The position numbers and the translations under genes are program-made. DNA of 29,322 bases from a virus. Below are positions 1 to 29,322 of this stretch, one piece after another. Position 1 is the stretch's first letter. Each line of letters starts with the position of its first letter. Location of the stretch: positions 1 through 29,322 of the IMG/VR virus record IMGVR_UViG_3300037042_002218; one strand, written 5' to 3'. The notes under the pieces were generated by a model. The model saw only the letters and a list, made by a program, of their open reading frames with translations, had not been told where the DNA came from and made no database searches.

Positions 1-266
1 TTAACACCATTCAGTTCAAATCTATCCATAAACTTTGGTGTATCTAATGGAATCAATGACATAATATATGCTGCAATATAACTTAACTCCTGATAATCAC
101 TCTCCAATAAATCTTCTATTGGTGCTCCTGTTACCAAATTCACCAACTTTGCGGAGAAATAATCATCACTGAATAAATCTTTTACCTTATATATTTTACT
201 GTAATTCTCTATTGAGATAAATTGTGGGATGTTATATTCCTTATCTTCTATTTTAAATTTCATCAT
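1..266 (-). CDS. Partial protein, possible tail assembly chaperone
   Basis: The frame is open from ATG at 266 to the left edge, so the C-terminus lies outside the window (about 88 residues visible). The start ATG overlaps the terminase TGA as ATGA, the usual sign of translational coupling; a second ATG follows directly. The visible protein has a short beta-like N-terminus (MKFKIEDKEYNIPQF), then mostly helical sequence containing LVNLVTGAPIEDL and a hydrophobic stretch near residues 72-82. The pattern of a small beta start, a LxxLTG-like turn and amphipathic helices resembles phage tail assembly chaperones, but this is pattern memory and not a proven match. If right, its place after the large terminase and far from the tape measure gene would be unusual. 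Confidence 0.6.
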   Translation of the reverse strand, partial: MMKFKIEDKEYNIPQFISIENYSKIYKVKDLFSDDYFSAKLVNLVTGAPIEDLLESDYQELSYIAAYIMSLIPLDTPKFMDRFELNGV

Positions 267-1591
267 ACAAACGCTATTGCGTACCTACCGGTACTTTTTA
301 AATTCTTTATTTCATAATACATTCTTAACATTATACTATCCGCCAAATCGGGTGACCTATCTCCTAACATACGTTTCATTTGGTCCTTACCTATTACTCC
401 TACCTTACCATCTTTCTCTACGTCCTTTAACTTTACTGCTAATAGTTGATTAGTTAAATCATCTACCATAACTGGATCCATTATATTAATACTAACTTTT
501 CCCTGTTTAATCAAGTCTGAAAGTTTGACATAACATTGTGATTTAAGGTTGGTAAAGTTCTGATCGTGTAAAGGTCTTGCGTTGTTGACAAATGGTGTAC
601 ACTTAATCATATCAACGAGTGGACCACCAACACCATCAGAGTCTGCAATAACTTGTTGAGGATGTATCCCATGTTTAGATATTAGTTCTTTTATGTGTTG
701 AGATAATGTTAAGGTATCTATCTTATTATATTTTATTACTTCTACTATTGTAAGTCCCACCCAAATTGATATAACTGTACTATCACTACCAAAACGTGCA
801 ACGTCTATACAGATATATTTCTTATCTAATGGATTTGGTGCTTGTTTATAACATGAATTACTTATATCATCAAAGGTAAATAGTGCGTCAAGTTCTTCAT
901 TGTAATTCCAATCCCCTAATAACAATCTTTTACGTTGTTCTGATGGTAATGTGTTCAACATATCTACATAACTCTGTGGTAAATAAGGGTTGTCCATCGG
1001 TAATGCTGGCACAAATTGAATATTGTTTGGCAATCTTCCCTCACTATATGGGATATAAAAGTCCTTTTTAATGAACCCTTGTGATGGGTTCGTGGTCATT
1101 AATATCTTGCCAATCAAATTGTGTTCGTTTAATTTAAAACGGATACGGGATTTAACAATGTTATACGCCGTTCGTGTTACCTGTGAAGCTTCCTCAATGA
1201 CAGCACAAGTAATTTCAAGACCCGCAAGACTATCAAAGTTCGGGTCGCTTGGTTTATACTCAAGGTCTTTTAATATTATTTCTGATTTATTATTGAATGT
1301 AATTGTATTACTCTGTCCGTTATAGTTGTAATGTTTCTCCGCTTCCATCCCACTCATCTTCATCACCTCAAATAAAGTATTAAGTGATGTTTGTTTAAGT
1401 GATGATAAAGTTGTACGACCTAATAAACATCTGATACCAGGATACTTGATGCACATAGCAACCAACCACAATGACGCCAACATAGACTTACCACCACCCG
1501 CTGAACCACCATAACATATTTCAGTTGTGGTATCATCCATCAGATATTCAAACGCTACTGTTTGACGTTTGGTTAGTTTAATCGTTGACAT
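263..1591 (-). CDS. terL: Terminase large subunit (ATPase and nuclease)
   Basis: This is the packaging motor: an ATPase that pumps DNA into the prohead and a nuclease that cuts the concatemer. Counting from the chosen start (442 aa), Walker A GGSAGGGKS is at 28-36, the Walker B strand with catalytic acid (AVIEEAS) at about 130-136, and the coupling motif TTNPS at about 166-170. The RNase H-like nuclease has acidic residues in DVARFGSD (263-270), DSDGVGGP (317-324) and SPDLADS near the C-terminus. The length is normal for the family. I chose ATG at 1591 because AGGA lies just upstream and the overlap with the preceding methyltransferase is only 14 bp; an ATG at 1636 would add 15 residues before the conserved domain. 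Identification is secure. Confidence 0.96.
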   Translation of the reverse strand: MSTIKLTKRQTVAFEYLMDDTTTEICYGGSAGGGKSMLASLWLVAMCIKYPGIRCLLGRTTLSSLKQTSLNTLFEVMKMSGMEAEKHYNYNGQSNTITFNNKSEIILKDLEYKPSDPNFDSLAGLEITCAVIEEASQVTRTAYNIVKSRIRFKLNEHNLIGKILMTTNPSQGFIKKDFYIPYSEGRLPNNIQFVPALPMDNPYLPQSYVDMLNTLPSEQRKRLLLGDWNYNEELDALFTFDDISNSCYKQAPNPLDKKYICIDVARFGSDSTVISIWVGLTIVEVIKYNKIDTLTLSQHIKELISKHGIHPQQVIADSDGVGGPLVDMIKCTPFVNNARPLHDQNFTNLKSQCYVKLSDLIKQGKVSINIMDPVMVDDLTNQLLAVKLKDVEKDGKVGVIGKDQMKRMLGDRSPDLADSIMLRMYYEIKNLKSTGRYAIAFV

Positions 1592-2126
1592 ACATTCCTG
1601 ATGGTTTATAATGTTTATTGGAATTATTATGTTCAAGATGTACGAACATTAAATCCTTTGGTAAGAATTTGGAACAGAAATAAGAATTATTAAATGATGA
1701 TGTATTACCATCAAATGAAACCTTCTTATCTACTATTAATAACTGTAAGTCTTTATCCAAGAAAAACTCACCTACCTCCTGATAGTTTAATATAGGTAGT
1801 CCTAATATTAATGCAAAGGGTTTCCCCAATTTATATAATCTATTCAATACTTCTAACTTACGAGTAAAGGGTGGATTTGAGACCACACAATCATAGTATG
1901 GAGGTTCATATTCAAAAAAGTCATAACCATCTTCTATGTGTCCGTAAATTACTTTATGACCCTGTTTGGTTATTTGTTGTACAAACTCACTTTCAAATTT
2001 ATCAAATGGACACCATACAACACTATTTGGTTTTATATATTGAATGATTGGTTCAACCAATATTGATGGTGTATAATATTCATCTTTATCTTTTGTTCTA
2101 AAGTGTGCTGAATTAATTGTGGACAT
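1578..2126 (-). CDS. NPPF-type SAM-dependent DNA methyltransferase-like protein
   Basis: A 182-residue protein with features of small phage N6-adenine methyltransferases: DEYYTP at 15-20, a loop WCPFDKFES at 38-46 where the SAM-binding motif normally sits, and the catalytic motif NPPF at 84-87 (consensus D/N/S-PP-Y/F). The SAM motif is degenerate, with no GxG, as is common in small phage relatives. The likely target is adenine in DNA, but with such a short protein an RNA or other substrate cannot be excluded. It overlaps the glycosyltransferase upstream and TerL downstream by 14 bp each, so it is translated with the packaging genes. It could protect the phage genome from restriction or mark DNA for packaging; both are inferences. 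Confidence 0.72.
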   Translation of the reverse strand: MSTINSAHFRTKDKDEYYTPSILVEPIIQYIKPNSVVWCPFDKFESEFVQQITKQGHKVIYGHIEDGYDFFEYEPPYYDCVVSNPPFTRKLEVLNRLYKLGKPFALILGLPILNYQEVGEFFLDKDLQLLIVDKKVSFDGNTSSFNNSYFCSKFLPKDLMFVHLEHNNSNKHYKPSGMYVND

Positions 2127-2694
2127 ATAATACTTTATTTACCTTACCATACTTTGCCATTGGAAACTTTTTAGAATAATCCTCCACATATTTCCAATCA
2201 GATTGTGCAAAGGTTGTATCTAATTTTATTTTCTTACCCATATTAGTCTTAACCATAAAACATCCTATATCTATTTTACCATATTCTACTTTACAATCAA
2301 TTGGTATATAATTATCATCTACCCAATTATGAACCATTAAACAGAACACAAAGTGTTTATCCTTTCCCATGTTCAACATATTCTCAACAAACGTAGGTAC
2401 ATAATAATTATCTTCCCCTGTCATAATCGTCCATTCTTCTGTAGCATGTTCAAGTCCGTAGTTTCTTGGAGTGTGTCCCCAATCATTATATCTTTCAGGT
2501 AAGTTGGTGAATTTAATCCTATCATCATTAATGAGATTTAGGAACGAATTAAGACGGTCTAAATTATCTTCAGGTATATTATCTCCTACGATATGTATCT
2601 TCCAATTAGGGTTACTCTGTGCAAGAAGGGAACATACTATTGTGAATAGATGTTCTGTTCTGTTATAAGTTGGTATTATAAATTCAATTCCCAT
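2113..2694 (-). CDS. GT-A fold glycosyltransferase, family 2-like
   Basis: A 193-residue glycosyltransferase. The nucleotide-sugar binding start FIIPTYNR (residues 5-12) is the hallmark of GT2 enzymes. A conserved segment with TPRNYGLEHA at 75-84 leads into MTGEDN at 91-96, where GED/EDN takes the place of the metal-binding DxD. The C-terminal half is short, giving a minimal GT-A domain without membrane segments, so it is probably soluble and acts in the host cytoplasm. It overlaps the next glycosyltransferase by 11 bp and the methyltransferase by 14 bp. The acceptor is unknown: virion protein, modified base or host glycan are all possible. The family call is firm; the substrate is not visible from sequence. 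Confidence 0.85.
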   Translation of the reverse strand: MGIEFIIPTYNRTEHLFTIVCSLLAQSNPNWKIHIVGDNIPEDNLDRLNSFLNLINDDRIKFTNLPERYNDWGHTPRNYGLEHATEEWTIMTGEDNYYVPTFVENMLNMGKDKHFVFCLMVHNWVDDNYIPIDCKVEYGKIDIGCFMVKTNMGKKIKLDTTFAQSDWKYVEDYSKKFPMAKYGKVNKVLYVHN

Positions 2695-3403
2695 ATAAAA
2701 AGTTGTACGCTGATAAGTCTTCTACTTCGTTATTCATATTCATTTCTTCATCCCATCTGTTATAATCATGTGGTATATCACAATCAACTCTACCTCTCTT
2801 ACATCTTAACTCCCAATCCTCTTTTGTTTTGTTATGGTAGTGATTGATATATGCAACATCTGATGGACCATTAGGATTAAATGGTCCTTGAAATATCTTA
2901 CCGTTTGTATCCATTGACGCACCAATTGTATTATGTGGTAGTTGCATCCTTTCACTTGACCTTTTATTAACCAATACTTTTATGTGTGGGTCAATAGTGT
3001 TATTTCTCATTGGGAACTGTTTTATGAGACTGTCTCCTTCTCGTGATACTTTACCCAAGTTTCCATAGATAAACCAATTTAGACCTATTACATTTGTTTT
3101 ATCACTATATTCTTCTATTAGTTCTTTGATGTTGTTATGTTTCTTTAATACAATAAACTCATCACAGTCAATAAATCCTACCCAATCATATTCTCTTTCA
3201 GTATCAAGGAAGTGATTATACGTTGGTACTTGAATTGACCTACCATCACTAATTCTTTTCTCAAGGATAGGATGTTCTAATTCACATCTCCAATCGTTCT
3301 GATACATAATCACCTTATCAAATCCTAACTTTTGATTATAGTCCAACCATTCTTTTAAGTAATAGTCTTCCCATCTTGCAACACATACTAATACTACCTT
3401 CAT
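2684..3403 (-). CDS. GT-A glycosyltransferase, GT92/GT2_4-like
   Basis: A 239-residue enzyme that begins MKVVLVCVARWEDYYLKEWL, matching the start of the GT92 / Glyco_tranf_2_4 group (new-address motif followed by W-x-D/E-YH/YN and LGFDKVIMYQND). The metal-binding motif is clear: GFIDCDEF around 77-83. A C-terminal HNPH-like element is partly present as INHYHNKTKEDW near 186-197. No membrane segment is seen, so it should be cytoplasmic. It directly follows the SAM methyltransferase without a gap and overlaps the GT2 gene, so the two transferases and the methyltransferase probably work on one glycan. The exact sugar and acceptor cannot be told from the sequence. Confidence 0.83.
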   Translation of the reverse strand: MKVVLVCVARWEDYYLKEWLDYNQKLGFDKVIMYQNDWRCELEHPILEKRISDGRSIQVPTYNHFLDTEREYDWVGFIDCDEFIVLKKHNNIKELIEEYSDKTNVIGLNWFIYGNLGKVSREGDSLIKQFPMRNNTIDPHIKVLVNKRSSERMQLPHNTIGASMDTNGKIFQGPFNPNGPSDVAYINHYHNKTKEDWELRCKRGRVDCDIPHDYNRWDEEMNMNNEVEDLSAYNFLYGN

Positions 3404-3967
3404 TTATATATATTTTATCCAACTATTATCTTTAAAAACCTTATCAGGTTTCCCAAACATTTCATTTACTGCTTCATATACTCCAACCAAATGTTCTATT
3501 TGATTAGTGTAGTCATGACCACCAATCACTCCACCCTTTTTAACAAGTGGTAGGTAGTTGATAATATCTGTCTTAACTCCCTCGTATGTGTGGAGTCCAT
3601 CCAAATATATAAAATCATATGTCTCACTATTCAGTTCTTTAACTGCGTTGTCTGATGTTTCTATAATGGTCTGTATGTTTGAATGAACGGTAATTCTATC
3701 CAAGTATGTTTGATATACATTATCAAATTCAAATAGATATGACGTTGGGTCTTTATCATCGTACCCCTCTAAAAATGGATCTACTGCAATAACTTTCTTA
3801 AATGATTGTGCAAACAGTACGGTACTTTCACCAACGAATGAACCAATCTCTATCATTGTTTTATTGGAATTGTCCCCCAATTCTTTTATCAGGTCTAATA
3901 AACCTTCGGTTGATACTTGGTCTCTCATCCAAGTCTGTTCTTTATTTGTTGTGTATTTCATAGTCAA
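3404..3967 (-). CDS. Class I SAM methyltransferase (Methyltransf_24 type)
   Basis: A 187-residue Rossmann-fold methyltransferase. Motif I is EIGSFVGES at 40-48, the acidic ribose-binding residue follows in VDPF at 62-65, and motif IV with its following helix reads YLDGLHTYEGVKTDI at 121-135. It then has LVKKGGVIGGHDY at 141-153, typical of PF13578 enzymes that often methylate sugars or small glycan precursors. The next genes are two glycosyltransferases, which fits a sugar O-methyltransferase role. A second ATG two codons in is an equally possible start. It is separated by only 33 bp from the small terminase gene upstream. The family is sure; sugar as substrate is inferred from the neighbours. 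Confidence 0.85.
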   Translation of the reverse strand: MTMKYTTNKEQTWMRDQVSTEGLLDLIKELGDNSNKTMIEIGSFVGESTVLFAQSFKKVIAVDPFLEGYDDKDPTSYLFEFDNVYQTYLDRITVHSNIQTIIETSDNAVKELNSETYDFIYLDGLHTYEGVKTDIINYLPLVKKGGVIGGHDYTNQIEHLVGVYEAVNEMFGKPDKVFKDNSWIKYI

Positions 3968-4000
3968 AAACGAGGTTTTTCAGGCGTGTTATTAAAAAAA

Positions 4001-4405
4001 TTAGTCCTTATCTAAAAGGATATTTAACGATAATGAATTTCCATTAGACGTAATGTCAATCTTCTTCGTACCTTCAAGAGAATGTATTTTAGCAATATCC
4101 GCAAGTACCTCTCTCTCAACTCTTTTATTTCTTTCATCTCTGCATCTTTTAAGTAAGTCATATAATTGATTTAAATGATTCTCAAGTATCTCCTCTTGGT
4201 CTTGAGAATATCTTTCTTTTAGTCTTTTTCTTGCTTCCGCCCAATATGTTTCAGCATGCCTCACACTTACTCCAAATTCTTTTGCTGCTTTCTCAGCAAA
4301 CTCGTTATACCCCAAATGTTCGTATAACATCATTTCATATACTCGGGTCATTACTTTTTCAAACTCTACTTCGTTTGTTTTACGACCACCTATTCCTTTA
4401 GCCAT
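4001..4405 (-). CDS. terS: Terminase small subunit
   Basis: A 134-residue basic protein with an N-terminal helical DNA-binding region. The helix-turn-helix portion lies about at 28-60 (FAEKAAKEFGVSVRHAETYW), followed by a long charged helix (about 62-110) suited to oligomerisation, and a polar tail ending LSLNILLDKD. Small terminases recognise the packaging site and regulate TerL, and this size and architecture match. Its start overlaps the stop of the upstream gene as TAATG. TerL lies four genes downstream in the same operon, so the pair is split by a 2.4-kb modification cargo. I am confident of the role from architecture and context, less so from direct sequence match. Confidence 0.8.
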   Translation of the reverse strand: MAKGIGGRKTNEVEFEKVMTRVYEMMLYEHLGYNEFAEKAAKEFGVSVRHAETYWAEARKRLKERYSQDQEEILENHLNQLYDLLKRCRDERNKRVEREVLADIAKIHSLEGTKKIDITSNGNSLSLNILLDKD

Positions 4406-4740
4406 TATATTACGTTTAATTTAAGTACCTCGTTTATATAATTCTTTAACTTTCTTACCTGTACATTCATACATGCGGTACATCCAAAGTCAAATGGTTC
4501 ATCAAATATAAATTGATAAACTTTATTTATAAACTCCTTTTTATTTTGGTCTCTATTTCCTAATTCTATATAAGCAAGTCTAATATCTTCTGGCGATGGG
4601 ATGAATGGTATTAATACATCATCTTCAATTATAGGTTGTAATTCTGTTATAGTCTTTTTCTTTTTACAAGACTTACACCCTTTCTTAATCTTACCATCCG
4701 ATTTTTTACTTTCTAATAATTCTTTTAATTCTTTATCCAT
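4405..4740 (-). CDS. Small cysteine-motif protein of unknown function
   Basis: A 111-residue protein with two CxxC pairs. The first is in GCKSCKKKK at about 21-29, after a charged helix; the second is in GCTACMNVQVRKL near 86-98. Between them is a helical region with FIPSPEDIRLAYIELGN. Four cysteines in two pairs could bind one zinc ion, with the lysine run contacting nucleic acid. It lies directly upstream of the small terminase (1-bp overlap), so a packaging or late-gene role is plausible. I do not recognise a named family. The upstream small gene also begins with a CxC-lysine motif, which hints that the two proteins are functionally related. Confidence 0.72.
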   Translation of the reverse strand: MDKELKELLESKKSDGKIKKGCKSCKKKKTITELQPIIEDDVLIPFIPSPEDIRLAYIELGNRDQNKKEFINKVYQFIFDEPFDFGCTACMNVQVRKLKNYINEVLKLNVI

Positions 4741-4873
4741 TATCTTGTATTGGTTCTATTGTATCTAAATTATTATACCAATCTTCCACCACTGGTGTTG
4801 GTTCGGGTGTTGGTTCAGGTATTGGTTGTGGACTAAATACTGATACTGGTGTCTGTTTCTTGCAGTTGCACAT
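4733..4873 (-). CDS. 46-aa cysteine and PE/PT-repeat peptide
   Basis: A short frame that fills the gap between two neighbouring genes. It starts at ATG 4873 inside the end of the upstream gene (41-bp overlap in another frame) and ends in TAA 4735-4733 just inside the next gene. The product begins MCNCKK, continues into a proline-rich tract PIPEPTPEPTP (residues 17-27) and ends in an acidic, aromatic tail (EDWYNNLDTIEPIQ). It closes what would otherwise be a 92-bp gap in a tightly overlapping operon, and its organised composition supports a real gene. Function is unknown; a metal-binding or membrane-proximal anchor at the CxC end is a guess. Confidence 0.6.
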   Translation of the reverse strand: MCNCKKQTPVSVFSPQPIPEPTPEPTPVVEDWYNNLDTIEPIQDNG

Positions 4874-5027
4874 TTGGATCTAATTTTATTTCTTCTATTT
4901 TATTATCAATATAATTTTTTATATCTTCTTCTGTTGGTATCTTTAAGTTTCTTTCTTCCCCCTGAATATTCTTTACAATATCCCTTTTCATCTTTCTTCT
5001 CATTCTTCTTGTTGCTGTACTACTCAT
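4833..5027 (-). CDS. Small basic/acidic two-part protein, unknown
   Basis: A 64-residue protein with a very basic N-terminus (ATRRMRRKMKRD) followed by a helical acidic half (EEDIKNYIDNKIEEIKLD). It overlaps the sigma-like gene upstream by 8 bp and the 46-aa peptide downstream by 41 bp, so it belongs to the same polycistronic message. The basic head suggests nucleic acid binding. I do not recognise a family. The long overlap with the next frame is itself evidence that both frames are constrained. Confidence 0.65.
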   Translation of the reverse strand: MSSTATRRMRRKMKRDIVKNIQGEERNLKIPTEEDIKNYIDNKIEEIKLDPNVQLQETDTSISI

Positions 5028-5535
5028 TGTTATATCTTTTAAATGTATTATGTCTTACCTGTGATTTTGTTTCCTTTACATATCTTCCTATTGAGGGTAA
5101 TGTTATTCGTGTATCCACACTTACTTTCTTTAATGATCCAAGTACCATATACTTCTCAAATATTATCTTGTTGAACCAATTCACCTCCCCAAATTCTTCC
5201 TCCATTATCTCCATGAACCTATGTGATTCCATATCACTCTCTTGGTTCATTACCTGTATTGCTTCATTCAATTCAACTGTGGTGATATTACTTCTCTTAT
5301 GTTTCTTATAGAACGGTGAAGACTCATAACACCAATTGACCATCAACATCCTTATAATATAATACTTTATACTATTATCGTCAAGTTGTAATTTTAATTC
5401 TTTCTTATCATATAATTGAAGGACTACTTCGTGAAGTAATTCATACGCCCAATCATCATTCTTTGTGTATTTCTTTGCTATTGATAATAACAAGTAATAA
5501 TTATTGGTGATGTATTTTTCTATTTCAATCTTCAT
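5020..5535 (-). CDS. Sigma-70-family-like RNA polymerase sigma factor
   Basis: A 171-residue protein with the outline of a small (ECF-size) sigma factor. Residues 13-70 match region 2: LLLSIAKKYTKNDDWAYELL, then HEVVLQLYDK and an IKYYIIRMLMVNWCY segment ending in a basic patch (YKKHKR). Residues 120-167 look like region 4, with LGSLKKVSVDTRITLPSIGR as the helix-turn-helix core and a basic end (KSQVRHNTFKR). Sigma factors of this type occur in Bacteroidota phages, where they are thought to direct host polymerase to phage promoters. Its place at the top of the terminase operon, near a DNA-binding zinc protein, suits a middle or late regulator. Homology is remote, so a sigma-derived adaptor without promoter specificity is the alternative. 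Confidence 0.68.
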   Translation of the reverse strand: MKIEIEKYITNNYYLLLSIAKKYTKNDDWAYELLHEVVLQLYDKKELKLQLDDNSIKYYIIRMLMVNWCYESSPFYKKHKRSNITTVELNEAIQVMNQESDMESHRFMEIMEEEFGEVNWFNKIIFEKYMVLGSLKKVSVDTRITLPSIGRYVKETKSQVRHNTFKRYNNE

Positions 5536-5788
5536 TCAGTATTGTTCTTATATCATTCAGACATTGACAAATTTCATATTGTTCCAAATGTTCATTTGAT
5601 ATTATACTACTTTCTAATACCTCATCCAAGAAAGTAATACGGTTTATGACAGGATCTAATTCCTTATCTATCGTGGTTAATAACATATCTATTAGTTTAT
5701 TACACAATGCTCGTTTCTCTTTCTTTGTAAATTGACAATACTCTTTTGGAATATCTATATAACCTATCTCATCATGTTGTCTTTCCAT
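5525..5788 (-). CDS. Hypothetical helical protein
   Basis: An 87-residue protein of unrecognised family. The sequence is mostly predicted helix: FTKKEKRALCNKLIDMLLTT, a second helix through INRITFLDEVLE, and a last helix EICQCLNDIRTIL. It is acidic overall and has no membrane segment or metal motif beyond isolated cysteines. It overlaps the zinc-ribbon/HTH gene upstream by 17 bp and the sigma-like gene downstream by 11 bp. A small partner protein of the sigma-like factor (for instance an anti-sigma or co-activator) is possible from position only. Confidence 0.62.
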   Translation of the reverse strand: MERQHDEIGYIDIPKEYCQFTKKEKRALCNKLIDMLLTTIDKELDPVINRITFLDEVLESSIISNEHLEQYEICQCLNDIRTILNED

Positions 5789-6446
5789 AATAATCTCTTA
5801 TTAACTTTCTTATTGTGGTGTGGGAACATCCATAAATAGTAGCTAAATCAAAAAAGTTATTACCGTTATTATAATCTCTTATAACATCATCTACCTTTTT
5901 ATGTATTGGTAACCTCTTTCTACCACCAGACATATTACCATATCTTTTCTTCTTTGTTGGAATCACATTAGTCCATACCTTATCCTTATCCTTGATACCT
6001 TCCTTTGACCAAACACCATTATCATTATAAGTCCATCCCATTAATTCCAATACCCAAAATGTTTGTTCCTTTTGATATATATCTACATATGTATTTGGAT
6101 AGTACGATACCCTTTCACTACCACCTCTATCTTTACTTTTTTCAATTACCTTTTCCTTGTAATTTTTAAGGTTACATTCCTTACAATTCTTAAACGCTGT
6201 ACCTCTTGGTGAATGATAAAAATTATCTAAACATTTATATTCATTACAAGTAAAACATTGTTTCCAATCATCCGGTATTACTGGTACCGGTATAGGTTGA
6301 GATTTTATCTTTAATTTATATTTTCTATATCCTAATCTCATACAAGGTGTACAGGTTTTTCTTGTATAATTTTTTTGACGATTTTTATGCCAATATGTTT
6401 CGTATTGTTCTATTGGTCTATCAACTTTACAATGTGTACATATCAT
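5772..6446 (-). CDS. Two-zinc-ribbon protein with C-terminal HTH
   Basis: A 224-residue DNA-binding protein. Two zinc sites are visible: C3/C6 with C32/C35, and C64/C67 with C88/C91. Each has an aromatic/basic middle similar to the short zinc modules that accompany phage HNH or homing endonucleases (CxxC-x(~20-25)-CxxC followed by a basic helix). The central region (about 120-165) has KEQTFWVLELMGWTYNDNG. The C-terminal 40 residues form a clear helix-turn-helix, FFDLATIYGCSHTTIRKLIR, of the HTH_23/Hin recombinase type. No HNH catalytic triad is evident, so I favour a transcription regulator over a nuclease. It leads the operon that continues with the sigma-like factor, with a terminator-like hairpin immediately upstream. 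Confidence 0.7.
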   Translation of the reverse strand: MICTHCKVDRPIEQYETYWHKNRQKNYTRKTCTPCMRLGYRKYKLKIKSQPIPVPVIPDDWKQCFTCNEYKCLDNFYHSPRGTAFKNCKECNLKNYKEKVIEKSKDRGGSERVSYYPNTYVDIYQKEQTFWVLELMGWTYNDNGVWSKEGIKDKDKVWTNVIPTKKKRYGNMSGGRKRLPIHKKVDDVIRDYNNGNNFFDLATIYGCSHTTIRKLIRDYYGKTT

Positions 6447-6460
6447 AAATACTTTAAATT

Positions 6461-6508
6461 ATATAAAAAGACCCAGTACCTTTGATGGAGCAATTTCGGA
6501 TACTGGGT
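6461..6508 (-). terminator. Terminator or leader hairpin on the minus strand
   Basis: On the minus strand an 8-bp perfect stem, ACCCAGTA with TACTGGGT (6508-6501 and 6478-6471), encloses 22 nt and is followed by CTTTTTATATAA. This looks like a rho-independent terminator or attenuator between the small genes (6557-6902) and the zinc/HTH gene. The long loop is atypical, and T-runs occur on both sides, so it could also act on plus-strand transcripts or be a leader structure. Confidence 0.5.
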
Positions 6509-6556
6509 TTTGAGCGAAAATTGTTTTAGAACTTTCTATTATTAAATATAATTAAA

Positions 6557-6772
6557 CTAATCTGGATCTTCAAGAGATAAAAATTCTTTTACTTTTTTGA
6601 TATTCTTTCCATACTGGTTGAGTATTATATTATCACCGGAACTTCGTTCTGTTGAGGATAGTTTCTCAATTAAAGATATATATTCATTTCTACTTGTTTG
6701 TGGCAAGGAATAAAATTCTTTCATTGTTAATTCTTTATCTCTCCAATTCCATCCTTTATTTACTTTTTCCAT
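6557..6772 (-). CDS. Hypothetical small protein
   Basis: A 71-residue charged protein with a tryptophan-rich start (KGWNWRDKELTMKEFYSLPQ) and a helical remainder ending in EFLSLEDPD. It resembles no family I can name. It overlaps the preceding 48-aa frame by 17 bp, which supports coupled translation. It is followed by the hairpin at 6461-6508, so these two small genes may form their own short transcript ahead of the regulator genes. Confidence 0.6.
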   Translation of the reverse strand: MEKVNKGWNWRDKELTMKEFYSLPQTSRNEYISLIEKLSSTERSSGDNIILNQYGKNIKKVKEFLSLEDPD

Positions 6773-6902
6773 ATCTTTTATTCAATTTGCACGCTCTGGT
6801 TTTTCTTAACTTTTTACTTGTAAAGTATTGTTGTGTTGGTTCATTTCCTTTCAAGTAAATTACATTTCCTACTTTTGCTAATACTTCTTGTTTATTTTTC
6901 AT
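6756..6902 (-). CDS. 48-aa basic peptide, first gene of left operon
   Basis: A short frame from ATG 6902 to TAA 6758-6756. The product is lysine- and arginine-rich (KVGNVIYLKGNEPTQQYF, then TSKKLRKTRACKLNKRYGK). It is the gene nearest the divergent intergenic region and overlaps the next gene by 17 bp. A TATATTTATA box lies about 15-25 bp upstream of the start. The organised, strongly basic C-terminus suggests a small nucleic-acid-binding protein, but function is unknown and a short chance frame cannot be fully ruled out. Confidence 0.52.
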   Translation of the reverse strand: MKNKQEVLAKVGNVIYLKGNEPTQQYFTSKKLRKTRACKLNKRYGKSK

Positions 6903-7373
6903 TTGTTATGATTTATATAAATATATATAATTTTATTAGTAAATAAAAACTTCAACAGGTAATTTGTCAACGGGGCACAATTCGTTCTCCTATGGATTAT
7001 GAGATGATTCTCAACTTACCCAACAAGTTTCATAAGACCAGTGTATTGAATGTCCCCATATCTTACTTATACTTATTGACCTTTTTTATAGACGGTACGT
7101 TCCTCAACTAATCCACGTAGTTGGTATAATATCCACCGTTAAGACCCCTTCTGATGTACGGAAAATGACTAACGTATCTATCTTGTTATTCCTCCGGGGC
7201 GATAAACATCCTTTTTCTGTCAGATGTTCTATACATAATAAATACGAAAAATAATCCAAAAAGACAAAAAACTTATCAACTATTTTTTTTATTATATGTG
7301 GAAAAGTATCTGACCATAATTTTTTCCTTTTGAAAATCTTTCGTATATTTATTAATATAACAAAAAAATTACT
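6903..7373. promoter_or_regulatory. Divergent intergenic region with several hairpins
   Basis: 471 bp between the leftward terminase operon and the rightward small-gene operon, with no convincing gene. It looks less AT-rich in its middle than its flanks. Visible dyads are: TGAGA-TGAT-TCTCA near 6999-7012; ACGGT (7092-7096) pairing with ACCGT (7135-7139) around an inner CAACTA (7105-7110)/TAGTTG (7118-7123) stem; and AACATC (7205-7210)/GATGTT (7223-7228). CCCC near 7144 and GGGG near 7196 could pair over a longer range. This suggests structured leader RNA or a small RNA, plus promoters at both edges. A TTTTCCACA-like site (minus strand, 7297-7305) is a one-mismatch DnaA box. Confidence 0.5.
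6916..6925 (-). promoter_or_regulatory. Possible promoter -7 box for left operon
   Basis: Read on the minus strand the sequence is ATATATTTATA, resembling the Bacteroidota -7 element TAnnTTTG with the final G replaced, and the same box seen before several other genes here. It ends about 13 bp from ATG 6902. No clear -33 TTTG at the right distance was found. Confidence 0.35.
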
Positions 7374-7814
7374 ATGGCAACAGTTTATCACAACACAACT
7401 CATCTTGAGGGTAGGGAACTACAACAACGAATTGACAACGCTGAAGGTCAATTGGAACAGATCCAAGAATTATTTACTATATACAAGTCAATGACCCGAT
7501 GGGAGACAAGACGAAAATACATTGAACACTTCGGTCATATAGACGAAGCACAACCAGGAGCAAGGATTGATGCGTTGGTTGAGAAAGGTATTATATATAA
7601 GTCCACCGAAAAATGGAGGGAAGAAAAAGGAGCATATAATTTTGTATATAAATTATACCCAACTGATGGTACAATCCCTGAAGATTATAATAATAAAGTA
7701 CCAAAAATTATTGTACCTTTACAGTTCAATGAAGATGGTACGATTAACCTTGAAGCAACATCAGACATATTCATTAGTAAATTAAACAAACAAGATAAAA
7801 AATACAGTTTATGA
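7374..7814 (+). CDS. Hypothetical protein, possible winged-helix
   Basis: A 146-residue protein that opens the plus-strand operon. Residues 12-45 are a charged helix likely to form a coiled coil. Residues 45-115 have the order helix, helix, then ARIDALVEKGIIYKS and a beta hairpin ending VYKLYP, which reads like a winged-helix domain of the kind found in small phage regulators or replication accessories. The C-terminus is acidic. It is preceded by a TATATTTAT box about 32 bp upstream and overlaps the next gene by ATGA. The winged-helix idea is a fold guess, not a family assignment. Confidence 0.6.
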   Translation: MATVYHNTTHLEGRELQQRIDNAEGQLEQIQELFTIYKSMTRWETRRKYIEHFGHIDEAQPGARIDALVEKGIIYKSTEKWREEKGAYNFVYKLYPTDGTIPEDYNNKVPKIIVPLQFNEDGTINLEATSDIFISKLNKQDKKYSL

Positions 7815-8053
7815 GTACACCACGCATCCCGACCAAAGACGAAATAATAGTACGTCAGAGTCAATTAGAACGAGCAATTGAGATATACACCTTGATTGGT
7901 CAGAAACCTTCTGTACAGGAGATATGTAGATTATCCCAAGTCCTATCGGAGTTTATCTTCACATGGGATGAAAAGTCTGAAGCGTTAAAGAAATTTGACG
8001 CACACATCACAGAGAAATTGAAAAAAGATTTAGTAACCAAATTAACAAAGTAA
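7811..8053 (+). CDS. Hypothetical small helical protein
   Basis: An 80-residue, almost entirely helical protein (QSQLERAIEIYTLIG, SVQEICRLSQVLSEFIF, then a lysine-rich end KLKKDLVTKLTK). Its ATG overlaps the stop of the gene before as ATGA and it ends 1 bp before the next ATG, so the three genes are one transcription unit. I do not recognise it. Confidence 0.65.
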   Translation: MSTPRIPTKDEIIVRQSQLERAIEIYTLIGQKPSVQEICRLSQVLSEFIFTWDEKSEALKKFDAHITEKLKKDLVTKLTK

Positions 8054-8054
8054 T

Positions 8055-8537
8055 ATGAAACTAACTAACGAAGAAAAAAATCTAACAGTACACATCTTAG
8101 ATATGTACGTTGATAAACTAATTAAAAAAATAGATGGTCGTGAACCTTCACCAAAAGTTATGAGATGTGTTGATGAATTAGACACAATCAAATCTATTTT
8201 TATAAAATTTTTAGATGAACAATCTGAAACAGTAACAGGTGTTCTGACCATACCAACTGAACCTCGTACCATGGGGGACATATATAGTGAATTATCAAAC
8301 CACCCTGATTTTGTAGCCGGTTCTTATTATGATAAGGATAGTGTTATTGATATTATTGCTAATGAAATTGGAGATGATTATGATGATGATGATAAATTAT
8401 TTAAGGACGCTGAAGAAATATATAAAAATAACGCAGGACAAATATTTAAAAATATTGATAATGCTTATGACTATGGGATGGAACATTTACTTTTTTTAGA
8501 TGATTGTGATTTAACATTAGAAAAAAAAGTTGATTAA
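8055..8537 (+). CDS. Hypothetical acidic protein
   Basis: A 160-residue acidic protein. The N-terminal half is helical (LTNEEKNLTVHILDMYVDKL, then KVMRCVDELDTIKSIFIKFL). The C-terminal half is very rich in aspartate, including GDDYDDDDK at about 111-119, and ends in another helix. It is the last gene of the first plus-strand group and is followed by a 363-bp regulatory gap. Strongly acidic small phage proteins can be DNA mimics or host-enzyme inhibitors, but nothing here proves that. Confidence 0.62.
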   Translation: MKLTNEEKNLTVHILDMYVDKLIKKIDGREPSPKVMRCVDELDTIKSIFIKFLDEQSETVTGVLTIPTEPRTMGDIYSELSNHPDFVAGSYYDKDSVIDIIANEIGDDYDDDDKLFKDAEEIYKNNAGQIFKNIDNAYDYGMEHLLFLDDCDLTLEKKVD

Positions 8538-8540
8538 TAT

Positions 8541-8571
8541 TTTGACTTTTGGTAAAAGTTCATTATATTTA
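8541..8571 (+). promoter_or_regulatory. Bacteroidota-type promoter with internal dyad
   Basis: TTTG (8541-8544) and TATATTTA (8564-8571) are separated by 19 bp, matching the Bacteroidota sigma consensus TTTG-N(~19)-TAnnTTTG except for the last base. The spacer holds a perfect dyad, ACTTTT-GGT-AAAAGT (8545-8559), placed where a repressor or activator could bind. The expected transcription start falls near 8575-8579, at the beginning of the structured element that follows. Confidence 0.55.
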
Positions 8572-8574
8572 TAT

Positions 8575-8650
8575 AGAAGGGGTGGAGAATTTTTATTGTA
8601 GATTGCCATCTATGTAAGGTTAAGTTTGTTATACACCCACCCCTTCTTTT
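8575..8650 (+). ncRNA. Candidate small structured RNA
   Basis: An 11-bp perfect closing stem, AGAAGGGGTGG (8575-8585) with CCACCCCTTCT (8637-8647), encloses 51 nt. An inner hairpin TAGAT-TGCC-ATCTA (8599-8612) and a possible TGTA/TACA stem (8613-8616 and 8632-8635) lie inside it. The 3' strand of the stem runs into CTTTT. A promoter-like sequence places the start right at the 5' strand. Together this looks like a transcript of about 75 nt with its ends paired. The alternative is an elaborate terminator for the upstream genes or a leader attenuator for the gene at 8901. Confidence 0.45.
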
Positions 8651-8692
8651 ACTATGTGTTCTGATTTGGCTCTTATAAATAGATTTTCAACT

Positions 8693-8721
8693 CACCCCGT
8701 TTCTACGGGGTGTTTCATTTT
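8693..8721 (+). terminator. Rho-independent terminator
   Basis: Stem CACCCCG (8693-8699) and CGGGGTG (8706-8712) with loop TTTCTA, followed by TTTCATTTT. It lies downstream of the candidate RNA. The same loop sequence closes the terminator at 11575-11601, so the two are probably copies. Confidence 0.7.
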
Positions 8722-8738
8722 CAGGATGTTCTGAACAG

Positions 8739-8775
8739 AATATTGTCTGGCAAGAACATATTGCCAAACAATATT
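8739..8775. repeat. Large inverted repeat, copy 1
   Basis: Arms of 15 bp (8739-8753 and 8761-8775) built around AATATTGTCTGGCAA, with one mismatch and a 7-nt loop. It is preceded by the dyad TTCTG-AA-CAGAA (8729-8740). A close copy lies at 11615-11651. It may be a protein binding site or an RNA hairpin linked to the terminator just upstream. Confidence 0.7.
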
Positions 8776-8790
8776 GGTACGGGATCAGGA

Positions 8791-8860
8791 TGTGGATAAA
8801 CTGTGTATAACTTTTATTAAAATATATTTGGCTGGTAATTTAGGATATTCTAATTTTGTG
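8791..8860. other. Candidate replication origin with two DnaA boxes
   Basis: TGTGGATAA (8791-8799) is the exact reverse complement of the DnaA box TTATCCACA. TGTGTATAA (8802-8810) is that of TTATACACA, also a consensus TTATNCACA box. They share orientation and are offset by 11 bp, one helical turn. An AT-rich stretch (about 8811-8860) follows and could be the unwinding element. Flanking dyads and the inverted repeat add to an origin-like picture. Function is inferred; two boxes is fewer than in most bacterial origins. Confidence 0.45.
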
Positions 8861-8900
8861 TCTCATTAACGGGGAACAGCGTATCTGAACAGAAACAGTT

Positions 8901-9299
8901 ATGGAAGCAGTAATACACAGATTTATTAACTCAAACGGTTTTGAAATTATCATACCGAGAGTAGTTGACGAAGATTATCAACGTTCGGTTGATATGATGA
9001 ATCAACAAGGAGCACACGGTGGTATAGTACAAGAGGTTATTTGGAAAAGCAAAGACCCAAATTATGTATGGTCAGAAGATGTTTATTCACATCTATCATC
9101 TTTAATTATTGTTAAAGAACATATTAAAGCTAAAGACAGATTTGGTAAAAAAATTACATTAAAAAACCAAGAAGTTGCGTTGTATGATTATATACAAGGT
9201 TGTGGTTCAACAAATGAGTTTAAAAGAATGAGAGATGGTGCTCAAGCACTAATTGCCATTAAACCCGATTCAATAACAATTTTTCAATTTCAAAATTAA
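8901..9299 (+). CDS. Hypothetical protein
   Basis: A 132-residue protein, first gene after the signal-rich gap. It has a beta start (RFINSNGFEIIIPRV), a central segment with WKSKDPNYVWSEDVYSHLSS, and a basic region (IKAKDRFGKKITLKNQEV) before a predicted helical end. The dyad TCTG-AA-CAGA (8884-8893) lies 7 bp before its ATG and could be an operator. Downstream the next gene starts after 5 bp. I do not recognise a family. Confidence 0.62.
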   Translation: MEAVIHRFINSNGFEIIIPRVVDEDYQRSVDMMNQQGAHGGIVQEVIWKSKDPNYVWSEDVYSHLSSLIIVKEHIKAKDRFGKKITLKNQEVALYDYIQGCGSTNEFKRMRDGAQALIAIKPDSITIFQFQN

Positions 9300-9304
9300 A
9301 TAAA

Positions 9305-10249
9305 ATGAAAAGAAGAAGAAAATTTACTACTACAAAAAATAATCATAGTGGTATGTCAAGTAAAAAAGTTTCAAGTAGTTCTGAAATGAAAAAAATTGAA
9401 ACTGCACAGATGGAAAATTTCAAAGGACAAAAAATTGGTATTAATTTTGCCATTAAAATTCCTGATTTTGAAAAACCATTTACAGGTGCTGGTGTTTATC
9501 AATTAGATGGGTTTGATGATTTACATTCTCGTTTCTTAAAAAATCTTAAAGAAACTAAAGTTGAAAATGACTTTGATGGTAGTGACATTACTTGCACACA
9601 AATATTAATATATCAGTATATGAAAAGGTATATTGATGAAAATTTTGATGGTGAAGGTGTAAATTGTAGTGATGAATTTACTACTCAAATGGTTGAATTT
9701 TGTATGTCTTATTCAATGTTGGTAGATTTTGTACAAGAAAAAACTGAAGATAATTATAATAAGTACATAACATTGGAAATGACTTATACTAATGAGCCAG
9801 GGAAACAGAGAAAAAAGGTAAGTACAGAATGGGAAGTACATAGAACATTTGAGGAGTTTAGTAATAAAGGTGAAGAATTAATTAAAGTAATTAATCCTGA
9901 TTATGAGGATGTACATTTAATTTTCAATACCCATAATGAAGATAAATTTGAAGAAGATGTTGACCAAGTTAAAATTGTAGATGAACCAATTGATTATACA
10001 GTTGATGATATTGTAATTGTTGATGATGCACCTATTCCAATTTTAGGTCTTAATTATGAGATATTAACTAAATTGAAACACAGTATGACTATTCTTCAAG
10101 TTGGTCAGACCATCAAATTACCGAAGGACGATAGATTAAGAAGTTCCGTTTATCTATTAAACAAACAACATTTTTCAGACAAGCGTTTTTCAGTATATGA
10201 GATAAATGACAATTTTATTGTATTTCTTAATACCAAAAATAAAGAGTAA
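9305..10249 (+). CDS. Hypothetical protein with basic head and acidic body
   Basis: A 314-residue protein. The N-terminus is basic and polar (MKRRRKFTTTKNN, then a serine-rich stretch), which suggests a flexible nucleic-acid-contacting tail. The middle (about 45-200) is acidic with predicted helices. Residues 205-245 are very acidic (FEEDVDQVKIVDEPIDY, then VDDIVIVDD). The last 60 residues form a separate small domain with LQVGQTIKLPKDDRLRSSVY and FSVYEINDNFIVF; this resembles a short C-terminal domain I associate with other phage proteins, where a VGQ-type loop precedes two strands. No function can be assigned. Confidence 0.62.
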   Translation: MKRRRKFTTTKNNHSGMSSKKVSSSSEMKKIETAQMENFKGQKIGINFAIKIPDFEKPFTGAGVYQLDGFDDLHSRFLKNLKETKVENDFDGSDITCTQILIYQYMKRYIDENFDGEGVNCSDEFTTQMVEFCMSYSMLVDFVQEKTEDNYNKYITLEMTYTNEPGKQRKKVSTEWEVHRTFEEFSNKGEELIKVINPDYEDVHLIFNTHNEDKFEEDVDQVKIVDEPIDYTVDDIVIVDDAPIPILGLNYEILTKLKHSMTILQVGQTIKLPKDDRLRSSVYLLNKQHFSDKRFSVYEINDNFIVFLNTKNKE

Positions 10250-10251
10250 TT

Positions 10252-10292
10252 AATTTGGTGGGGGATGTATAATCCCCTACCTTTACTAAAAT
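10252..10292 (+). repeat. 41-bp hairpin repeat, copy 1 (5' leader)
   Basis: Identical to 10504-10544. It holds a 10-bp stem, GGTGGGGGAT (10257-10266) and ATCCCCTACC (10272-10281), with one G-T wobble and loop GTATA. The stem ends 19 nt before the ATG at 10301. It may be a 5'-leader element, or a terminator, although the T-run after it is weak. Confidence 0.8.
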
Positions 10293-10300
10293 AAAAAGTT

Positions 10301-10504
10301 ATGAAAAAAATAGAAATGACGGTTGAATGTAAGAACACAGGTCTATTAGTTATATACATTCTTTCTTGGGAAACTATTGATGAGTTAAAAGAAGAAGTTA
10401 AATATCTACACGATAGATGTATGTTGATTATGGAAAAAGGTTATTGGCATTGTGATGAAGAAACTTTAACCGAAGAAGAACACGAAATTATTTATTATAA
10501 TTAA
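10301..10504 (+). CDS. Hypothetical small protein between two hairpin repeats
   Basis: A 67-residue acidic protein (start MKKIEMTVECKNTGLLVIYI, then helix ETIDELKEEVKYLHDRCMLI and an acidic end ETLTEEEHEIIYYN). The short hydrophobic segment LLVIYIL is too small for a secure membrane helix. The gene sits exactly between two identical 41-bp hairpin leaders; its TAA (10502-10504) meets the first base of the second copy. That makes a leader-plus-gene cassette. Family unknown. Confidence 0.6.
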   Translation: MKKIEMTVECKNTGLLVIYILSWETIDELKEEVKYLHDRCMLIMEKGYWHCDEETLTEEEHEIIYYN

Positions 10505-10544
10505 ATTTGGTGGGGGATGTATAATCCCCTACCTTTACTAAAAT
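10504..10544 (+). repeat. 41-bp hairpin repeat, copy 2 (5' leader)
   Basis: Second copy of the hairpin leader: stem 10509-10518 with 10524-10533, loop GTATA. The stem ends 21 nt before the ATG at 10555. Perfect identity over 41 bp in non-coding DNA suggests recent duplication or strong constraint. Confidence 0.8.
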
Positions 10545-10554
10545 CAAAATATTT

Positions 10555-10647
10555 ATGTTAAGTATCCAACAAATGAAGGCGTTAAACATCTGTACAGAGT
10601 ATGTACGGTCTTATGAATCACTATTAAAACAATTAGGTAATGGGTAA
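10555..10647 (+). CDS. 30-aa peptide behind hairpin leader
   Basis: A very short frame, ATG 10555 to TAA 10645-10647, giving a 30-residue peptide (IQQMKALNICTEYVRSYESL as its core) that would form one amphipathic helix. Its ATG holds the same position relative to the hairpin leader as the gene at 10301, and its end overlaps the next gene by 8 bp. Both facts favour a real, translationally coupled gene, perhaps a leader peptide for the gene at 10640. Length alone makes this uncertain. Confidence 0.48.
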   Translation: MLSIQQMKALNICTEYVRSYESLLKQLGNG

Positions 10648-10882
10648 TATATTCAACGACCTAAACAAATTGGTCAATACAGTACAGAAGGTAGAAAAGA
10701 TACTGACACCAAAACGTACAAGAACTAAAACCATATCACTAACACAACAAGAAGTAAAGATGATTAGAGAATGGTTTATTGCAGGTGGAGATGTTGGTTT
10801 ATGGGAAAGACATAATATGACAGGTCACCCTACCAAACAGGAAATAGATCAACACAACAAGTTATATGAAAAATTAAAATAA
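10640..10882 (+). CDS. Hypothetical small basic protein
   Basis: An 80-residue protein with an N-terminal helix (FNDLNKLVNTVQKVEKIL), a basic turn (TPKRTRTKT) and a second half with LTQQEVKMIREWFIAGGDVG and WERHNMTGHPTKQEIDQHNK. The latter has the look of a small DNA-binding or kinase-inhibitor-like helical bundle, but I recognise no family. It overlaps the 30-aa peptide and ends 5 bp before the acetyltransferase-like gene. Confidence 0.62.
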   Translation: MGNIFNDLNKLVNTVQKVEKILTPKRTRTKTISLTQQEVKMIREWFIAGGDVGLWERHNMTGHPTKQEIDQHNKLYEKLK

Positions 10883-10887
10883 TAGTT

Positions 10888-11553
10888 ATGAAGGAAAAAG
10901 AAAAATCATATGAAGAAATTAAACAGGAGTATCTTAAAGACCCTGTTGCGTTTTTAAAAAACGAAAAGGAGATGTTTAATGATAGTATAGGTGGCCCTCC
11001 TGTACAGAAGGTGGTCTTCATTGACGACAATGAAATATTCGTTAAACTATCTCGTAACCTTGATTATTTTAAGGACAAGGGGTTTGTAATGTATGAGTTA
11101 TTAGTTGGCCCTATACATTCACAAGTAGAGGAAGTGGTGTACATATCAAATCGTATATCACTTGCGTTTCCAAAACAATCAGCACAAATAGCTTTGACTC
11201 CCGAAAATGATGGGATATGTATATCAAAGGTCATATTGAACCCTAATATGAAACAAAATTTAGGAGCAGGTACAGGAATTATGTTGTTGTTCTATATGTG
11301 GTTAATAAAAACATTAGGAGACTTTCCACCAATGTATCTTGAATGTGCGGGTAACATCAATTGGGGTGATAAGATAATACACTATCCATACTCAAAACAG
11401 ACAAAGTTTTTTAGAAAATTCGGATTTAGAGTAATAGAATTTGATAAGGGTGATGAAAAAGAAGGTGAGTCTAACTATTGTCAGATGAAGTTTTTCCCCG
11501 ATAAGTTTGACTTTGAGGAAGTAACAAAAGGTTTAACTACCAAAATGGGTTAA
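10888..11553 (+). CDS. GNAT-like N-acetyltransferase
   Basis: A 221-residue protein whose second half has GNAT features. A strand ICISKVILNPNMKQ leads into NLGAGTGIMLLFYMWLIKTL, which fits motif A (Q/R-x-x-G-x-G/A) that holds the pyrophosphate of acetyl-CoA. Later come YLECAGNINWGD and TKFFRKFGFRVIEF, matching the strand and the N-x-x-a-x-x-fY-x-k-x-GF ending of the fold. The N-terminal 60 residues are charged and helical. The substrate could be a host protein, tRNA or small molecule. It ends the plus-strand operon, just before the terminator at 11575. The fold call is moderate, as no close relative comes to mind. Confidence 0.58.
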   Translation: MKEKEKSYEEIKQEYLKDPVAFLKNEKEMFNDSIGGPPVQKVVFIDDNEIFVKLSRNLDYFKDKGFVMYELLVGPIHSQVEEVVYISNRISLAFPKQSAQIALTPENDGICISKVILNPNMKQNLGAGTGIMLLFYMWLIKTLGDFPPMYLECAGNINWGDKIIHYPYSKQTKFFRKFGFRVIEFDKGDEKEGESNYCQMKFFPDKFDFEEVTKGLTTKMG

Positions 11554-11574
11554 TCATAACTGTTCCCCATTTAG

Positions 11575-11601
11575 ACCCTTCGTTTCTACGAGGGGTTTTT
11601 T
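11575..11601 (+). terminator. Terminator of plus-strand operon
   Basis: Stem ACCCTTCG (11575-11582) with CGAGGGGT (11589-11596), loop TTTCTA, and a run of six T (11596-11601). It closes the rightward operon 22 bp after the acetyltransferase-like gene and separates it from the converging structural operon. The loop is the same as in the terminator at 8693. Confidence 0.82.
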
Positions 11602-11614
11602 ATGATCTGTTCAG

Positions 11615-11651
11615 AATGTTGTTTGGCAAGATTATATTGCCAGACAATATT
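11615..11651. repeat. Large inverted repeat, copy 2
   Basis: Arms 11615-11629 and 11637-11651, closely matching the copy at 8739-8775, again with a 7-nt loop. The two differences between arms give G-T wobbles, so an RNA hairpin stays fully paired. A TCTG-TT-CAGA dyad (11606-11615) precedes it. Confidence 0.7.
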
Positions 11652-11664
11652 GATTTAAGACGAT

Positions 11665-11892
11665 TTAAGACCCTTTCTTCTCCCATTGGGAATAACATAT
11701 ACCCAATGATTGTTCCTGTCCATATTCGTCTATAATTGACGATACACACCTACTGATGTACTTGTCCTGTTCCTCACCACTTTCAGGTACAGGAATGACA
11801 AATTTTTCATCCACTACTAATGTAGGTACTAATGGTGGTTCTATTTCCTTTTGTAGTTCCACTCGTATCTGTCTCAATTTATTTAAATCCAT
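11665..11892 (-). CDS. Hypothetical small protein, end of structural operon
   Basis: A 75-residue protein. After a helical start (LNKLRQIRVELQKE) comes a proline/valine-rich section (PPLVPTLVVDEKFVIPVPES) and a C-terminal motif CVSSIIDEYGQEQSLGICYS. Cysteine-spaced motifs of this kind (C-x10-15-Q-x-AIC-x-SQW) recur in small phage proteins near protease and portal genes in my memory, which would fit a structural or assembly role. It is the last gene of the long leftward operon, 11 bp after the connector-like gene. Its stop lies in the second unit of a 10-bp tandem repeat, GATTTAAGAC (11652-11671). Confidence 0.6.
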   Translation of the reverse strand: MDLNKLRQIRVELQKEIEPPLVPTLVVDEKFVIPVPESGEEQDKYISRCVSSIIDEYGQEQSLGICYSQWEKKGS

Positions 11893-11903
11893 ATTAATTA
11901 ATT

Positions 11904-12524
11904 TTAAAAACAGTCAGGACAGTTCCACCAATTCTCCGCTTGTTCGGAGTAAGGTCTCATTCCACTTTGTGTAATAGACTTTGCTGACCAACCTTTTCTT
12001 GTTGAGTCTCTCAAGAATATTCCGTTATTATATTTCTGTACACGATCTGGTATCATACCATCAATAGTTGATGCATTGTTGTACGATGGGAATTTGTTCT
12101 GACCACGACCTGTCAATAAATAATCCAATAGTCTTTGACTATAAAAGTCAGCACGTTGTTTTTGTAATGAACGTAGGTACTTCATGGTTTCTATTTCCAC
12201 AGGTGCACCAAATTCATTATTACCCTCTTGGATACCTCTATTCAATGTTCTGTACATCAAATGTGGTATAGCGTTAAAGTACGCAGTTTGTATTAAGTAT
12301 GGTTGTATATATTCATTAACAAGGATTAATTCATCCGCATTAAATGTATTTCCTGTTGATTGTACTTTTGATAATAATTCATGATAGAATTTACTACCTA
12401 ATATAGTTTGTAAATCAATGTCCTGAGCAACTTGTACTTCTGCTTTAAGAACATCCATATCTACATTCTTATTTATGTTGGTAAAATTTTTCAGTTTTAC
12501 CTCTGATATTAATAATACACCCAT
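11904..12524 (-). CDS. Putative head-tail connector protein
   Basis: A 206-residue protein placed right after the portal gene (1-bp gap). The N-terminal half (about 20-100) is helical with DLQTILGSKFYHELLSKVQ and a helix LVNEYIQPYLIQTAYFNAI. This fits the helical head-tail adaptor family (HK97 gp6 / SPP1 gp15 role; DUF6712-like in phages of Bacteroidota). The C-terminus contains WWNCPDCF, a CxxC at the very end. Connectors form a ring under the portal and join the tail. Assignment rests on position, size and helical pattern. Confidence 0.6.
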   Translation of the reverse strand: MGVLLISEVKLKNFTNINKNVDMDVLKAEVQVAQDIDLQTILGSKFYHELLSKVQSTGNTFNADELILVNEYIQPYLIQTAYFNAIPHLMYRTLNRGIQEGNNEFGAPVEIETMKYLRSLQKQRADFYSQRLLDYLLTGRGQNKFPSYNNASTIDGMIPDRVQKYNNGIFLRDSTRKGWSAKSITQSGMRPYSEQAENWWNCPDCF

Positions 12525-12525
12525 C

Positions 12526-13680
12526 TTATACTAATGTTGGAGTTATAGGTTTATCTTCCACAATTGGATTTTCTTTTACATCACCTGTTACAAACAATGA
12601 TAATGGTTTTACTTCCAATGTAGTTGGTCTTTCAAATTTCAATGATAATAATTTATTAAACACTGGTAATAATTGATCTTGATATGGTTGTATAACCATC
12701 TTACGGAAATATTCTGAATGTTGTACAATCTCATCACTACCACCCAATTTTCCCGCAGTTGCAATACCAAATAATTCCGCACTTGATACTCTGTGTGCAG
12801 ACAAGATTGTTCTTGTTATGTCGTCATTAAGTGTTTGATAATATGTATCGTGGTCGTCTCTTGGTATTTGTGTAATTACAGGTGATTGTTCTTGACTTTC
12901 ATTAAATGATATAATTGCTTGACCCGCATTATCTGACCCACCATACTGACTTTCTAATGCTCTCACAATAATTCTTTGTTCTTCTTCACCTGGTATCCCA
13001 TTGTTATAGTTAATCCATAAACTTGGGTTCATACCTTTTCTCAAATTATTCATATGGAAATTAAGACTCTCCACATTAATTTCAATTGCTCTTTGTCCTG
13101 CTGACCAATCAGGTACAGGATAATAAGATGCAGATGGTAAATAATTTTTAAAATATAATAATTGAGATGGGTCATTTTCTTTTTGAGAGAACGCTTTAAT
13201 TTCTTGAGGAATATATTTCTTTGGATTAGACCAATCAGGCGAGTAATAATAACATTTAATTTTATCATCTTCATCTAATTTACCACTTCTAATACGAGAA
13301 AAATCCACATGATAAATCTCCGCAATACTTTTTCTATCTTTTGACCAAATAACATTCAATGAAAAACCACCGAATATCATATAATCTAATGTTACTTTTC
13401 TCATCACCTCACTTACAGTTTCACTATCATTGATAAGATTAATTGTAGCCATTGGGTTATTTAATGATACAATACCATCACCCATAATCTGATTTACCTT
13501 TGATGTAACCACCGCTTTATGTACGGCACAATTGTCATAAAGACCAATAAAATATTGAGGTAATAGATTATTTAATCCGTAATATACCCAATCAACTCTC
13601 TGAATTACTTCAGCAAAGACAGGTAATGATGCACTTGAAAAATCTACTTTCTTTAGATCAAACTTTTTTAATTCACTCAT
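12526..13680 (-). CDS. Portal protein
   Basis: A 384-residue portal of the HK97/PBSX size class. The recognisable core runs from DNCAVHKAVVTSKVNQIMGD (48-67), through the wing region with VTLDYMIFGGFSLNVIW, to the stem and clip segment with WINYNNGIPGEEEQ and later LSAHRVSSAELFGIATAGKL, the usual portal loop before the C-terminal helix (VIQPYQDQLLPVFNKLLS). It forms the dodecameric DNA gate at the capsid vertex. It starts 2 bp downstream of the small protein gene at 13683 and precedes the connector. Lying downstream of the capsid gene rather than upstream is unusual. Confidence 0.9.
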   Translation of the reverse strand: MSELKKFDLKKVDFSSASLPVFAEVIQRVDWVYYGLNNLLPQYFIGLYDNCAVHKAVVTSKVNQIMGDGIVSLNNPMATINLINDSETVSEVMRKVTLDYMIFGGFSLNVIWSKDRKSIAEIYHVDFSRIRSGKLDEDDKIKCYYYSPDWSNPKKYIPQEIKAFSQKENDPSQLLYFKNYLPSASYYPVPDWSAGQRAIEINVESLNFHMNNLRKGMNPSLWINYNNGIPGEEEQRIIVRALESQYGGSDNAGQAIISFNESQEQSPVITQIPRDDHDTYYQTLNDDITRTILSAHRVSSAELFGIATAGKLGGSDEIVQHSEYFRKMVIQPYQDQLLPVFNKLLSLKFERPTTLEVKPLSLFVTGDVKENPIVEDKPITPTLV

Positions 13681-13682
13681 AA

Positions 13683-14054
13683 TTATTCTTGTATGTATAT
13701 ATAATTCTCATTAGTTTCATTATTAGAGATATACTCTGTAAATGGATTAGACTCCGCAGTACCATCAAGTACCACCATCCCAACAAAAACTAATTCATTA
13801 TCGGGTTGACCATATATATTTAATTGGTATTGACCCTCGTAATTCAAATCATCAATTGTTAAATCTAATGTGATTGTACAATATCTAATATTCTGAAAAA
13901 ATTGAGTAGGGTTACTTGTACTAATAGAATATGATTTTACTTCCTTACTCATAATATGTGTAAAGACCAAAGTGTATCCTGTAAAGGTTTCCCTTGAATT
14001 GTTATTGATATTTAATACCAATGTATTTTCTTCCCCTTTATTCATGTATAACAT
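13683..14054 (-). CDS. Small beta-rich structural protein
   Basis: A 123-residue protein made mainly of predicted beta strands (ENTLVLNINNNSRETFTGYT, then CTITLDLTIDDLNYEGQYQL and ELVFVGMVVLDG). It reads like a small Ig-like or decoration protein. Two starts are possible, ATG 14054 or three codons in. A TATATTTATAGATAGG box lies 14-30 bp upstream. It follows the terminator at 14117 and begins the portal sub-operon. I know similar proteins from the structural regions of Bacteroidota phages, but not their exact role. Confidence 0.65.
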   Translation of the reverse strand: MLYMNKGEENTLVLNINNNSRETFTGYTLVFTHIMSKEVKSYSISTSNPTQFFQNIRYCTITLDLTIDDLNYEGQYQLNIYGQPDNELVFVGMVVLDGTAESNPFTEYISNNETNENYIYIQE

Positions 14055-14067
14055 AATATATATAATT

Positions 14068-14083
14068 CCTATCTATAAATATA
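14068..14083 (-). promoter_or_regulatory. Late promoter-like box before portal genes
   Basis: On the minus strand this reads TATATTTATAGATAGG. It is nearly the same as the box before the scaffold gene (16555-16570) and sits just downstream of a terminator, which is where a new promoter is expected. No -33 TTTG is seen 17-23 bp upstream. Confidence 0.45.
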
Positions 14084-14104
14084 GAAAAAACGATATTGAA
14101 CAGG

Positions 14105-14139
14105 GAAAAAATAAAAAAAGGGACCAGAAGGCCCCCTTT
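14105..14139 (-). terminator. Terminator after abundant structural gene
   Basis: On the minus strand a GC-rich stem (AAAGGG...GGCC with GGT-CCCTTT, 14139-14117, loop TTCT, one wobble and one bulge) is followed by TTTTTTTATTTTTT. It lies about 47 bp after the gene at 14186 and separates the capsid/tail genes from the portal sub-operon. Confidence 0.75.
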
Positions 14140-14185
14140 GATATAGGAGATATAGAAATTCACCCGAGATGGGTTACTATCAATA

Positions 14186-14722
14186 TTATCCAACAATAGA
14201 TGCTCCTGTAAATACTGAAGCTAATGCTCCTGTAATTACATTTGCTGGTTGAGGTTCTTGACCTGTGAAGATCATTTCAAAACCATTTCTATCACCGTAT
14301 GCAGTACCAGTAGCAGCAGAACCACCACTTAAATACATACCATTAACTTGACCTAACCAATATTGTGTATCATTTTGATCCACTGCGATAATTTGTAATT
14401 GGTCGTTTTGACCTAAAATTTTCAATTGGTTTCTCTTATCTTGATCGTACTTGTAGAACACAGCAGTTAAAACTTGTTCCCAATAAATTGTACCGTTCTC
14501 AAAATTCTTTGTAGTATTTTGAGCAAGAGAAGATGTATTTCTTTTTAATTCAAATCCGTAGATTGTAGTTCCAGTAGTAGATGTAGCACCTGTGATTGCA
14601 CCTGAAGCGTTGAAAGTTTCTCCTGTTACAGAACCACCTCCACCAACAATGTAAATCTTTTTAATACCACCAATACCGTCTGAACATCCTAACGCTACGC
14701 CTGAAGATATATAACAACTCAT
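14186..14722 (-). CDS. Abundant structural protein, possibly tail tube or decoration
   Basis: A 178-residue protein directly after the major capsid gene. It starts MSCYISSGVALGCSDGIGGI, is glycine- and alanine-rich, and has a conserved-looking core: WEQVLTAVFYKYDQDKRNQL, then LKILGQNDQLQIIAVDQND, LGQVNGMYLSGG, and GTAYGDRNGFEMIFTGQEP. The ordered beta pattern and closing FTG-x-EPQPA recall major tail (tube) proteins, which assemble in many copies; a head-decoration role is the alternative. A hairpin 20 nt upstream of its ATG and a strong terminator behind it suggest a highly expressed unit with the capsid gene. Confidence 0.68.
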   Translation of the reverse strand: MSCYISSGVALGCSDGIGGIKKIYIVGGGGSVTGETFNASGAITGATSTTGTTIYGFELKRNTSSLAQNTTKNFENGTIYWEQVLTAVFYKYDQDKRNQLKILGQNDQLQIIAVDQNDTQYWLGQVNGMYLSGGSAATGTAYGDRNGFEMIFTGQEPQPANVITGALASVFTGASIVG

Positions 14723-14742
14723 ATTTTTTATATTTTATATTA

Positions 14743-14761
14743 AGGGGGAATTTCACCCCCT
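14743..14761 (-). other. GC hairpin in leader of the 14186 gene
   Basis: GGGGG (14744-14748) and CCCCC (14756-14760) plus one A-T pair form a 6-bp stem between the capsid gene and the next gene. It ends about 20 nt before ATG 14722. It could stabilise the downstream mRNA end or act as a partial terminator that raises capsid transcript levels. Confidence 0.5.
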
Positions 14762-14776
14762 AAAATTATTTATTAA

Positions 14777-15754
14777 TTATGCTAAACCGTTTGTAGCAAA
14801 GTATTTAGTTGAACCAAATGTTGCAATTGTTGCACCATAGTTGTAATTAGAACGGATTCTAATTTCATCAAAGTCCACAGAGTACCATGCTTTCAAAGTC
14901 TCATCAGATAATAAGTCAACACCATAAACCATATATTCAGCTGGTCCAATAACAACTTGATTAGAAGCGTTCAAACCTAATGTAGGAACAACTTTAATAT
15001 TTGTGTTAGGATGGATAGCCATCATATTTGATGTAACATCAGCAGAACCGATATAGTTAGTGAAGAAGTTTGCTTTAGTTAATGCTTGAACATATAAACG
15101 GAAATTTGCGTAAGAAAGGAACACTACTAAATCTTCACGAGATAAAGCATTGTCATCTAATACGTTAATCAATTGATCAATTTCTGTTATTGGGTTTCCA
15201 CTAACACCATACGCAGCAGATGCAGAGAAAGTTGCACCTGAAGAAGATGCTACTGCTGATGCAAATGTGTTACCTGTGTTTTGAGAAATTAAGAAAGCGA
15301 AACCGTTAAAACAGTCACCTGATACAGTACGTGCTTTCCATAATTTTGTTTCCACACGTTGCTCTATCTGACGTTTTTTAAGGTCTAATATCATCTGCTC
15401 AAAGGGAACAGTCTCTTGTGTTTGACCCGCCTTCATCAACATTGATTGATAAGTGTCAAATAATTGCTTGTAACATAAACTTTCAAATAAAGTTTCAGGA
15501 CAAGTTGTAATTGAATGTTGTGTAAATTGTGTTACACCACTTGGAGATAAAGAACAGTTTCCCGCTTGGAACACTGGAGTTGAATCCAATAAGTTCAACG
15601 CTTGTGTACCTTTAATACCAGTACGTACATTAACGATAGAAGCAGTTGTTCCACCGATAAGTGCTTTAGCTAATAATTCACCACCTACTTGGTCAGAATA
15701 TCCGCCAATAGTTGCTACATCATAGCTAAAATTTGATTTTTTTAAATTACTCAT
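14777..15754 (-). CDS. Major capsid protein (HK97 fold)
   Basis: A 325-residue capsid protein. Evidence is its size, composition (rich in small and polar residues, few charged runs), the long N-arm, the helix with FEQMILDLKKRQIEQRVETK (spine helix region near 118-138), the P-domain segment EIDQLINVLDDNALSREDLV and the beta ending PAEYMVYGVDLLSDETLKAW. Its neighbours settle it: scaffold and prohead protease lie directly upstream. It assembles as hexamers and pentamers of the prohead. No separate cleavable delta domain is obvious; the scaffold is a separate gene. Confidence 0.88.
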   Translation of the reverse strand: MSNLKKSNFSYDVATIGGYSDQVGGELLAKALIGGTTASIVNVRTGIKGTQALNLLDSTPVFQAGNCSLSPSGVTQFTQHSITTCPETLFESLCYKQLFDTYQSMLMKAGQTQETVPFEQMILDLKKRQIEQRVETKLWKARTVSGDCFNGFAFLISQNTGNTFASAVASSSGATFSASAAYGVSGNPITEIDQLINVLDDNALSREDLVVFLSYANFRLYVQALTKANFFTNYIGSADVTSNMMAIHPNTNIKVVPTLGLNASNQVVIGPAEYMVYGVDLLSDETLKAWYSVDFDEIRIRSNYNYGATIATFGSTKYFATNGLA

Positions 15755-15778
15755 TTTGTAATATTTTTTTTAATTAAT

Positions 15779-16522
15779 TTATTTATTTTTTAATGATTTA
15801 AGAGCGTTAATCCTTGCAGATAATGCATCTTCAACCTCTTTATTAAAATCCGTTTTACCATCTTTTACTTTCGTAGCAGCTGGTTCTTTTTTGAAAGCGT
15901 TAAATTCGTCTTGTAATGAAGAATAAGATTGTTCCATTTTAGAAACTTTCTCTCCCATTTTAGAGATAAACTCTTTTAATAGTTCCATCATTTCTTTAGA
16001 CATTTCCATTGGGGCATCAATTGCTGGTTCTTCAACACCAGGTACATCAACGTCTTCTACGTCAACTTCCTCAGCTTCTTTAACCATAACAATAACACCG
16101 TCTTTGGTTTCAACCTTTGTACCATCTTCAAGTTCATGTGTTCCATCGGGTGCCGGTACTTCAGCGTCAGCAGTAACTACTACTACTTTAGCACCTTCCA
16201 TTAATGAATCACCTTCAACTTTAACAACAGTACCATCAACTAACTTTGCTTCAACGAAAATCTCTTTTACAGATTTAATTTCTCCTTCAGCAACTTCAAT
16301 TTCAAAATTCTCTTTTAACTTATAAGAACCATTTTCTAAACTAACTTGTTCAAACGCTTCATTGATTTTAACAATCTTTGAACCTGCTTCTAACTTATTT
16401 GTTTGTAAAATAGTATCGTCTTCTAATTTGAAAGATAATAATGCAATCTCATCACTTTTTAAGAAACCAAACTGTACCATAAGACTTTTTATTTCTTGAA
16501 TAGCACTTTTTGAATTAGACAT
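15779..16522 (-). CDS. Scaffold / capsid assembly protein with beta repeats
   Basis: A 247-residue acidic protein just before the capsid gene. The N-terminal two thirds contain repeated beta units of the type L-x-DGT-x-V/L (FKLEDDTILQTNKLEAGSKI, VDGTVVKVEGDSLMEGAKVV, HELEDGTKVETKDGVI). After an acidic linker (VDVEDVDVPGVEEPAIDAP) the C-terminal third is a coiled coil (MSKEMMELLKEFISKMGEKV onward) ending in a basic helix (ARINALKSLKNK), the usual capsid-binding end of scaffolds. The prohead protease encoded upstream probably degrades it during maturation. Repeat-bearing scaffolds of this form occur in Bacteroidota phages. Confidence 0.8.
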   Translation of the reverse strand: MSNSKSAIQEIKSLMVQFGFLKSDEIALLSFKLEDDTILQTNKLEAGSKIVKINEAFEQVSLENGSYKLKENFEIEVAEGEIKSVKEIFVEAKLVDGTVVKVEGDSLMEGAKVVVVTADAEVPAPDGTHELEDGTKVETKDGVIVMVKEAEEVDVEDVDVPGVEEPAIDAPMEMSKEMMELLKEFISKMGEKVSKMEQSYSSLQDEFNAFKKEPAATKVKDGKTDFNKEVEDALSARINALKSLKNK

Positions 16523-16554
16523 AATTGTATTTTATTTGTTTTTATTTTATTAAT

Positions 16555-16570
16555 CCTACCTATAAATATA
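16555..16570 (-). promoter_or_regulatory. Late promoter-like box before scaffold and capsid
   Basis: On the minus strand this reads TATATTTATAGGTAGG, differing in one base from the box at 14068-14083. It lies between the protease stop and the scaffold start, about 32 bp upstream of ATG 16522, a sensible place to boost capsid expression. No -33 element is evident. Confidence 0.45.
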
Positions 16571-16590
16571 TATATAGATACTTTTTCTCA

Positions 16591-18246
16591 TTAATCTTTT
16601 ACATTCTTCAATAATTCCGCTACTTTATATAAGAACATTTCCTCTTTACTGAACTGTGCTACCTCACTAAAAAATCCAGAAACCGAAAATCCATTAAGAC
16701 GACCCTCTTTTACATCTTCCCAAACCTTTGGATTGTTCACTTTCATAGATACCATCCATGTTCCTTCAGGTAAATTAAACCCATATTTTCTTGATTTATC
16801 GTGTTCAGCGTCTTCAATTATCCAACTTTCTAATACGTGAATATCTTTAACCGCTTTACCATCGTGCATTGTATCGTTGTTGTCAGTATATTTGTTTCTC
16901 ATATACTTTTCTGCAATCATACGGATTGTCTCTGCTGTAAAAAATACATAATATGGGTTACCCAATTCATCTTTACGAAATATCTTTTGGTCTGCTATCA
17001 TTGCTGGACCTAACACAATATGTTTTTCACTATCAGTTGCAAAGTATTGTTTTGACATATCCTCTTTTGGATTGAGATATTCATAATCTTTTTTCTTTTT
17101 CTTCTTTGGTAATTCATCTACATATGGAGTAATAGTACCCACATCATAACCAAAATCATTTAGTTTAGACTTAGCCCACGATAGTGCAGACTTACCACCC
17201 CATGCATCATACATCAATTTACCACAACCATCTCCATATCCTTTTGAACTATCTAAATCTCCCTCATGTCTTGATAAATAACTATACATTCTTTTAACTG
17301 TATCCAATGTAATAGACTCACCCTTTGCAAGTTGATTGGCTCTGATTTTACCTACCTCTGTTCCACAACTACCCCATCCATTTTCTTCAACGTATTTTAA
17401 TACCGCCTTAGCATTATTACTAACACTTTCAGGATAATCAGATACACTCTCCATATCTTCCTTACTAATAGGAACACAATTAGGTGAACCATCATCTTTT
17501 AAACCAATAGGTTCATATCCTTCCCAACAAGGATTAGGTTCTATTTCTAATTTCTTTTTTACTTTGGATAATCCTAAATTCTTTATACTTGAAGGTGATG
17601 GGTTAGCCATCGTCTTATCTGTAACCGTATTTGGTTGTAACCATTCAGGACTTAATTCAATTGGAAATTCTCCATCTGTAATTTTACCTTTATTAACTGA
17701 CGCCTTATTGATAATATCAGATGATTTTTTATAAAATATTCTATACCACTCATGACGACAATTATATCCACCTCTCCAAAACTGTGCTGATTGACCAAAC
17801 GAATTAAGTTCATTCTCAACTTCCTCAATTCTCCACACATAATTCTTATTAATTAATTCTCTACAAAATTGACGTGTTGTAGGTATAATTGCTGACTGTT
17901 TAATATTACTATTCAAAGAATATTTATATCTTACTTTATAAAATGAATTATCTTGATATGAATCATCATTTGGAGTTGTAGCAAAATTCTCTTTTACACT
18001 CTCAATTCTATCTATCTCCCAACCTTCGTCCAATAACTCTTGTTCAGGTTGTCCTTTAGATAATAATTTACCCAAATAAGTTTCATCCTCACCATCAGGA
18101 ATATGAAATTCATGTTCTTTCTCTTTATTAAAAAACATCCAATTCACCTCAATTGCTGGTTCATCCACCAATGATATTGAATCTATACCTGATAGGTCAT
18201 CATCTTCTTGTATTTTTAATTCAAATATTTTTTCTTTCTTTATCAT
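16591..18246 (-). CDS. Composite prohead protease (XkdF/S78-like) with NCRH domain
   Basis: A 551-residue mosaic. The N-terminus has GIDSISLVDEPAIEVNWMFF (20-39), the opening of XkdF-type proteases. Residues 123-170 (TTRQFCRELI, then WRGGYNCRHEW) match the C-terminal cysteine-histidine motif of Mu F / SPP1 gp7-like minor head proteins. Residues 270-362 hold a separate module with CGTEVGKIRANQLAKGESIT and VKRMYSYLSRHEGD. The C-terminal part (405-530) is Peptidase S78_2-like: IVLGPAMIADQKIFRKDELG, MHDG (460-463), HVLESWIIED and GFSVSGFF (519-526); H461 or H470 and S521/S523 are candidate catalytic residues. It should cleave scaffold and capsid precursors. The protease call is firm; the fused modules are unusual. 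Confidence 0.82.
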   Translation of the reverse strand: MIKKEKIFELKIQEDDDLSGIDSISLVDEPAIEVNWMFFNKEKEHEFHIPDGEDETYLGKLLSKGQPEQELLDEGWEIDRIESVKENFATTPNDDSYQDNSFYKVRYKYSLNSNIKQSAIIPTTRQFCRELINKNYVWRIEEVENELNSFGQSAQFWRGGYNCRHEWYRIFYKKSSDIINKASVNKGKITDGEFPIELSPEWLQPNTVTDKTMANPSPSSIKNLGLSKVKKKLEIEPNPCWEGYEPIGLKDDGSPNCVPISKEDMESVSDYPESVSNNAKAVLKYVEENGWGSCGTEVGKIRANQLAKGESITLDTVKRMYSYLSRHEGDLDSSKGYGDGCGKLMYDAWGGKSALSWAKSKLNDFGYDVGTITPYVDELPKKKKKKDYEYLNPKEDMSKQYFATDSEKHIVLGPAMIADQKIFRKDELGNPYYVFFTAETIRMIAEKYMRNKYTDNNDTMHDGKAVKDIHVLESWIIEDAEHDKSRKYGFNLPEGTWMVSMKVNNPKVWEDVKEGRLNGFSVSGFFSEVAQFSKEEMFLYKVAELLKNVKD

Positions 18247-18266
18247 AATTTTAAATATAAATAATT

Positions 18267-21128
18267 TTATAATGTACTTAAATCCTTAAGTCTTGCTTGT
18301 TTCTGTACTTCAGTAGTTAATTCACTTGATACAACATAAGTCTTTATTATTTGTGGTTGTGTCATTACCTCTGTTGTTTTTGGATTGTCATTATTTGATT
18401 GACCTAACGCACCTTTACTAAATGATGTACCACCACCCGCAACATTCATTGCTGATAATAATGGTGCAAACATTGTTACTGCTCCACGTGTCATTACCGC
18501 TTCACCACCTTCCGCATTAATCATAACTCCACCTCCTGCATGTCTTGGACCATCAATCATTCCACCATCACCATAGTTTTTACCATAGTTCGCCATTGGT
18601 GGTTTTGATGCTTCACCTGATGGTCCTTCTGCGGCTACTGAACTTACATATTTTTGTTGACCAATTAAATTTGCTTGTTTAATACCAAACGCTAAAGCTA
18701 CCGCAGCTGCTGCCGCACCTAAAAATGGTCCAACAACAGGTATTGCTGCTAAAGATGAATAGGCTGATATTGCTGCTTGAAACGCACTAATCATTGCCTG
18801 TGCCTTCTGTGCTGCTCTATTTTTATAGAAATATTCCTCTTTAATTTTATCTTGTTGTAACGCTAATTCTCTTTCATTCTTAACTGTTTGTTTGTCAAAT
18901 TCTTCCTTACTTGTAATAGTTTTTGCGTTATACTCTTGTTGAGCATTAAACGCAAGTTGTAATTTATCTAACTCTAATTGTTGTTCTTGATTGGTAATTT
19001 GAGATTGTTGATTCAATATATTCTGTGCTGCACCTAATCCCTGATTCAAATAACCCACATACGTTTCAAACTTTTCTCTTTGTAAATCCTTTGATAATTG
19101 AACATATTTCTTTTCAATTGCAATCTTTTGTGCTTCAGTTAAATCTAATTGTGATAATTCTCTTTGTTTAGATTTTTCCAATAATGTCTCACGACCTTTC
19201 CAATATGCACTAAAACTATTCTTATTGGCTTCATTTGATATTTCTTGGAATCTAATATCATCATCAAGTTTTTGCAATAACGCATCATTTTCTCTCTTTT
19301 TTGCGTCATCATCTATCTTCTTAAGATCATTTACAAGTGCTTGATTTAAATTAATAACCGCCATTTGATATTCTGTCAAAGTTATTAATTTATCATCATA
19401 CGATTTTTTAAGGTCTTTTAAGTCTTCATTATATTTATTTTCTCTTTGTTGTTTTTCTTTAATTGTTTGATTCTGAATTGCAGCAATTTCTATATCACTT
19501 AATTTCTTTTTAGATTCTTCAACCTTTTCACTATGCTCTTTCTCTTTCTTTAAGTCTTCCTCATTGAACTTGTTTTTCAATTCGGTTGATTTTGCCGCAT
19601 ATTTGGTTGTAATTTGTAATTTAATTTCTTCCTTTCTTTTCTCACTAATATCTAATGCATCAATCTTTAACTTCTCATTAACTGATTGATTTTCAAGTTC
19701 TTTTAATTGTCTTTCTCTTTCTGTTTTAAGAGACAATACACTATTTTCTTGAAGTAATTGACGATATGCTTCGTCTGCAGTCTTTCTATCTGCGTTTCTT
19801 TTTTCTAATAATTTATTACCCTCATCAACCGCCTTCTTATTATCCTCCGCAATTTTCTTATTATTCTCGGTAATATTATTATATTCCGAAACTCTAATTG
19901 CTGATGATTGGTCTTTATATGTTTCTTCTAATTCTCTTTTTTTCTTTAACGCACGTTCAATTTGTTTGTTATTCTCCTCATCATTCTTACCTCTATTTGC
20001 TTGGAGTTTTTTAATAACTTCAACTGTCTCACCTAATGTTTTGGAAGTTTGGTCTCTTTCAGTTATTAAACCTTCTAATGTAGCCTTTCTAATTTGTTCC
20101 TCTGTTGCACCTTGTGCTTTCATCATTGCAATTCTCTCGTTTGTAGAACGTTTGATTGCTTTGTTTGATTTTTCAAAACTTACCTCTAAATCATCTAATG
20201 CTTTTCCTAACTTTTTAGTTGCATCTTCTGCTGCAAGTGTACCTGATGCTAATTTGTATAGATATGTTACCGCATCTCCTAATAAACCTATTAAATAACC
20301 AAGAGCAACAAATATCAAACCAATACCTGTTGCTGCCGCTAATGCCATTAACGCACCTCTTAATGTAAATGTGGCTACTGTTGCCGCCTTTTCAGCAGTA
20401 CCCATTAATACTAACGCACCTGTTGTTTGGTCAACTGAAGCGGTTAATGTTTTATTAGTTGCTGCTAATTTAATTTGATCCGCTGTTAATATTTTTGTTT
20501 GACCAGCAACCTCAATTGCAATTTCATCAGTTTTACCTAAAGCATTTGTTAATGGTTTTAATCCATTTGATTCTAAATTACTTGTTGCTGATTTAAATTG
20601 GTCTAATTCTTTTGTTACATATTTTGCATCAATTGTAAGTTCCTTTGCTGTCTGACCAACGTTTGAAATTGAATTGGTTGTTTCTTTTAATGCTTCTTGT
20701 AATGCACTCGCTTTATCACCCGTCTCATCCATACCACTACCAGCACCACTAAACCCTTGTTTAATATCCTTTAAATCATTTACAGTCTCACCTAATTGAA
20801 AATTCAAATCCTTCATACTGAAAGATGAGAATGTCTTTAATAACTCTACTGCTCCCTGTAATTGACCAAAGAATTGACCAACTGGTCCTGGTAACATAGA
20901 TAAAGATGAGAATAAATCCTTTGACTTAGCGGTGGTCTTTGCTAACTGATCCTGAGCATCACCCAATCTTGAACTTAATACCTTAAACTCATCACTTCCT
21001 TCCTTTGCACTTCTCAATGCTTTGGTAAGTTCAACAACCTGTTTCTTAAGATTTAAGGTAGAATCTACCGCAACGTCTATGGCTTTACCATTTACGTCAT
21101 ATATAATCTCAATTCTTTTTGTAGCCAT
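18267..21128 (-). CDS. Tail tape measure protein
   Basis: A 953-residue protein that sets tail length and ejects with the DNA. The N-terminal third is helical with a hydrophobic segment at about 255-285 (ATGIGLIFVALGYLIGLLGD). A long charged coiled coil occupies about 300-770 with many KEK/EEL heptads. A second hydrophobic, alanine-rich segment is at about 786-819 (IPVVGPFLGAAAAAVALAFG). The C-terminus is glycine-rich (DGGMIDGPRHAGGGVMINAE) with GEAVMTRGAV, common in tape measure proteins. At roughly 1.5 angstrom per residue this would predict a tail near 140 nm, which implies a siphovirus or myovirus; no sheath gene is visible here, so a siphovirus is favoured. Confidence 0.92.
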   Translation of the reverse strand: MATKRIEIIYDVNGKAIDVAVDSTLNLKKQVVELTKALRSAKEGSDEFKVLSSRLGDAQDQLAKTTAKSKDLFSSLSMLPGPVGQFFGQLQGAVELLKTFSSFSMKDLNFQLGETVNDLKDIKQGFSGAGSGMDETGDKASALQEALKETTNSISNVGQTAKELTIDAKYVTKELDQFKSATSNLESNGLKPLTNALGKTDEIAIEVAGQTKILTADQIKLAATNKTLTASVDQTTGALVLMGTAEKAATVATFTLRGALMALAAATGIGLIFVALGYLIGLLGDAVTYLYKLASGTLAAEDATKKLGKALDDLEVSFEKSNKAIKRSTNERIAMMKAQGATEEQIRKATLEGLITERDQTSKTLGETVEVIKKLQANRGKNDEENNKQIERALKKKRELEETYKDQSSAIRVSEYNNITENNKKIAEDNKKAVDEGNKLLEKRNADRKTADEAYRQLLQENSVLSLKTERERQLKELENQSVNEKLKIDALDISEKRKEEIKLQITTKYAAKSTELKNKFNEEDLKKEKEHSEKVEESKKKLSDIEIAAIQNQTIKEKQQRENKYNEDLKDLKKSYDDKLITLTEYQMAVINLNQALVNDLKKIDDDAKKRENDALLQKLDDDIRFQEISNEANKNSFSAYWKGRETLLEKSKQRELSQLDLTEAQKIAIEKKYVQLSKDLQREKFETYVGYLNQGLGAAQNILNQQSQITNQEQQLELDKLQLAFNAQQEYNAKTITSKEEFDKQTVKNERELALQQDKIKEEYFYKNRAAQKAQAMISAFQAAISAYSSLAAIPVVGPFLGAAAAAVALAFGIKQANLIGQQKYVSSVAAEGPSGEASKPPMANYGKNYGDGGMIDGPRHAGGGVMINAEGGEAVMTRGAVTMFAPLLSAMNVAGGGTSFSKGALGQSNNDNPKTTEVMTQPQIIKTYVVSSELTTEVQKQARLKDLSTL

Positions 21129-21129
21129 C

Positions 21130-21327
21130 TTATACTAATTCGTTTTTTGTCTGCTGGAACGCTAATTCCATTAATGTTTTTTCACCTTTTAAGGTTGAAA
21201 TTGAACTAAAATCAATATTAACCTTTGATAATAAACCCTTTCTATATTGGGTTTCTTCATTAAAATCCTTGAACATTATATTGTCCAAATCAATCTTAAC
21301 CTCGTTGTTGTAAATTTCTATCTTCAT
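21130..21327 (-). CDS. Small protein upstream of tape measure
   Basis: A 65-residue protein (start MKIEIYNNEVKIDLDNIMF, then a helix KTLMELAFQQTKNELV). It sits 1 bp before the tape measure gene, where tail assembly chaperones are usually encoded, but is shorter than typical ones and has no visible frameshift extension. An ATATTTATAGATA box abuts its start codon. I give no family; a chaperone-like role is suggested by position only. Confidence 0.62.
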   Translation of the reverse strand: MKIEIYNNEVKIDLDNIMFKDFNEETQYRKGLLSKVNIDFSSISTLKGEKTLMELAFQQTKNELV

Positions 21328-21345
21328 ATCTATAAATATTGTTTT

Positions 21346-21822
21346 TTAAGGAACGGTTATTGAAAGTGTCTGACATACAGGATAAACTGACTTTGCACCA
21401 ACAAATCTAAACTCAAAATAGTATGTCCCCGTTACAAATGTTGTTAATCCTAATTGGGATGGGGTAAATGGTACGGCTCTACTTGTTGTGGTAAATGTTG
21501 TTGAACCTGTGGTAAGTGTTGATGCACTATCAATTAATCTCCAAGGCTTATAATAAGTTTGACCCGCAGCCATTGCGTGTAAAGTATATATTTGTAATGC
21601 ACCATTACTTCTTATAAATCCTTCCGCACCATTTCTTGTCCAAGTATTTGTAAATGTTACAGTTATACCTGTTGAAGTTATTGTCGTTGCACTAAATGAT
21701 GTAACAACCCCTGATACACTATTATCGTTTATATCTTGTATTATATCAATATCATATTCCGCCAAATCATAGTTTGGATATACGAAATTTTGATTATTTA
21801 CTTGTTTAATGTATTTTGACAT
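21346..21822 (-). CDS. Beta-rich tail-associated protein
   Basis: A 158-residue protein rich in threonine, serine and aromatic residues, mostly beta strand (VSGVVTSFSATTITSTGITV, then TGTYYFEFRFVGAKSVYPVC). This composition is typical of fibre-associated or Ig-like tail surface proteins. It lies 4 bp after the small gene at 21827 within the tail module. I do not know its exact role. Confidence 0.65.
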   Translation of the reverse strand: MSKYIKQVNNQNFVYPNYDLAEYDIDIIQDINDNSVSGVVTSFSATTITSTGITVTFTNTWTRNGAEGFIRSNGALQIYTLHAMAAGQTYYKPWRLIDSASTLTTGSTTFTTTSRAVPFTPSQLGLTTFVTGTYYFEFRFVGAKSVYPVCQTLSITVP

Positions 21823-21826
21823 ATTA

Positions 21827-22078
21827 TTAATTTGTTTTTAAACTTCCAGATACTATTAACCATTCTTCAGTTGATAATATATCTAATATTTGTTGTTTAT
21901 TATATTCCTCCGATTTTGTTTCTAATGATTGTACTGATGTTGGTATATTTCCCACATATTTTACAAATGTCTTATCAGTATTGGATACCCTTAAAGTATC
22001 TATACTACTTTCCAAAACCTCATTAAAATTGATCTTATCCACTTCAGATAAGTCAAACATTATATATTTAGTATCCAT
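21827..22078 (-). CDS. Small conserved-looking tail-module protein
   Basis: I take ATG 22078 (83 residues, [20 protein letters not shown]) as the start rather than an upstream ATG at 22096, because it leaves an 11-bp overlap with the lectin-like gene and because related proteins in my memory begin this way. The protein has the pattern [25 protein letters not shown] and [15 protein letters not shown], and resembles short proteins that follow tail fibre genes in Flavobacterium phages. A fibre assembly or chaperone role is inferred from position. Confidence 0.62.
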
Positions 22079-23339
22079 AATTAGATTTATTTGCATTAAA
22101 GTTATTTAAAATATTAGCACCTGATACTACACTTGGATATACAATAAACTCACTTAAACTTCCATTTGTATAATCACCACCGTTTCCTCTCATTAAGTTC
22201 CAACCAATTCCTGAAGTTCTTAAATTAGTTCTTGTTGTTGCAGTGGTAGTTTCTAATATACCATTTACATAAATGTTTATACTTGAACCTGCACTCCATA
22301 CACCAACAATATAATACCATGTATCATTTGACATAGTTGTTGTTGATATTGCACTTGTTTGTGCTATACCTGGTGTTGTTGTTACTACACCAGCTAAAAA
22401 TTTATTATCAGATTCTTTAGTTAAAAATAAACTCCACCCATTACCTGATGCGTCATTACCTCTCATCATAAATACTTTTTGTGTTGCACTTGTTGTTGTT
22501 TTAACCCATCCTCCCCACGTAAATGAACCTGTTGTTGATCCTGATGATGCTGCACCAAAATCAACCCAATCATTTGTTCCATCAAATGTAAAGAAACCTG
22601 GTGTTCCTCCTGACCATACAGGACCATTTGTTAATGTTCCATTATACGTTGTTCCTGTTGCAAGACTAAACCATGTTGTTCCTGTACCTGGATATGAATC
22701 TATACGATCATTAACCAATATATAATAACCATTAGTATATCCTGTTAAAGGTACAGGAGTTGGTGTAGGAGTTACGGTAGGTGTAGGAGTAGGCGTTGCG
22801 GTTGGTGGTACAGGTGTAGGAGTAATAGTAGGTGTTGGTGTAGGAGTTGGTGGTACAGGTGTACTTGTAGGAGTAGGAGTAACAGTAGGTGTAGGTGTTA
22901 CAGTAGATGTAGGGGTTGGAGTTGGAGTTGGACCACCAGGTGTTGGAGTAGGGGTTGGAGTAGGTGGAAAAGTACCAACACTTACAAGATATTCAAAATT
23001 ATATCCTGAACTTACAGTTGTTGCAGTGAATGTATATCCTGTTGCGGTTATTCCTGTTATTGTTGTATTTCTAATACCATTATCTCCGTTAATATCGTCA
23101 GTTGTATAATCTTTTCTAATTACATTAATTAGTGTTGTTGATGAGGGTGCAATTCTAACAACATTTCCTATATTAATAGGATAAATATATAAACCATCTA
23201 CTGTTGCAAATTCTTGATCAATTATACTATTATTCACATAAACCTGAACATTATCAATTGTATTATCAATTGATAATATCAATGAACCCTTTGCGGTTAA
23301 ATTAGTGTCTTGTTGTGATGGATATATTCTTGGTCCCAT
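22068..23339 (-). CDS. Tail fibre-like protein with PT linker and LamG lectin domain
   Basis: A 423-residue adhesin-like protein in three parts. Residues 1-120 are a beta domain that probably attaches to the virion. Residues 125-198 are an almost pure proline-threonine linker (TPTPTP units with S, V, I and G interruptions). Residues 200-415 form a concanavalin A-like / LamG (Laminin_G_3) domain: [44 protein letters not shown] and the ending [10 protein letters not shown]. Such domains bind carbohydrates, so it is a candidate receptor-binding or glycan-adhesion protein. It is encoded between the baseplate/propeller gene and small tail genes. Confidence 0.82.
22746..22967 (-). repeat. Proline-threonine coding repeat tract
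   Basis: About 220 bp of degenerate hexamer repeat (GGTGTN units on the plus strand) that encodes the PT linker. Varied third positions show it is not a simple recent expansion, but internal repeats could still change length by recombination or slippage. Confidence 0.8.
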
Positions 23340-23345
23340 ATTGTA

Positions 23346-26300
23346 TTATCTATTTATTGCTACTGTATATGTTCTTGCACCAAACCCTGTTAATTCATTA
23401 AATGATAAACCTGAATTGTAAGATATGTATGCTTTATTATTAGTTGGATCTGAAGGTGCTATATTCATTTTACTAACGACCATTGTCTTTCCACTTTGTG
23501 CTGTTGCAGTATTAGTAAATAATATTGCACCAGGTGGTCTATTATTTGTAAATGTGACACCATAATCATTTGAAACCCATATTGCTGGAGGACCTGGTGC
23601 AAAATAAGCTGAATTATTTAAACACCAATACTTTCCGTCTGATGACATTGATATTTGAGTCGTAGCTGGAGTTGTAAATCCTGTCTTATATGTAAATGTT
23701 GCACCATAATCATTTGATATATAAACTCTTCTATCATCTGTTCCACCCGATTGACTAAACTCACCAAATAATCCAATGTATTGTCCACTATCAGAAAAAC
23801 AAACACTTTTCCAATATGCTTGTGGTGCATTTGTCAAATTTGTATATGTAGTTCCTGTTCCAATATTTACTGCCGATTTAGCGTAATTTATTGGATTATA
23901 TAAAAAAGTTCCTCCATCAGTACACATTATTAATCCACCTGTTGAATCCATATATACATCAGCATCATAATCATAACCAACCGCAGGATTTACTGTGTAC
24001 CATGTTGCACCATAATCATCTGAAACATACCACCCATCACCACCAAATGCAAGTGCTGAAATATGTTGACCATTTGAAGAACAATATATTGAATAATAAT
24101 ATGCTGTTGGTGACGTACTTATAAGACTCCAACTTACACCATAATTAGTTGATAAATATATTTTTTGTAATGCCCCCGAGGTTATAGCATAAAATCTTGT
24201 TCCATTAAAATTAATACAAAAATCTGTGTAAAATCTTGGTGAAGCACCTGTCCTTTCTGTAAATGTATATCCTCCATCAACTGAAACCCAAGGATAATAA
24301 GATTGTATCATAATATATTTACCATTTCTTAATGGAATTGTATTTAATCTAATTCCATATGTGTCAGCGGTATTATTAAAATCATCACAACTTTCCCAAA
24401 CATTTACACCTGTATAACCACTTGATTCCCAAAATGGTGCTAACGCATATAATGGACCATTTGTTGGGTCAGGTGAATTATAAATTAAACCATATAAAAA
24501 TGGGTCATTTGTAAAAACTGAACAACCACCATTATCATAATCATCTTTAGTAATTTCATACATACTGTATGGTTCATATGTTACATAATCTGTATCACCT
24601 GTTGGTACAATATTAAAATATCTAAATGATGATGTAAATCCTGTTGTTGAACCTGTTAATGAACCAACCTGATTGTCGTAATATATTGACCATAAATAAT
24701 TTGTATCTCTTAAATTTTCATTTGTAAAATCTGTCTTTATTTTATAACAAGTTTCAGGTGCTTCACAATAGTAATAAGCAAAATATCTATCTACATATTG
24801 TTGAGGATTAACATTAAATTGTATTAATTCAACTTTAGTTAATTCCCTGTTAGTTAAATTAAATGCCTCAATCTTATTCCACGTGAAATACTGTTCGTTT
24901 ATTTTGATTATATCGTTTGGTTTAAGGTTTTGTATGTCATTATATTTAAGGTCAAAATAACCACTTAAAAACCTTGTATTAGGGTCATATAAATTTGTTA
25001 TTCTATTTTTATAGAATGTATTGTATGAATCATTTTCAGTATAAGTATTATATGTTTGTACTCCAATATCAACTGGTTGTTCTGAATTAAATAATATACA
25101 GAAACTATCATTATTTATTTTATCTGTATCATTTAAACCCATTGGCATTGTATGGGATATTGTTGGTATTAAATCAAAGTTAGTTGGTGTACCTCCTGTT
25201 GAATTACCAATTTTAATTGAATATGTATTAGTTGGATAAGTTTGAAATACTTCACCAACTTGATCAACAAATGGATTTAATCCCATTAACCAAAAGAATA
25301 ATTTTGGTTTAGATTTAACTCCTTTATATAACCATCTAATTTGATTGTCATATGAACTTTGTTCACTTGAAGCTGAATAGTTTATACCTAATGGTAACCC
25401 AATATTATCATCCCATTTTCTAATTAATTCAGGTGAGAATATTGTATCAATTGTTTTTTCCTGTGATTTAAAATCTGTTGGGTTAAATATATTATTTTGT
25501 CCGTATATTCTATTATTTCGTAATTTAAAAATTCTATTTCCTTCATCTCCGTCTTCTTGATCTGTTAATAATAAATTACTTTCAATATAGTTTAATGCAG
25601 GTTCAACTGTAAATCCTTTATCAAAAGATAATTTAGGTGTCCAATCATATATATCACCTGTCCCCACATAAAAGTCATATGGTTCAATAATAATATCATT
25701 TGGTATATTAGGATTTGGTATAAATACTAAATTGAATTTCTTTGCTATTGAAGCAAGTAAATCAATTTGTTTAATATTTTGATCTATTACTAAACTAAAA
25801 TCAATTTCATCCCCATCCATAAAACTTACTGTACTTCCTACCGCTTTTGGTAAATATCTTAATGTACTAATGTCTGCAACAGGAACACCATCATAATCAA
25901 ATCCAAAATCAAATCCTTCTACTGCTGTCATTGTTAATCCACTTGTTCCTGCTGCTATCGTTCCAAATTCACTATAAGGAAACATATTAGCAAAACCATA
26001 AGTAATATCATCTAAACAATAACAAGGGACACCTGTATCTCTTTTACATACAAAAATATTTAATTGTGAAGGTGCAACTGTGCTACCACTATAAATCAAT
26101 TCAACACCTTCTTTTGGTAACTGTTGTATTGTATTTAATTTATAACTAAACTTTGTGGCTTCTGAACTAAAATATCCGTATAGATATAATGTCTTCATCC
26201 AAGGTGTATTGAAAAAATCTCCTGATATTGTATATCCTTGTTCCTTGAATATTAATTTAATTAAATTCCATATAGACAATGCTGGTTTTAATTGATTATC

Positions 26301-27053
26301 TAATAATCCGTTTTGAGGGGAATTAATATAATAATCTTGAACCCCTGCAGCGTACGCCGCACCAGCACTTGTATATCCACTAATAGGACTTGTTGATGTA
26401 TATATTCTTGTTTGTTCTGTAATTGTTGCACCACTTGTTGTACCAGATAAATTAGGTAATGTTGCACCACTTACATTTATATAGTTATAACCATTATGAA
26501 CAATTGGATAAAAATATTCCCATGGTTGTTCTTGGTCTCTGTAAAAATTAGATTGATACATTAATTCTGTTACACCTGTATAAATAAATGTATGATTGAA
26601 TGTATATTGTGGGTCATCAAAATTTAAATCTTTTAATAAATTGTTTCCTATCTGACCGAATAAATCTCCTATTGTTGAATATAAAGTAACATCATATTCT
26701 ACTTTACTATTCATAACAGATACTTTATTTAATCTCATATATCCCCTAAAATAAGATTGACTGTTAAGTAATACATCACAATTAACTCTCTTTGTTGCAT
26801 TAAAATATAATGATGTTGCATCAACATTAAAAAACGACTCAAAAAATCTATTATTCTTTTTGGAACCAGGTAAAGATAAACCAATTGATAAATCTGAATT
26901 TCGTTTGGCAATATCCTGTAACTCCGCAAAAGATTTATTAATCTTAATTGGAATATCACTATATAAATCTAATGTTTCATATTGTGTTTCACCTGTAATT
27001 GTTAAATGTGGGATACTCGTTTGTACCCTTAATACCGTTTGTTGTTGACTCAT
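23346..27053 (-). CDS. Tail/baseplate protein with C-terminal BNR beta-propeller
   Basis: A 1235-residue protein. The first ~750 residues follow the baseplate/tail family of Bacteroidota phages that opens with LYSDIPIKINKSFAELQDI, RNSDLSIGLSLPGSKKNNRF and FRGYMRLNKV, which form a hub-like, tail-tip structure. Residues ~910-1235 are a propeller with six Asp-box (S-x-D-x-G-x-x-W/F) motifs: SVDGGYTF (924), STNYGVSW (968), SDDYGATW (1011), SNDYGATF (1113), SNDYGVTF (1161) and SYNSGLSF (1211). BNR propellers are typical of sialidases and glycan-binding proteins. No catalytic arginine triad is evident, so binding is more likely than hydrolysis. The fusion puts a glycan-binding head on a tail-tip protein. 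Confidence 0.82.
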   Translation of the reverse strand: MSQQQTVLRVQTSIPHLTITGETQYETLDLYSDIPIKINKSFAELQDIAKRNSDLSIGLSLPGSKKNNRFFESFFNVDATSLYFNATKRVNCDVLLNSQSYFRGYMRLNKVSVMNSKVEYDVTLYSTIGDLFGQIGNNLLKDLNFDDPQYTFNHTFIYTGVTELMYQSNFYRDQEQPWEYFYPIVHNGYNYINVSGATLPNLSGTTSGATITEQTRIYTSTSPISGYTSAGAAYAAGVQDYYINSPQNGLLDNQLKPALSIWNLIKLIFKEQGYTISGDFFNTPWMKTLYLYGYFSSEATKFSYKLNTIQQLPKEGVELIYSGSTVAPSQLNIFVCKRDTGVPCYCLDDITYGFANMFPYSEFGTIAAGTSGLTMTAVEGFDFGFDYDGVPVADISTLRYLPKAVGSTVSFMDGDEIDFSLVIDQNIKQIDLLASIAKKFNLVFIPNPNIPNDIIIEPYDFYVGTGDIYDWTPKLSFDKGFTVEPALNYIESNLLLTDQEDGDEGNRIFKLRNNRIYGQNNIFNPTDFKSQEKTIDTIFSPELIRKWDDNIGLPLGINYSASSEQSSYDNQIRWLYKGVKSKPKLFFWLMGLNPFVDQVGEVFQTYPTNTYSIKIGNSTGGTPTNFDLIPTISHTMPMGLNDTDKINNDSFCILFNSEQPVDIGVQTYNTYTENDSYNTFYKNRITNLYDPNTRFLSGYFDLKYNDIQNLKPNDIIKINEQYFTWNKIEAFNLTNRELTKVELIQFNVNPQQYVDRYFAYYYCEAPETCYKIKTDFTNENLRDTNYLWSIYYDNQVGSLTGSTTGFTSSFRYFNIVPTGDTDYVTYEPYSMYEITKDDYDNGGCSVFTNDPFLYGLIYNSPDPTNGPLYALAPFWESSGYTGVNVWESCDDFNNTADTYGIRLNTIPLRNGKYIMIQSYYPWVSVDGGYTFTERTGASPRFYTDFCINFNGTRFYAITSGALQKIYLSTNYGVSWSLISTSPTAYYYSIYCSSNGQHISALAFGGDGWYVSDDYGATWYTVNPAVGYDYDADVYMDSTGGLIMCTDGGTFLYNPINYAKSAVNIGTGTTYTNLTNAPQAYWKSVCFSDSGQYIGLFGEFSQSGGTDDRRVYISNDYGATFTYKTGFTTPATTQISMSSDGKYWCLNNSAYFAPGPPAIWVSNDYGVTFTNNRPPGAILFTNTATAQSGKTMVVSKMNIAPSDPTNNKAYISYNSGLSFNELTGFGARTYTVAINR

Positions 27054-27056
27054 ATG

Positions 27057-28655
27057 TTAAAAACCTTGATTAGCAAAGAATGTATCTGCTGACTTAAATG
27101 TTATTCTATATTTGTTTAATTTTTGGTGTTTCTTTGTAACTGTATCAACTTGAGTAGATAATACCTGTAATGGTCTTAAATCCCAATAGATTTTATCTTG
27201 TCTATCCATTGGTGATATAAAATTAGGTCTAACTTCATATACTTGTGGTGATGAAAATAATTGTTCCAACCAATTAGCGGTAGGTACTGATAAATAATCC
27301 GACTCAACTACTAATTCTTGTGTTACATCTGTACCAAATGTCTTTGTACTTCTACCCACATTCACATCTGGTCCCGCACTATCTGTTGAAAAATATCTAC
27401 TATCGTATGATTGTGTGGTAATTTTTTGTGAATTTTGTCTATATGACTTGAATGTAAAATAATCATATCCACCTTTAGAGTTTAAAAAACATATTCTTGT
27501 ATTTTCAGGGAGACAATTATCATATAAATAAAAATAAAACATCTCACTTAAAGGACCAACTGGACCTATTGAAGAACGTGCAGTATTATTTGTTGGATAT
27601 GAATAACATAATTGAACTGTATAATAAGCAACATTATCAAAAGTCTGTCCTGTTAAGAATAGATTTTGTATATCCGCTGGACCACAAGGTAACGCAAACG
27701 GTTGTAATGTGTCTGTATAACCTGTTGGTGATGCGTATGTTGTTCCACTAAAATTTAATTGTTGTGACCAATATCCATTAGTACCTAATTGAACATTATT
27801 ACTATCATATAATCTAAAAACTGCGTAGTCTGCTTCTATCACCATTCTATCTCCTGATTGTCCGTTTAAATACCATAATACATAATTTTCATCAGGTTGT
27901 ATATACTGGATACGTGGTGCGTCTGTTAAGAACCTCGCCGTTTCACTCTGTTCAGGTACATTGGGATAATCCATCAAATATTGAGACATAGGTGACAATC
28001 GTCTATTAATATCCAATGTGTTGATTGTTAAACCTGTTCCCATAACTGTACCAATCTCTTGATCAAAGTTTGGTAATAGATATTTATCACTAATCATTTG
28101 AAATTGACCACCCACATAATCAAAAAATTCTCCTGTGTTGGTAAATCCTGATGCGGTAAAACCTGTTGCGGTAATACAGTTTGGTATATTTGTATAATGA
28201 TTTAAATTATTTGTTGGTGACCCACTATATTCTGTTACAGTTCCCCCTGTTGAATTAACATATCTATATCCATACTTAAAATTTGCTGTAATAATATTTG
28301 GATATGGGTTATTAATATTGATTGTATTGGTTGTATTAAACCAATCATTCTTCCAATAATATGTAAAATGTTCTGATTGAACATAATTTGACATATAGTT
28401 ATATGGTCTTAAATTGAAATAATAATAGTAAGTGCTACCTGTTAATAATGTATCAAAAGGAACCAATTGCATCCTTCCAACTTTAGTACCATCACCATAT
28501 AAATCCACATCTAATTCCATGTCAGATTCATATGTAGTACCCGTTAAAACTATATTATAGTTACCGCCTCGTTGATAAACCATATCGGTTGCTCTTCTTA
28601 ATTGTGAGTTGTTGTTCAACCCATTTGCGTATAAACTTGCGTATCCAAATGCCAT
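27057..28655 (-). CDS. Tail structural protein
   Basis: A 532-residue protein, rich in Y, N, T and S and mainly beta. Recognisable parts are the start MAFGYASLYANGLNNNSQLR, the motif LPENTRICFLNSKGGYDYF (about 385-403; an R-x-CFLN-x-GGYDYFTF element I associate with Bacteroidota phage tail proteins) and the ending HQKLNKYRITFKSADTFFAN. It precedes the baseplate/propeller gene by 3 bp. A distal tail or baseplate role is likely; precise function is unknown. Confidence 0.7.
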   Translation of the reverse strand: MAFGYASLYANGLNNNSQLRRATDMVYQRGGNYNIVLTGTTYESDMELDVDLYGDGTKVGRMQLVPFDTLLTGSTYYYYFNLRPYNYMSNYVQSEHFTYYWKNDWFNTTNTININNPYPNIITANFKYGYRYVNSTGGTVTEYSGSPTNNLNHYTNIPNCITATGFTASGFTNTGEFFDYVGGQFQMISDKYLLPNFDQEIGTVMGTGLTINTLDINRRLSPMSQYLMDYPNVPEQSETARFLTDAPRIQYIQPDENYVLWYLNGQSGDRMVIEADYAVFRLYDSNNVQLGTNGYWSQQLNFSGTTYASPTGYTDTLQPFALPCGPADIQNLFLTGQTFDNVAYYTVQLCYSYPTNNTARSSIGPVGPLSEMFYFYLYDNCLPENTRICFLNSKGGYDYFTFKSYRQNSQKITTQSYDSRYFSTDSAGPDVNVGRSTKTFGTDVTQELVVESDYLSVPTANWLEQLFSSPQVYEVRPNFISPMDRQDKIYWDLRPLQVLSTQVDTVTKKHQKLNKYRITFKSADTFFANQGF

Positions 28656-28664
28656 AGTATCTTT

Positions 28665-29159
28665 TTATTTATTAAAAATTATATTTATTCTATTCGTCAA
28701 TTCTTCATATCCTTCTTCACCCATCAATTCTGTTATTCTTGGGTCTTCAAATATTCTTTCAAATGATATATCCAAAAAGTTAGCAGGTTTTATTCCAAAC
28801 TTTTTTATGTTTGTTTGTATTGCAAAAGCAAAACTTTTGTCTGTCATAAATCTACCCTTTTTATTTCTACCTTTCAACCCTCTTTGTTTAATCCATGCCA
28901 TTAATGATCCAATCGGAACATATCCTTTATTTGGTAGTCTTCCTGATTGAACCCATTGACCATATTCAGCCATCAATATTTGTAATTCAGTTATAGGACC
29001 TTTTTTTACTGTTTGTACTTCAATACTATTTGCAAGTGTTCCTGATGCAACTTTATTACCAACACCTTTATATTTAGCAAACCCAAATGGGTATCTTTGT
29101 TCGTATAAAGATTGTCTAATTATATCTTCTAATATTGGTGCTATTGCTTCTAAGTCCAT
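28665..29159 (-). CDS. HK97 gp10-like tail component
   Basis: A 164-residue basic protein that fits the HK97 gp10 / tail completion family: helical start (IAPILEDIIRQSLYEQRYPF), then ASGTLANSIEVQTVK, LMAEYGQWVQSGRLPNKGYV, a basic loop (KQRGLKGRNKKGRF) and the ending GIKPANFLDISFERIF. The order 'SGxLxxSI ... YGxxVxxG ... F' is characteristic. These proteins attach at the tail-to-head interface. Its ATG overlaps the stop of the short PT peptide as TAATG. Confidence 0.72.
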   Translation of the reverse strand: MDLEAIAPILEDIIRQSLYEQRYPFGFAKYKGVGNKVASGTLANSIEVQTVKKGPITELQILMAEYGQWVQSGRLPNKGYVPIGSLMAWIKQRGLKGRNKKGRFMTDKSFAFAIQTNIKKFGIKPANFLDISFERIFEDPRITELMGEEGYEELTNRINIIFNK

Positions 29160-29242
29160 TATACCTCATTATAATTTATATACGGTAATGGTGTTGGAGT
29201 GGGAGTTGGGGTTGGTGTTGGGGTTATTTCTAATTCTTCCAT
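29159..29242 (-). CDS. 27-aa proline-threonine peptide
   Basis: A very short frame, ATG 29242 to TAA 29161-29159, giving MEELEI, then six TP units, then LPYINYNEV. It is coupled to the next gene by TAATG and begins 1 bp after the preceding stop, so the gene spacing is exactly what this operon uses elsewhere. The repeat resembles the PT linker of the lectin-like fibre gene. It may be a real mini-gene or a remnant of a larger PT-linker gene. Confidence 0.5.
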   Translation of the reverse strand: MEELEITPTPTPTPTPTPLPYINYNEV

Positions 29243-29243
29243 G

Positions 29244-29322
29244 TTATACTGGGTTTATAATTTGATAAGCGACAACATCAGTGTCACCATTATGATTTGA
29301 TGTTATTGTAAATGTTGATGAA
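29244..29322 (-). CDS. C-terminal end of a beta-rich protein (partial)
   Basis: The frame is open from the right edge of the window to TAA 29246-29244. The visible 25 residues (FTITSNHNGDTDVVAYQIIN within them) are beta-like and suit the end of a tail fibre or virion surface protein. Only the C-terminus can be seen, so no function is claimed. It lies directly upstream of the PT peptide in the tail module. Confidence 0.55.
   Translation of the reverse strand, partial: SSTFTITSNHNGDTDVVAYQIINPV

Follow-up and report, generated by a model that had tools for sequence, protein, structure and literature searches.

We identified a structured RNA, encoded on the plus strand of an uncultured tailed phage, that almost certainly represents a real and new family of phage small RNAs, and we read it, with a probability of roughly 70%, as a small regulatory antisense RNA of a Bacteroidota phage that would block translation of an early gene, its transcription, binding, repressive effect and purpose being inferred. 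The computations revealed a conserved stem, an independent gene unit, linkage to two neighbouring protein gene families, here called T1 and T2, and a loop that matches the phage's own neighbouring genes. Loops and the starts of their own neighbouring genes match across the set, and an antisense RNA is the best reading of these observations.

In the window, by which we mean the whole 29,322-base stretch of phage DNA that was analysed, the minus strand carries the genes for terminase, portal, capsid and tail, and a cassette at 7374-11553 lies on the plus strand. The promoter and stem described in a first-pass annotation were both confirmed. The -33 element TTTTG (8540-8544) is followed by a 19-nt spacer and the -7/-10 element TATATTTAT (8564-8572), an arrangement that fits the consensus of a Bacteroidota-type promoter. 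At the predicted transcription start, AGAAGGGGTGG (8575-8585) pairs with CCACCCCTTCT (8637-8647) in a perfect 11-bp closing stem, referred to as P1, which encloses a U-rich and mostly unpaired loop of 51 nt (8586-8636), the proposed antisense region. Within the loop, UUGCCAU (8603-8609), with its conserved UGCCAU core, complements the start-codon sequence AUGGCAA of the gene at 7374-7814, and a second element, UUUGUUAUA (8625-8633), complements UAUAACAAA (7356-7364) in that gene's leader. An intrinsic terminator hairpin, CACCCCGTTTCTACGGGGTG, with a T-rich tail (8693-8712), all on the plus strand, is the likely 3' end.

Other parts of the annotation fared less well. The T-run said to end the stem is weak, the terminator being a separate element, and the suggested length of about 75 nt gives way to an inferred transcript that probably runs for about 140 nt to that terminator, in line with the terminators located 25 to 60 nt past the stem in nearly all relatives. 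The ACTTTT-GGT-AAAAGT dyad in the promoter spacer recurs only in L004, the nearest relative, and is probably fortuitous, and of the inner hairpins, TAGAT-TGCC-ATCTA is present in the window and not conserved across the family. The fold of a 78-nt stretch was only moderately unusual (z -1.4 against shuffles), and for 193 nt that included the downstream terminator z was -2.7, with 1 of 200 shuffles equally good. The window fold is thus modest on its own, and it is the comparison with relatives that places the observation far above chance.

About 55 distinct relatives of the RNA were found among viral contigs, the carriers besides the window phage being about fifty related uncultured phages, with one clear copy per record. 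The RNA was present in all 27 loci that spanned both flanking phage modules (near-duplicates included), about 20 of which had been sampled by the portal protein alone. The portal relatives displayed the same succession of promoter (TTTG-N18-21-TATATTTAT), stem, U-rich loop with UGCCAU, stem and terminator, and the stem began 9 to 15 nt past the first base of the -10 box, such that the alignment of promoter, start and stem pointed out in the annotation holds as a constant spacing across relatives. Furthermore, 22 distinct sites in related phages were picked by a -10-like box plus TGCCA[TA], with no stem required, and 20 of these had a GC-rich closed stem at a common offset, as compared with about 9 of 499 control boxes, 4 of which were family members with variant motifs. 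A wider scan with the promoter-plus-motif pattern gave a strong stem in 17 of 117 viral matches (one of which looks spurious) and in none of 117 matches in bacterial genomes.

Two covariance models recovered members outside their training sets, for example L067 and the record of L080. No Rfam family matched the RNA at gathering or relaxed thresholds, GcvB reaching 20.5 bits against a gathering score of 42, and BLAST searches against named phages gave no match. There was no covariance-model match in Nonlabens phage P12024S, the nearest named portal relative tested (27%), nor was a member found in the four bacterial genomes searched, where only part of the candidates were scored. No description of a small RNA of Bacteroidota phages was found in the literature that was searched.

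The sequence of P1 differs nearly everywhere among the relatives while the pairing is kept. Double changes were seen at 10 of the 11 pairs in a set of 22 sequences, and the covariation score was 0.713, compared with 0.230 ± 0.028 for shuffled alignments and at most 0.275 for slid registers. Since these members had partly been chosen for having the stem, the analysis was repeated on loci found via the neighbouring T1 protein, which yielded double changes at all 11 pairs and a score of 0.740 against 0.246 ± 0.027 for shuffles; this second set includes a few weak matches, and it was again the covariance model that chose and aligned its rows. Deviations in the core helix were G-U pairs rather than mismatches, as expected of an RNA. 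The covariation search across related phages that the annotation had named as a check thus came out in favour of a stem kept by compensatory changes. No support was obtained across the family for the inner hairpin P2 around UGCC, and UGCCAU is therefore probably mostly single-stranded; judged from the alignments, P1 is the sole supported structural element.

GCCAU is almost invariant among the distinct members, and UGCCAU is the complement of AUGGCA, with which 34 of 157 same-strand genes near the RNA start (22%), as opposed to 14 of 635 genes elsewhere (2%; odds ratio 12). Phage-wide there was no enrichment of AUGGCA starts, which appears only near the RNA. About a third of the RNA-bearing records had no AUGGCA neighbour within reach, and no convincing pairing partner was identified for L127, L119, L046, L062 and L386. 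For three loci of the window type with enough upstream sequence (L521, L534 and L536), the AUGGCA neighbour was among the strongest partners in each.

Several members carry a changed motif. The motif in L008 is UAGCCAU and its T2 gene starts with AUGGCUA, while a distant branch, L404-L409, has UCCCAU and an adjoining gene for a protein of 59 amino acids, with an AUGGGA start noted for L404 and L406-L408. In L404 and L406 no other start within reach had as strong an own-preference as this one, and the preference for the start of the 59-aa gene was weaker in L405, L408 and L409. The motif has drifted in L017, where a match of 12 bp with the T1 start of that phage is retained, and the seed is mismatched in L164, where mainly the leader pairs. 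It was also noted that the RNA copies in L055, L056 and L058 (about L055:13540-13625) are without UGCCAU and that their T1 neighbour starts with AUGGAA.

The pairing of each loop with the T1 and T2 starts of its own phage was compared with permuted assignments. Across 28 phages the own pairing averaged -15.5 kcal/mol against -13.3 ± 0.47 kcal/mol for permuted loops, a value reached in 0 of 20,000 permutations, and for 21 non-redundant phages it was equalled in 2 of 20,000. T2 alone gave 3 of 20,000 and T1 alone a weak own-preference (646 of 20,000). With fresh phages added, to a total of 38, z was -5.1 (0 of 50,000), and the ten fresh phages by themselves gave z -1.3 (p 0.10). The main test used the data from which the idea of a target had come, and related phage sequences are not independent, their shared ancestry making the p-values optimistic. 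Ten control conserved genes showed no own-preference (z -0.9 to +2.3), and the longest complement anywhere in the phage was not in excess of that for other loops. Typically a duplex is bipartite, with UGCCAU covering the start codon and a loop element 3' of it pairing with the leader. The leader duplex in the window is UUUGUUAUA/UAUAACAAA, and corresponding leader matches were seen in L008, L011, L177, L164 and L004; AUUGUUUUAUUG in L008 pairs with its own complement in the leader over 13 bp, L011 combines GUAUAUUG/CAAUAUAC in a duplex of 11+8 bp, and L015 forms a 13-bp duplex. The defining feature of a trans-encoded base-pairing sRNA, an unpaired region that complements the start of a target and covaries with it, was present, if not in every phage and with the above p-value in the fresh sample.

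The proposed target in the window is T2 (7374-7814, plus strand), which starts with AUGGCAACA and encodes a winged-helix-like protein of 146 amino acids. Its predicted fold had a pLDDT of 79 and, among PDB structures, weakly matched PadR/MarR-like ones (best E 4e-3). The translation initiation region that would be masked extends from -18 to +12 of the AUG (7356-7385, plus strand) in a duplex of -16.3 kcal/mol, which had the top own-preference among nearby starts and ranked 3 of 51 by energy. The start of a 953-aa tail gene in the window (AUGGCUAC) scored slightly better than T2 by energy, and T2 was first by energy among all starts in L004, L173, L008 and L015. T1 (7811-8053, plus strand), of 80 amino acids, belongs to the family linked to the RNA, and the window copy starts with AUGAGU, without a match to the loop. 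The T2 family proteins are about 150 and the T1 family proteins about 74 to 80 amino acids long, and in other branches T1 is a likelier target than T2. Neither was retained as the sole universal target, T1 on account of weak pairing evidence and T2 because several T2 genes start with AUGCCN or AUGAGU.

The proposed mechanism, in which transcription, binding and repression are inferred, would be as follows. A host-type RNA polymerase would start at about 8573-8575 and the RNA would end at the 8693-8712 terminator. Its first 11 nt would pair with 8637-8647, whereby the 5' end would be closed in a stem and a loop of about 50 nt held open, presenting UGCCAU as an anti-start-codon and, 3' of it in the window branch, the U-rich element as an anti-leader. 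The loop would then pair with the initiation region of an early gene on the same strand about 1 kb away. For the window the partner would be the winged-helix gene, contacted via AUGGCAA plus UAUAACAAA, and for other branches the neighbouring 74-aa T1 or the 59-aa gene. Such pairing would block ribosome binding and reduce the amount of early protein, probably limiting an early regulator.

An independent structured RNA whose UGCCAU or loop acts on host mRNAs, or binds a protein as a decoy, with the neighbour match being secondary, is an unlikely alternative. No single target is as conserved as the RNA, host targets can readily be envisaged given that AUGGCA is common as a gene start, and UGCCAU is kept in L127, L119 and L062 although neither T1 nor T2 starts with AUGGCA in these. 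Against it stand the preference of loops for their own T1 and T2 over those of other phages, seen with none of the ten control genes, and the joint change of motif and neighbour start in L008 and L404-L408.

The succession of promoter, structured RNA and terminator would also suit a cis-acting leader or attenuator, where stem and terminator control read-through into a downstream gene, and the four loci without a terminator of their own (L032, L185, L402 and L432) have a gene for a small hydrophobic (membrane) protein that begins a few nt past the RNA stem, for which the RNA may also serve as a leader. As a general explanation we consider this quite improbable, as the genes downstream of the RNA are unrelated among the relatives or absent, the RNA in many of them pointing towards the late operon's end without being followed by a gene on its own strand, and as the RNA lies upstream of T1 in L404-L409 and downstream of it in most others. 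A conserved downstream gene or function, expected of a riboswitch or attenuator leader, was not found among the relatives. With downstream genes that differ or are missing, the RNA is independent rather than a leader, and there is strong support for the independent small phage RNA suggested in the annotation from what marks such genes, namely a promoter at constant distance, a compensatory stem and an own terminator in nearly all relatives.

It was noted separately that a further candidate for a conserved structured leader (TCGCATCTCACATTATAACGACATTAAAGATTTTGAGGG...) precedes other phage genes in L065:4315-4440 (plus strand), in L058 at about 10650-10760 (minus strand) and at about 20 loci with ACATTAAAGATTTT; it had no Rfam match and is absent from the window. 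A conserved gene at 5020-5535 on the minus strand of the window weakly resembles sigma-70 region 2 (Pfam E 0.045) and possibly encodes a phage sigma factor.

DnaA-box-like TGTGGATAA sites, single or paired, are located at 8791-8810 in the window, just past the RNA terminator, with equivalents in L177, L103, L127, L131, L132, L163, L004, L076 and L397, and may mark a phage replication origin. That the RNA itself is part of such an origin, as a primer or through transcriptional activation, has still less to recommend it than a leader: the boxes occur in this position in about a third of the relatives, are often paired at 11-12 bp and reach about five times the background density within -300/+500, but no box lies within 500 bp in about half of the relatives, and a conserved looped UGCCAU that pairs with gene starts is unexpected of a primer. 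That the inverted repeat arose by chance, or is a palindrome acting at the DNA level (an operator, for example), could be argued only from the modest fold of the window alone and is practically ruled out by the double compensatory changes throughout, the G-U deviations in the core helix and the constant offset from the promoter.

Returning to the antisense RNA, we favour, with less assurance than for antisense action as such, an undescribed family with a clamp-and-loop scaffold, the loop of which is re-fitted during evolution to match the leader and start codon of whichever neighbouring early gene calls for control. If true, this would be a natural, retargetable start-codon antisense device, and since the motif changes in step with the target start, the predicted target is directly testable. 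The constant place of the RNA in every member examined, amid changing protein genes, points to a core control function, and such a device may belong to the core of a large group of Bacteroidota phages that are uncultured. Bacteroidota mostly lack Hfq, and the scaffold could show how antisense control works in phages with hosts that lack an obvious RNA chaperone.

Among known systems, plasmid copy-number antisense RNAs, of which RNAII of pMV158 is an example, are plasmid-borne and cis-encoded, which sets them apart from the window RNA, and resemble it as small antisense RNAs against a nearby gene. RNAII blocks translation of a replication gene (PMC4485353). The trans-encoded phage RNAs PreS of lambda and VpdS of VP882 act on mRNAs (PMC12197685). 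Both bind Hfq, and PreS targets a host mRNA and VpdS both host and phage mRNAs, whereas the matched partners of the window RNA are neighbouring phage genes. OOP RNA of phage lambda is short, has its own promoter and is antisense to the early regulator cII (PMC12197685). The window RNA shares with it the small size, the own promoter and, as proposed, an early regulator as the target. OOP RNA also has a terminator and lies near the origin. It is cis-antisense with perfect complementarity to cII and is not known to have a start-codon loop or a closing stem that is conserved. The sar RNA of phage P22 is likewise a small RNA, which blocks initiation of ant translation by pairing with the mRNA (PMC12197685), similar to the block of an early regulator proposed here. 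Unlike the window RNA, which is encoded elsewhere on the same strand as T1 and T2 without overlapping them, and whose pairing is imperfect and clamped-loop scaffold conserved, sar is cis-antisense, encoded opposite its target. By analogy, the window RNA most likely works like sar and OOP and, not being cis-antisense, is not a member of that kind.
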